A stretch of 64,000 nucleotides of DNA, taken from Amphibalanus amphitrite. Lineage: Eukaryota; Arthropoda; Thecostraca; Balanomorpha; Balanidae. The stretch lies in contig NW_024881710.1 in assembly GCF_019059575.1 (NCBI RefSeq), positions 493,001-557,000 on the forward strand, given 5' to 3'. Under the pieces are notes generated by a model. That model had not been told where the DNA came from. It made no database searches and worked only from the letters and a program-made list of their open reading frames with translations. The stretch's first letter is position 1; every line of letters starts with the position of its first letter. A program made the translations under genes and the position numbers. Below, piece by piece: positions 1-64,000 of this stretch.

Positions 1-321
1 CTCAAATAACAAAATATGTGTTTGAAGAACATTTCCCCATCGATGAGTTTCAATGAAATGCATTTTACTCGATTTTACAACGCATTTCTTGAAATGCCTG
101 TAAACGGTGAAAATTGGACCTTTGACCTGACCTGTGACGTCATCGGTTTGACCTGGGTCAATAAAATTGGGTCACAAGGTAGTTCCCTGATAGGGCTATC
201 CAACACCGTTTGCCGCTTGTCGCTAGGTTGCGTGGTTCTCGAGATTTTAGGGGGGGGGGGGGCAAAATGCCCCCCCCCCCCAACGGGGCGTGTTGCTCGG
301 CAGAGCCCAACGGGGCGCGGG
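1..321 (+). mobile_element. TTAA element, right end only (left end outside window)
   Basis: Ends GGGGCGCGGG followed by TTAA at 322-325. A G-run hairpin with GCAAAATGC at its tip lies at about 251-281. The same sequence is found in the right part of the element at 57899-59042 and, inverted, in the left part of 4394-6030. It contains several TGACCT/AGGTCA hexamers. No open reading frame of note. Confidence 0.8.
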
Positions 322-325
322 TTAA

Positions 326-431
326 CAGGTGTGCCAAAAACGGTGGCGCTCCGCGCCGCCGTTTTTGAGATATCTGCGAAAAACCGCAGGTTTTTTTTTA
401 CTAGTGTTCAAACACCCCTGGCCCGCGCAGG
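326..431 (+). mobile_element. TTAA element, right-terminal fragment
   Basis: Holds the standard right end of the family: a GGCGGCGC-type palindrome (about 341-362), the GAGATATCTGCGAAAAACC segment, a weak TGTTCAAACA hairpin and then TTAA at 432-435. It is cut on its left by the element ending at 321, which fits a nested insertion at a TTAA. Confidence 0.7.
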
Positions 432-435
432 TTAA

Positions 436-1626
436 CCCGCGCCCTGCTGGGGGTCCTGGATTTCCACGCCCTGCTGGGGGGGGGGTGTTTGAACACCCCC
501 CCTTGTAACTCGGCTCCTGGGCCACGTAGCGATACGCGGAAGGCGGCGTTCGAAAGAGCGTCAAAAATAATGACGAAATCACTTCGGTCAATTTTTTGGT
601 CAGGTCAAAGGTCAGGTCACCAGAGGTCATTGAAGGCAAAATTTCGCCAATTTCCAGGTCCAATGTCGAAAATTTCCAAGAAGCCAACGCATAACTCGGG
701 AACCAATAGAGCTACAGCGCCGCAGAAAAGCGCATTCGATAGCCCTATTAACGCCCTTTCTGAGTAATTCTCTCAGATTTGACCTAACGTCAACGGTTTT
801 GCCTGCAGGGGGCAAAAACTGCAAAAATAACCGATTTTTTCGAAAACAGTTTTTCTGCAATAACTTTTGACCCAAGCCATGTACGAGCTTACTTTTACCG
901 GCATCGTGTTCCTCTCGTCAAGACGCATCGAATGAACTATAACTTGACCTTGAAAGGTCAACTTGAAAATTTGACCTCAGGTCAAGGTCATGACCTGACC
1001 GGAAAGGGTCATGTTGCATATCAGTCGATCCGTATCGTCGAGCTGAACACATCTAAGGCGTTTTCATCGCTCTAGCATGCCTCTATCAAAAGTTATTTGC
1101 GAAAAACTGTTAGATACCATTCGTGACCTAAGATGACCTCAGGGCATAAACAAGGGTCACGGACACCATTTTCAAGTTCAGTGTGTCTAAACCACTTGTA
1201 ATTCGGTGTTTGGGAGTGTTTATAATGTCTTTCATCCAAATGAGGCGTATTTCAATTTTCTCCCATTGACTTATAATGGGGAGGTCGCAAAATTGACCTG
1301 ACCTTAGGTCATCGATATCGAAATTCTGAGATATACATTTTGTACATGCTATTGCTCTTAGCAATCGCTGAAAGTTTCAAAGCGATCGGTCACTCGGTGT
1401 AGCTATGAAAGACATTGAAAGTTTTGATGAGGTGAGGTCACTTCAAGTGACCTGGTGACCTGACCTTGAATGACCTTGGTCTGAAATTTTCACAACATGT
1501 GTAGAATTGATGTATGATAAGGTGTACCAAAAACGGCGGCGCTCCGCGCCGCCGTTTTTGAGATATTCGCGAAAAACCACAGGGGGGGGGTGTTCAAACA
1601 CCCCCCCCCCCCCAGCAGGGCGCGGG
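436..1626 (+). mobile_element. TTAA-flanked AGGTCA-rich MITE, full length
   Basis: TTAA at 432-435 and 1627-1630. Termini CCCGCGCCCTGCTGGGGG and its complement on the right. G/C-run hairpins with tip TGTTTGAACA lie near both ends. AGGTCAAAGGTCA (a perfect DR1 nuclear-receptor-type site) is at 602-614. The copy at 41385-42572 is the same subfamily in the opposite orientation. No transposase is present. Confidence 0.9.
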
Positions 1627-1630
1627 TTAA

Positions 1631-2487
1631 CACGCGCAGTGGAAGGGTTGCGAGTACTACGCCCAGTGGAAGGGGGGGGGGCGGATGTCGCCCCCGCTAA
1701 GATCTCAGCTCCCACTGGAGCTAGAAAGACGAATTTAGGAGGGTAGGTGGGGGCCCAGAAGAACTCTGTTGTGTGTGAATTTCATGACCCTAGGTCAATA
1801 TCTTCAAGGTCAAATGAGGTCAAAAGTGGTCAAATCTGCCATATTAGCGACTTTTTTGCGTTTACACGCCGATAACTCAAAAAGTTACCGTCCGATTTTC
1901 TTTTTTCTTTCACTACACGAATGAACATACATTTGTGAGTATGTATGGTGAATTTCTTGTTAATCCAATAATAAATATGGCAGTTAGAAGCCTGCTAAGC
2001 GTAAGATGTCGCCGGCTGAAGCGGGATCGGCGGACGCGGGAAACGCGGCAATCACAATTTTGTGTTTACACACTCATAACTCAAGTTGTTACCGGCCGAT
2101 TTTCAAAATTCTTTGACCATAAGATTGCCTGTACATTTCTTAGTCTTCTCACAAAATTTGACGCGAATCGAATATAATCAGCGGTAAGGAGCGCGATGTA
2201 AAGACGGGACCGTCCCGCCCCGGCACAGTCTACAATTCAGGCGGCGCGTAACGGCTAGCGCCGGCCGCCGAGCCGCCGCGCCGCCGCCGCGGCAGGATGT
2301 TTGACTTTACACCGCTATTACTAGAAAAGTTGTGACCCGATTTTTTAATTTCTTGCACGAGAAGATCCGCAGTTCAATTCTGGACAGGTAGCTAAAATTT
2401 CACATTAATATCATGTTTGCGGCGCGAGTTATTGGCGAAAAACAGGAGGGGTGGGCGAAATCCGCCCCCCCCCTTCCACTGCGCGTG
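1631..2487 (+). mobile_element. TTAA-flanked MITE, CACGCGC subtype
   Basis: TTAA at 1627-1630 (shared with the previous element) and 2488-2491. Inverted termini CACGCGCAGTGGAAG / CTTCCACTGCGCGTG. Subterminal hairpins GGGCGGATGTCGCCC (left) and GGGCGAAATCCGCCC (right). Fewer AGGTCA hexamers than the other members, with a GC-rich interior around 2180-2300. Confidence 0.85.
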
Positions 2488-2595
2488 TTAAACAATGTGT
2501 TCATAATACGTTCATTGATAATACGTTTTGCTTATTAGCATTATGTTCAATGTTCATTGAGTTTTATGTGCATGTTCTACAAAGCAATATAATCA

Positions 2596-2714
2596 GGGAT
2601 GCAGAGCCGTGGAAATTTCAGAAGGCTCCGGCTCTGGCTCCGGCTCCGGCTCCGAGTAAAATGGTCCGGCTCCGGCGGCTTCGGCTCCGGCTCCGGCTCC
2701 GGCTCCGACTCAGT
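2596..2714. repeat. GGCTCC hexamer array
   Basis: Runs of GGCTCC with minor changes, starting GCAGAGCCGTGG and ending in CTCCGACTCAG. It resembles one arm of the GGAGTC foldback at 57484-57783. Confidence 0.7.
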
Positions 2715-2910
2715 AGATCTCCTATGCGATCAATTAAATATGGGTGGAAGAACAAGGTAATTGGATTGGTACACGTCAACTTTGTATCGCATAACAAGGC
2801 TATTTTCTCAACAGCACATGCAATCGGCGAACAGGGTATATAAGCACGTGGCGAATTGTTATGTCTACGTATCTTTCTCAGAAAGAAATACTCGAGGCTA
2901 ATAGCCAGAA

Positions 2911-4329
2911 CCTGGGCCCAATCTTACCAAAAGCCGTGAATGCGCATTCATGGCATTTGGAAACATTCAAATATATTCCACAGTCACTTATTCATTCGTT
3001 CAGGCAATATTCATAATCATTCACGCTATCATAATCATTGGACAAGATTAGCTGGATGTAATTAACCCGCGCCGGGCCGGGGGGGTGTTTGAACACCCCC
3101 CTTGCGGTTTTTCGCAGATATCTCAAAAACGGCGGCGCGGAGCGCCGCCGTTTTTGGCACACCTGTTCGTGCATCTTTTCCGCACATGTTGTAAAAATTT
3201 CAGACCCAGGTCACCTTAGGTCAGGTCACCAGGTCACGCCAAGTGACCTCACCTCAGAAAAAATAAGAATGCTCGTCATAGCTACACCGACTGAACGATT
3301 GCCTTGAAACTTTCAGCGATTGATTAGAGCAACACTATCTATAAAATGTATATCTCGGAATTTTGATATCGGTGACCTAAGGTCAGGTCAATTTTGCGGC
3401 CTCTCCATTATAAGTCAATGGGAGAAAATTGAAAAGCGCCTGTTTTGCACGAACGCTATTCTAGACACTCTCGAACATCGAGATGTAGGTAAAATAGACA
3501 CACTGAACCAGAAAATGGCAACTGTGACCCCTCGTTATGTCCCCGAGGTCATCTAAGGTCACGAACAGAATCTAACAGTTTTTCGATGATAACTTCTGAT
3601 AGAGGCGTGCTAGAGCGCTGAAAACGCCTTAGATGTGTTCGGCTCGACGTTGCGGATCGACTGATATGCAACATGACCTTTTCCGGTCAGGTCATGACCT
3701 TGACCTGAGGTCAAATTTTCAAGTTGACCTTTCAAGGTCAAATTATAGTTCATTCGACGCGTCTCGACGAGAGGAACACGATGCTGGCAAAAGTAATGTC
3801 ATAGCTCTTTTTAGTCAAAAGTTATTGCCGAAAAACGTTTTTCGTAAAAACGGCTATTTTTGGAGTTTTTGCCTTCTGGAGGCTAAACCGTTGACCTGAG
3901 GTCAAATCTGAGAACATTATTCAGAAAGGTCTGTAAAAGGGCTATCGAATGCGCTTTTTTTGCGGCGCTGTAGCTCTATCGGTTCCCGAGATAGCCGTTG
4001 GCAGTTTCCAAAATGTTGAAATAGTGAACATTTGACCTTTGGTGACCTCTGGTGACCTGACCTTTGACCTGACCCAAAAAATGACTGAAGTGTTTTCGTC
4101 CTTATTTTGGACGTTCTTTCGATTGCCGCTTACCGCGTGTCGCTACGTGGCCCAGGAGCCGAGTTAGAAGGGGGGGGGGGTGTTCAAACACCCCCCGCGG
4201 CCCGGCGCGGAATTTCAGAGCACCGGCCCGGCGCGGGTTAAAAAGGATATAATTGATATCACTTAGTGCCATAAACTCCGGCCAGTGCTGCCAAATCCTA
4301 TTTACGGCATTGGTAAGGTTGGGCCCAGG
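2911..4329. mobile_element. Small MITE with CCTGGGCCCAATCTTACCAA ends, split by a TTAA element
   Basis: Left end CCTGGGCCCAATCTTACC at 2911, right end GGTAAGGTTGGGCCCAGG at 4329. The uninterrupted homologue is at 53475-53712. The TTAA element 3066-4237 sits inside it, so the MITE proper is only about 245 bp. Confidence 0.85.
3066..4237 (-). mobile_element. TTAA-flanked AGGTCA-rich MITE, nested
   Basis: TTAA at 3062-3065 and 4238-4241, termini CCCGCGCCGGGCCGGGGG / GGCCCGGCGCGGG. Hairpins with tip TGTTTGAACA at both ends. A DR1-type TGACCTTTGACCT is at 4058-4070. It is inserted in the small MITE 2911-4329, whose empty version exists at 53475-53712. Confidence 0.9.
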
Positions 4330-4393
4330 AAACCCGTCTCGACCTACACTCACTCACAGTTGCTGGAATCTTTTTCCTCTTAGAAAAAATTAA

Positions 4394-6030
4394 CCCGCGC
4401 CCCGTTGGGCTCTGCCGAGCAACGTGCCCTGTTGGGGGGGGGCATTTTGGCCCCCCCCCCCCAGTAAGATCTAGAGAACCACGCAACCTAGCGACAAGCG
4501 GCAAACGGTGTTGGATAGCCCTATCAGGGAACTACCTTGTGACCCAATTTTATTGACCTAGGTCAAACCGATGACGTCACAGGTCAGGTGAAAGGCCCAA
4601 TTTTCACCGTTTACAGGCATTTCAAGAAATGCGTTGTAAAATCGAGTAAAATGCATTTCATTGAAAATCATCGATGGGGAAATGTTCTTCAAACACATAT
4701 TTTGCTATTTGAGGTCACTGATACCAGGTCAGGTCACAGAGGTCAGGTCACTGGGGGGTCACAATATGAAAGTGTCGTGTGATACATGTTTTATGGTCCA
4801 TTTTACATGACAAATGCGATTATGTGGGTCAGGCAGCCTTTGGGGTCAGTTTAGATTATGTTCCGGTGAAGGGCATGTCAAGGTCAGATCAAATTAGGTC
4901 AAATTTCAAAATTGATGTTTTTTCATAAAATGGGTATCGATTCGATGCAGCTCGTCACGGGGAGTTCAATGGTGGTCTTCGTTTTGCGCTACGTGGTCTG
5001 GAATTGCTAAAAATTTAGTTAAAAAATTTGACGTCATCATTTTGAACAGTTTTTTCACTTTGCCAATATAGGAGGTATCGATCTAAAGTTTGGTATATAG
5101 GTATAGAAGAGCACAGGGGCTATCACATAGGGGAAGCCGGGGGAAGCCCGGACGTGGGGGATGCCCGACCACTGCTATCTCGGATTTTTGAAATATTTGG
5201 ATTTTGCCTCCTAAAAATCAAAAAATGAATTTTTTGAATATAATAACCGGAAAATCCAAAAAGTTTTTTGAATTTCGAAAAAAAAACGGAATATATGTGA
5301 TAGTCCGTACCGCCATCTATCTACATACCAAATTTGAGATTGATACCTCTTTTTTGGCCAAGTTATAGCGAAAAAACTTCAAAATTGATGAAGTCAAATT
5401 TTCAAACTCTATGTTTAGCAATTTTAGACGTCGTAGCGCAAAACAAAGACCACCATTAGACTCCCCGTGACGAGCTGCATCGAATCAATGCCCATTTTAT
5501 GCAAAACTAACAACTTTGAAATTTGACCTTCTTTGACCTGACCTTGGCCTGACCCCCACCAGAAAGTGACCTAAACCGTACCTGATGGTCTTATAACCAA
5601 CACCATTGAGTTGGAAATGAAAAATTGGCCATAAAACATGCATCGCACAACATTAGTACCTAAAGTTGAGTTCATGTGGTGACCCTTGGTGACCTAACCT
5701 GTGACCTGACCTGGTATGACCAGTGACCTCTAATAGCAACATATGTACTAGACAACTTGAACTGACGCCATATCGCTGATTTTCGACAAAATGCGTTTTA
5801 CTCGGTGTTACAGCGCTTACCCTAGATGACCCGTGTTTATCTTTGACCTGACCTGTGACGTCATGACGACCTGTGGTCAATAAAATTTGGTTTCTTTCGA
5901 CAAATTTGACAGGGCTATCGAACGCCGTTTGAATTTTCCGGATCCATCCAGTAGTTTCGGAGATACGGGGGGCAAAAAATGCCCCCCACCACCGCGCGGA
6001 AGGTGGCCGGGAGGCCGACCGCCTGCCGGG
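4394..6030 (-). mobile_element. TTAA-flanked MITE, long subtype
   Basis: TTAA at 4390-4393 and 6031-6034. Left end CCCGCGCCCCGTTGGGCTC with a second CCCTGTTGGGG copy and a G-run/C-run hairpin; right end carries GGGCAAAAAATGCCC and ends GCCTGCCGGG. The interior (about 4900-5500) is an inverted repeat around the GAGCTGCATCGA sequence. Related to 57899-59042. Confidence 0.85.
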
Positions 6031-6774
6031 TTAAGTGTGGCATTTTGTTTCGAACATCGCTGTTCTAAAATAAAATTAACACTTTGGGGTAACCCTGGTT
6101 GAGTGGGCAAGCTTACCCCCAACCGAAAGCAATGCCACTAAACCGCTGTTTTCCATGAGATAATAGGTACTGAGTAGCCGCAGTGGCGTATCCAGGATCT
6201 TGAAAAGGGGGAGGCCAAACCTGCTCCAAGGGCCCCACCCTTACCTTAGGGGCCCCAGTAGTAGCGTACTTAACCCATGCCCAGGTGCGGTTCTTTGCCA
6301 CTTTCGCCATGTGAGGAAGCTTTTTGAGGCACACTCGGCAATCTAAAAAAAAAGAATGTTAAAACGTGAAAAAGCCTTCAGAAACAACGGTGTGGGTCGT
6401 GGGGCCATAGCAAACGGGTATGGGGCCCTTACAGCTGATCCCTCATTGGCCGGCAAGGGCCCTCAGAGGCCGGCAAGGTCCCTCAGAACCCGGCGTGGGG
6501 CCCTTTCTGGAGATAAGTGTGGCTACACAAGAGACCATGGGGTGTTCTCACAAGCCCTGTGGTGTCCTTTCCAGTTGAAGCGTGGCCAGCGCGGACCCTC
6601 TGCCGCCAATTGGCACCGCAGGGCCCCTCGGGCCCGAGGGGACCCTAAACCTTATAACGGACACGTGCCCCCTCGCCCCTGGCTATACCATTGAATCCAA
6701 GTGATCAGGGGCCTCTCTGATGACCAGGGGCGGATCCAAGGGGGGGGGGTCACATGGGTCATGGCCCCCCCCTT

Positions 6775-8195
6775 GAGGCCCGGGGCCCAAAGACCTGCCA
6801 GGGGCACCACCGGCCTATCAGGGGTATCACAGTCCTGACAGGGGCACCACAGGACCGCCAGGGGCACCACAGGCCTAGCAGGGACACCACGGGCCTGGTG
6901 CCCCTGGGCCCTGACAGGACTGTAACGCCCCTGACAAGCCTGAAGTGTCCCCGGTAGGCACGTGGTGCCCCTGACAGGCCTGAGGCGCCCCTGCAAGGGC
7001 GGTGGTGCCCCTGGCAGGCCTGTGGTGTCCATGGCAGGCCTGTGGTGCCCTTGCTAGGCCTCTGGTGCCCCTGACAGGCTTGTAATGCCCCTGGAAGGAC
7101 TGTGGTGCCCCTGGGCCCTGACAAGCCTGAGGTGCCCCTGACAGGCCAGTGGTGCCCTTGCTAGGCCTGTGGTGCCCCTGGCAGGCCTCTGGTGCCCCTG
7201 ACAGGCTTGCGGTGCCCTTGGAAGGACTGTGGTGTCCCTGGGCCCTGACAAGCCTGAGGTGCCCCTGACAGGCCCGTGGTGCCCTTGTTAGGCCTGTGGT
7301 GCCCCTGGCAGGCCTCTGGTGCCCTTGCTAGGCCGCTGGTGCCCCTGGCAGGCCTCTGGTGCCCTTGCTAGGCCGCTGGTACCCCTGCGCCCGGAGAGGA
7401 CTGGTGCCCCTGAAAAGTCTGAAGTGCCCCTCGGCAGGCCCGTGGTGCCCCTGACAGGCCCAAGGTGCCCCTGCGAGGCCGGTGGTGCCCCTGGCAGACC
7501 TCTGGTGCCCCTGGCAGGTCTGTGGTGCCCCTGGCAGGTCTGTGGCGCCCCTGGCAGACCTGTGTTGACTGGTGCCCCTGCTAGGTCGCTGGTGCCCCTC
7601 ACAGACCTGTGGTGCCCCTGGGCCTTGACAAGCCTGAGATGCCTGGCTATGACAGGCTCGTGGTGCCCCTGATAGACCAGTGGTGCCCTTGCTAGGCCTG
7701 TAGTGCCCCTGGCAGGCCTCTGGTGCCCCTGCTACCCCTGCGCCCGGAGAGGACTATGGTGCCCCTGAAAAGCCTGAAGTGCCTCTCGACAGGCTGAGGC
7801 CCGTGGTGCCCCTGGCCCCTGACGGGCCCAAGTTACCGCTGCGAGGTCGGTGGTGCTCCTGGCAGACCTCTGGTGCCCCTTGCAGGTCTGTGGTGCCCCT
7901 GGCAGGCCTGTGTTGACTGGTGCCCCTGCTAGGCCGCTGGTGCCCCTCACAGGCCTGCGGTGCCCCTGGAAGGACTGTGGTGCCCCTGCCCCTAGGGGTG
8001 CTCATGGGCCCAACAGGTCCGTTGTGCCCCTGACAGGCCTGTCGTGTATACTTGCTAGACCTTTGGTGCCCCTACTTCCTGGCAGGCCTGTGGTGCCCCT
8101 GGCGGGCCTGTGGCGCCCCTACAAGGCCGTAGGTGCCCCTGAAAGGTTTGTGGTGTCCCTGGAAGGACTTTGGTGCCCCTGACAAGCCTGAAGTG
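6775..8195. repeat. Minisatellite, unit about 20-27 bp (TGGTGCCCCTGACAGGCCTG)
   Basis: Variants of TGGTGCCCCTGACAGGCCTG follow one another for about 1.4 kb. The unit length varies, and higher-order blocks (e.g. around 7300-7640 and 7700-8000) are repeated. Open frames read across it only because the unit lacks stops. Confidence 0.95.
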
Positions 8196-8489
8196 TCAAG
8201 GACAGACCCTTTAGACGCCAGGGTCAAGTTCGTCGGACTGACAACGATTTGCTTACCTGATAACGTTCCTGGTAAGTAGGTACTCACTACTCAGCGTCCA
8301 CAACATATATACACATAGCATCTATGCACATAGCACATTCATATATACTTGCTTACAATTGGTAAATGTGGTTGTGGCTAAGAGTTAAGATACTGACTAA
8401 AAATAAAAAATAAAAAGAAAAAAACTGAAAATGGGGGCACCACCAAAATGAAGTGGACGAAATCCGTTGAGTTTTTAATTTTACCAGGT

Positions 8490-9080
8490 GACCACAGGAC
8501 CCTCTGATAACCAGGGGCCGGTTATACCAGGGGCTCCACGGGTAACTAAGGGCCCTCGTGTGACTGCAGGGGCCCATCATATAACCAGGTACTCCCCGGG
8601 TAAACATGGGCCCCTCAGGTGACCAGGGTTTCTTCAGGTCACTGGCCAAGGGCCACCCAAGGGATCAGGGGCCCTCCAGGTAGCTAGGGGCCCCTTAGAT
8701 AACCAGGGGCCCCTCAGGTAACCAGGGGTCCGTCAGATAGCCCTCAGGGGGCCCTCATATACCCAGGGGTCCCTCATATACCCAGAGGCCCCTCTGGTAA
8801 CCAGAGGCATCTCAGATAAACAGGGGCTCTCAGGCAATCAGGGGCCCCTCAGATAACCAGGGCCCCTCGGGTAACCAGGGGCTCCCGTAGAAAGGGGCCC
8901 CTCATGTAGCCATTGGAGTCCTTCAGATAACCAGGGGCCCCTCAGGTAAACAGGGGCCCCTCAGGTAAACAGGGCCCCCTCAGATAACCAGGGGCCCCTT
9001 AGGTAACCTAGGGTCCCTCAGATAACCAGGGCCCCTCAGGTGACCAGGGGGCCCTCAGGTAACCAGGGGGCCCCTAAGGG
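8490..9080. repeat. Minisatellite, unit about 20 bp (CCAGGGGCCCCTCAGATAA)
   Basis: Tandem variants of AACCAGGGGCCCCTCAGAT, each with a GGGGCCCC palindrome. It sits in the right half of the hAT-like element 6181-9202. Confidence 0.95.
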
Positions 9081-9433
9081 CCCCGTGGCCCCCCTTGGGT
9101 AGGTACGTCACTACGCTCAAGTGACCCAAAGGGCCCACTTGCATGCTCGATGCCAAAGGGGGAGGCCATGGCCTCTTGGCCTCCCCCCTGGATACGCCAC
9201 TGTGAGTAGGTTTGGCTTACATCTGGCCAAAATATACATTTTGAAAATAAACGTGGTAACATAGACAAAGTCTCTTTAGCTTGTCGCTCTATTCCAGTGC
9301 CCATACCTATCAGTTATGGATGAGGGGCGATGGGTTGCCTGGTTTTTACTGAAAAAATATGGGAGAGGTCTGCTCCATTTTAACGGTTTTGGGTTATACT
9401 ATCTATTTATATGAATAAGTGTGACTAAGTTAA

Positions 9434-10031
9434 CCCGGCGGCCGCTGGGCCTCCGCGCCACCCGCCGGCCGCTGGGGGGGGGGGGCATATAGTTGCCCCC
9501 CCCCTTTACTTCTGCGACGATATCGTCGCAACGCGAAGAGATAGAGAAGCGAAACTTTGCACACATCTTCCTGAATACCTAGCCGAGGTTGTGTCCAAAT
9601 TTGGTGTCGATCCCATTTGAAATGACGTCACAGTGACGTCATAAGTGAAATTATAGATTTGCGACTCTCATATTCCTCACGATACATCAGATATATGGGA
9701 CCGAATATAAAGGGTCGATTATTGGTCAGAAACTAGATGTAAGTGTAGTTAGATGTTTTAGGATGACAGCAGGTGCGGTCTGGTTCATTTACAGTTGAGT
9801 TTCATGCTCAGCGTCATCAGAAACGGTCCATATCGGAAAACGACAAAACTTTATGACGTCACTATGACGTCATCTTAGTTGCTACAACCACCAAACTTTC
9901 CTCAAACATTGCCTAGGTATTCATTTGAAGCTATGCCAAGTTTCACGTTCGTGGCTCATCAAGTTTCGGAGATATTTCACAAAACGTAAAGGGGGGGCAA
10001 CTTTATGCCCCCCCCCCCAGCGGCTCGTGGG
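9434..10031. mobile_element. TTAA-flanked MITE, short (0.6 kb)
   Basis: TTAA at 9430-9433 and 10032-10035. Left end CCCGGCGGCCGCTGGGCC, right end CCCCAGCGGCTCGTGGG. Hairpins with GGCATATAGTTGCC (left) and GGCAACTTTATGCC (right). It contains repeated TGACGTCA-type palindromes instead of AGGTCA arrays. Confidence 0.85.
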
Positions 10032-10070
10032 TTAATGTTTGTATGCTACAAGAACGGTAATGTAACTTAA

Positions 10071-10566
10071 AGGGACTATCCCACCTTCTAAAATGTTGTT
10101 AAAACCAGTTAAATTGTGCCCGACTTTATAGATTGGATGACCAGGAACACGGTTCTGGCATCTATTTTTCATTAAACATCTTAGGCTTCCCATATTCCAA
10201 ACACAAACTTTCAAATATGGACGTCACAGCCCAAAATTACCTCCTTCCCCAGGCCACATTACTGTCATAAAGCTGATTCTTTTTACTCTGTAGGCACCAC
10301 AACAAAGTTCAGAACAAGTTTTAAGCGATTTTTCAACGAACAAACCCATTTATATCAGAATGACTAAACGAGGTGACGTCACACTAACGGTCGCTCTATG
10401 TTGAAGATAGGGCCTTGTACAAGGCCCATTTTCAAATGAAGGGAACGAATTTCTTCAACACCAAGAGGCCGCGGGGGTTGCAACCTAGATAGATAGTGGT
10501 TTCTGAACCTCGCCGCAAACTTGGCTATCTCAACTCAAAACCCATGTTAAAGGTGGGATAGTCCCT
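10071..10566. mobile_element. TTAA-flanked MITE with AGGGACTATCCCACC ends
   Basis: TTAA at 10067-10070 and 10567-10570, with perfect termini AGGGACTATCCCACC / GGTGGGATAGTCCCT. A separate piggyBac-like MITE family, 0.5 kb, with no ORF. Confidence 0.85.
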
Positions 10567-11049
10567 TTAAGGTCAACTAGGGTCAAACTACGTTTTTGCA
10601 GATAACATGGTAGAAAATGAAGCTAGAGCTTAAACAATGGTGTCATTGTGTTCTTCTTCATTAGCCGAGTAGGATGATATGTTATATGATGCATTTAGGT
10701 AAACGAGAAAAAAATGAATTATAAGGAATTTTAAAATACACATTTTTTGTATATTTTGCATCACGATTTTCATCGACCTGTGCCCTTTATGTGGTAGACG
10801 CTGGCTAAAATACCTGAAGTGTCATAAACTCCAAGATGCCCAGAGCTAAACAGTACCTTAATATTTCATTTTCCGTCAATATTTTGAGGACACATAAAGG
10901 TTTCACCAACTCGTTGTTAAGCGCTGGAGAGGTGGCCGGCGTTACCCCTATGCCGGGCTAACCCCAGAAAAGTTAACACTTTTTTTGAACTCGAATTACG
11001 CAACTTTATACTAATTCCACAAAATCGAGTTTTTTTGGGGGGGGAACAC

Positions 11050-11374
11050 GGCCAATTAATTTATCAAGCTAACAAGATATAAACATTTTATACAGCACGC
11101 AAGGTATGTAATAAAAATGAAAATGAGCTTAACTGTAGCCTTTGTGAGTGTTTCAAGATTTCATGTTTTTTGCTTATTTTTGCTCGAACATGACCTCAGT
11201 TTGACCTCAATAACTCCTGACCTAAGGTGACCTAAGACTTGAAACTTTGTGTGAAGGTGTCAAATTGATGCCCGGGAAGGTACTAGGAATTTAGCGCCGC
11301 TGCGCGCCGCCGTTTTCTTGCTATTAAGGAAAAACCCAGGGGGGAGGGCAAATTGGCCTTCAGCGGGGCGAGGG
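11050..11374. mobile_element. TTAA element, right-end fragment
   Basis: Ends GCGGGGCGAGGG then TTAA at 11375-11378. Positions about 11130-11374 are the inverse of 57899-58140 in the element 57899-59042. The left boundary could not be fixed; 10570-11050 shows no clear feature. Confidence 0.6.
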
Positions 11375-11378
11375 TTAA

Positions 11379-11943
11379 TTGGTTTTATGTCGGTCTCCCA
11401 ATGATCTGCAATTGACATGTGACCAGTGGTGGCGGCCCGTCGGCCTCCGGTGTTGGCTGGCTCTGACCGGGATTAGGTCCGGCCCCGCCGGCCGTGCGGC
11501 CCTTCGGACGTGCTCCGGTCGATCTGTCTCGGATCTGCCGGGCTTATTACCTGTCCGGTAATACACCGCCATCGGCCGGCGGCCTCATATTAGCCGATAC
11601 GTCCTAATAGGCTATATCAAATTACGCCATAATCATGGGCTTGAACAATAAGAGTTACCGTCGTTGTGCGTCTTTTATGTTTAGACCATAGCAAGTTTTC
11701 AATATACAATATGGTCATCACTCGTTTGTTACGAAGCTTAGGTATTGCCTACATACCTACTGAGTGATAGCCATCAGACTGCAAAGTAAGTGAAAAGCCT
11801 TCAATTAGCTATTGTATGCATTTCCTGTGCTCCCTAAACTTCGAAATTTTTATTAGAATCGGAGATGCCGGCCATAATAAATGTAAGCTATAAAGTATAA
11901 ATGTCCTCCAAGTGATGTGTTCATAGCATTGCTTTTTGTCCTT
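11379..11943. other. Unique-looking interval, no gene seen
   Basis: Positions 11420-11590 are GC-rich with short self-complementary stretches. Both strands have a 60-65 codon open frame there, but neither has a recognisable domain or composition. Nothing else is supported. Confidence 0.4.
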
Positions 11944-11947
11944 TTAA

Positions 11948-12335
11948 CCCGCGCACCGACGGGGGTCTGCGCCAACTTCGTACCGACGGGGGGGGGGGGC
12001 GGATGACCGCCCCCCTGAGATCTCGAGAACGGATCAAGATAGCGACAAGCGGTAAACGGCATCGGATACGCACGGTCATGGTCTACAATTTTTACAAAGG
12101 TCATTTTCAGGTCAGGTCAAAGATGACGTCACAGGGGTCGAAAAAGTCAAAATGGCGGCGCTTGATATGGAGAGTTTTTCTCGAATAACTTTCGAATTAG
12201 TCTAGATAGGAACAAACTAAGGGCATCATCGTGCTCCTCTCGTCAATCCGCATCGAAAAATATATATGTTGACCTCAAAAGGTCAAGGTCAAAGGTTGAC
12301 CTCAGGTCACGTGACCTCGAGGTCATAATGTATAT
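11948..12335 (-). mobile_element. TTAA element, left half, truncated
   Basis: TTAA at 11944-11947 then CCCGCGCACCGACGGGGG and a GGGCGGATGACCGCCC hairpin. It matches the left part of the full copy 35763-36761 up to the GAGGTCA core and then breaks off into the CACGTG-rich family. Confidence 0.8.
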
Positions 12336-12905
12336 CATTCTAAACGTGCAGTAGCACCCTAACCGCAACACATGGGAATGCACTGCCTGGTGGCCGCCTA
12401 TACCTGTATGCCAAGTTTCAGCGAAATCGCCCCAGTAATTACCGAGTTACTGAAATGGGAACAAATTTGGCGCCTCTTCTTTTTGTATTTTGCACGTGCA
12501 GTGGGGGTCACTCACATAGATCAAGAGTATCCGACCTTTGGTAGAAGGGATGCAGCTACTCTATAAAAATTACCACAAGACAATCGCTCAAGCCGCTGCT
12601 GAGATATGGGCCTCTCAAAATCACTACTTTTGCGCAAAACTGCTTGAACACCCTTGACTTTTCACGTGGCACGTGCCACGACGGTCACTGAGATGGATCA
12701 AAAGTAGTCAATTACGGGGTAGAAGGGATGGGGCTACCCATCAAAAAAGACCGCAGGCCAATCGGTCCCGCGGTTGCTGAGATATAAGCCTCTCAAAAGC
12801 GTTACAGGCCAGGCCGGGTCGGGCCGGGCCGCTCATACTGAGATTTTTCCGTTATATTGAAAAGACTTCGCTTCGCTCGCTGCGCTCGCTCGCTCGTAAT
12901 AAATC
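12336..12905 (+). mobile_element. CACGTG-rich element, right part
   Basis: Matches 62590-63120 and ends in TTCGCTTCGCTCGCTGCGCT. It contains TTTTCACGTGGCACGTGCC and an AATCGCTCAAGCCGCTGCTG repeat. The left end is missing. Confidence 0.8.
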
Positions 12906-13851
12906 TACTGATAAGGCTACGGAAGCGCTGTTGCCCGTTGAGTTACCTTCCCTCCCTGACCGTCTCAGCAGCCGTAAACCCTCAGAATGATTCTCCCCCG
13001 ATAGCAGAGAGTCACACATGCTGCGGTAGGTCGTCATGTGCATCTCTCAGATACTCATCCCCCCCCCCCATAAAATCGTCTCAATCTGACCGGATTGGGA
13101 GGCTATATTAGCAGCACGACTACTGATGGCCGGTAACCGTATTGGCTCATAAGCGGCTCACCGGCCAGGGGACAGGGGTAAATGAGATGGTACCGGCGGA
13201 CGCCAGCGGCTAGGGGGCGCCTTTTAAGGCCGGCCACCGGTCGACAGGGACCAGTCAGCCCGTGCCCAGGGGGGAAGGAGCAGCGGCAGCGGCAGCGGCA
13301 GCGGCAGCGACAGCGGGCCCGCCCCGTGGACACCAGTGCGCAGCTGCCAGCCCTCCGGAGTTGCCGTCTCAGGTGAGCGCTCCGTGCCGATTTTCTTATT
13401 TGAGTTGGTTCCGTCATCGCTTATTTTGTTTTATCCTTGTTTTACCACAGTGTCTTGAACATCAACACAAATCCTGACACATGTTTCAAATTGAAATTTG
13501 TGCAAGCTGCTATTCCAATAGAAGTTTCTTGTAGATATAGAGCGCTCGGCTTATGCTAACTGACAAATAATTTCAACTAATAACTTTGTCGTTGTACCTA
13601 CTTGATATAATATTTTGTTGCCAATGTTTTTTTTTTTGCAACAAAAGTGCTTCCCAAGCGAAAATAATGTCTCGCACAGTCCTATAGCACTATAGATAAC
13701 ACTCAAAAATATACTATACTATCACAAGTTAACTTTGGTGAAAAAAGCAATGAATTTTAGACGCACATAGCACAAGCTGCTTGAAAGCCAAGCCTCTTAG
13801 CCTTCGCAATCCAAGTGTTGCGATGCAACCATGAGTCGCCAAAGTCAAACC
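12906..13851. other. Unique interval with GC-rich island and a donor-like site
   Basis: GC-rich from about 13120 to 13400, with a short GGCAGC run at 13280-13312, and a perfect splice-donor match CAG|GTGAGC after 13371 on the plus strand. It could be a 5' untranslated exon of an unseen transcript; no protein is recognised. 13400-13850 shows nothing. Confidence 0.3.
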
Positions 13852-13855
13852 TTAA

Positions 13856-14847
13856 CCCTATTCCTGGCGGGGGGGGGCCTCAGGAGCCCCCCCCTGAGGT
13901 TTTTTGGTTATATCTCCCAAACGCGTTGAGCTAGGAAGCTCAAATTTTCTGACTTTTCCTAAAAGGCTTCTACGCAACATGTCTGAAAATTTTGAGTTGA
14001 TCTGACCTCAGGTCAGGTCACCAGAGGCGGTTTGCTGACGCTACCTCAGAAAAGTTTGCAATCACGCCAGAGCTAGAGTTTTTGACCGATCAATTTCTTC
14101 TCTTCAGGGTTTAGTTAGGGTACCAGTATGTGCAATTTGTATATCTCGGAATTTTGATATCGGTGACCTAAGGTCAGGTCAATTTCGCGACCTCCCCATT
14201 ATAAGTCAATGGGGGAAAAATCAACTCCCTGTTTTTACCACTAAAACGGGTCGGAATGGCCCCATATACCATACATGACTTCATATACGATCAAACTTCA
14301 CTATCTTGAGGTCTGTTTTGCTGTTGGGCAGCTGTGAGGTCATGTGACGTCATCAAAGGTCACCAAAGGTTTTTGGCCAATAACTCCGTACAGGAACAAG
14401 ATACAGACGCGTGGATGGTCTCATTGTGTTCAGCTCGTCAAGACGCATCGAATGATATATATGATGACCTCGAGGTCACGTGACCTGAGGTCAACCTTTG
14501 ACCTTGACCTTTCGAGGTCAACATATATATCATTCGATGCGGATTGACGAGAGGATCACGATGATGCCCTTAGTTTGTTCCTATCTTGACTAATTCGAAA
14601 GTTATTCGAGAAAAACTCTCTCCATATCTAGTGCCGCCATTTTGACTTTTTCGACCCCTGTGACGTCATCTTTGACCTGACCTGAAAATGACCTTAGTAA
14701 AAATTGTAGATCTTGGCCGTGCGTATCCGATGCCGTTTACCGCTTGTCGCTAGCTTGCTTCGTTCTCGAGATCTCAGGGGGGGGGGGGCCGAATCGGCCC
14801 CCCCCCCCGCCAGTTTCTTGTCTCGGCGGAGCCCGCCAGGAATAGGG
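13856..14847 (+). mobile_element. TTAA-flanked AGGTCA-rich MITE, CCCTATTCC subtype
   Basis: TTAA at 13852-13855 and 14848-14851, termini CCCTATTCCTGGCGGG / CCCGCCAGGAATAGGG. Hairpins GGCCTCAGGAGCC (left) and GGCCGAATCGGCC (right). The central palindrome with flanking CGCATCGAATGATATAT is at about 14433-14551. The inverted sister copy is 55763-56730. Confidence 0.9.
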
Positions 14848-14851
14848 TTAA

Positions 14852-15551
14852 GTTAAATTAAGCAGTTTTTAAGATTCAATACTTGTGGTCAATCATCACA
14901 TTTCCCAGGCATGCATGTGCATGATATTGTTTTTAATGCGAACTCGCATTAGACTGCAACGATTGCATTGAAACTGTTAAAGTTGAACTTGCAGCGAGTG
15001 ATCCAAGGCTCTGAGACTTTTCTTTATACGAAAAAAGCTGATGAGAAGGCCAATATTTAACATTACCTATTCAAGAGCCGAACTGTATAAAATGATTGCA
15101 CACTTTATAGCACTGGACGTAAGTGCACACTTTAAGTAAGTGCACACTGGATGATTGCACACTTTATAAGCCACTGGTGGGCCGGTCAAAAATTGACATA
15201 ACGGGTGGTTCAGTGATTGAGCATAAATGCGTTTTATCATGATCGTCTCTTTAATGAGATTATCAGGGTGTGTAATATTAAAAGCAATCGACTTGTTTTT
15301 GGTTATTGCAAAATTGCTCAGGTTTATGATTGAAGAAATGCTTATCTTATGATACATATGCTCTGTATAAAGTGCCTGATTGTTCCAGTTACAGCCGTGC
15401 CATTGTAGGTACTCCTATGGGCGATTGAATACTCGGATGGCAGAACACTATAAGGTATTTGTAAACAATTGGGATTTTTTCACAAGACGCGATTTCTGCA
15501 ATGTCATAGATAGTGGCGAATGCAGTGTTTGTTAGGTATGGGTCGTTTTTT
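14852..15551. other. AT-rich interval, no gene seen
   Basis: Contains a small cluster of TGATTGCACACTTTATA repeats at about 15090-15175. No exon, RNA gene or transposon boundary is recognised. Confidence 0.5.
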
Positions 15552-16005
15552 CTTCAAATCACGATTCTGTGCGCTTGAGATAGTTGGATATCGTTTCCGG
15601 CGCCAGAATAGCAGTTTTCAATTTTCCCCGCTAACTTATAATGGTGAGGTCACGAAAATGACTTGACCTCATATGACCTTTAGGAAAAAATCCGAGATAT
15701 ACAGGTTGTGAGACTCCTAATGGATAATAGGTCTTGCAAGTTTCATTTCCCTGTGAAAGCTCCTCTGGCAGTGAGGGCGTTGCGAAGCTGTGCAGAGGTT
15801 CACTTATGACGTCATAGGTCAGTGACCTGACCTGACCCGAAAATGCGGTTGGTGTCAACAGATCCAACTTCATACTTGAATCAAAGGTCAGGTATGCCAA
15901 GCTTTAGCTTTCTATCACCGGCGTGTTTGGAGCTATCGCGAAAAATCCCTATGAGGGGGGGGGGTGGCACCCGCCCCCCCCCCCCCACCCCTCGGCCGGC
16001 GAGGT
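15552..16005 (+). mobile_element. TTAA element, right half
   Basis: Matches the right half of 30804-31828, with a G-run/C-run hairpin and the end CTCGGCCGGCGAGG before TTAA at 16006-16009. The left half is absent. Confidence 0.75.
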
Positions 16006-16210
16006 TTAATTTGTGTACGCTGAAATTCAAATCTTTCTACACGGTACATTTGGCAAGTGCACATCAATGCACTATGTTATCATTTTGCTGAAAAAGCAAA
16101 CATTTACAGAAGCATGAAGGTACGATGAATAACTACTGCTTTTACTGTATAAAACTCAACCTTTCAACTTTAGAACTTTTGGCGGCAGCATGTGTTGGGT
16201 AGGAACAAAT

Positions 16211-16370
16211 CGACAGTTCCCAGCAAGAACATCGTAAGTGTCAAGTTTTTCGAAATTGAGATTTTTATACCGTTCGACTCAACCCGACGAGCTGAATCGA
16301 ATGGTATAAAAATCTCAATTTTGAAAAATTTGACACTTCGGAATTCGGATGTTCTTGCTGGGAAGTGTCG
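16211..16370. mobile_element. Foldback MITE, near-perfect 160-bp hairpin
   Basis: Ends CGACAGTTCCCAGCAAGAAC and its complement. Internal arms GAGATTTTTATACC / GGTATAAAAATCTC flank a loop of about 17 bases (TCAACCCGACGAGC...). AAAT lies on both outer flanks. No coding capacity. Confidence 0.85.
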
Positions 16371-16611
16371 AAATATTTCGCTATTAGGTATGTTATGACT
16401 TAAAACTGAACAAGGAAGTAAGAAACGAGACGCAGATGACCTTTTCCTCACCAGAAGCACGAGCGTGTGTGACGAAAACTTGTACCTTATTTGCCGCAGT
16501 AAAAAGTGTAGCTTATTATGAGCCTACCATTCTAATCATTACACCTTGTGTTATTGATGACCGTCTCAATCATGGTAGTTTGTTTCGCTAGGTTTAGCTG
16601 AATATCCCTGA

Positions 16612-17300
16612 CCAGTATAACGCCTTTTGGGGCGACTAACGGAGCGAGCGAGAGGGTGGGCCTTGCACGTGCGAAATCGCGAGGGGTTACTCCAACTGAC
16701 CTGTGCACGGCACCCTACTAACCGGTCTCTAGCGATGTGCCAAATTTGAGCACAATCAGCCCAGCCGTTCTCGAGATCTGGAAGCGGCACCCTGCACGTA
16801 GGTACGCACATGCTAAATGGATCCCAACTGACTTTTGCACGGCACCCTGCTAACCGGTCCCTAACCTAACCACGTACCAAATTTGAGCGCAATCGGTCCA
16901 GCCGTTCTCGAGATCTGGAATCGACCCCTGCACGTGCGCACGTGCAGCAGCACCCCCAGTGGCACATGCAAATGCATTGCCTAATGCCTAGTGGGTGCCT
17001 ACCTACATGCCAAGTTTCAGCGCAATCGGCCCAGTAGTTACCGAGATATTGCTATTGTTACAAAAATGACACCTCTTCGTTTTTCACGTGGCACAAGCAT
17101 TAGGGGCATCCACATGCATCGGGAATAGTCCAATACTTGGTGGAAGGAATGAAGCTGCCCTACAAAAATTACCGCATGTAAATCGGTCAAGTGGTTGCTG
17201 ATATATAAGCGTCGCAAAATCGTGACCACGGCCGGCCGGCATACTCAGAAATTTCCGTTATTCTACGTAAGACTCCGCTCGCTTCGCTCGCTCCGTAATA
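16612..17300 (+). mobile_element. CACGTG-rich element with GAGCGAGCGA ends
   Basis: Begins ACGCCTTTTGGGGCGAC...GGAGCGAGCGAG and ends CTCGCTTCGCTCGCTCCGT. Holds repeated blocks containing CAAATTTGAGCGCAATCGG and CACGTGCGCACGTGCA. Related copies are at 61262, 62268 and 63271. Confidence 0.85.
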
Positions 17301-17379
17301 AACCCTATATGAATACGAAAGTGTGTTGGAGAGTGTACGGTTGCTACAAAACTGTATTTTCCTTTGTGGAGCACGTTGC

Positions 17380-18010
17380 TGTGACGATGTGTCCTTAGCC
17401 ATGGGGACGATCGGAGGCATTGTTCCTACAGTCCTCCCCCAATTAATGAATATAAACGGACCCGGTTTGCTCCAGTCCCATCATCGGTCCAATTGGTTGA
17501 AATTGCTCCCGCCCACCGATCTAGTGCAGCGAGCTCGCCCTGGCGCGCACGCGCCGCCGCTAACAAATCCGATTCTGTGCCGGCGAGTGACAAAGGACGC
17601 CCCTGCCGCCCTCCGTCACCTGGCGGCGCTGGCCGCACCTGGCCGGCCGCCCCTCGCGCCGGCCGCCGCCCAGACGCATCAGCACTCTTTGTCGACCGTC
17701 TGGGGAAGAAGAATGAAGCAGCTGGTGGCGGCAGCGCGCCGATTCAGCCGCGCGCACCGGAATGCACGCTACTGGAGGGAGGAGGCGCCACGTGGCGCCG
17801 CACGTGCGCCGGCAGGGCTGTATGGTTTCGAAGGGGACCGTCTCGGCGCGGTCGGCAGCTGGACTCGCTCCGAACGGCCACGGAGTCGCCGGCGACCGGT
17901 GGCCCGGACAAAACCCAGCAGACGGAGCGCGGCGGCCTATTGTAGCGGCCGACTGCGGCAGCTAATGCCGCACTTTGAGCACTTCAGGCACATATGTTCG
18001 GGTAAGTAAT
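17380..18010 (+). other. GC-rich island with long open frame and donor-like end
   Basis: A 228-codon open frame on the plus strand runs through GC-rich sequence rich in Arg, Ala and Pro codons, which is typical of chance frames in GC-rich DNA. The overlapping frames on both strands are also open. A donor-like GGTAAGTAAT follows at 18000. It may be a CpG-rich promoter or 5' exon; no domain is recognised. Confidence 0.3.
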
Positions 18011-19034
18011 AACTTATCTCTGTCTGGACACAATCATAGCGGATTGTAGTGACCAGCGGACGAAAGTGTCCGGCTCGAGCGGGCGTCTGGGTCCATCTAC
18101 CGGTACGGTGACCGTTGGTAACGCCGGCTATCAGAGCTGTTTATCCCCTTGATGGTTCAGTTCGTGGGACTATCCACTTTGCATGTAAGTGTATGGTCAT
18201 TGTAACCACCAGCCCTTCTGACGTATTGGCTTCTCACGCCCGAATGTCAAGTAAGGAAGTTCAACAGTTAAGTATCTTCCATCTAACTTAAATATAACTT
18301 GAAAAATGTCAGTTCGGGCGACTAAGAAGTCACAGCATAATGTGTCTGTGACCGGTCTCCAGTTATTCAGTACCGACGCCGCCGGATCCCGGCACGGCCG
18401 ACCATCACTGCAGTTTCGGTATCACCCCCCGGGCCGTATTTAATTCCGCCAGCGGGCATGTCGTCCCCTGGCCGGCACGGACAGATTGGTGTGCTGTCCC
18501 CGCGCCGAATCGCTCTTAGCGTCCCTTTCTCTGGCGACGGACACGGCCCCGACTAATCTGGCTAATTGAGGAGATGACCGGCGTCGGAGCCGACGACTTG
18601 GCACCGGCGCGGAACGGACGACACGGCGGCCGGCCGCGGGGCACGGCACCGCTGGAAGGGGTGTACGGGACCGGCCACGGTGTGGTATATCGGCCGCCAC
18701 CAGCGGGAGGTCAAGCTGAACAACGGGACGAGCTCCAACGGATGGACACCGGACTGGCCCTTCCTGCGCTGCGGCACAAAACGGCTGTACCGCTCTCCAC
18801 AAGGCCCAATGAGTTCTGATTGTCCAAACGCAATTCTTGTATGTATCACCAAGAATAGTATTTGGACATCGCGGCTCGTCGGGCTGTTCGTCGGAAAGTA
18901 CGGTGCCGGAGACCTTGACAAACAGGAGACGGCGAACGAAGACAAGAGAGAGACGAGAGAGACGCCGAGAGGAGTGCGAGAGACAGAGACCGGAAGGAGA
19001 GGGATGAAAAGGAAAAAGAGGCATTTTGTCCATA
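18011..19034. other. Unique GC-rich interval, no certain gene
   Basis: Open frames on both strands (18440-19131 minus, 18574-19078 plus) overlap each other and have no domain. A short imperfect hairpin, GTCCAAA/TTTGGAC plus ATTCTTG/CAAGAAT around a loop, lies at 18819-18864. 18910-19020 is purine-rich (GAGAGAGACG). Confidence 0.35.
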
Positions 19035-19180
19035 GGCGGCGGAACGGGGAGGGCACCAGGGCACCGTACCCCCTTTGATTTTGGTGTTTTAACATTAGCG
19101 CTATGGCGTTGCATGGAAAGAATGGGACCAACAGTCGGCAGTGCCCCCCCCCCCCTTAGTTGAAGGTGTTCCGCCGCTTC
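19035..19180. mobile_element. Short MITE with GGCGGCGGAAC ends
   Basis: Starts GGCGGCGGAACGGGGAGGGC and ends GGTGTTCCGCCGC. A second copy, in the same orientation, is at 60412-60559. The interior includes ACATTAGCGCTATGGC and GTTGCATGGAAAGAATGGGA. Confidence 0.7.
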
Positions 19181-19204
19181 TGATTTTGTCTAACACCGGT
19201 AATC

Positions 19205-19370
19205 GAGCAACTTTGACCTCTAATGACCTCTGGTGGCCTGATCGGATCTGAGCTTAAAATGACTGAAGACTTTCTACTCTTCGAAATGTCTTTTTGACTT
19301 TTCGAGCGCTGTTTGCCGCGTGTCGTGGCCATGGTAAAAGGGAAGGGGGGGGGGCGTAAAACGTCATTTC
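19205..19370. mobile_element. TTAA-family fragment (hairpin end)
   Basis: TGACCTCTAATGACCTCTGG followed by a degraded end with GGGGGGGGCGTAAAACG. It resembles the left/right ends of 4394-6030-type elements but has no TTAA boundary left. Confidence 0.5.
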
Positions 19371-19671
19371 TCCGCCTCCTCGATGTGCTATGATCGGACC
19401 TTACCTTGGGGTAGCAAATACAACATTTTCCAACGCATATCACGCTCTCAAAAACCCCATGCAGAAAAGGTCACCCAGCCAGATGTGGGCGGAGCAGACA
19501 ATTGTCAAATAATGCCGTTTCTCGATGAATTTTCTGCAAACACCACTTTTTGTCTCAATTTATTCGGATTGTTACCCTCAATCATCTTACGTATTTGATA
19601 AAAGAGAAATGTAATGATCTTGTTTATATATATATATATAAATCTTGTTTTTATATATATAAAACAAGACA

Positions 19672-19677
19672 TTTATT
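19672..19677 (-). terminator. Candidate polyadenylation signal AATAAA of the A2M gene
   Basis: AATAAA on the minus strand about 165 bases downstream of the stop codon at 19843. Just beyond it lies a TA-repeat (about 19626-19660). Cleavage position is not determinable. Confidence 0.5.
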
Positions 19678-19842
19678 TCTCTTCATTACAGGAAACACAA
19701 CTACACGACCCCAGGCGCTTATTCCGTAAATGCACATTATCCAACAGTAAATAACCTTATCACACCAAAGATGCTTGATTTCGTCAAATCCAACCGTCGT
19801 ATCCGTCGTTGCCGGGATCTGTTCTTTCCGCATCATGTTTTA

Positions 19843-19869
19843 TCACGGACATTCAGGCGGGCCATATGT
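19843..19869 (-). CDS. A2M: A2M terminal exon (coding part, 8 residues plus stop)
   Basis: After a pyrimidine-rich tract and TTTACAG, the phase-0 frame reads TYGPPECP then TGA at 19845-19843. This matches the short cysteine-containing tail that follows the receptor-binding domain in the family. The previous exon ends in phase 0, so the join DRFEV-TYGPPECP is in frame. The exon is small and was chosen on acceptor quality and the Cys near the end. Confidence 0.75.
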   Translation of the reverse strand, partial: TYGPPECP

Positions 19870-22800
19870 CTGTAAACACGACAAAGAAATAGGCAGATGT
19901 TTAAAACAAGCGTGGACTGTCTTTCAAACTATTAACAACATTCAGCAAAGAAGGTCTCATCCATTTAATTTTACGCACATGATGAAATAAATGTTCACTG
20001 GAACAAAAGAGTGCCAGCGAGACGAGCTTTGAGTTCAAGTATTGCAACCAGCTTTTTCCCGCTAATCTGAGATTTTGTAACCGACTTAAGTTCTTCCTTT
20101 TGATGTCACGGGAAAAGTAATGATTTGAAATACTCACCACTTCAAATCTGTCCTCATGGGCGTAATAGTCGTATACTCGGAGAACGGCCGGCTTCAGCTT
20201 TTCGACCTCGAGAGCGCGGATGAAGCGCACGTCGAAGCAGACCTCCTTATCAGTGAACTCTTCAAAGTAGAGGCTGGCCTTGCCTTCGTTGAATTCCCAG
20301 CGCTCAATAACTGTCGGGAAAACGTTTTGTTACTATATATGCAACATTGATTCATGACACACGTTTTAGTATTGCGTTATTGATGCTCGGAAATTAGCGC
20401 ATTCGCTGCCGTCATATACTACTCTACTCGTAGCTACTAGCTACCATATAACTACTAGGCATCGGTTACAAACCAACACTGACGTACTATCAGTAAGTAT
20501 GTAGACAATATAAATAGTGCAACAATTGAACTCGTGTGGCAGCAGTTTCTCCCAAACTTTTAGTTACTAAGTATTCAATTAGGAGCGGAAAAGTGTTAGC
20601 AAAAAGGAACAAACACTATAGTTTTACTCTCAATAGTCAGGCTCTCACCCTTGTCATTTTCCAGTTTTCTCAGACTGCTGTCAATGGTGACGAATCCAGA
20701 GAGCATCTCGATTTCGACAATGGCCATGTTGCTCTCTGTGTTGGGCTCCTTGAAGCTGGTGCAGATGTTGAGCGTGAACGAGCAGGAACTCTTCACCTTG
20801 GTGATGACGGCCTTCAGGTTAAACTTGGGGTCGGGGAAGGCCACCTTGGTGTTATAGCGGAACACCGACTGGACGACGGCGCAGCCCAGTCCATTGACCG
20901 AGAACGTCACCTTCTTAGGCAGCGCGAGCGGCTGCGGCAGCCAGTCCTGGCGTGTCAGCAGCCGGTTTTCGGCCGTGATCTGCACGCTGTACCGGTAGCT
21001 GGGCGAGGCCGTGACCAGTACGTCGACGGCCGTGCTCTCCGAGTAGGTGGCGATAGCGAACTCGGTGAGTGCCGTCAGCGCTACCACCGTGTCCTGGGTG
21101 GACACGAAGCCGCCCTGGCTGTTGCGCTGGGCGCTGATCCACTTCACGGCCAGCGCGGCCTCGCCCAGGTTCGACGAGCCGCCCAGTTTGAGCAGCGTCA
21201 TCGCCATGTACGATGTCATCTCGATGTCCACCGCGCGGCTGCCGCCGTACTTGCTGGTGCGGTCTCCCTTCCAGTACAGCTGTCCGCCGCGGCGAGTGCC
21301 CTTGGTCAGGAGCGTCTGCACCCGACTGCTGCCTTCGGACGTCTTCCCGGCCATCACCAGCGCGTGCGCCACCAGGATCTCGGCGTACAGGGTGCTGTAT
21401 GTGCTGGAGGCCAGCAGGAAGTCCACGGCCTTTTTGGCGGCCGCCGGCTGGTCATTGGCCTCCAGCAGCGTCAGCAGCACGTAGGCCGTCATCGCCTCCA
21501 CGGCGCCGTTACCCACGCCGCCGCGCATCTCCTTGTGGAAGAGGTTGCCGTAACTTTTGAACGCGCCGTTGCTCTCCTGTAGCTTGACAATCCAGGATGT
21601 GCTGATGGAGACGTCGTTTTTGTCGATGGCGATGTACTTGCTGGCGGCCATGTAGGAACGAACCACGTAGGCCGTCAGCCACAGGGAGCCCTTGTAGCGC
21701 GGCGGCGAGCGCTCCGGGAACGCCGAGTAGGAGCCCTCGCGGCGCCGGTAGCGCAGCTGACGCTGGTACCCTGCAGTCACAGACAGACAGGGAGACGGCC
21801 ACCGTCAGCACCTAACGTCCCGTCGGACTTCGATCTGAGTACCTAATGCGTTTAAAATCCCCTAGTAATTTTTTCAGGCGTTACGAAACAGATGCATACA
21901 GAATCAGATATTACTGTTAAAATGCGTTCGTAGGTTTCAGCTACAATTTTAGCACACGCTGGAACACAGATTAACAAATCATCAAAAAATGGTGACACAC
22001 GCGTGCGAGACATGTCACTGACCTGTCCGCATGTTGGCCGTGGTGCGGTCCTTCAGGCTGTCCGTCAGCAGCTTCACCTCTTCCAGGTAGCGGCGCACCA
22101 GGATGTTGGGCACGAAACCGATCATGTTCTGTTCGCCGCAGCCGGTGGGCACTCGCACCAGACGCTCCAGGTTCTGCCAATGACGGCACACGTCAGCACA
22201 GGCGGGGAAAACAATGGTACCTCCCTGTATTCAGTATTCACTGAAATGAACGCACCAAGGTAAAGACGGTCATAAGCGAATGCTTTTGAAGTTTCAAGAA
22301 ATAGCAATAAAAAAATGTTGGTAAAGCACTCACAGCTAAAGCCTTTGTTTTCTTTTGATCATTCTTTGTTTTGTTGTAAAAATGTAGCATTATTTTTTTA
22401 GGGGAAAGAAGGAGCACTTATTCCTTTCCGGTGTCATTCAACCATGGAAGGCTGAGCTGAGCGACTCCTCACCTCTGCAGAAGGAGCTATCAGGTCGCCC
22501 ACGATGTTGACCCATGCGCGCTGAGAGTCGGGTACCAATTGGTTGGGTAGGGCCAGCTCGAACGTCTCCTCCTTTGGCGGAGACGTGCTGTCCTCCTTAC
22601 AGATAAAGGCAGTGTTGACCTCCTCCTGTGGGAATCCCTCCGGCTTGACGATAAGGCTGCGTACGAGTGCATCACTGAAACACACCCGGGCCAATAGTCA
22701 GTCAGGCCAACGGCTGCGGTTGCCGCGCATTCCAGGCCTCAACTGTCTCGTCCGCCATTTTAGTCCCAGTGGCCGCATAACGATGAGTCATGCGAGGTAA

Positions 22801-25800
22801 GTACATACGTTTCACCTACCTGGCCTGGACCTGGTTGGAAGAGCCACAGGCTGAGCCACTCGTCCTGGCCGATACGGTGATGTTAACCTTGCCGAGAGTG
22901 CTGAATTCGAGCGGGAACTCCACCACTGAGGGCTTGGAGGCGCGAACGCAAACGGTTTGGCTGCCGCTTCCCCCCGACGCCACACTAAAGTCTGTCGACG
23001 AAGCCAGCACCACCGCCACCTGGCAATACGCGAGACAGGGAGGTCAGACACAACATGTTCATAACATCCTGCGATCAACCACAAGGGGCCACAGTATCCT
23101 ACTACCATCTACAACAAGTCCCAGCGACATCGTGCGGTCAGACAGGGTCTTAGCGTCAGCGATGTTCCGTCAGTGACAGCGCGTCACAGCAGCATTCTGC
23201 AGCCAGTATATCTGCGGACATATTGTCATCCACCAGGCTGATCCAGGAACTTACCGACAGGTCTGAGCTCAGGAAGTTGAAGACGGAGACTTTGAGACGC
23301 AGCAGCTCGCCGCGTTTCACCGAGTACGGTACTTGGATCTGAGCGAAGAACGGCTTGAATGTGACGATAGTTGCCGTATCAGACAGGCCAAAGCCGCTCT
23401 GTGGCAGACAAAAAGAGAAACGCACATGCTACATATATATGTTACAGGCAAAGTGAAAACTCGGGCATTTTGCAAAATGCCTAGGCAATTTGCAAAATGC
23501 CTGACCGGCCAGGCATTTTGCAAAATGCCCAGGCAGTTTGCAAACTGCCTGACCTACCAGGCATTTTACAAACTGCCTGAAATATTTTTCCAGGCATTTT
23601 GCAAAATGCCTGACATCAAACTCGCACTAGCGACGATGTATAGGTAAGCATCATTTGTAACTGCCGCTTACAAAAGTTAATCGCTGTCAATGCGCACCAA
23701 GTGAGGGGACACTGCGTTCTCCGGGTAGCGCCGCCGAGTTCAGGTCACTGAGCCCCAGCGTCCGTCGGGTGCCGAGCACCGGGCGTGGTTTCGTGGATAA
23801 ACACGCGCTCGGTACAATGATTGTACTGTTTCTAGGAGCTCTTGGTGGCTTTTTGAAAATACTATGGGTGAATATTGATCAGACAAGAATACTCCTCCAA
23901 TTTACGAAAATGTGATTGTTACGCGTTTAGGTAGGTACATTATCAATCGTCTCTGCCGGAACAGCTGCCCACCGGGGCAGAATACTGGACATCGCAGCTT
24001 TTATACACACGGCTACAACTCCGTATATAGGTACGAAAGGTACGGAGACGGTGGCTCAAGTCCATTCAGCGTTGGCTCCATCTCGACAGAATTGACGCAA
24101 GACGTAGGTATACAGAATGTCACGAACTTGATACGCGGTTGGCGCGGTCTTGTCCCTCCATGCCCCTCCTGAGTGCTGAATGGATGTAATTTGAACGGAT
24201 CCGGCACCAGGGCATCTGGACCAGGGCACTCGGCACCTAAATCGGCCATCCCTCGGTATCTGAAGATTTTACCCTGAAGCTGAAGCCGCTCAACCCCAGG
24301 CTGCAACCCTGACTTACCGTCATCCATAAGTGATGCAGCTGGATTTAGACAAAACCCACCAAATCTGGACCATTCAGGACTAGAGATTCAGACTTTTCAA
24401 TGATGAGTCCGTGAGGCAATATTAGCCGTTTTCACGACGGCCATCTGGTACACATTTGGTTCACATCTGGTGCAGATTAGGTGCATATTTGGTCAAATTA
24501 GGTTCAGTGTGTCTCTTAGTAGCCATCAGCTAGGGTTGTACTAATTGCTTATATGCCTCCTTTGTCATATTATCAGAGAGCATCATCGGTTAAAACACTG
24601 AAATAAATTCATAAAATAAAGATATTTGCTGTAAAAGAGATTATGTGCAGATTTGGTCAAATTAGGTGCACTCGCCGGATAGCCCGTCGTGAAAACGGCT
24701 ATTAGAGCTCTTCTTAGTCACGAACCGTCCCGACAAGCAGTTCTGGGTCAACAGCAGCTCAGAGGCGCTGCACCGCCGAGACGGTGAAGCACCCACTGGG
24801 GACTGGGGATTCTCGTTTGAGGCATGATGGTCTACAGAGGCCTATTTGAGCTTCACCAGGTGACGCGGGGACAGACCACGTGGCCGCTGATAACTTGTCA
24901 GCGAGGTGCTGGAGAACACTGACGCAACTACGATGCAATACATTTCGGGACACAAGTACAACATCCCGCAACAATTTCGTGACACCCTGTATTCGTGACC
25001 GTGGAATGTGTCACATGTGCCCACAAAACATGTGAAATGTGTTGTGGGGTCAGTCACAGTGGAACGTTTATGATCAACGCCTGTAGTCAACAAAAGCGGT
25101 GGAATATATGGAAACCCAGGCATTTTGCAAAATGCCTGGCGGGTCAGGCATTTTGTAAAATGCCTAGGCAGTTTGCAAAATGCCTGGTGGGTCAGGCAGT
25201 TTGCAAACTGCCTGGGCATTTTGCAAAATGCCTGGCGTGTCAGGCATTTTGCAAATTGCCTAGGCATTTTGCAAAATGCCCGAGTTTTCACTTTGCCTGT
25301 AACATATAGACGATATAGACACGTACTTCACTCTCGAGTCGAATCTCGGATTTCGATCCTCCAAAGTCAGATTTGTGAAACATCACTCGGCAGTAAGTTT
25401 GAATGACCACAATTCACACATTCCGAGTCTCTCATACCGACCAGGTGGCCACTGCACTCACACGAAGTCCGCTGCAGAAGGCCGACGCCACCCAGCTGGT
25501 AATGGTGTCCGGCATGGTGGTGCTGATATCCTTACGGCCCGAGCCCCTGTGCACAGCCGGGGCTTCAGTACTCAGCCGAGCGGCAGGAGGGCATCCAACA
25601 GACGGCGACAGAATAACACAGAAGAGGAGACAGAGACGGAAGAACACGGATGGAAGAGATACACAGACGGAAGGAATCGTTGGGAGGGATGCAGCGACGG
25701 AAGGACGCGGATAGAAGTTCAGCGTCTTGACAAAGGAAGAGACGGGGATATTAGGACAGGGAGGGAGGGAGTCACAAATGCAACGAGAGATACGAGTAGT

Positions 25801-28800
25801 GAGACACATGAACGAAGTGATTACGCACCTAATCGATCTAATTCATAAAAAACATATACAACATGTAATTGTTATGGGCATGAATTAAAGCGACCAAATT
25901 CGCAATACAAATCAAAACGCTGTAACATTTAACGCATGCTTCTGGAACTCTACAAGTCATTTCTTTCGTGCACAAATTAATTTACCCTTGACCTAGCTAG
26001 TGGCTAAGTAAGGGCAGGTTCCAGTAGCTACAGATAACTCGACACTACATATATAGCAAATTACCTGCTGGTTACCAACAAGCGGCTATATTCACTTCAG
26101 CGCCACAGGAAACACATACGACGGGCCAATATTATAACCGTAAAGAGTTGAGACTTCTCACTGCTGGAGACGGGACGCGACACCACACGAAACTTCAGCA
26201 CCTCAGTCGAAGAGCACAGCGCAGCTCTGGTGGAGAAAAATATGGAGAATATCCAAACCCAGCAAACAAAACAATCCATTCACTTGAAGAAACAGCGCAG
26301 GCCCGATATGGTGTGAAGGCAGACAGTCGAAAATATCTCCGATTATGTACACTGTACAGTGTACAGTGTTCTGTTGCCGCAACGAACGAAAGCTTCAGTA
26401 AACTTGCAGAGTCGCAGACGTTCTTGTGAAATGTCTTGGTACGAGATATTTCTTGGTACGAGATAATATGGAGAAGGACCACACGAATCCCCCCAGCAAG
26501 TAGCAACTACTTAGTTATACACACCACCATGCATGGCCTTGCACAGCACTCGTAAATATAAATATTGTCAGAGAGAAGACACATCCAATCAACGCTTGAT
26601 ACCGTTTCCGCAGCGCATACATGCTATAAAGTGACGGTTGCCAACCAGTGATGAAACTTACCCAAGGCTCTGTACCTCGAACAGAAATGTTTTCGGAAAA
26701 AGTGAGCGCGCCTCTGTGCGCGTCCGTCCGGCGGGGCGGGGTGCCGGCCCAGACGGCGCCACAGTGCTCGGCGTCGGCACTGGCGGCGCGGGCGAGGTGA
26801 GGGCGTCGTCGTCGTCGGCGTCGAGCGCCCGGCCCGAGCGCCGTGCCATGACCGGCCGCAGGAAGCGGCGCACGCGACGCCGGTAGACGCGCGGCCACCG
26901 GCGGGACAGCCGGTCCCTCTCGCAAGGTCTGCTCTCCAGCACCAGGTTTGAAAGTGGCAGAAGTCCTGCCAGCTGGCGGCAAAACAGCCCACTGCAGTGC
27001 CACTACCAACTGCCATGGAAGCGTCCTCAAGTACGAAACGTGGGTGGCTCAAATCGGCCCGCAGGTCGAAGTGAAGCTGATAATATAAGCTTCGAATAAT
27101 TTGTTTGAAGTAAAATATTCCAAAATGTATAAATTTTGATCAGAGATAAAAGGAGCGAATTGCAGAATTTTTGAAGGATTGGTACCTATTATTCGTTCAC
27201 CCTCGATGCGAAATAAATAAGGTACATTACATAATCTTTGTAATCAATTGCATGTATGTAATTGACCTATATCACGGGCAGGTGTTAGTTTGCAAACTAT
27301 CCCGAACCACGGAAACGTTTTTTGACTTATTTCTTGCGTTCCCTCAAGTACCTACAGCTTCAGATAGAGCGAAACAGGAAAAAAGCTCAGAACATCAATG
27401 CACGTAAAATGATGTACTAATTTACTACTTTGAAATGATAAAAAAACCGTAAGCCAAAGTTCAAAAAAAATATTACGAATACATATGACATAAAAGGCCT
27501 ATTTGAGTCGTCTGAGAGAGAGGAACACAAATACACCTTTCTTTGAAGCCTCATCTTTATACGTATGCGCCCTGATAATTTGGATGCAATCGATGGAAAT
27601 TTGCATTTATAGCGAGAAACGTACTTTGTTATTGTATTGCTTTGAAAAGGTGCCAGTTTTATTGACCTGGTGACCTGACCTGATGGCTAAAAAGACTAAA
27701 ACTAGACAAAAGACATTTTCAGGAAAACAGGGTGTAAAACATTATCCGGGTCTCTATTTTTAGCCATATCTGTTCGCACAGCTTCTTTTCTGATGTTATC
27801 CCGCGCCGTGCTGATGGCCTGAACTTTCCGCCGAGCGCTGGAGGGGAGGGGCGTTTCCACGCCCCCGTCTAACTCGGTTCTTGGGCCACGTATGGACACG
27901 CGGTAAGCGGCAATCGAAAGAGCGTCAAAAATAAGGAAGAATACACATCGGTAATTTTTAAGTAAAAGGTCAGGTCACCAGAGGTCATCGAAGGACAAAG
28001 GTAGTCCACGGCTAACTTGACAACCAACAGAGCTACAGCGCCGCGGTAAAGTGCATTCGATAGCCCTTTTACAGATCTTTCTGTGTAATGTCCTCAGATT
28101 TGACCTCAGGTCAACAGTTTAGCCTCCAGAGGGCAAAAACTGTAAAAATAGCCGTTTTTACGAAAAATGTTTTTTCGGCAATAACGTTTAACTCAAGAGA
28201 GCCACTACATTACTTTTGGCAGCTCATTGTGTTCCTCTCATCGAGACGCGTCGAATGAACTGACCTTAAAAGGTAATTTTGAAAATTTGACCATAGGTCA
28301 AGGTCATGACCTGACCGAAAGGGTCATGCTGCATATCAGTCGATCCGTATCGTCGAGCTGAACACATCTGACGGTTTTCACCGCTCTAGCCCGTCACTAT
28401 CAAAAGTTATAGCAAAAAAAAGAAAAACTGCTGGTGACCGTTCATGACCTGAGATGACCTCAGAGGCACACAGAAGAGTCACAGGTGCATTTTTCCGATT
28501 CAGTGTGTCATGTTTACGTATGAACCGATGTTCGAGAGCGTTTTGAACGACATTCGTCCAAAAGAGGCGCATTTCAATTTTCTCGCATTGACATGGAGAC
28601 ATGACATAGCAATGGAGAGGTCGCAAAATTGACCTGGCCTTAGGTCACATATATAAAAAAATAAAAAAAAAAATAAAAAAGATATACATTTTATACATAC
28701 TGTTACTCATATCAATCGCTGAAAGTTTTAAAGTGATTGTTCAGTCGGTGTAGCTAGGGCGAGCCTTTAAACTTTCTCTGAGGTAAGGTCACTTGACGTG

Positions 28801-31800
28801 ACCTGGTGACCTGACCTTGAACGACCTGGGCCTAAAATGTTCACAACATGTGCGGAAATGATATATGAACAGGTGTACCAAAAACGGTGGCGCTGCACAC
28901 TGTCGTTTTTTGAGATATTCGCGAAAGACCTGGGGGGGGGGGGGTGTAACCCCCCCCCCCCAGCACGGCGTGGATTAAAAGCGGCAATATTGGATGAATG
29001 CGTACCTTTGCATGCTCTCAACTCAGCAGTGACCTGACCTTGCGAAGTGACTCTTGCTCAGAGTAAGAGTTGAGTCACCGATGGGTTCATTTGATAGTTT
29101 TCGTCTAAGACGTGGAGAAAAAGGAGTACAGTCTCTCCTTTCGTAGTAGACGTGCAAGTTGATGACTTGGCGGCATGAGGCTGAAGCTGGTCTGCCATGG
29201 ACATCAGCAGCAGCCATGGCTGCGAGTATGTAGTAGCACTCCTATCAGCAATGACCAACCATTTCCAAAACAAATAGATCTTCAGTTCGAACAGCCAACT
29301 ATATAGAGCCTACAGCATGGATGTAGTATATGCAGCTACGAGTACAGTAGAAGCGAGCTACGTAGTCAAAAACGTCAGCTCTGGAAAGAGATGAAAATTT
29401 ACCAACTGTAAGCATCAACAAACAACGGCAGCAGCTGAATATCAACCGCCTCAAACAAATTGGCTGCAATGGTAGAGCCACCACCTGTCACCAATACCAG
29501 CCCCTGGCCACGGCCGCCGGCCGCGCCAACAGTATGGTACCATATCTCTCTGCAGTCTGCATGGGCACATGGGTTTGCTGCAGAGTGCAACTGTCCCCTG
29601 AGCAAAGTCCTATCTCACAGGTCGTCCTCAGTCGAAAATAGTGGCCCGGACCACAGGACGGGTTCTGCTGTCGCTGCCAGTACCACATCCTTTGTCTACT
29701 TCGACAAACGCCACCAGCTTCACCATGGCGAGTATTCGCTATTACAGCAGGCCCCACCTCAATTAGGACTGTTGGCCCCGGCAGGAGATCAGCTGCAGAC
29801 CGTCCAACTCACCCGAGTTTCTCCAGCTGAAACAGGAACGTCGGCGGGAAGAGGGAGCGCACGGCCGTCTCCGCGGCCGGCTCCGGGGCCGCCGAGTCTG
29901 CCGAAACAGTTGAACTGCCCCCTCTCTGTGCAGTTTCTGTGACCTCAAAAACAGCATCACCTGCTGATGTTTTCGCTAATGCGGGGCGAGACCCAGAACT
30001 AGAGGTGAAGCCTCCAAGTACAGTCGTCTTCCCGTAGTATATTGGTGAAGACCGATTCCTTTTCTCGCAGGGTCGCGACTCCAGCACAAAGTTCGAGAAT
30101 ACAAGGTAGCCAGCCACCTGTCGGTAAAAGGACCGTTCCAGTACCTAGATACAAATCAAGTCGTTACAGACTATATACCTTCCTTCAGTCTCAGTCTCAT
30201 GTGATCCCCAGTCAGGTGACCAGATCACAGCAATCGTCACGCTTTCCGTTCAACCGTTTAACCGGTCTATAGTCCGTTTTCTGCACGCTGCCGTTTTTGA
30301 TATTTTTGAGAAACCTGAGGGGAGAGGGATGTGAAAACGCCTCCCCCCAGCACGGCGCGGGTTAATCTATGGCCTAAATGGACACTAAAACATGTGTCAC
30401 CGTGACCGATGAATGATATAGGATGTCCGTGACCTGGGACGACCTGGCCCTGACCTGAAAATCGAACTACAACTTTGGTACCCTCAGGGCACCTTAAGCA
30501 TCTATTCACGAAAGTGTAAACCAAAAATGAGCTTGATATGAATTTAAAGCCGGCGGCCAGAGCCCAAAGTGTGAACAAGTCCAACATCGATAATTTTTAC
30601 TTTGACCTGACCTGTGACGTCATCGGTGACCTTGAGGTCAATGAAATTAGGTTTCGCCCTACAGTTTTTCCGGGGCTATCAGACGACGTTTGACTTTCGA
30701 CGATCGACCCAGTATGTTTCGGAGTTAGGAGGGGGGCTATCAATAGCCCCCCCCCCCCAGTAGGGCGCGTTATATACGCAGACCCCAGTTGAGTGCGGAT
30801 TAACCCTCGCCGGACCTATTGGCTTTCTACATACGCGCCGGCCGAGGGGGGGGGCGGGTACGACCCCCCTCGCCGTTTCGCCCCTGGTGGAGCTAGCGCG
30901 TCGCGGAAAAACGAGCGTGTGCGCCGTTACGAGACGCAGAGATTGGTACCCGATTTTAAGGTCCTAGGTCAACCGGTGACCTCTGAGGTCAGGTCAAGTG
31001 CCCCAGGGTACGGTTCAGTTTTTGGTGAATAACTTCGCAAAAAATGGTCGCAAAGCCGCGATTTTGACAGCATCGTATTCGCCTCGCTCAGGCGCGTCGA
31101 ATGATATACTTTTTGTCCGGGTCAGGTCAACTTGGGGTGTTGACCTCAGGTCAAGGTCAGGTCAGCACCCCCAGGTCACGAAGTTGGTCGAAAGAGGTCA
31201 TGTCGCATATAATTCGATTCGGCAGGTCTTCTTGAGTCCATTGGTGACTTTCTCGACTCGCTAGCTCAATTTGATCAAGAGTTATTGACGAAAAACTAAT
31301 ATGACCTTGATGACGTCATAAATGACGTCACGCAAGGTCAACATTGCAAAAGTGACGCATCTAACCTTGCAAGGAGTGCATCAAATCACGATTCTGTTTG
31401 CTTGAGATAGTTGGAGATCGTTCCCGGCGCCAGAATAGCAGTTTTCATTTTTCCCCATTTTATGATGGTGAGGTCACGAAAATGACCTGACCTCATATGA
31501 CCTTTAGGAAAAATCCGAGATATACAAGTTGTGAGACTCATAATGGATACTAGATCCTGCAAGTTTCATTTCCCTGTGACATCTCCTCTGGCAGTGAGGG
31601 CGTTGCAAATTTGCGACATCTGAAGACCGTGCAGAGGTTCACTTATGACGTCATAGGTCAGTGACCTGACCTGACCAAAAAATGCGGTTGGTGTCAAAAG
31701 ATGCGGCTTGGATCAAAGGTCAGGTATGCCAAGTTTCAACTCTCTATCGCCAGCGTGTTCAGAGCTATCGCGAAAAACCCCTATGGGGGGGCGGCACCCG

Positions 31801-34800
31801 CGCCCCCCCCCCCCTCGGCCGGCGAGGGTTAAGTAAGCTTTTCGACATAAGCATATGAATTAAAGCGATGTGGAGGTATCCACCATATGAAACGATATTC
31901 AAGATGACTATTAGACAGCGGCTTAAAATCGATAGTACTGCACTGCCTGTTGCCTGCAGTGTGGAAGTCTAGCTCCGGAACTTGGAACCGATCAGCAGGC
32001 TTTCAACCGTGCCAGTCTCATCTCAACCAGCAACTGCTGCCTCGTCATCGATCACCCCAACAACATTGGCACCAATAGCAGCCTCAGGCACCGACACCAG
32101 TTCCAGGCTGGATCCTTCGCAAACAAACCCACATCTCCTCTTCTGCCGTGTCATCTGCAAGTCAAAATAAAGTACCATCCCGATCTATAGATTCCGCCGT
32201 CCCTACCGGGTCCAACGTCTGATCACCAGCTTCTCCATGGTGACTGTCCGCCCTTACATACAGCAGGCTGTTCCAACAGCGAGAGTCTGCGCTGTCGGTT
32301 GTTAGGACTGTCGGCCCCGGATCAGCTGCAGACCGCCCAACTCACCCGAGTTTCTCCAGCTGAAACAGGAACGTCGGCGGGAAGAGGGAGCGCACGGCCG
32401 TCTCTGCGGCCGGCTCCGGGGCCGCCGAGTCTGCCGAAACAGTTGAACTGTCTGCTTTCTGTGCAATTTCTGCGAACCCACTCACAGCACCATCTGCTGA
32501 TGCTACCGCGAAGCGACGCGCACCAACAATGGCGGCGCTCCCTGCAGTCTCAGTCCCCAGTGGGTAGTAGACAGGCGAAGACCGGTTGTTTCTCTCGCAG
32601 GGTCGCGACTCCAGCACAAAGTTCGAGAACACAAGGTAGCCAGCCACCTGTCGGTAAAAGGACCGTTCCAGTATCTAGATACAAATCAAGTCGTTACAGA
32701 CTGTATACCTTCCTTCAGTTTCAGTCTCAGTGATCCCCAGTCAGGTGACCAGATCACAACAATCGTCACGCTTTCCGTTCAACCGTTTAACCGGTCTATC
32801 GTCCGTTTTCTGCACGCTGCCGTTTTTGATATGCCTATTCGCGAGAAACCTGAGGGGAAGAGGGGTGTGAAAAGTGAAAACGCCTCCCCCTCCCCCCTCA
32901 GCACAGCGCGGGTTAATCTATGGCCTAAAAGGACACTAAAACATGTGTCACCGTGACCGATGAATGATAGGTATAGGATGTCCGTAACCTGGCACGACCT
33001 GGCCCTGACCTGAAAATCAAAGTACAAGTTTGGTACCCTCAGGGCACCTTAAGCATCTATTCACGAAAGTGTAAACCAAAGCTTGATATGAATTGTAAGC
33101 CGGCGGCCAGAGCCCAAAGTGTGAACATGAGCCCAACATCGATAATTTTTACTTTGACCTGACCTGTGACGTCATCGGCGACCTTGAGGTCAATGAAATT
33201 AGGTTTCGCCCTAATGTTTTTCCGGGGCTATCAGACGCCGTTTGACTTTGGACGATCGGCCCAGTAGTTTGGGAGTTAGAAGGGGGCTATGAATAGCCCC
33301 CCCCCCCAGTAGGGCGCGTTATATGCAGACCCCAGTGGAGTGCGGGTTAAGTAAGCTTTTCGACATAAGCATATGAATTAAAGCGATGTGCAGGTATCCA
33401 CCATATGAAACGATCTTCAAGATGACTATTAGACAGCGGCTTAAAACCGATAGTACTGCACTGCCTATTGCCTGCAGTGTGGAAGTCTAGCTCCGGAACT
33501 GGGAACCGATCAGCAGGCTTTCAACCGTGCCAGTCTCATCTCAACCAGCAGCAGCTGCCTCGTCATCGATCACCCCAACAACATTGGCACCAATAGCAGA
33601 CTCAGGCACCGACACCAGTTCCAGGCTGGATCCTTCGCAAACAAACCCACATCTCCTCTCCTGCCGTGTCATCTGCAAGTCAAAATAAAGTACCATCCCG
33701 ATCTATAGATTCCGCCGTCACTACCGGGTCCAAGGTCTGATCACCAGCCTCTCCATGGTGACTGTCCGCCCTTACATACAGCAGGCTGTTCCAACAGCGA
33801 GAGTCTGCGCTGTCGGTTGTTAGGACTGTCGGCCCCGGATCAGCTGCAGACCGCCCAACTCACCCGAGTTTCTCCAGCTGAAACAGGAACGTCGGCGGGA
33901 AGAGAGAGCGCACGGCCGTCTCCGCGACCGGCTCCACGGCCGTCTCCGCGGCCGGCTCCGGGGCCGCCGAGTCTTCCGCAGTAGTTGCGATGGAGCCTTG
34001 TGCCGCAGTGGACACAGGCACAAGAGACGCTGCGGCACCTCCCTCCATCGCAAACGCCACATTGCCAGTTCTGAACGTTCTCCGCGGGTAATAGACAGGC
34101 GAAGACCGGTTGTTTCTCTCGCAGGGTCGCGACTCCAGCACAAAGTTTGAGAACACAAGGTAGCCAGCCACCTGTCGGTAAAAGGATCGTCCTAAAATAA
34201 TGCTCTACCATTTATGTGAGCTCTCTGGACCAAAGCGTCACGAATTCTGAACTAATTGATTTGAATAAATGGCAAACCAGGTGATTCTGGACAGGAAGCT
34301 TTAACCCTCGCCCGTAAACGGCGATCTGCCACCTTCGCCCATGCAGGGGGGGGGGGGTTGGTGCGACCCCCCCCTTGGCGTTTGAAAACGGAGCGTCGTA
34401 GAGCTTAGCGGAAAAGACCAACGGATTGCTCTCGCCGAGATCTCGCGATTGGTGGTATATTTTTTGGTCCTAGGTCAACATTTGACCTACTTTTGACCGG
34501 TCAAAGGTCAAATTTTCGGAAAAATAGACTTTTTCAAATTTTCCGCGGCGATTGCGGCAAAACGGTGGGAGATATCGACTTGAAACCTTCACTATCGTGT
34601 TCCTTGATCAATTCTCTATCGTTTGGTATGTATTTCGTTTCCCTAGCTCTAAAAATGGCGCGTTGGGAGCGCCGGAAGTCGGCAAGGTCACAGTCGGCGG
34701 CAGAAATTCGAAAAATCAAAATTTAAATTTTTGAAATCTGATTGTATTTTTGGATTTGGGATGTCCATTTGCTCCCTATAGAAGCTAATATTGCTGCATA

Positions 34801-37800
34801 TTCCCATTGAGGTGACACGAATTAGCAAAATAGTGGTTCGGGCGCTTTTCAAAAATAGTACCGGACGCTGTTCCTCTTGTGACGTCATAGCTCCGTGACC
34901 TGACCTGACCCGGTCAAGTTTCTTATACCATATGATAGCCAATACTTGCCCCAACATGCATGGGAAGTTTCATCACGATCCATCAACCGATGTCCGTACC
35001 ACCGGCAGGAAACCTCGGGCGTTGGCACTCAGTTTGTGAAAATCCGGCCGGAGGCTGTTCCCTTTGTGACGTCATAACTCCGTGACCTGACATGACCCGG
35101 TCAAATTTTTTTTTATCAAAAGATGCGCAAGGTTTGCCCCATAAGGTACCCAAAATTTGGCGGCGCTGCGCGCCGCCGTTTTTGCACTATTTCCGAAAAA
35201 CCTCAGGGGGGGTTGCACCAACCCCCCCCCCCCCTACATGGGCGAGGGTTAAACGCCACATGCCTCACTAATCGCTATGACCACTAGGTGGTGACTATAG
35301 TTAGGTACCCCGCGCCTGACTTGAGTGTAGTTCATTGTGCATGACGTCACAGCCCACAGGTCAGGTCAAAGTTAATATTATCAACATTTCAACATGTTCA
35401 CACTTCAGGCTGTGGCCAGTCACATCGAGCTCAAAATTGATTTATCCACTCATACCTAAACGGATGGCGATCAGTCACAGCGGTAAGTAGCCTTTAGGTG
35501 AAAGCTATGTCGATTTAGGTGATCATGATTTAGGTGAAAGCTAGGTCAGAATATGTCACAAAAAGTCACAGAAATTAGTCAGAAAAAGTCATGTGAAACA
35601 CGTTTTATGACCCATTTTGACAAATAATTCGATACTAGTTTCGTCTGCGCCGTCTATGTCATCTTCAGCTCGTTGGGTATCATTCAGGTCAAGAACAGGT
35701 AAAAATGTCAAATTTGGGAGCTGAGTATTTCAAATAAAGTGTGGCAATCGGACTCAGTTTAACCCGCGCACCGACGGGGGTCTGCGCCAACTTAGTACCG
35801 ACGGGGGGGGGGGGCGGATGACCGCCCCCCCTGAGATCTCGAGAACAAAGCAAGATAGCGACAAGCGGTAAACGGCATCGGATACGCACGGACAAGGTCT
35901 ACAATTTTTACTAAGGTCATTTTCAGGTCAGGTCAAAGATGACGTCACAGGGGTCGAAAAAGTCAAAATGGCGGCGCTAGACATGGAGAGGGTTTTTCTC
36001 GAATAACTTTCGAAGTAGTCAAGATAGGAACAAACTAAGGGCATCATCGTGATCCTCTCGTCGATCCGCATCGAATGATATATATGTTGACCTCGAAAGG
36101 TCAAGGTCAAAGGTTGACCTCAGGTCACGTGACCTCGAGGTCATCATGTATATCATTCGATGCGTCTTGACGAGCTGAACACAATGAGACCATCCGCGCG
36201 GCTGTATCTTGTTCCTGTAAGGAGTTATTGGCAAAAAACCTTTGGTGACCTTTGATGACGTCACATGACCTTACAGCTGCCCAACAGCAAAACAGACCTC
36301 AAGGTAGTGAAGGTTGATCGAATGTGAAGTCATGTATGGTATATGGGGCCATTCCGACCCGTTTTAGTGGTAAAAACAGGGAGTTGATTTTTCCCCCATT
36401 GACTTATAATGGGGAGGTCGCGAAATTGACCTGACCTTAGGTCACCGACATCAAAATTCCGAGATATACAAATTGTAGCTACTAATGACCTAATAACATC
36501 CTGCGACTTTCAAAGGCCTCCGACATCTACTGTAGCTCTGGCACGGTGACAAAGTTGCAAAAAAGTGACTTGAGGTTGGGTCATTCAAAGTGACCTGGTG
36601 ACCTGACCTTAAAAGTTAGGAGGTTCAAACTTGCACACCATGTGTAAAATTGATGAGAGAATAGTCATACCAAATTTCGCGGCGCTACGCGCCGCGGTTT
36701 TCCCGCTATCCGCGAAAAACCTCAGGGGGGCGGATATCCGCCCCCCCCGTCGGTGCGCGGGTTAAGCCACGTAATCTGAGGGTGATATTTGTTTGCATGC
36801 AAGACGTCTAGAATTTGCTAAAAGTTTATGGTGTTTGGGTTAACCCTTGCCCGTATTGGTCTTTTGCCAGCCGCGAACGTATAGGGGGGGGGAGGGGGAA
36901 GGAGGTCCCCTTGCCGTTTGGCCCCTGATCAAGCTAGAGCTTCTCAGAAAAACACGAGCGTGTTGCCCGTGACGAGAGAAAGCTGATGACACCCAATTTT
37001 AAGGTCCTGGGTTATTGGTTTACCTTACAGGCCAGGTCAATGACCCAAAAGTCGTGAAAATCGGGACCTAAACGTCGCAAAGTGTGGCTGATATGGGGTT
37101 TTAAGGGTGCTGATCACGAACACCATGTTCGTTTTGAGCACAGATGATGTCTTCATGCATTTAGGACAGGTCGGGTCAGGTCATGTCAGGTCACCCAGTT
37201 GGGGTCCTGCCGGGTATTCGTAGAGTTGTCAACCGCCTCTGACAGCTTCGTAACATGTTACGAAGGTACCTAAACTGCTTCGTGAATGTTCAAATGGCTG
37301 CTCATTTCCAATTCAGCTCCAAAAACTATAGCCTAGAAACATGCAAAACTCGAAAAAGTGAGCCGAGTGCTGTTCGGCTCCGCGCAAAATATTTTGCAGC
37401 GTGTGACGGCACACTTGGATGACGTCAGCCACTGGCTCCGCCCACTCTCCGCCGGGCCGCCAGAGCCGAGGGCCGCGGCGGCCGCGGCAGCCATTATTCG
37501 ACGCGTGACGAACCGTGGCGCGGATGGACTGGTGGTTTTCGTTCAAAAACTGAATAAAATGCGTTCAAATGTGGTTAATAGCAATGTGCCACTGAAAAAA
37601 GTGATAATGATACCCAAAATACGGCATTCAAACCACTTACAATAAGAAATATAGGACGGTAAACTTTAATTCGCGCCACTTTCGCCTCCTGCAGCTACTT
37701 TTTTCTTGTTGCGCAAAACTGAAAGATTTTGCGCTTGCCGACGTCACATATGTGACGTCATAGGCCGAAGGGTGGAGCCTGGCACCCGAGAGACCCCTAC

Positions 37801-40800
37801 TGCGCATGCGTGGTGCAAAATTTTGCAGTAGGATGCGCTGCCCGAACAGGGCTCCGATGTCATCAAAGGTCAATTACCTGACCCGACCTTCAGGTGACCT
37901 TGGCACCCACCTTAATGCATGGGACCAACATCATATCACATGTTTGAACACATGAAACCACGAAAAGACCGCAAACGCGCGGCTAATGCGAGCCGACATA
38001 CGCCGAATCACGATTCCGGCTAAACATGGTCTCAAGAAACTGGTTGGTCAAAGATCATTTGGGTCAGGGTCATGAAATTTTCAGGGAAGATGCAAAGTTG
38101 AAAATCTCTAGGGTCCTTAGAGTTTCGCATTCGCGGAGCATTCGTGAAAAAAAAAAACGAGGGAGTCCGTTCGAACCTCCCATACGGGCGAGGGTTAACC
38201 CGGCACCGCATCTGGGCTATTTCCGTACCCACGGCAGCCTGGGTAGGGGGAGGGGTCGGATCCGACCCCCCCCCTGCTATCTGAGAACCAATGGCCGTAT
38301 CGAACCCCGCGAGGTGGCGTTCGAAAGGCATTTACGAGACCTTCCTAAAGCACTCAAGATTTTAAGACTGAGGTCAACTTTCGGGTCGAGGTCAGGTCAA
38401 ATGTAAGATTATGGGATTTCTGCACGATGAGGCTTACGCATAGGCGTAGGAACAGGGGGGGCCAGGTGGGCAAGTGCCCACCCACTTTTCGAGGTGGGGG
38501 GGCCAACCATGTGTTTTGGCCCACCCACTTTTTACTCGAGGCCCCTCGTCTCGATTTGAGAGGACGTCGTCACCTTCAAGAATAAACAGACTCGGTAAAA
38601 ATAAGTTCCACGAATCCCCACGCACGGACTCCAAGGGGGCCGTGATGGATCCAAGGAGGCCCTCTGTTCATACTTGTCAGTCGAAGCCCCTGAGACTGAT
38701 GGCCTGAGAGGCCCTAGTGGATCTGAGGAGGCCCCAATATCCACACTGGTCTGGGGAGGCCCCTGACACTGGCGGTCTTGGAGGCCCCTCTATCCACACT
38801 AGTCAGAGGTCTGAGACTGGGAGGCCCCTCCATCCACACTAGTCAGAAAAGGCCCCTGACACTGGTGGTCTAGCCGAGGCCCCCTACCCTCACTAGTCAG
38901 AGGAGGCCCCTCTATCCTCAATAGCCAGAAGAGGCCCCTGAGACTGATGGTATGGGAGGCCTATCCATCTACACTGTAGTCAGAGGAGGCCCCTGAGACT
39001 GATGACCTGAGAGGCCCTTATAATCACACCAGGCAGAAGAGGCCCATGAGACTGATGGACTGAGAGGCCCCTCTATTGATACTGGCCACAGGAGACCCCC
39101 AAAACTTTCGGTCTGGGAGGTCCCTCAATCCGGCACCAGTCAGGAGAGTCCCCTGAGACTGATGGCCTGGGAAGCCCTTATATTCACACTAGGCAGAGGA
39201 GGCCCCTGAGACTGATAGTATGAGAGGCCCTCATATTCACACCAGTCAGAAGAGGCCCCAGAAGTTGATGGCTGTGAGGCCCTTCTGTTCATATAACTGG
39301 CCACTGGAGGCCCCTGAAACCGGTGGTCTGGGAGGGCCCTCTATCCACACTAGTCAGAACTCAGAAGAGGCCCCTGAGACCGATGGTCGGAGAGGCTCTT
39401 ATATTCATACTGGCCACAAGAGGCCCCTGAGACTGATAGTCAGAGAGGTCCACTCCTAATGAATCTGAGGGGGCCCTCTATCCACATTTACACTTTTCTA
39501 GGGAGGCTCCCGAGACTGATGGTCTGAGAGGCCCTTTTATTTATACTGTCCACAGGAGCCCCCTGAGATTAATGGTCTGAGAGGCTCTTCTATTTACACT
39601 AACCAGAGGAGGCCCCTAGGACTGATGGTCTAACAGGCCCTTCTATTTATACTAGCCAGAGGAGGCCCATGAGACTGATGGTCTGAGAGGCCCTTCTATT
39701 CAAACTAGGCAGATGAGGCCCCTGAGAATGATAGTCCGAAGAGCCATGCGGCGGCAACTGGACGTGGCCATATTTCGGCTCGGTAGGGCCCCACAGAGCT
39801 CATGAGAGCACCTCAAGGGCTCCTAAGTAGACACGCTTATCCCCATAAGGGTGCCACGCCGGCTTATGAAGGCTCCTTGTAGGCATCTAAGGGCCCTTTC
39901 CGGCCTCTAACGGCTCCACCCGCCTGTGATGGCTCCACACCAGTGTTTATGAGCGCCACACAGCGGCGCCTTTGAGGGTCATACTAGTGTCTCTTAGGGC
40001 CCTATATCGGTGGCTCTGGAGGCCCCACACCGGCGCCTCTGTGGGCCACCACACCTGTGCATCTCAAGGCTCTATAGGTACATCTGAAGGACCCACACCG
40101 ACACCTCTGAGGGCCCCACACCAGTATCTCGGAGCTCTGAAGGCCCCACACCGGTGACTCAGAGGACTCACCGGCTCCTGAGAGCACCATGTTGATGTCT
40201 AACAGCTCCACAAGGCCACTGAAGGTACCACACAAGCTCTCACTGAGCTCTTATGTCCATGTACCGGCCTCTGAGGGATTTAATTAAGCCAGCGCATTCA
40301 TAGCTCCACACCAGCAATTGTAAGGGCTTCACACTGAAGTATCTGAGGGTTCCACACCGGTGTCTCTAAGGGACACATACCGGCATCTCTTAGGGCCCCA
40401 TACCGGCGTCTCCGAGGGTCCACATCTGGCGGGCACCCATCAGCGACTGAAGGTCCCACACTGTCGACTCCGAGAGCCCCATCTGCGTCTGGGAGCACCA
40501 TGCCGTCTCTAAGAACCACAGCGGCTCCTCCGTACGAAAGATGGGCGTCTTCATGCCAAAGGGGAGCGGTTCTGAGACGTATGGCACCTACGTGCAATAG
40601 AGGGGCGCCTAAGAAGCCCATAGGGGCGCCTCAATACGAAAGAGGGGCGCCTCTGAGGCCTACATATATGGGCGTCCACACGCAATAGAGGTCTGCAAAT
40701 TGCAATTGATCAATGCCATGGCGGGTGCATTCATAAGAAACAGGGGCGCCGGCATGGCAAAGAGAGGCGCCTTCAAGTGTCCATAAAAGAGAGACGCCTA

Positions 40801-42873
40801 TGATAAGCGCACATTGTATGCGACAACGGGGTGACTGTGGGACATATAGGGATGTCTCTGATGACTACCTATACATAGGGCGCTTATATGCCAAAGAGGG
40901 CGCTTATGAAGCTAATGGGGGCACATGGGTAACGAGGAAGACATTTGTGTAAGGGTTTTCAGCCTTTCAGGGGTCATGCGCCGTTTGCGGCAAATAGATT
41001 CTAAAAAAAAAAATCGGAGGGGGAATAAGCTTTAAAAATGGTGCGGACTTTCCGCACTGTTCGCTTAAGCGGTTACGCCCCTGGGTACATCTGCTCGATC
41101 TCAGAAGCTATATTTGGAGGTCATACCTACTTGAAAGCAGCCAGCAGGACGAGGCAAAAGTTGGAGGCCCCTGAAAATAGGAGGCCCCCTGGAAAAGGAG
41201 GCCCCTTGACAGGGTGGCCCACCCACTTTTCATGACGTTCCTACGCCCGTGGGCTTACGGACAGTGGAATCGATAGCTCCTGCTCGAAGCTCACAAAAAT
41301 GACCTCAAAGACTTAAAGCATATGGTTGCATCCATGACGTCTGCAAACTCTGAATACGATTTCCGTTCCTAAGTAGGCATTTAACCCGCGCCCTGCTGGG
41401 GGGGGGGGTGTTTGAACACCCCCCCCTTGTGGTTTTTCGCGAATATCTAAAAAACGGCGGCGCGGAGCGCCGCCGTTTTTGGTACACCTTATCATACATC
41501 AATTCTACACATGTTGTGAAAATTTCAGACCAAGGTCATTCAAGGTCAGGTCACCAGGTCACTTGAAGTGACCTCACCTCATAAAAACTTTCAATGTTTG
41601 TCATAGCTACACCGAGTGACTGATCGCTTTGAAACTTTCAGCGATTGCTAAGAGAAATAGCATGTACAAAATTTATATCTCAGAATTTTGCTATCTATGA
41701 CCTAAGGTCAGGTCAATTTTGCGACCTCCCCATTATAAGTCAATGGGAGAAAATTGAAATGCGCCTCTTTTGGACGAAAGACATTATAAACACTCCCAAA
41801 CACCGAATTACAAGTGGTTTAGACACACTGAACATGAAAATGGTGTCCGTGACCCTTGTTTATGCCCTGAGGTCATCTTAGGTCACGAATGGTATCTAAC
41901 AGTTTTTTCGCAAATAACTTTTGATAGAGGCATGCTAGAGCGATGAAAACGCCTTAGATGTGTTCAGCTCGCCGATACGGATCGACTGATATGCAACATG
42001 ACCCTTTCCGGTCAGGTCATGACCTTGACCTGAGGTCAAATTTTCAAGTTGACCTTTCAAGGTCAAGTTATAGTTCATTCGATGCGTCTTGACGAGAGGA
42101 ACACGATGCCGGTAAAAGTAAGCTCGTACAAGGCTTGGGTCAAAAGTTATTGCAGAAAAACTGTTTTCGAAAAAATCGGCTATTTTTGCAGTTTTTGCCC
42201 CCTGCAGGCAAAACCGTTGACGTTAGGTCAAATCTGAGAGAATTACTCAGAAAGGGCGTTAATAGGGCTATCGAATGCGCTTTTCCGCAGCGCTGTAGCT
42301 CTATTGGTTCCCGAGTTATGCGTTGGCTTCTTGGAAATTTTCGACATTCGACCTAGAAATCGGCGAAATTTTGCCTTCAATGACCTCTGGTGACCTGACC
42401 TTTGACCTGACCAAAAAATTGACCGAAGTGATTTCGTCATTATTTTTGACGCTCTTTCGAACGCCGCCTTCTGCGTATCGCTACGTGGCCCAGGAGCCGA
42501 GTTACAAGGGGGGTGTTCAAACACCCCCCCCCAGCAGGGCGTGGAAATCCAGGACCCCCAGCCGGGCGCGGGTTAAAAGGCGGAAGGTTTCTCTGACTGC
42601 ACCGACCTAGTTAAGCTACGTGACAATAAACTCAGATTAACTAAAAAAATCATTTGTTCTTTGGTCAACATATTTTAGCCTTATTTACCTACTTCAGTTT
42701 CGAAAGCCTTCAGTTTCTTCGTTCACTATTGCTCTAACCAAAAACACGCTCAATTCTTACATTTACCGGGACCTTAAAAATTATGTGCTACTGTAATGAA
42801 ATGAACAAGAAGGACGGAGCAAAAGCGAGAGAGATACAAGTTATGTACGCAGCAAGGGAGAAGTGAGAAAGAT

Positions 42874-42957
<84 letters not shown>

Positions 42958-42994
42958 AGAAGAGAGAGAGAGAGGGAGAGAGAGCGAGAGCGAG

Positions 42995-43082
<88 letters not shown>

Positions 43083-43480
43083 TACCTCGAAGGCCTTGAT
43101 GGAGTCATCTTGCCGTGTTCTGTACCAGTAACCGTCGGGGGTTGGTCGTGGTATTGGCCGTATGCGTCTAGCATTACGGCTGTTTGAGGGGGGCACTCTG
43201 GAACAGGTAATTGAGCATTGTGCCTTAATCAGAATTGCACTGTTTATCACGCACATATAACATAATGAGCCGTGCAACAGAGGTGAAGATAGAAAGATAG
43301 ATCGTCGCATAGATCGTCACGAACCTATGAAGTGGTCTATGGACATTTGATATCTATGGCTATCTCCAAAGCGCCGTAATCTATGAAAGGCGATCGACTT
43401 GAGTCACTGCAGTGCACAATGCACATGTATCGAGTTGTCCGCTTACAATACATGTGTATTGTGTAACGTGTATACACATT

Positions 43481-43556
<76 letters not shown>

Positions 43557-46500
43557 ATGGGCGTACTAAATCTACGCTAGATGGCTTCTCGAATGAATCA
43601 CAGCCGAAGGGTATCGCACAATGAACCTTACTTTAAAATGGGCAAGGTATGTACATGCTAATCTTCACTAATGCGCCAATAATTGCATTTGCGCCATTCA
43701 TCGAAAATGGCCTGACCTTGGATGTAAGAGCCCGGTGAAATAATATCAAGGGTACCGTAAACCGGGGTGAGTTGATATGGATTTTGAGGTTATTCTAGAT
43801 TTCTTTAAAAGCCACGTTCATTTACGGAATTCTTTTTGTGCCAGTTTCATGGCACATGCCTTGGGGAGGCAATCAGCAAAAATGAATAAAAAATGTATAT
43901 ATTAAGCCCCTTTTTTAAAACGCCAAAGTTCATATCAACTCACCACCCCCCAGGGGGTGAGTTGATATGATTTTGGATTTTTCAAAATTTCTCGGCTAAA
44001 GAAGCTCAGAGGTGAGTTGATAAAATGCCAGTGTTTAAAAAAAGGATGAGAGAACACATCCTGAAAGAAACCATTAGAAAAATGATAGTAGTTTGGCAGC
44101 AGACCTCACATTCATGAAAACGCAATCATGTGTCCAACACAGCGCTATCAAAATGGCTTAATTTTAGCAGCATCATTTTTTCGCTTTATGATACTTAGTT
44201 TTACTTAGAACATTCTGAACTTGGCTAGTCACGTGTCCTCAAGCCAACAGTATCAAAACTGGCAATATATTTTGGAATTAAAGTGTATTTTCTTGTAATT
44301 AAAACACATTGTTAGTTGCGGGTCAAGGTTGATATGCCTCTGACAGAAATAATGGATTGAAATGAAAGAATACATATACTTCTGAGCTTTTGTGGACTGG
44401 TAGTCAACAAAATATTTATGAAGTGAAGTGAAGCGAATCTAATTCGGACTGTATTCTATCAGGTGAAATAAGCGACATAAAACAGAATTCGGCATCAAAA
44501 GCCAAAATTAACCCTCGCACTTATAGGCGGGCGAACGGACATCCTCGGCTTTTCGCACATAACTCGCGCAAAAAGCGGCCGATCGCGACGAAACTTTCAG
44601 TGCCTCTCGAGTTTATCAATTTTACACTTGTTCTAAAGATTTCATGACCCTGTCTCAAATGGTTTTTGACTTGTGACCTGATTCTCGAGACCATGCTTGG
44701 CCGGAATCGCGATTTGGCGTAGTCGGCTCACATTATCCGCGCATTTCCAGTCTTTTTGTGATTGTAACGTCCAAACATGTAAATGATGTTGGTCCCATGC
44801 AGTATTGTGGGTGTCAACTGCCAAGGTCACCTGAAGGTCAGGTCAGGTCATTGACCTTTGGTGACCTCGGCTCACTTTTGGAGTTTTACATGTTTCTATA
44901 GGGTAGTTTTTTTCGGGCCGATGTCGAATTTAACATGCATTTGATCATTTACGAAGTAGTTTTGGTGCCTTCGTAACATGTTACGACACCGTCAGTGGTA
45001 GTTGACACTTGACACTCCCTATGGATAGCCGGCAGGACACCTACTGGTTGACCTGACCTGACCTGACCTGGCCTAAATGTACGAAGACACATGTGATCAA
45101 AACAAACATGACATTCGTAATCAGCAACAGCCAAAAAATAATAACCTCGCTGTACGAACTTCAAATAACCCCTTATTTTCCCGACTTTTGGGTAATTGAC
45201 CTGGCCTGGAAGGTTAACCAATGACCTAGGACCTTAAAGTTGGTTATCATCGGCTTCCTCGCGTCTCGGGCAACACGCTCGTTTTTTCCTCGAAGCTCTA
45301 GCTCCACCAGGGGCCAAACGACGATGGGATTCCACCGGATCCCCCCCCCCCCCCTATACGTTAAACGCTGGCAAAACACGAATACGGGCGAGGGCTAAAA
45401 CACCAGTCAATTTCTTTCTATTGTTTGTTCCATTTCATTTTGTCACTCATTTTCGGTTGGCAACTGCCAAGCAGGAAAACTCATCAGTTTCACGAGATCA
45501 GAATTCCCGCGCTGTTAGCCATACAGAAACGACAGTTCTGTCATTTTCGAAACCACGAATAATTATAACATTTTTTTTTAATCTGTATGCATATAGTATG
45601 TAGGGGAAGCGGGGGTAACACCGCCGCTGTGGGAAACACCGCCACCCCATCTGGCGGCGAAAGTATGAAATGTGAAGTGTAAAAATCCGTTATTTCCTAT
45701 TGACCGCACGCAGGTAAGCGTCTTCTGATTTGTGTTCCGGTGTTTCAGTGTAATCGAAGCTCAATGTGGGCATTTAAAGAAAAATGCACATTCTCTTGTA
45801 AAAATTCGATGAGTTGGGAGCACTTTTGAATGTCTTTAAGTAGAGACTCATTTTGATTTACTTGATTACATCGAAAAATAACTGATCGGCTTTGTCCAGT
45901 AAGATAAGTTTGCTTGAACCGTGTAGTACATTCTTACCGCTGGCGATTTTTGCTTGTGATCACTTATTGGGGAACACCGCCACCCCGTGGCGGTGTTACC
46001 CCAATTGAGGTTGCGGTGTTTCCTGTTTGTTGCGTGATGTGATGAAACTCCAAAGACACGCTTTATTTATGTTCGTAGATGTTCCTAAGTCGGGAATAAG
46101 CAGCTTATTTGATTTTTTACTTTATATTTTTCATGCATCCCGACCAAGCACTTGCCAGCTGTATAAAACTGGCAAACAGCTGATGAACCTATACTGATAC
46201 CTATTTAGGTGTCCATTACCGATTATTTGCGAAAATTACCACTTACCGACAGGAAACTCATCGCACACGATCTCTGAACAATTAAAAGCTTTCGTAGGAA
46301 TGGGTTGGGTTAACATCAACACCGGTGGCGGGGTTACCCACACAATTTGTAGGCAGCAAATATGCAAGGTATTTTTAAAAGTCGTGATACATGAAAACCT
46401 TTTAGGAGCATGCAAAATAAGTACCTAAAACACGTGAGAAAATGTTTAAATATTGTAACCAAAACAATAACTACCAAGAGACTTCACACATATTCTCTCA

Positions 46501-49500
46501 TTTTGGCGAAAAGCTTAGGGGGGCGGTGTTACCCCCGCTTCCCCTATATAGGTGTTCTATAGTGTTCCTTTGTAGCTTGTAGGGAGCCATCTTGGGACTT
46601 GACAGGGAGTTGTGCTGTGCCTTTTGCATGTTAGGTATGTCCACAGAAAAAAAAAAAACTTTGGGGTCACTGATATTAGTTGTCGGACCTTCGTCCCCGT
46701 CTTGAGTTGATAATTGAGATGTTAGTTTCAAACGTTTCGGCCAGTTACTCTCCGGCCGTCGTCACTCGTCAGGTGTTCTTAGACCCTCAGAAGGACCTGG
46801 ATGTTGGTGGCGTTGCGCCGTACGCGTCCAACCGTTCGAAAGCTCCTGTAGTCAGCGGGAATCGAACTCGGGTTTCCCCGGTGATGGTCCACGGTTCTAA
46901 CCACGCCACTATCGAGGCAGATTTGCCGGTGGCCGGAGAAGTTACTTGCTGAAACGTTGTGAAACTAACATCTCATCTCAAGACGGGAACGAAAGTCCGA
47001 CAACTAACATCAGTGATACTAACAGGCCTCGTCTCAAGCATTCAGAAAAAAAAAAAACTAAAGCTTTTGGGGGTTGATGGAATGATGTGGGGAGAGAAAA
47101 GGAGAAGAGTTGGTCTAATTGACTTTGTCTTACTTGCAGACCCATATTTCGTGCTAATTTGCATGCATACCAGCCTAGTATCAGCTTTTATCATACATAT
47201 CAACTCACCACTTGATGGCATATCAACTCACCACCTGTCACTTTTCTTAAAATTATAAAAAAGCGTTGTTATAGGTGAAACCCAAAACTACCTGGGATCA
47301 ACAGTAAATTGATGGTAGGTACTTTCCCAGTGCATGTTGTTCCATGAATATCCACCGTCTTTGCTGTAGGGTGGGGACTTTTCCTTAGTTTCAAAATCAG
47401 AAGAAAAAAAGGACTTTGAAAAAAGTAATGTGTTAAGAAGGCACTGCACCACATGCATGCCTTTCTCAGCTATATGCATCACTTATTGGTTGCTTCACTT
47501 CACAGAAAAATAAAACTAAAAATTGGTTTACAAATGGATGAGCAGCACACATTTTAACATTTTTCGAGCAATTTATATCAACTCACCACCCCATATCAAC
47601 TCACCCCGGTTTACGGTAAATCCCACAGGAAGACAGGCAGAAACAGGCAAAGACAGACAGACGAGTCTTCAAAGAAACAGACACATAGACGAAGGGATCA
47701 TCCTCACCGTTCCCTGTCGGCGATTCCGTCTTCCAACTGGAACTCGTTAGGGAAGCCAAAGATATCTCCATGGCCTGGCCTTGCATGTCGTGGTTTCCGC
47801 TTACAATAGCTAGAATCAGATTCTACAAGCCTAGGATACTGGTACTCGCCGATGACGAATTTTTGCAGCTTCTCGAACACCTTCTTAGCAGTTAGTTTGT
47901 TCTTGTCGCTGAGCAATTCGACGCTGCGATCGACAACGGCTGACAACAGAAGGAAAATAACGTGAGCCTCCCCGGAGTCAAAGTGCCTGCATTGCATATC
48001 ACGCGCACTGCAGCGGGTCTGAGCCGAATACGAACTGCAGGGGGGGGGGGGTTGAAAACAACACCCCCTGAGATCTCGAAAACGGCGCAACGTAGCGACA
48101 AACGGTAAACGGCGTTAGATAGGTGGAGATGTTATTTAGAGGAAATACTAGGTCATTTTGTCTCAGGTCAAAAACGAGGTCACCAGAGGTCACCGAAGAC
48201 AAAATGTTACGATTTTCACAACAGGAATTTCGCGGTAGTTTTTCTTGAATAACTTGTCTTGCACACAAGACAGAGGATCGATTCGAACGCCATCGTTCTT
48301 AGCTCGTCAAGGCGCATCGAATGATATATAATATGACCTCGAACGGTCAAGTTGAAAATTTGACCTCAGGTCAAGGTCATGACCTGACCGAAATAGGTCA
48401 TGTTGCATATCATTCGATCCGCATTGACGAGAAAACACGATAACCGTCGAACGGAGTCTCTATCTCTATTCAATCTCAGTTATTGAAGAAAAACCGCTGG
48501 TGACCTCAGGTGACCTAAGATGACCTGGAGATCACCTTCCAAAGGTCATAAGTGATATGTTTCGGTGAAATCACCAACAGGGACCTGTAATACTATGATC
48601 CTGAGCGTATTGAAGTCATAGGATGGCATTCAGAGTAAGTTGAAATTTCTCCCGTTGACTTATAATGGGCCGGTCGCAAAAATGACCTGACCTTAGGTCA
48701 TCGATATAAAAATTCCGAGATATACAAGTTGTAGCTCGTGATGACTTTACTATTTCCTGTGGGTTTCAAGATCATATCTCAACAACTGTGGGCTTGGTGG
48801 GATTGCAAACTTCGAAATTTACGTTTCGAGGTAGGGTCACTTGACCTGACCTGGTGACCTGACCATAGGTCACCTGGGGTCAAAATTTTTACTCAAGGTG
48901 TGCAAAAGCTGGGAGAACAGGTATGCAAAATTTGGCGGCGCGTAGCGCCGCCGTTTTCTCGCGATTTGCGAAAAACCACAGGGGGGGGGGTTGAAAACAA
49001 CCCCCCCCTGCAGTGCGCGTGATATGGTCTCATGATGCTAGTAATTATAAGCGACAGCCATGCAAAAATTTTCCACTTAGCATACAATTTCTTTTAGCTT
49101 AGCCAGGCGGCCGGCGGGCTGGGCTATATAGTCGACCGCGGCAGCTGCAGCAACGGAACATTAGTCAGTGGCTGTAATGAATTCCTCAGTGGCGTTTGGT
49201 GGTACTCAATGTCTGTACTGACCTCCTCGCTGTTCAGTACTCACAGATGCCGCAGAGCGAGTTGCGCGCTCCCCGAATGGTGAGCACTGCCGGATCGCCC
49301 GGCTCGACCTTCTCCTGGTCCCAGGATACCTTCACCTGAGCACACCATCAGCTGGGTCATGCATAGGACAGCGGTCGAGTAGCGCAACAGAATATAGGCA
49401 CGACAGCACTCAAGTGACGTAGCATAAAATACGTAAAGGAGCAATGCAAATATAGTCAGTGGCGCGGGAACTTCTTCCAGACTGGGGGGGCTGAACCATC

Positions 49501-52500
49501 ATAAAGATCAACCTAGGGTACCCCCAAATCTAGTTTTCTCATCGGTTTTAGGCCACTTGTTTTTCAGACCTTGGCCTTTTCAACGAAAAAAAGAAGAAAA
49601 TATTTGCAAAAAAAGTGAGGTATTCCGTCTCAGCTGAGTGATGAAACTACCGTTTTGGCAGCCTGGAATAAAGGTTTTAAGCTCCCAAATAAGTTGCCGA
49701 GTCAGAAAATAGGTAGATTTTTCACTCACATGCTTTCTTCCTTTGTGACTCACAACCCCTAATTTGGGGAGGACAAGCTGCCCCAACGGTTCCTGGCCTC
49801 ATGAAGAATTGTTAGGCACCGCCCCCACGGCCCCAGAGTTGTGAGGGCAAGCTTCCCCCACTGCCCTCTCCCCCGGTTTCCGCACCTATGTATGAATCTA
49901 TGAATTTGTGTTGGTAGATTTCCGATTTCGATTCCTCCAGCTGGGGGGGGGGGGCTCAAATACATTACGAGCCCCCCCAGCCGAAAAGTTGGAGGGGCTC
50001 AGCCCCCCCTAGCCCCCCCGGTTCCCGCGCCACTGAATATAGTATTGGAACAGCATAGAGTGGATATTCATGATTGTGTCAAAAATTGGACAATTAATGG
50101 TGAAAAGAACAATAGTAAGGTACACTCAGAAAACACTTTGAGAACATTTTTGAATAAAGACTCAATTGAGTGCTGAAACAAGCCTCAAATGTGTCTGATT
50201 TTAAAAATGGTTTCAGCAAGGCTTCCTTTTAGGGCTCATGTACTTTTAGCCCGAATACTGGATTCAAGTGAGATCGAAATTGGGGATCCGGCTGAAAACT
50301 GGTTTCATAGTGAGATTAATTTTAAAAACTTGACACCGATAATGGGTACTGACTGAGATCTGTTTCTGCGATCAATGGCGTTGCTCAGAAAGTATTCTCA
50401 AAATGTGTGGTCAGTTTTGAATAATGAATAGCGGACATTAGCCCGAAAACTGGTCTCTGAGACCGGAAATGGAGAAACTTTTTTCTCAGTGTATATATTT
50501 GGATGACTTGAGCGTCTATATCAAAATATGTCTACTATCCACGCGTTCATTTTCAACGAAATCTAAGTGACGTAGCTCTATGCTGCTTCATGACAAAATA
50601 TCGAAACGCAAAATATCGAAGCGCAAAATATCGAACGCAAATTATCGAAAGCAAAATATCGAAGCCGCAAATTATCGAAATTGCAAAATATCGAAATCGC
50701 AAAATATCGAATTGCAAAATATCGAAATCGCAAAATATCGAAATCGCAAAATATCGAATCGCAAAATATCGAATTGAAAAATATCGAAATCGCAAAATAT
50801 CGAATAGCATAATATCGAAAGCAAAATATCGAAACGCAAACTATCGAAACGCAAAATATCGAAACGCAACATATCGAAAGACAAAATATCGAAAGACAAA
50901 ATATCGAAAGACAAAATATCGAAAGACAAAATATCGAAAGACAAAATATTGAAAGACAAAATATCGAAAGACAAAATATCGAAAGACAAAACATTGAAAG
51001 ACAAAATATCGAAAGACAAAATATCGAAAAGGCAAAATATCGAACGCAGAATATCGAACGCAAAATATCGAACGCAAAATATCGAAAAGGCAGAATATCG
51101 AACGCAGAATATCGAAAAGGCAAAATATCGAACGCAAAATATCGAACAGACAAAATAGGTATCTAACGCAAAATATCGAAAAGGCAAAAAATCGAACGCA
51201 AATATCGAAAACGCAAAATATCGAACGCAAAATGTCGGAAAGACAAAATAACGAACGCAAAGTGTCGAAAAGGTAAAATATCGACTTGAAATGGCCCTCT
51301 GCAGACTCCTTAGAGCTCTGTCGAACTCATTGGGCCCTCCGTTATATGTAGGCCTCAAAGAGCAATCAGCGGGTCCATGACAGACTAGGAAAACTCTGAT
51401 ATTTTTTGTAGATCTCAGCAGTGGCGGCGGAAGGTAATTTCGGATGGGGTGCAAAGTTTTCTCAAGGGGCCCCTCTGGAAGTTTCGCCCCCCCCCCCCCC
51501 CGATATTTTTTAGAGTGATTATTATTGCTTTATGAAAAACGAAGATTTTGGAAAACTATCCTCAAACACACAAGTTCTGCAAAATATTTGAAATTACAGT
51601 GTACCTATCTCAAATAAAGCATAACGAAGCAAATGCAGCTAGTTTTTATCATCTTATCTTGTTTTAGTCTAGCCACCACCCTCAGCATCTCAACCCACTT
51701 TTCTGGATCCGCAGTGGACCATTAAGGGCCCTACGAGACCGTTCTTAGAAGACCGTGTTTAAAAACCCCTTGGATACCGACCCCTTAGAGGCTCCTCCAG
51801 AGACCTACATGACTCCCCAGACCGAATGAGCCCTCCGACCAGGTCGGTCCCTCAGAAGTTGCTGAAGGGTTTCAGAAAGCAGTATACTCGTAGGCTCGAA
51901 AGGCTTTTGATGGCTCTCAGAGACTGGCATCGGACCCAAAAAAGCCTGTATGGAGACCCTCCAAAGCTGGGATGGCCACCAGGAGCCGATGTTTAGCCTA
52001 AAGAGCCAGTATGTGTGTGTGTACGCTGTATGTGTGGGGTCTTAGAGGCAGGTAGGCCCCTGGAGCGTATATTCCATAACACAACTGACTGGGGGGGGGG
52101 GCTATTTGGAGCCCCCCCGCCCTCCTATCTCCGAAGCTACTGGACCGATTTTCAAAACTCAAACGGTGTTTGCTAGCAGTGGCGGATCCAGGGTAGGGCA
52201 AATAGGGTAATTGCCCTCCACAAAGGACATCATTTTTAACATTACGTCTATGGCAGTGCATGAAAAGAAACAATACCTAAATTGTGATGGTTTGCCCCTC
52301 CCAAAACTCTGGATTGGATCTGCCTAAGTTTGATAGCCCCGGAAGATCTGTCGAGCGAAACCGTTAATTTTGACAGAGTTCGATAGAGCTCTAAGGAGTC
52401 CGCAGAGGGCCATTTCAAGTCGATATTTTACCTTTTCGACGCTTTGCGTTCGTTATTTTGTCATTTCGATATTTTGCGTTCGATATTTTGCCTTTTCGAT

Positions 52501-55500
52501 AGTCTGCGTTCGATATTCTGCCTTTCCGATATTTTGCGTTCGATATTTTGTCTGTTCGATATTTTGCGTTCGATATTTTGTCTTTTCGATATTTTGCGTT
52601 CGATATTTTGTCTTTTCGATATTCTGCGTTCCATATTTTGCCTTCTCGATATTTTGTCTTTCGATATTTTGTCTTTTCGATATTTTGCGTTCGATTTTTT
52701 GTCTTTTCGATATTCTGCGTTCGATATTTTGCCTTTTCGATATTTTGTCTTTCGATATTTTGTCTTTCGATGTTTTGTCTTTCGATATTTTGTCTTTCAA
52801 TATTTTGTCTTTCGATATTTCACGTTTCGATATTTTGCTTTCGATATTATGCTATTCAATATTTTGCGAGTTCGATATTTTGCAATTCGATATTATGCAA
52901 TTCGATATTTTGCGATGTCAATATTTTGCAATGTCGATATTTTGCGGTTCGATATTTTGCGATTTCGTTATTTTGCGCATTCGATATTTTGCTTTCGATA
53001 TTCTGCCACTTCGATAATTTGTCTTCAATATTTTGCTATTCGATATTTTGCTTTCCGATATTTTGTCCGGAACCCCTCTATGCTCCCGTACTTGGTTTTG
53101 GAAGCAGTTAGCGACGCTGTACGTCTTTGAATCGGCGATTGTTTCACCCAGGCCGTTGACGTAGTAGACGAGCACTTTGAAAGAAGGCGACACTCTGAAA
53201 TTCAGCTTGATTTCGATGGATCCGTCGCGTGCCACCTTACCAGAGGTATGAATCTGACCTCGGGTCATGACCTGCGCGGCGGAGGAAATGGTCAGTTAGG
53301 CGGCATTATCAGATATTTATTGGAATATGGGATGACCTAACTGAAAATGAACATGCTACACAAAACACGACGAGAGTGACATAACGTACCCGATGACGGT
53401 CTAGGATGGTTAGCGTACGATTACTGATCATGTAAACAGATTGCACTATCAGCGCGTAGCAGGTACGTACATATCCTGGGCCCAATCTTACCAAATGCCG
53501 TGAATGCGCATTCACGGCATTTGGTAACATTCAGAACTATTCCACATTAACTTATCCATTCGTTTAGGCAACATTCATGATCATTAACGCTATCAAAATC
53601 ATTGGACAAGATAAGCTGGGTGTAAATAAAAAGGATATATTTGATATCAGTGCCTAAACTCCGGCCAGTGCTGCCAAATCCTATTTACGGCATTGGTAAG
53701 ATTGGGCCCTGGTTAATCCGTGGTTACTTACACTTAATGCCGTACCCAAACAGGTAACCAAAGTCCAAACACCAGTAGGTACGGTTTTATGCAAGGCGTG
53801 CAGCCTATAGGTTTCGTCAATTCAATCACAGAAACAGAGTAAGCTTGAAGACACAAAAAGACAAAACGCAAGGAGCTAAGGGCACTTGGAGTCACTTACC
53901 AAATACGTCATTTGCGGCACTTTGATGTTCGACTTAACGGTGAGTCGGAGGCTACCCTCACACTTCAGACCGTATGGGTCCCTCACGGGCACGATCGAAA
54001 TGTACGAGTCGGTCAGAGAGAACCATCCCTTGAGCGACACGTAGTCGCTCCCGGACAGGCCGGACCGACGAGTCCGCACCTGCAGAATGGAACAGTCGTT
54101 AATGTCTCATCCGAGGCTGCATACATTCGGACGGCTCATTGTCAAAATCATGTCTTTAATTACTGAAGACATGCTTTTGGACTCGAGATTCCGTGCGCAC
54201 GTTTGCCCGGGCGCTCATGTTTGAGCGCACGGGTCATCCGATGTGAAATAGTGGCCCGCTGTGACTGGAAGCGGGCCACCACAGCCGGTCTGAGCGGTCC
54301 CACAGCCGGTCTGAGCGGGGTCCCACAGCCGGTCTGAGCAGGGTCCCACAACGGGTCTACTCGGGCCCACAGCCGGTCTGATTGGGGTCCCACATCCGGT
54401 CTGAGCGGACCCACAGCCGGTCTGAGCGGACCCACAGCCGGTATGAGCGGGGTCCCACAGCCGGTCTGAGCGGACCCACAGCCGGTCTACTCGGGCCCAC
54501 AGCCGGTCTGAGCGGACCCACAGCCGGTCTACTCGGGCCCACAGCCGGTGCGGGCCCCATCCGGTCTGAGCGGGGTCCCACAGCCGGTCTGAGTGGGGTC
54601 CCACAGCCGGTCTGAGTAAGGTCCCACAGCCGGTCTGAGCGGGGTCCCACAGCCGGTCTGAGTGGGGTCCCACAGCCGGTCTACTCACATTGACGTTGCT
54701 GGAGATGATACCGGCAGACTGGGGCGCAATGCGGAACCGAATGCGACCGTCCTTGTTGCTCTTGTACTCATTGCATGATTCTTGGTCTGTCTTGGATGGT
54801 ATTGCAGGATAAATGATTGGAAGCTTGTTGAAGTCCTTGTTCACCAGCTTGACTCCTCTGCTGGCTGTCTGGTAACTGTTTTTCACAAATATTCATTTTT
54901 GTTAATGTGTTTGCACTGGATTTAGCAAGACATACAAAGATTATGATGAAAAAATGTTCTACCAAATACGACAAAAAACATTATACGGCATGAATTATAT
55001 CCTCAAAGCCAAAGATATCTTCGACGCTGGCAGCTAATTCCATACTTACTGAACACTTGAAAAGTTTCAGACCAGGTCATTTGTTCACTGTCAAAGTATA
55101 TTGACCAAACCGGAAACCAAATGGCATGCTGCTGCAAAATTTTAATGACAGTTCCATTGCCAAACCAGGTCATACAGTACTATATGCTGCGACTCGTGCT
55201 TTACTTTTTCGATATTTGATATTTCGTTCGGAACCCGTCGCAATAAATCCCACACACAAAAGCTGGATTACAACAACAACAGCGAAAAAGATATGAGCCA
55301 ATTTTACGATCACGGATGACTAGATTGGTTAAATGGGAACGGATGTCCTCACTTTCAATGCTACTTACGACGGGTATGCTATAAACGGATTTTCCGACTT
55401 TTTGATCGGCTTGATCGCTCCTTGGTCAATGAAGGACTCCGTGTGACAAACTTGCAGGGTCTCATCGGAGAGCGGGTCGCCATCCGCTCCCTTCACTGTG

Positions 55501-58500
55501 ACCTGCAATGAATGGTGTCAGAAGCTATGTTGCTTGCAGTGCAGTACACGACAAAGGCAACAGGGAAAGACAACACCTGCAATACAAACACTATTCGTTA
55601 GAATTGTGCTTTTCTACTAACAGGACTTCAAAATACTCCACAGTCTGCTCCACTCCACTCCACAGTCTGCTCTACTTGACTACGCAAATACCTATACCAC
55701 AATCGCACCACAGACTGTCGCACCCGCTGAATTCACGTTCACATTTTCTTAGCCCTTCTTAACCCTATTCCTGGCGGGCTCCGCCGGGACAAGAAACTGG
55801 CGGGGAGGGGGGCCGATTCGGCCCCCCCCTGAGATCTCGAGAACGAAGCAAGATAGCGACAAGCGGTAAACGGCATCGGATACGCATGGACAAGGTCTAC
55901 AATTTTTACTAAGGTCATTTTCAGGTCAGGTCAAAGATGACGTCACAGGGGTCGAAAAAGTCAAAATGGCGGCGTTAGATATGGAGAGAGTTTTTCTCGA
56001 ATAACTTTCGAATTAGTCAAGATAGGAACAAACTAAGGGCATCATCGTGATCCTCTCGTCAATCCGCATCGAATGATATATATGTTGACCTCGAAAGGTC
56101 AAGGTCAAAGGTTGACCTCAGGTCACGTGAGCTCGAGGTCATCATGTATATCATTCGATGCGTCTTGACGAGCTGAACACAATGAGACCATCCACGCGTC
56201 TGTATCTTGTTCCTGTACGGAGTTATTGGCCAAAAACCTTTGGTGACCTTTGATGACGTCACATGACCTCACAGCTGCCCAACAGCAAAACAGACCTCAA
56301 GGTAGTGAAGGTTGATCGTATATGAAGTCATGTATGGTATATGGGGCCATTCCGACCCGTTTTAGTGGTAAAAACAGGGAGTTGATTTTTGGGAGGTCGC
56401 GAAACTGACCTGACTTTAGGTCACCGATATCAAAATTCCGAGATATACAAATTGCACATACTGGTACCCTAACAAAAGCCTGAAGAGAAGAAATTGATCG
56501 GTCAAAAACTCTAGCTCTGGCGTGATTGCAAACTTTTCTGAGGTAGGGTCACCAAACCGCCTCTGGTGACCTGACCTGAGGTCAGATCAACTCAAAATTT
56601 TCAGACATGTTGCGTAGAAGCCTTATAGGAAAAGTCAGAAAATTTGAGCTTCCTAGCTCAACGCGTTTGGGAGAAATAACCAAAAAACCTTAGGGGGGCT
56701 CCTGAGGCCCCCCCCCCGCCAGGAATACGGTTAAGCCTGAAACAGACTCTTTCCGCAGCCAGGGAATCGCATGCGAGAGCTTATTCAAATACATGGAAGC
56801 ACGCTCCCATCAATCGCACGCACCTCCCGCATGCGATTGATGCGGGAAGAATTATAACGTATTTGAATAGGTTCTTGCATGCGATTTCCTGAATGCGGAA
56901 CGAGTCTGTTTCACCCCTTAGGCACATTCATCACAATGTGAGTGATGAATAAGCTATCATAATATGCACTTACAAATCCAATGTATTCCAGACCGGGCTT
57001 GATGAACTTGGTGCCGGGCCGCTCGTCGATTTCGACGCTGATGCGCGGTGTCTGGATGGGTATGACAAGGTCGGAGCCCAGCACCAGGCCCGTGCCCGCC
57101 TCCGTCACGTTGGCCTGGATAATCACCTGACAGTGGGAGGGACACAGAGCAGCACGTCACCACAGGCCGCCGCACCGCCTGGCGGAGGTGCTCACTCGTA
57201 TCAACACTGAACAAATTGGGTACAGCACCAGCCAGCTATAGAGATGCGGGCACTACATACAGAGGCATGAAGTTATTGCTTCATGGGAAGCAGCCTTCAG
57301 AGTTCAGAGTTGAATGGGTAGTGACGAAGAACACTTGCCTGGTTTACGTAGATTCCGCGGTTTCTGAATGTTCTGCCGACTCCGATTTTCGACAAAAGAA
57401 CGTCAAATTCTGCGCAGCCCTTCGAGTCACTCTGCCAAAAAAGTAATACTCTTTTAGGTGAGACAACTGAAAACGTGCAAAATCAGGGCTGCGGAGTCGG
57501 AGTCGGAGTCGGAGTCGGAGTCGGTCGGAGTCGACAGTTGTGACCGGAGTCGGAGTCGGAGTCGGAGTCGATTTTAGAAACCCGAGCCGGAGTCGGAGTC
57601 GGAGTCACCGAAAATCTGTCGACTCCGCAGCCCTGCTAGGTCTGCGGAGTCGGAGTCGGGAGTTGGAGTCGGTCGGAGTCGACAATTCTGCCCGGAGTCG
57701 GAGTCGGAGTCGGAGCTGGTTTTTGAAAGCCGGAGTCGGAGTCGGAGTCGGAGTCGCCGAAAATCCATCGACTCCGCAGCCCTGTGCAAAATATAAACCA
57801 TTTTTAACTTGATGGCTTGAAACGTTATTTTGGGCGTTGCTATGAATATGAGTGTCACGAGAAGAAATGATACCCTTTTGCTCATGTAATTCGGTTAACT
57901 CTCGCCCCGCCGGGGGGGGACAACATGCCCCCTGTGGTTCTCCCTTAATATCAAGAAAACCGCTACGCGCAGCGCCATCTAATTTTCGGTACCTTACCGG
58001 GCATCAATTTGACACCTTCACACAAATTTTCAAGTCTTAGGTCACTTTAAGTCAGGAGTTATTGAGGTCAAACTGAGGTCATGTTCGAGCAAAAATTGAG
58101 CAAAAAACAATTTTTGAAACGCGCACAAAAGCTACAGTTAACAATAAATTTCAAAGTTCTTTATGTGGTCGTGTAGAAAAAAAGACGGCGCTACAAGACT
58201 GCGATCTCTGATTTTCAAAATTCTGTGATTTTACCACGAAAAAATAAAAAAATATAAAAAAGCAAAACAAACCCCGAAAGTTTTTCGAATTTCGAAAAAA
58301 CAGAATATAGATGATAGTACCTGCACTCATCTATCTGCATACCGAATTTTAGATCGATACCTCCTTTTTGACCATGTTATAGGGAAAAACTGTTCAAAAT
58401 TCAAGACGTCAAATTTTTGAACTCAATTTTTAGCCATCTAGACCACATAGCGCAAAACAAAGACCACCATTAGACACCGCGTGTAACAAGCTGCATCGAA

Positions 58501-60308
58501 CTGATACCCATTTTATGCAAAAATATTAAGTTTAAAATTTGACCTAGTTTGACCTGACCTTAACCAGAGCAGAGCATAACATACACTGGCCCCAAAGGCT
58601 GCCTGACCCACATAATCACATTTGTCATGTAAAATGGACCATGAAACATACATCACATGATATTTTCATATTGTTACCCTCAGTGAATTGACCTCTGTGA
58701 CCTGACCTGGTATCAGTGACCTTGAAATAGCAAAATATGTGTTTGAAGAACAATTCGCCATCAATGATTTTCAATGACATGCATTTTACTTGATTTTACA
58801 ACACATTTCTTGAAATGACTGTAAACGGTGAAAATTCGGCCTTTGACCTGACCTGTGACGTCATTGGTTTGACCGAGGTCAATGAAATTGGATCAAAAAG
58901 TAGATAATCCCTGTTGGGACTATCTAACACCGTTTGCTGTTTGTCGCTATGTTGCGTGGTTCTCGATATCTTAGGTGGGGGCCAAAATACCCCCCCCCCC
59001 CTAACGGGCGCGCTGCTCGGCAGACCCCAAACTGGGCGCGGGTTAACTTTAATTCTGAGCAAAAGGCTATTTCTTGATTCTTCCTACTTGTCAGCGTTAT
59101 TTGGATTTTTTTATTGTCGACAAATTAAACAGAAATAACCAATAGCTTTTTATCAGAGCATTCAGTAGCCGTTTTCACGACGGCCATCTGGTACACATCT
59201 AATGCACATTTGTTGCATTTTTTTTTTATAAATTTAGGCCGAACCTTTTGATGGGAAGGATTCACAAGGACAAAGCCACCGCTAAGCGAAGCTTGTTGCG
59301 GTGACCCTGCCCTCTACCCTCCGATCGCCAATTCCAGTTCTATGGCAGAATTTAGAGTCCAAAGTTTAACGTGCGCACATAGCCACGCACGGCCGGTCCC
59401 CTCACTGACTTCACCTGGCTACGGCCTGCCACCAACCGCAACCATACCTGTCAGGAGGCCCATAAATGTCAAGCGCCCGTCGCGCTTCGAACCCGGACTG
59501 TTGTAACCGGGAACGCGTGCTCTCACCACGCGGAGTCCAACGCTCTACCAACTGAGGTACGGGACCGGCAATATTAGGTGCAGATTTAGTCAAATTAGTT
59601 GCATTCGCCCGATAGCCCGTCGTGAAAATGGGTACTATCTACCATTTCTTCCTTGATCCACTCCACATCATTAACTATAGGTAGGTCATAGACTACTCTA
59701 TATCAGTAGACACAGTAGTTAGTAACACAGTAAGCAGTCCATGATAAAGTATACCTATTGAGCCGTATAAAATGTTCAAAGCCGGGACCCTCCCGGCAAC
59801 AAGATCAATCCCTAGAGCCCGCTGCTAGAAAAAAGAGGCTCGATTGCAGTGTTGTCAAGCATAATTCCACCGTACCAAATGCGTTAGTCTGTATTATTTA
59901 CACTAAGTTCTATTGATAAGTTTCGAGTGCTTAACTATTTTGGTAGTTGTACCCAAGTTATTCACTCCTAACGTCAGTAACAAAAAAAGTAACTTTTAAC
60001 TGTAAAAGTAAAAAGTAACTCAGTAACTCTTATTAATTAATAAAATAAAAATAAATAAGAGCGATCATCTGCAGGTGAATTTAAGAAAGGAGAACAGAAC
60101 AGGTGCTGCAATGAACCTTAGAGCGCGGGCTCCAGAGCACACAGAGTTGCTGAGCTAGCTTACCGTGTCCTCTAGCGTTATGTTAGATGGCGTCTCTCCT
60201 CGTCGGTCCAGCTCTCCGTATCTGTTTCGTGAGTAGAAGTAGGAAGGAACTGTGCGTTTGGCCAACAGCACAACGTCGGCCGACGAAACTGGCTCTCCAA
60301 AGGTGTAC
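19843..60308 (-). CDS. A2M: Alpha-2-macroglobulin-like protease inhibitor gene (whole visible extent, 5' end missing)
   Basis: Secreted thioester-containing broad-range protease trap. A protease cuts the bait region, the shell closes and the thioester may bind the attacker covalently. The exons joined here give about 1,270 residues in the order MG3-MG4-MG5-MG6-bait-MG6/MG7-CUB/TED-receptor-binding domain, with GCGEQN in the thioester exon. All joins agree in splice phase. A2M family proteins are about 1,450-1,500 residues, so roughly 200 N-terminal residues (signal peptide, MG1, MG2) lie to the right of the window. The chain stops just after the receptor-binding domain with no GPI or membrane segment, which favours A2M over CD109-type or anchored relatives. 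Four alternative bait exons are present. Not proven: transcription and the use of each bait exon. Confidence 0.95.
20138..20310 (-). CDS. A2M: A2M exon, C-terminal half of receptor-binding domain
   Basis: Frame starts with two bases completing a Val, then IERWEFNEGKASLYFEEF and PAVLRVYDYYAHEDRFEV. The KPA-VYDYY stretch is the conserved helix/strand of the A2M receptor-binding domain, which binds LRP-type receptors in vertebrates. Acceptor GACAG, donor GTGAGTATTT. 58 residues. Confidence 0.95.
20649..21770 (-). CDS. A2M: A2M large exon: thioester domain, CUB part and start of receptor-binding domain
   Basis: 374 codons in one exon. It begins GYQRQLRYRRREGSYSAF, the standard segment just after the thioester, and runs through the alpha-alpha toroid (WLTAYVVRSYMAA, EMTSYMAMTLLKL, SAQRNSQGGFVSTQDTVVAL) into CUB and the receptor-binding start (SNMAIVEIEMLSGF). 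A His in NLFHKEMRGG sits where complement C3 has its catalytic His and human A2M has Asn. Acceptor CTGCAG at the right, donor GTGAGA at 20648. GC-rich third positions make it stand out from its introns. Confidence 0.97.
22023..22173 (-). CDS. A2M: A2M exon with thioester motif GCGEQN
   Basis: Reads NLERLVRVPTGCGEQNMI and continues FVPNILVRRYLEEVKLL. Cys and Gln of GCGEQN form the internal thioester. 50 codons plus one base, acceptor TTGGCAG, donor GTCAGTGACA (weaker than the others). The next exon completes a Gly codon. Confidence 0.97.
22473..22674 (-). CDS. A2M: A2M exon before the thioester (MG7/CUB)
   Basis: Reads DALVRSLIVKPEGFPQEEVN, then ELALPNQLVPDSQRAWVNIV, GDLIAPSAE. The VKPEG, LP-N-VP-S and GD pattern is conserved in the family directly upstream of the thioester exon. 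One base completes a Ser at the start; ends in phase 0. Acceptor TTTCAG, donor GTGAGG. Confidence 0.95.
22820..23019 (-). CDS. A2M: A2M exon, MG7 region
   Basis: Reads VAVVLASSTDFSVASGG and VEFPLEFSTLGKVNITVSA with an NIT glycosylation sequon. The 'F-L-T-LGKVNITVSA' pattern is the conserved MG7 strand pair. 66 codons plus two bases; acceptor TTGCCAG, donor GTAGGT. Confidence 0.95.
23255..23398 (-). CDS. A2M: A2M exon, MG7 start (PFF..PYSVKRGE)
   Basis: Reads SGFGLSDTATIVTFKPFFAQ then VPYSVKRGELLRLKVSVFNF. This is the strongly conserved GLG-S-FQPFF...PYSV-RGE block. 48 codons, phase 0 at both ends. Acceptor CCACAG is only about 60 bases downstream (in transcript sense) of a palindromic satellite at 23459-23620; donor GTAAGT. 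Confidence 0.97.
23437..23640. repeat. Palindromic satellite GGCATTTTGCAAAATGCC, array 1
   Basis: Several tandem 18-bp palindromes GGCATTTTGCAAAATGCC and variants such as GGCAGTTTGCAAACTGCC, separated by CTGACC(G/T)(G/A)CCA-like spacers. The outer side begins TGTTACAGGCAAAGTGAAAA. The inverted partner is at 25105-25312. Confidence 0.95.
24425..24699. mobile_element. TA-flanked MITE with GCCGTTTTCACGACGG ends
   Basis: Ends GCCGTTTTCACGACGG / CCGTCGTGAAAACGGC with TA on both sides. The interior has repeated TTGGT(T/G)CA / GTGCA(G/T)ATT(T/A)GG motifs. A related copy is at 59166-59635. It sits inside the intron 23399-25461. Confidence 0.85.
25105..25312. repeat. Palindromic satellite GGCATTTTGCAAAATGCC, array 2 (inverted to array 1)
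   Basis: Same unit as array 1, with spacers such as TGGCGGGTCA. Outer side reads GAGTTTTCACTTTGCCTGTA, the complement of the outer side of array 1. Both lie at opposite ends of one intron. Confidence 0.95.
25462..25546 (-). CDS. A2M: A2M exon just after the bait region
   Basis: One base completes a Gly, then GSGRKDISTTMPDTITSWVA and SAFCSGLR. The conserved 'VPDTITEW-A-AFC' motif that follows the bait region is evident (here MPDTITSW). 28 codons; acceptor CACAG|GG, donor GTGAGT. The first base pairs with the two leftover bases of whichever bait exon is used. Confidence 0.93.
25547..26661. other. Intron between post-bait exon and bait exon 4; nothing certain
   Basis: Purine-rich stretch at 25600-25800 and AT-rich sequence beyond. 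The short palindrome ACTGTACAGTGTACAGT is at about 26349. No exon with A2M similarity was found. Confidence 0.5.
26662..26972 (-). CDS. A2M: A2M alternative bait exon 4 (Arg-rich)
   Basis: Reads LAGLLPLSNLVLESRPCER, an Arg-rich middle (RRWPRVYRRRVRRFLRP), an Asp run, a Pro/Thr stretch, and ends EARSLFPKTFLFEVQSLG. Both flanks align with the other three bait exons; the middle does not. 103 codons plus two bases, acceptor CGCCAG, donor GTAAGT. Being very GC-rich and most diverged, it is likely the oldest cassette. The many Arg residues would offer trypsin-like cleavage sites. Confidence 0.9.
26973..27799. other. Intron between bait exons 4 and 3, AT-rich
   Basis: No exon or transposon ends found from 26973 to about 27790; a TGACCTGGTGACCTGACC stretch at about 27664 is a remnant of the AGGTCA family. 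Confidence 0.5.
27800..28974 (-). mobile_element. TTAA-family MITE with altered left flank (TTAT)
   Basis: Left TTAT at 27796-27799, right TTAA at 28975-28978. Termini CCCGCGCCGTGCTG / CAGCACGGCGTGGA. Hairpins GGGGCGTTTCCACGCCCC (left) and GGGTGTAACCC (right). It is in the intron between bait exons 3 and 4. Confidence 0.8.
28979..29812. other. Intron sequence beside bait exon 3; no feature
   Basis: Open frames in both orientations with no A2M similarity. Part near 29765-29812 is shared with the sequence beside bait exons 1 and 2 (GGACTGT(T/C)GGCCCCGG). Confidence 0.5.
29813..30117 (-). CDS. A2M: A2M alternative bait exon 3
   Basis: Reads VAGYLVFSNFVLESRPCEK, then RNRSSPIYYGKTTVLGGF and a Ser/Ala/Gly-rich middle, closing with APEPAAETAVRSLFPPTFLF and QLEKLG. 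101 codons plus two bases. Acceptor CGACAG and donor GTGAGT are the same as in bait exons 1 and 2. The middle differs from the others, so it should present a different set of cleavable bonds. Confidence 0.93.
30275..30361. mobile_element. TTAA element right-end fragment
   Basis: GCTGCCGTTTTTGATATTTTTGAG, hairpin GAAAACGCCTCCCCCC and CAGCACGGCGCGGG before TTAA at 30362-30365. The same fragment lies beside bait exon 2 at about 32812-32912, showing that it was carried along in the segment duplication. Confidence 0.65.
30804..31828 (+). mobile_element. TTAA-flanked AGGTCA-rich MITE between bait exons 2 and 3
   Basis: TTAA at 30800-30803 and 31829-31832, termini CCCTCGCCGG / CCGGCGAGGG. Hairpins GGGCGGGTACGACCC (left) and GGGGCGGCACCCGCGCCCC (right). 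The equivalent site beside bait exon 1 is empty: GTGCGGGTTAAGTAAGC at 33341-33355. This is a recent insertion after the bait-exon duplication. Confidence 0.95.
31833..33350. repeat. Segmental duplication unit with bait exon 2
   Basis: 31833-32660 matches 33351-34180 almost base for base outside the bait middle (e.g. GTAAGCTTTTCGACATAAGC at both starts), and 32660-33346 matches 30118-30799 next to bait exon 3. So a block with one bait exon and its introns was duplicated in tandem. Confidence 0.9.
32346..32647 (-). CDS. A2M: A2M alternative bait exon 2
   Basis: Reads VAGYLVFSNFVLESRPCER, NNRSSPVYYPLGTETAG, a middle with VGARRFAVASADGAVSGF and ADSSTVSADSAAPEPAAE, closing TAVRSLFPPTFLFQLEKLG. 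100 codons plus two bases. Same splice sites as exons 1 and 3. Shares the VSADSAAPEP stretch with bait exon 3 and the NNRSSPVYYP stretch with bait exon 1. Confidence 0.93.
33864..34171 (-). CDS. A2M: A2M alternative bait exon 1
   Basis: Reads VAGYLVFSNFVLESRPCER, NNRSSPVYYPRRTFRTGN, VAFAMEGGAAASLVPVS, then EPAAETAVEPVAETAV (an internal duplication of about 30 bp unique to this copy) and RSLFPPTFLFQLEKLG. 102 codons plus two bases. Acceptor CGACAG, donor GTGAGT. The first bait exon met in transcript order. Confidence 0.93.
34305..35248. mobile_element. TTAA-flanked MITE, CCCTCGCCC subtype
   Basis: TTAA at 34301-34304 and 35249-35252; termini CCCTCGCCCGTA / TACATGGGCGAGGG. Hairpins GGGTTGGTGCGACCC and GGGTTGCACCAACCC. 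It contains TGACGTCATAGCTCCGTGAC twice (about 34880 and 35070). Confidence 0.9.
35253..35758. other. Intron segment; degenerate family remnant
   Basis: TGACGTCACAGCCC and AGGTCAGGTCAAAG at about 35343-35370 and CAGCTCGTTGGGTATCATTC at about 35667 are remnants of TTAA-family sequence. No exon. Confidence 0.5.
35763..36761 (-). mobile_element. TTAA-flanked AGGTCA-rich MITE, CCGACGG subtype
   Basis: TTAA at 35759-35762 and 36762-36765; termini CCCGCGCACCGACGGGGG / CCCGTCGGTGCGCGGG. Hairpins GGGCGGATGACCGCCC (left) and GGGCGGATATCCGCCC (right). The core matches the elements at 13856, 55763 and the truncated 11948 copy. Confidence 0.92.
36844..38194. mobile_element. TTAA-flanked MITE, long CCCTTGCCC subtype
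   Basis: TTAA at 36840-36843 and 38195-38198; left CCCTTGCCCGTATTGG, right CCATACGGGCGAGGG. It holds a GC-rich, CpG-rich insert at about 37365-37520 and repeated TGACGTCA sites. Left hairpin is degraded. Confidence 0.75.
38199..38410. mobile_element. TTAA element, left end, truncated
   Basis: Shares TTAA 38195-38198 with the previous element, then CCCGGCACCGCATCTGGG and hairpin GGGTCGGATCCGACCC. It breaks off near the hAT-like element that begins at 38439. Confidence 0.65.
38640..39740. repeat. Minisatellite, AGGAGGCCCCTGAGACTGAT unit
   Basis: Repeats of about 50-60 bp built around AGGCCCCTGAGACTGATGG and a (T)CACACTAGTCAGA segment, diverged. Inside the hAT-like element. Confidence 0.9.
39780..40930. 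repeat. Minisatellite, CCCCACACCGGCGCCTCTGA unit
   Basis: Units of about 30 bp, GGGCCCCACACCGGTG(T/C)CTCTGA, grading into GGGGCGCC(T)-type units from about 40550. More diverged than the one to its left. Confidence 0.85.
41385..42572 (-). mobile_element. TTAA-flanked AGGTCA-rich MITE (inverted sister of 436-1626)
   Basis: TTAA at 41381-41384 and 42573-42576; termini CCCGCGCCCTGCTGGGGG and GGGCGCGGG. Hairpin tip TGTTTGAACA. DR1-type TGACCTTTGACCT at 42396-42408. Nearly identical to the complement of 436-1626, so one of the two is a young copy. Confidence 0.93.
42876..43079. repeat. (GA)n microsatellite directly after a 5' splice site
   Basis: Almost pure GA (CT on the transcript strand) with small interruptions at about 42950-42995. 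The exon ending at 43086 is followed by GTAAGGT and then CT repeats. Open frames through it are artefacts. Confidence 0.97.
43086..43197 (-). CDS. A2M: A2M exon leading into the bait region
   Basis: One base completes an Arg, then VPPSNSRNARRIRPIPRPTP and DGYWYRTRQDDSIKAFE. 37 codons plus one base, phase 0 at its end, which fits all four bait exons. Basic and Pro-rich, with no strong conservation, typical of the pre-bait linker. Acceptor TTCCAG, donor GTAAGG immediately followed by CT repeats. Confidence 0.85.
43484..43553. repeat. (AT)n microsatellite
   Basis: About 70 bp of pure AT, flanked by ACA...TGT so that the whole forms a palindrome. Confidence 0.97.
44512..45394. mobile_element. 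TTAA-flanked MITE, CCCTCGCAC subtype
   Basis: TTAA at 44508-44511, CTAA at 45395-45398 (one base changed). Termini CCCTCGCACTTATAGG / CGGGCGAGGG. The left hairpin is degraded; the right has a C-run. Holds TTCGTAACATGTTACGA at about 44970, a perfect palindrome also present at 37250. Confidence 0.75.
45603..46544. mobile_element. Nested TA-flanked element with GGGGAAGCGGGGGTAACACC ends
   Basis: Inverted ends GGGGAAGCGGGGGTAACACC and complement, TA on both sides. An internal palindrome GGAACACCGCCACCCC/GTGGCGGTGTTACCCC is at about 45971-46004. Same architecture as the element that contains it, but with a different sequence. Confidence 0.88.
46845..46928 (-). other. tRNA-derived (SINE-like) sequence
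   Basis: On the minus strand AGTGGCGTGGTTAGAACCG resembles a pol III A box and GAGTTCGATTCCCG a B box, spaced as in a tRNA. The acceptor stem does not pair, so it is not a working tRNA. It is flanked by inverted copies of GATGTTAGTTTCA at about 46719 and 46963. Confidence 0.5.
47708..47939 (-). CDS. A2M: A2M exon, MG6 (VVDRSVELL)
   Basis: Two bases complete a Ser, then VVDRSVELLSDKNKLTAKKV, FEKLQKFVIGEYQYP and DIFGFPNEFQLEDGIADRE. The 'AVDKSV-LL-N-L' pattern of MG6 is clear. 76 codons plus partial codons at both ends. Acceptor TTGTCAG; the TTAA-family element 48000-49021 begins only about 60 bases upstream of it, so little native intron is left there. Donor GTGAGG. Confidence 0.95.
48000..49021 (-). 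mobile_element. TTAA-family MITE inserted at ATAT
   Basis: Termini CACGCGCACTGCAG / CTGCAGTGCGCGTG, 4-bp flanks ATAT (47996-47999, 49022-49025) in place of TTAA. Both hairpins have tip GTTGAAAACAAC. Central palindrome and AGGTCA array as in the other members. Confidence 0.88.
49245..49335 (-). CDS. A2M: A2M exon, MG5/MG6 boundary
   Basis: Reads VKVSWDQEKVEPGDPAVLTI, RGARNSLCGI; the conserved Cys of 'S-CA-AVDKSV' is at the end and continues in the exon at 47939. 30 codons plus one base, phase 0 start. Acceptor GCTCAG, donor GTGAGT. Confidence 0.93.
49457..50035. mobile_element. hAT-like MITE with exact 8-bp duplication
   Basis: Perfect ends CAGTGGCGCGGGAAC / GTTCCCGCGCCACTG and exact flanks AATATAGT at 49449-49456 and 50036-50043. 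It carries its own CTGGGGGGGGG...CCCCCCCAG hairpin at about 49938-49981. In the intron between the exons at 53092 and 49335. Confidence 0.95.
50036..50584. other. Intron sequence, no feature
   Basis: AT-rich with repeated TGGTTTCA/CTGAGA-like motifs; no exon or element end recognised. Confidence 0.5.
50585..51285 (+). repeat. ATATCGAAA tandem array, left arm of giant foldback
   Basis: Units of 14-16 bp, (GCAAAATATCGAA or GACAAAATATCGAAA), with pure and mixed blocks. Followed by GAAATGGCCCTCTGCAGACT, which is repeated inverted before the right arm. Confidence 0.97.
51286..52420. mobile_element. Spacer of the foldback, with nested fragments
   Basis: Starts and ends with inverted copies of a roughly 45-bp segment (CTCTGCAGACTCCTTAGAGC). 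Contains CAGTGGCGG(C/A)(G/T)-type hAT-like ends at about 51420 and 52185, GGCCCC-type units around 51715-51990, and an isolated G-run hairpin GGGCTATTTGGAGCCC at about 52092-52120. Confidence 0.7.
52421..53075 (-). repeat. ATATCGAAA tandem array, right arm of giant foldback
   Basis: The complement of the left arm (units TTTTGCGTTCGATA). It ends 16 bases from the 5' splice site of the exon 53092-53271. Together with the left arm it could make a 0.6-0.7 kb stem in the pre-mRNA. Confidence 0.97.
53092..53271 (-). CDS. A2M: A2M exon, MG5 end (SFKVLVYYVNGLGE)
   Basis: Reads VMTRGQIHTSGKVARDGSI, EIKLNFRVSPSFKVLVYYVN, GLGETIADSKTYSVANCFQN. The 'SFKVLVYYV...ADS...CF-N' pattern is highly typical. Exactly 60 codons, phase 0 at both ends. 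Acceptor GCGCAG, donor GTACGG (weaker), with the ATATCGAAA array starting 16 bases after the exon. Confidence 0.96.
53475..53712. mobile_element. Small MITE with CCTGGGCCCAATCTTACCAA ends, intact
   Basis: Left CCTGGGCCCAATCTTACC, right GGTAAGATTGGGCCCTGG. An additional palindrome GCCGTGAATGCGCATTCACGGC is near the left end. It is the uninterrupted form of 2911-4329. Confidence 0.92.
53900..54079 (-). CDS. A2M: A2M exon, MG5
   Basis: Reads VRTRRSGLSGSDYVSLKGWF, SLTDSYISIVPVRDPYGLKC, EGSLRLTVKSNIKVPQMTYL. 60 codons, phase 0. Acceptor CTGCAG, donor GTAAGT. Conserved 'S-SYI-I-P-----L-CG-' of MG5. Confidence 0.95.
54286..54686. repeat. Minisatellite, CCCACAGCCGGTCTGAGCGG unit, at a 5' splice site
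   Basis: About 17 units of 21-24 bp with variant spacing (GGTCTGAGCGGGGTCCCACA, GGTCTACTCGGGCCCACA). The last unit, GGTCTACTCAC, forms the splice donor of the exon 54689-54875 (GTGAGTAGACC on the transcript strand). Confidence 0.97.
54689..54875 (-). CDS. A2M: A2M exon, MG4
   Basis: One base completes a Ser, then YQTASRGVKLVNKDFNKLP, IIYPAIPSKTDQESCNEYKS, NKDGRIRFRIAPQSAGIISS, NVN. 62 codons, ends phase 0. Acceptor AACAG, donor GTGAGT, whose bases are part of the neighbouring minisatellite unit. Confidence 0.93.
55369..55502 (-). CDS. A2M: A2M exon, MG4 start
   Basis: Reads VTVKGADGDPLSDETLQVCH, TESFIDQGAIKPIKKSEN, PFIAYP. 44 codons plus two bases. Acceptor TTGCAG, donor GTAAGT. The 'V-V---DG-P' start follows the 'KPGLEYIGF' of the previous exon, as in family MG4. 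Confidence 0.95.
55763..56730 (-). mobile_element. TTAA-flanked AGGTCA-rich MITE, CCCTATTCC subtype (inverted sister of 13856-14847)
   Basis: TTAA at 55759-55762 and 56731-56734; termini CCCTATTCCTGGCGGG and CGCCAGGAATACGG. Hairpins GGCCGATTCGGCC and GGCTCCTGAGGCC. In the intron between MG3 and MG4 exons. Confidence 0.92.
56737..56914. mobile_element. Foldback MITE with TGAAACAGACTC ends
   Basis: Ends TGAAACAGACTCTTTCCGCA / TGCGGAACGAGTCTGTTTCA, arms with AATCGCATGCGA and TATTCAAATAC / GTATTTGAATA. It adjoins the TTAA element and ends about 60 bases from the donor of the exon 56974-57126. Confidence 0.85.
56974..57126 (-). CDS. A2M: A2M exon, MG3 end / MG4 start (KPGLEYIGF)
   Basis: Reads VIIQANVTEAGTGLVLGSD, LVIPIQTPRISVEIDERPGT, KFIKPGLEYIGF. 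NVT is a possible glycosylation site. 'KFIKPGLEY-G' is the conserved MG3-MG4 junction. 51 codons, phase 0 both ends; acceptor TGTCAG, donor GTAAGT. Confidence 0.96.
57484..57783. mobile_element. GGAGTC hexamer foldback
   Basis: Begins CAGGGCTGCGGAGTCGGAGT and ends CGACTCCGCAGCCCTG; the middle repeats the same ends (GACTCCGCAGCCCTGCTAGG). Interior is (GGAGTC)n. Located in the intron 57127-60163. Confidence 0.85.
57899..59042 (+). mobile_element. TTAA-flanked MITE, long subtype
   Basis: TTAA at 57895-57898 and 59043-59046; left CTCTCGCCCCGCCGGGGG, right CAAACTGGGCGCGGG. Its halves are shared with 4394-6030 and with 1-321. Left hairpin GGGACAACATGCCC. Confidence 0.88.
59166..59635. mobile_element. 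MITE with GCCGTTTTCACGACGG ends carrying a tRNA-like insert
   Basis: Left AGCCGTTTTCACGACGGCC, right CCCGTCGTGAAAATGGGTA. Larger than its relative at 24425-24699 because of a central insert (about 59225-59573) that includes a tRNA-like segment. Confidence 0.8.
59484..59566 (-). other. tRNA-derived sequence (SINE or tRNA pseudogene)
   Basis: Minus strand GTACCTCAGTTGGTAGAGCG is a near-consensus A box and GGGTTCGAAGC a B box. The 5' GGTCCCG has no matching 3' strand, so the acceptor stem fails. A tRNA-derived SINE head is the best reading. Confidence 0.6.
59640..60163. other. Intron sequence, AT-rich, no feature
   Basis: A poly-(AAAGTAA)-like tract lies at about 59980-60050. No exon. Confidence 0.5.
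60164..60308 (-). CDS. A2M: A2M exon, MG3 start (first exon visible)
   Basis: One base completes a codon, then YTFGEPVSSADVVLLAKRTV, PSYFYSRNRYGELDRRGET, PSNITLEDT. 'YTFGEPV-----V' is the conserved start of MG3. NIT is a possible glycosylation site. 48 codons plus one base, acceptor GTCAG, donor GTAAGC. Earlier exons are not in the window as far as I can see. Confidence 0.95.
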
Positions 60309-60411
60309 CTGACAACAGTTCGACGCATCATACAGACAGCTCTGGGCAGCTATTGTTGACTGGTAACCCGGCATTATATTATATAACTCAATACCTGGGC
60401 ACTGGGCAATA

Positions 60412-60559
60412 GGCGGCGGAACGGGCAGGGCACCGGGGAACCGTGCCCCCTCCCTTTGATTTTGGCATTTTAACATTAGCCCTATGGGCATTGCATGGAA
60501 ATAATGGGACCAAAAGTCGTCAGTGCCCCACCCCCCTTAATTGAAGGTGTTCCGCCGCT
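60412..60559. mobile_element. Short MITE with GGCGGCGGAAC ends (second copy)
   Basis: Same ends and interior as 19035-19180 (GGCATTTTAACATTAGCC, GGGCATTGCATGGAAAT). Confidence 0.75.
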
Positions 60560-60840
60560 ACTGCACACTGCACTTTTTGGATTTCGAACAGATATGCTTG
60601 AGATATGCCTGCCATGTTTTTTCATGTTCGCATGCTGTGAGTCACGTGCAAAAATGGAAGCAACTTGCGAGTCGCAGCCTATTTCGTTATTTCTATCCAA
60701 CCGGGGAAAACAATCGGAGCATATGTGATATAACATATGCCGATGATCTACCCAAGAAAGCTTAAGCCCGATATCTTCAAAAATAGCCAAGTCATCCATT
60801 TTTACATTATACCTTAATTTTCCATCTTTATCAAGCATTA
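60560..60840 (-). other. Open frame of unknown origin
   Basis: The minus strand is open for about 90 codons outside the MITE (GKLRYNVKMDDLAIFEDIGL ... HICSDCFPRLDRNNEIG). Codon usage is AT-rich, unlike the A2M exons. It has a CSDC pair and basic stretches but no domain I can name. It may be a decayed transposon ORF. Confidence 0.25.
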
Positions 60841-61261
60841 AAATTAATTCAATTTTCAGTACGGTTTAGACATCGCACACCCAATAGCACCTTCGTGTTC
60901 CTGTGCTCAAACTGTACCTATCTGATAGAAACTTTTTTGTTCAAAAGTTTCAACTTTAAAGTTTGGCCTTTTCTGTCTTGATGGTAACCTAACCTTCGCT
61001 ATATTCAGCTGAACGTGGCTTCGGAAGGCACAGACGACACTAATTAAGATATATGTGGCCAAAATGAACCATAAAACATGTGCCACATGGCCCATTCATA
61101 ATTCACAATTTCCGAGAACTACGTAGCCTGACCTAGCCTAGACCTGACCACAGATAACAGTAGTACTACTGTTATCTGTGACCTGACACATAAAAAGTAC
61201 AAGCTTGGCTTTCTCAGCTCTAGCTACCTCATCTATTAGCTCATTGGACATTCGTAAGTAC
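60841..61261. other. Degenerate sequence with a 32-bp palindrome
   Basis: 61149-61180 is a perfect palindrome (half CACAGATAACAGTAGT). It lies between ACCTGACC and GTGACCTGAC and may be a remnant of the AGGTCA family. No gene. Confidence 0.5.
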
Positions 61262-61977
61262 CAGTAAAACGCCTGAGGGCGACAAACGGAGCGAGCGAGA
61301 GGGTGAGCCTTGCACGTGCGAAATCGTGAGGGGTATCTCCAACTGACTTGTGCACGGCACCCTTCTAACCGGTCTCTAGCAATGTGCCAAATTTGAGCGC
61401 AATCGGCCTAGCCGTTCTCGAGATCTGAAAGCGGCACCCTGCACGTGCGCGCGCACGTGCAAAATGGGTCCTAACTGACTTTTGCACGGCACACTTCTAA
61501 CCAGTCCTTGACTATGCATCAAGTTTCAGCGCAATCGGTTCAACCGTGAAATGAAGCTACCCTACAAAAATTACCGCATGTTAATCGGTCAAGTGGTTGC
61601 TACGATATAAGCCTCGCAAAAGCGTAATGCAGTGGCTACACTATGCGTTTTCTGCGTGCGTTTTTTGCGAGTTTGCGTGATTTGCGGAATATCGTTCTAA
61701 AAAGAAACGACATTACGTTTTTGTTATTTGTTTTTCATATAAACTTTTAATTAACATAAACGTTTTATTAACTTTTATATAAATATTAAAGAAGTTTAAT
61801 TAATAATAACCTTTTTTCTAGAACGATATTACGCAAAACCCGCAAACACGCGAAAAACGCACGCAGAAAACGCATAGTGTAGCCAGGCCTTTACAGGCCG
61901 CCGGCCGGGCCAGGCCGCTCATACTGAGATTTTCCCGTTATATGGAAAAGACTACGCTCGCTTCGCTCGCTCCGTAA
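61262..61977 (+). mobile_element. CACGTG-rich element, interrupted by a MITE
   Basis: Begins CAGTAAAACGCCTGAGGGC, ends CGCTCGCTTCGCTCGCTCCG. It has CACGTGCGCGCGCACGTGCA in place of the usual palindrome. A MITE (61630-61888) sits in the right part. Confidence 0.85.
61630..61888. mobile_element. MITE with TGGCTACACTATGCG ends
   Basis: Arms TGGCTACACTATGCGTTTTC / GAAAACGCATAGTGTAGCCA, then GTGCGTTTTTTGCG and its complement, and GAACGATATT near the centre. AT-rich core. It disrupts the AAAGCGTTACAGGCC segment seen intact at about 63032-63046. Confidence 0.85.
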
Positions 61978-62267
61978 CAAAGTACGTACAGCCCTCAGCA
62001 CACTGCGTGGTAGGTATTGGTTTTTCGACAAAACCGATAATAGTTACCTCAAAGGCTATATTATCAGTTAGTCAGAAATCTGATTGCACATTGATGCCTA
62101 TATATGGCCTTGCATAGATGCGCAATGCCCCACTCCTTCGATTGGGTCCATCACTGAACAAAGTATGCGCCTATTATGGCAGCAAAAAGCAAAAGTTTTT
62201 TGGGGGGCAAGTATATACAGTTTTTTATGTATTGTTGCCAAACTGGAAGTAAAATGTATACCACCAG

Positions 62268-63125
62268 TAAAACGCCTTTTGGGCGAAGAACGAGCGAGCG
62301 AGATAGTGAGCCCTGCACGTGCGCAAGGACGAGAGAGTACTTCCAACGGGCTTATGCAAAGCACCCTTCTAACCGGTCGCTAGCGGTGTGCCAAATTTGA
62401 ACGCAATCGGCCCAGCCGTTCCTGAGATCTGGAAGCGGCATTCTGCACGTGCGCACGTGCAAGCGGGGTCCAAACTGACTTTTGCACGGCACCCTACTAA
62501 CCGGTCCCCAACCGTGTACCAAATTTAAGCGCAATCGGCCCAGCCGTTCTCGAGATCTGGAAGCGCCCCCTGCACGTGCGCACGTGCAGTAGCACACCGA
62601 CCGCAACACATGGGAATGCATTGCCTGGTGGGTGCCTACCTGTATGCCAAGTTTCAGCGAAATCGCCCCAGTAATTACCGAGTTATTGAAATGGGAACAA
62701 ATTTGGCACCTCTTCTTTTTGTATTTTGCACGTGCAGTGGGGGTCACTCACATAGATCAAGAGTAGCCGACCTTTGGTAGAAGGGATGCAGCTACCCTAC
62801 AAAAATTACCGCAAGACCCAAGCCCAAGCGGTTGCTGAGATATGAGCCTCTCAAAATCACTGCTTTTGCAAAACAGCTTGAACACCCTTGGCTTTTCACG
62901 TGGCACGTGCCACGACGGTCACTGAGATGTATCAAAAGTAGTCAATTACGGGGTAGAAGGAATGGGGCTACCCAGCAAAAAAGACCGCAGGCCAATCGGT
63001 CCAGCGGTTGCTGAGATATAAGCCTCTCAAAAGCGTTACAGGCCGGGCCGGGCCGCTCATACTGAGATTTTTCCCTTATATTGAAAAGACTTCGCTTCGC
63101 TCGCTGCGCTCGCTCGCTCGTAATG
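62268..63125 (+). mobile_element. CACGTG-rich element, full length
   Basis: Begins AGTAAAACGCCTTTTGGGCG, ends TTCGCTCGCTGCGCTCGCTC. Perfect 18-bp palindrome TGCACGTGCGCACGTGCA at 62444-62461, with another at about 62571-62588. Repeated internal blocks with CAATCGGCCCAGCCGTT. Confidence 0.9.
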
Positions 63126-63270
63126 ATAATCCAAATCTAAGGTACGGAGCCTCGCGCGTCTTGCTGTTACGATTTCAGAGTGACCGATAGCATATTATTC
63201 GAATTATTGTCGAATTTGTCGAAAAAGAATACCTAGCACGCAGTATGCAGAGGGCTGTACATACATATCT

Positions 63271-64000
63271 TAAACACCAGTAAAACGCCTTTTGGGCGAA
63301 GAACGAGCGAGCGAGATAGTGAGCCCTGCACGTGCGGAAGGGCGAGAGGGTGCTTCCAACGGGCTTGTGCAAAGCACCCTTCTAACCGGTCGCTAGCGGT
63401 GTGCCAAATTTGAACGCAATCGGCCCAGCCGTTCCTGAGATCTGGAAGCGGCACTCTGCACGTGCGCACGTGCAAACGGGGTCCAAAATGACTTTTGCAC
63501 GGCACCCTACTAACTGGTCCCCAACCGTGTACCAAATTTGAGCGCAATCGGCCCAGCCGTTCTCGAGATCTGGAAACGCCCCCTGCACGTGCGCACGTGC
63601 AGTAGCACCCTAACCGCAACACATGGGAATGCATTGCCTGGTGGGTGCCTACCTGTATGCCAAGTTTCAGCTAAATCACCCCAGTAATTACCGAGTTACT
63701 GAAATGGGAACAAATTTGGCACCTCTTATTGTTGTATTTTGCACGTGCACTGGGGGTGACCCACATACATCGAGAGTATCCTATTTTGGGTAGAAGGGAT
63801 GCTGCTACCCTACAAAAATTACCGCAAGTCAATCGCCCAAGCGGCTGCTGAGATATGAGCCTCTCAATATCACTACTTTTGCAAAACAGCTTGAACACCC
63901 TTGACTTTTCACGTGGCACGTGCCACGACGGTCACTGAGATGTATCAAAAGTAGTCAATTACGGGGTAGAAGGGATGGGGCTACCCAACAAAAAAGACCG
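63271..64000 (+). mobile_element. CACGTG-rich element, runs off the right edge
   Basis: Starts AGTAAAACGCCTTTTGGGCG and follows 62268 onward with few differences. The right end is outside the window. Confidence 0.9.

Follow-up and report, generated by a model that had tools for sequence, protein, structure and literature searches.

The minus strand of the window, a 64,000-nucleotide stretch of the genome of Amphibalanus amphitrite, probably carries an A2M gene in which duplication of the bait exon has produced several cassettes for mutually exclusive use, a reading to which we assign, from sequence, a probability of roughly 80%. A2M baits determine the proteases an animal can trap. The gene is a clear fresh example of bait-exon choice, of a kind already known in other animals, and what is newer lies in its evolution: the locus exists in a second copy, four cassettes are present in one copy and three in the other, and the cassettes divide into core and shell.

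The four Pfam profiles PF07703, PF00207, PF07678 and PF07677 are matched above the curated cut-off, in that order along the minus strand; these represent four of the seven pieces submitted, the three remaining short pieces giving no match. The thioester motif GCGEQ is intact (VPTGCGEQNMIGF, 22176-22021, minus), in a segment which has no Pfam match as a short piece alone. With phmmer the frame 20599..21804 matched A2ML1 [2.4e-55], A2M [1.4e-53], CD109 [7.1e-50], TEP1 [8e-30] and C3 [1.3e-25], and its best solved relatives are A2ML1, A2M and CD109. Judged by sequence the gene is nearer to A2M/A2ML1 than to insect TEP or C3, with CD109 less sharply set apart.

Table 1. Features of the A2M gene and its bait cassettes in the window.
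Feature	Position	Strand	Remarks
A2M_BRD (PF07703) coding segment, upstream of bait	53089..53295	minus	Pfam profile match
Upstream constant exon	43086..43197	minus	Phase 0 end, GAG followed by gtaagg (sequence and translation)
Bait cassette c1	33864..34171	minus	308 nt, 3n+2, AG/GT flanks, open in stated frame
Bait cassette c2	32346..32647	minus	302 nt, 3n+2, AG/GT flanks, open in stated frame
Bait cassette c3	29813..30117	minus	305 nt, 3n+2, AG/GT flanks, open in stated frame
Bait cassette c4	26662..26972	minus	311 nt, 3n+2, AG/GT flanks, open; Arg-rich core with RVYRRRVRRFLRP
Downstream constant exon	25462..25546	minus	One base given to complete cassette codon
Next-exon stretch used for frame test	23219..23398	minus	Starts SGFGLSDTATIVTFKPFF..., acceptor ccacag, PF00207
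Thioester segment ...VPTGCGEQNMIGFVPN...	22021..22176	minus	46% to human A2M probe (approximate)
Open frame, most of thioester domain and start of receptor domain	20599..21804	minus	PF07678, 8.7e-57
Receptor-binding domain segment	20105..20308	minus	PF07677, 7.5e-12

The original prediction had placed four bait cassettes of given position and length in this gene, and all are present on the minus strand with the coding properties listed in Table 1. They have the shared flanks and differing middle that had been claimed, which we call the conserved "shell" and the divergent bait "core", and the sequence and translation likewise agree with it on the phase 0 end of the upstream exon and the single base supplied downstream. 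As in a mutually exclusive exon cluster, the neighbours are alike in length (302-311 nt), phase (0 in, 2 out) and ends. Cassettes c1-c3 are clear duplicates, and c4 has both ends in common with them beyond chance, its core having no detectable homology to theirs. Because the cassettes would descend from a single ancestral exon with phase 0 in front and phase 2 behind, preserved while lengths changed, the frame lock does not amount to four independent coincidences.

All 16 subsets of the cassettes were translated through 180 nt of the next exon (from 23398). The single-cassette inclusions stay open (4/4), and every other combination (none, six pairs, four triples and all four) runs into a stop (12/12), including the all-four combination, which is 3n+2 in total yet reaches a stop; the assertion that exactly one cassette keeps the frame was thus borne out. 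In translation the single-cassette frame continues into ...GRKDISTTMPDTITSWVASAFCSGLR and SGFGLSDTATIVTFKPFF, both of which align with an approximate human A2M probe in tblastn. As only 4 of the 16 combinations keep the frame, one cassette per message would be the sole productive splicing. A lock to one-at-a-time use, as originally proposed, is the best reading, and it is also found in the second copy of the locus (3/3 cassettes). The frame lock would mark out the productive transcripts; it does not imply that the spliceosome produces no others. A motif scan of the window, including the 9-kb first intron, found no cassettes beyond the four among the matches listed, the tblastn listing running as far as weak matches. 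Two genome searches with cassette proteins returned these four (contig C213) and three on contig C344, the rest being weak (one at E 0.95 in the first search; 128 at E 0.04-7.6 in the second, among the best 150 of 294 candidates); all seven cassettes among the matches listed are 3n+2 with GT-AG sites. An open core frame was discarded as proof of coding, being weak: 11-61% of shuffled cores are also open, the figure for base-shuffled cores of c1, c2, c3 and the C344 cassettes ka and kb being 11-23%.

When the bait of A2M is cut the trap is sprung and the thioester is activated. In the proposed mechanism each mRNA would hold one cassette, with the frame shift and nonsense-mediated decay acting as a fail-safe, so each subunit would display a single bait, cleaved by its own range of proteases. 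The conserved, Arg-rich bait of c4 may be directed at a target that changes less, or at a processing enzyme. An inverted-repeat search, which short elements could escape, found no docking/selector pairing enforcing exclusivity; the pairs listed are repeat-like, and the longest spans c1-c3 and involves a transposon-like insert. Transposon inverted repeats were rejected as a splicing switch because the insert at ~41381-42576 is absent from C344.

Choice among bait-region exons has several precedents. According to the available passages of PMC7016707, BgTEP2 of Biomphalaria glabrata has mutually exclusive bait-region exons and BgA2M has three variants; BgTEP2, a TEP of the insect type, has three times the cassette number of the window gene, and those passages mention neither a frame lock nor differences between haplotypes nor the evolution of core and shell. 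Cited in the same passages are FcA2M-2 of Fenneropenaeus chinensis, with six variants in the bait region and differing responses to Vibrio challenge, CfTEP of Chlamys farreri, with seven isoforms, six mutually exclusive exons and immune induction, and Drosophila Tep2, with five isoforms via a bait-region exon. By that citation FcA2M-2 is, like the window gene, an A2M with variants in the bait region; unlike the window gene, CfTEP and Tep2 are named there as TEPs and not A2M. The tick A2M of Ornithodoros moubata and IrA2M-1 of Ixodes ricinus have several bait-region splice variants (PMC7962413, available portion), and there too the resemblance is to a true A2M. The original prediction had named Tep2 and tick A2M as precedents, and these passages describe bait-region variants in both. 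Frame lock is common in human mutually exclusive exon clusters (377, 60%; PMC5740500, in the part available), so the frame lock itself is not new.

The window locus and C344 are collinear over ~77 kb of the compared stretch, with insertions interrupting, and differ at 1086 of 23216 positions (4.7%) in filtered matched segments, a few of which pair cassette duplicates and not strict counterparts. Matched introns differ by ~2-5%, and cores between cassettes by much more. The second copy has three cassettes (ka, kb and kd), all 3n+2 and with splice sites matching those of the window. Their cores match c1, c2 and c4, the c2-type core (kb) occupying the place of c3; the acceptors of kb and c2 differ by one base. 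Cassette c3 sits at the flank-defined position of kb, and its core has no close counterpart in C344. A 24-nt in-frame tandem repeat of c1 is missing from its counterpart ka, and the upstream constant exon (229138-229024 in C344) has an in-frame length difference of 3 nt. Indel lengths were set aside as weak proof of coding, 51 of the 111 gaps of at least 3 bases between the copies, exonic gaps included, being already multiples of three. A probe ~175 kb away was found in order on C344 at 91% (among the best 40 of 1650 candidates), its other listed matches being repeats of at most ~170 bases or small further C344 pieces. On the basis of collinearity and of the two copies found, C344 is probably the other haplotype of the locus. 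With three cassettes in the second copy versus four in the window, the repertoire of baits itself appears variable. If haplotypes differ in the number or kind of baits, an invertebrate defence repertoire would vary between individuals and grow as alleles become exons, an idea made testable by the two copies in one genome.

The downstream introns of c1 and c2 differ at 12 of 520 positions, without gaps, and the upstream introns of c2 and c3 at 26 of 649. By Nei-Gojobori counts on codon alignments (MAFFT, gapped codons dropped; a gapped pairwise aligner could not align the c1/c2 cores) the cores gave dS 1.13 and dN 0.51 for c1/c2, and dS 0.28 and dN 0.36 for c2/c3. For c3/kb a core dS of 0.27 compares with 3.8% in the intron (45/162 vs 19/498, p=3e-16), and for c2/kb the core has sd 1 and nd 11. 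Fisher tests were made on site counts treated as whole numbers, with no correction for multiple testing, for two cassette pairs (c1/ka, c2/kb) from a single genome, c3 having no matching C344 core. By these tests nonsynonymous change between copies in the c1 and c2 cores (19/227) exceeds change in introns (39/1017, p=0.005), synonymous change in the thioester domain (12/285, p=0.038) and nonsynonymous change in the shells (0/187, p=8e-6); the direct core dN/dS test (19/227 vs 3/88, p=0.09) is suggestive only. The same shells have 3/71 synonymous changes; those of c4/kd, with two nonsynonymous and two synonymous changes, are excluded from the pooled 0/187. The core of c4 is the most constrained (nd 3/124, sd 3/56). 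The c1 and c2 cores are diversifying, and foreign proteases plausibly supply the pressure.

Odd-one-out counts assign the downstream intron of c2 to the c1 type (c1 8, c2 4, ka 12 of 519) and its core to the kb type (c3 33, c2 3, kb 5 of 139); the downstream intron of kb is of the c3 type (19/498). The ancestral array would have had three positions (c1, b and c4). Two haplotypes carrying different b alleles would then have crossed over unequally within the shared 3' shell, bringing c2 and c3 together in cis. We favour this single event, inferred from sequence, by which c2 and c3 would once have been alleles. More tentatively, and at rather less than even odds, the bait region may be a balanced polymorphism, hyperdivergent over about 150-180 nt and set in otherwise ordinary flanks, in which shell crossovers turn alleles into permanent cis exons, giving an evolving, individually variable repertoire with c1-c3 changing and the Arg-rich, possibly furin-cut c4 fixed. 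MHC class I offers a likeness, in that separate portions of one molecule evolve in different patterns (PMC1403747), but there separate genes and not alternative exons are concerned.

It is quite unlikely that a single cassette, probably the divergent and conserved c4, is expressed and that c1-c3 are recent duplicates heading to decay. The c1-c3 part does differ in number between the copies, as decaying duplicates can, and the constraint on the c4 core would fit; but c1, c2, c3, ka and kb are all open, 3n+2 and provided with GT-AG sites (openness alone being weak), and neutral decay would not leave constrained shells (0/187 vs 3/71) around fast cores. We are similarly disinclined to believe that all of the core divergence postdates the duplication and is due to very strong positive selection, with no exchange between haplotypes. 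The excess of nonsynonymous core change over intron change between copies would agree with this; the synonymous core sites of c3/kb, however, also show far more divergence than flanks of that age allow, and because they are so much older, duplication and positive selection alone were set aside.

Two further alternatives concern the copies themselves. C213 and C344 could be paralogous regions produced by segmental duplication, the array not being polymorphic, as a divergence of 4.7%, high for alleles, and the 91% match of the distant probe might suggest; we consider this unlikely given collinearity through the locus and on to the probe ~175 kb away, exactly two copies among the genome matches listed, and three other bait-domain matches paired near-equal on two contigs (C81/C168, C1403/C258, C196/C942), though several of the 22 matches in that list lack an obvious partner. 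An assembly artefact, with two haplotypes stitched in tandem and either c2 or c3 a spurious copy, is very improbable. It would be favoured by an assembly that seems to keep haplotypes apart and by introns that differ by just 2-4%, about the level between copies, but the c2-c3 intron carries its own insert, and the flank and core of c2 differ from those of c1 and of the C344 cassettes (c2/c1 intron 12/520, c2/ka intron 16/519), so that an artefact would need a third haplotype and hence pooled DNA.

The window carries the A2M gene on its minus strand, with the thioester motif GCGEQ intact. The best matches of its thioester-domain stretch (20599-21804) among solved structures are A2ML1, A2M and CD109, and the A2M_BRD, A2M, TED and receptor domains are present in order, four of the seven pieces examined having a match above the cut-off. 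Between two constant exons are four alternative-looking exons, the cassettes c1, c2, c3 and c4, of 308, 302, 305 and 311 nt. Each begins with [VL]AGxLxxSNxVLESRPCE and carries RSLFPxTFLF near its end, so that a cassette comprises the bait region and the anchor on either side of it. The upstream constant exon's donor site is followed, after only 6 bases, by a long CT microsatellite (42862-43079), which could influence splicing.

Phase is 0 at the end of the upstream exon, every cassette is 3n+2 in length, and the downstream exon contributes one base. All 16 cassette subsets were translated as far as nucleotide 180 of the exon that follows (start 23398): the four single-cassette messages were open and the other twelve stopped early; the four-cassette message sums to 3n+2, yet runs into a stop within its second cassette. 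The original prediction that exactly one cassette keeps the frame, and that skipping all or pairing shifts it, is borne out, and the lock extends to triples and all four. It is one fact rather than four because it was inherited from one ancestral exon. Such a lock is ordinary for mutually exclusive splicing: among human clusters of this kind, 377 (60%) include exons whose length is not a multiple of three (PMC5740500). Bait exons used as alternatives, some of them in tandem and mutually exclusive, are already known from a snail (12 in BgTEP2; PMC7016707), from scallop, shrimp and fly as cited in that paper, and from ticks (PMC7962413). No report of a haplotype difference in cassette number, or of alleles that became bait exons, was found in the open-licence literature, searched mostly at listing level.

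The bait-trap mechanism is established for the A2M family. We infer that the cassettes are expressed, and exclusively: each pre-mRNA would be spliced to one cassette, wrong choices would shift the frame and presumably be destroyed, and the protein would carry one bait, cleavage of which closes the trap.

With the c2 and c4 proteins as queries, the genome of the window gave, among the matches listed, seven cassettes, four on the window's contig (C213) and three (ka, kb and kd) on contig C344, the other matches being weak. The two contigs are collinear over ~77 kb of the compared stretch (window coordinates 5171 to 82523, the contig being extended beyond the window); insertions interrupt this, and repeats give many off-diagonal matches. 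In the filtered set of matched segments 1086 of 23216 bases mismatch. A probe from C213:700001 matches C344:413443-415806 at 91% (40 of 1650 candidates scored), its other listed matches being either repeats no longer than ~170 bases or small additional pieces of C344. Three other bait-domain matches form near-equal pairs on two contigs, and several of 22 are unpaired. On the simplest reading the assembly would have retained both haplotypes, C213 and C344 being the two.

Features of the bait-exon array and of its second copy
Feature	Location	Description
Upstream constant exon	43197-43086	minus strand
Downstream constant exon	25546-25462	minus strand
c4	26662-26972	minus strand; Arg-rich
ka	C344	284 nt, 3n+2, matching splice sites
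kb	C344	293 nt, 3n+2, matching splice sites
kd	C344:208714-208404	311 nt, 3n+2, matching splice sites
Insert, ~1.19 kb	41381-42576	TTAA-flanked, inverted ends TTAACCCGCGCCC, absent at matching C344 site
Inverted relative of the 41381-42576 insert	28982-27796	75%
TTAA-bounded insert	30800-31832	c2-c3 intron

By their cores (the divergent bait middles) ka, kb and kd are the counterparts of c1, c2 and c4; by their flanks ka and kd again pair with c1 and c4, but kb takes the position of c3. The downstream introns of kb and c3 differ at 19/498 bases, and those of kb and c2 align poorly (15/111), and for no more than a hundred-odd bases at the start. The c2 downstream intron is a copy of that of c1 (c1/c2 12/520, c1/ka 20/519, c2/ka 16/519), and the near upstream intron is common to c2, c3 and kb (c2/kb 4/226, c3/kb 7/220, c2/c3 26/649). 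Odd-one-out counts over 519 sites of the c1-type intron (c1 8, c2 4, ka 12) read as the pattern of three alleles; over 139 core sites of the b position, the middle place of a three-cassette array, they are c3 33, c2 3 and kb 5. A single unequal crossover within the common 3' shell (the conserved cassette end), between a haplotype with a kb-type core and one with a c3-type core, would yield the array c1, c2, c3, c4 with its introns as observed.

The two b-position cores differ at dS ~0.27 and dN ~0.37 and their introns at 3-4% (45/162 versus 19/498, p=3e-16), a disparity which suggests that bait cores outlast neighbouring sequence by far, as under balancing selection, or came by conversion. At two 3'-shell sites ka and kb share SAGPEPV, and c2 and c3 share SAAPEPA; c1 carries SAAPEPA and then a repeat of the EPV form. 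On thin evidence, this points to sequence exchange between cassettes on the same chromosome.

Taken together, the c1/ka and c2/kb cores show 19/227 nonsynonymous and 3/88 synonymous changes (dN/dS ~2.6, p=0.09), the nonsynonymous change exceeding that of the neighbouring introns (39/1017, p=0.005) and that of the shells (0/187, p=8e-6); these p-values are uncorrected, and the cassette pairs behind them number two. Constraint of the usual kind is seen between copies in the thioester domain (dS 0.044, dN 0.008). The c4 core is also constrained (nonsynonymous 3/124, synonymous 3/56; p=0.02 against the c1 and c2 cores). It is also of a different kind: its 71 residues include 17 Lys+Arg, versus 5-7 in c1-c3 type cassettes. 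The RVYRRRVRRFLRP of c4, kept in kd, resembles a proprotein-convertase site, RVRR reading as a furin motif, and the product might then consist of two chains.

The inverted-repeat search turned up no splicing switch; a large inverted pair able to loop out c1-c3 was examined, and was rejected as it involves the ~1.19 kb insert missing from C344. The duplicated c1-c2 intron lacks the insert seen between c2 and c3, and this insert therefore probably arrived after the duplication. Long imperfect repeat arrays occupy 38638-39739 and 6655-8071, the latter with QGHxRP-type repeats in several frames. In G000, the genome searched for bait-domain matches, contigs C1156, C2179 and C2350 (loci L001-L005) appear bacterial, perhaps from a symbiont or contaminant; their A2M_BRD matches lie in uninterrupted frames of 1527-1776 aa, and occur twice per contig in two of the three.
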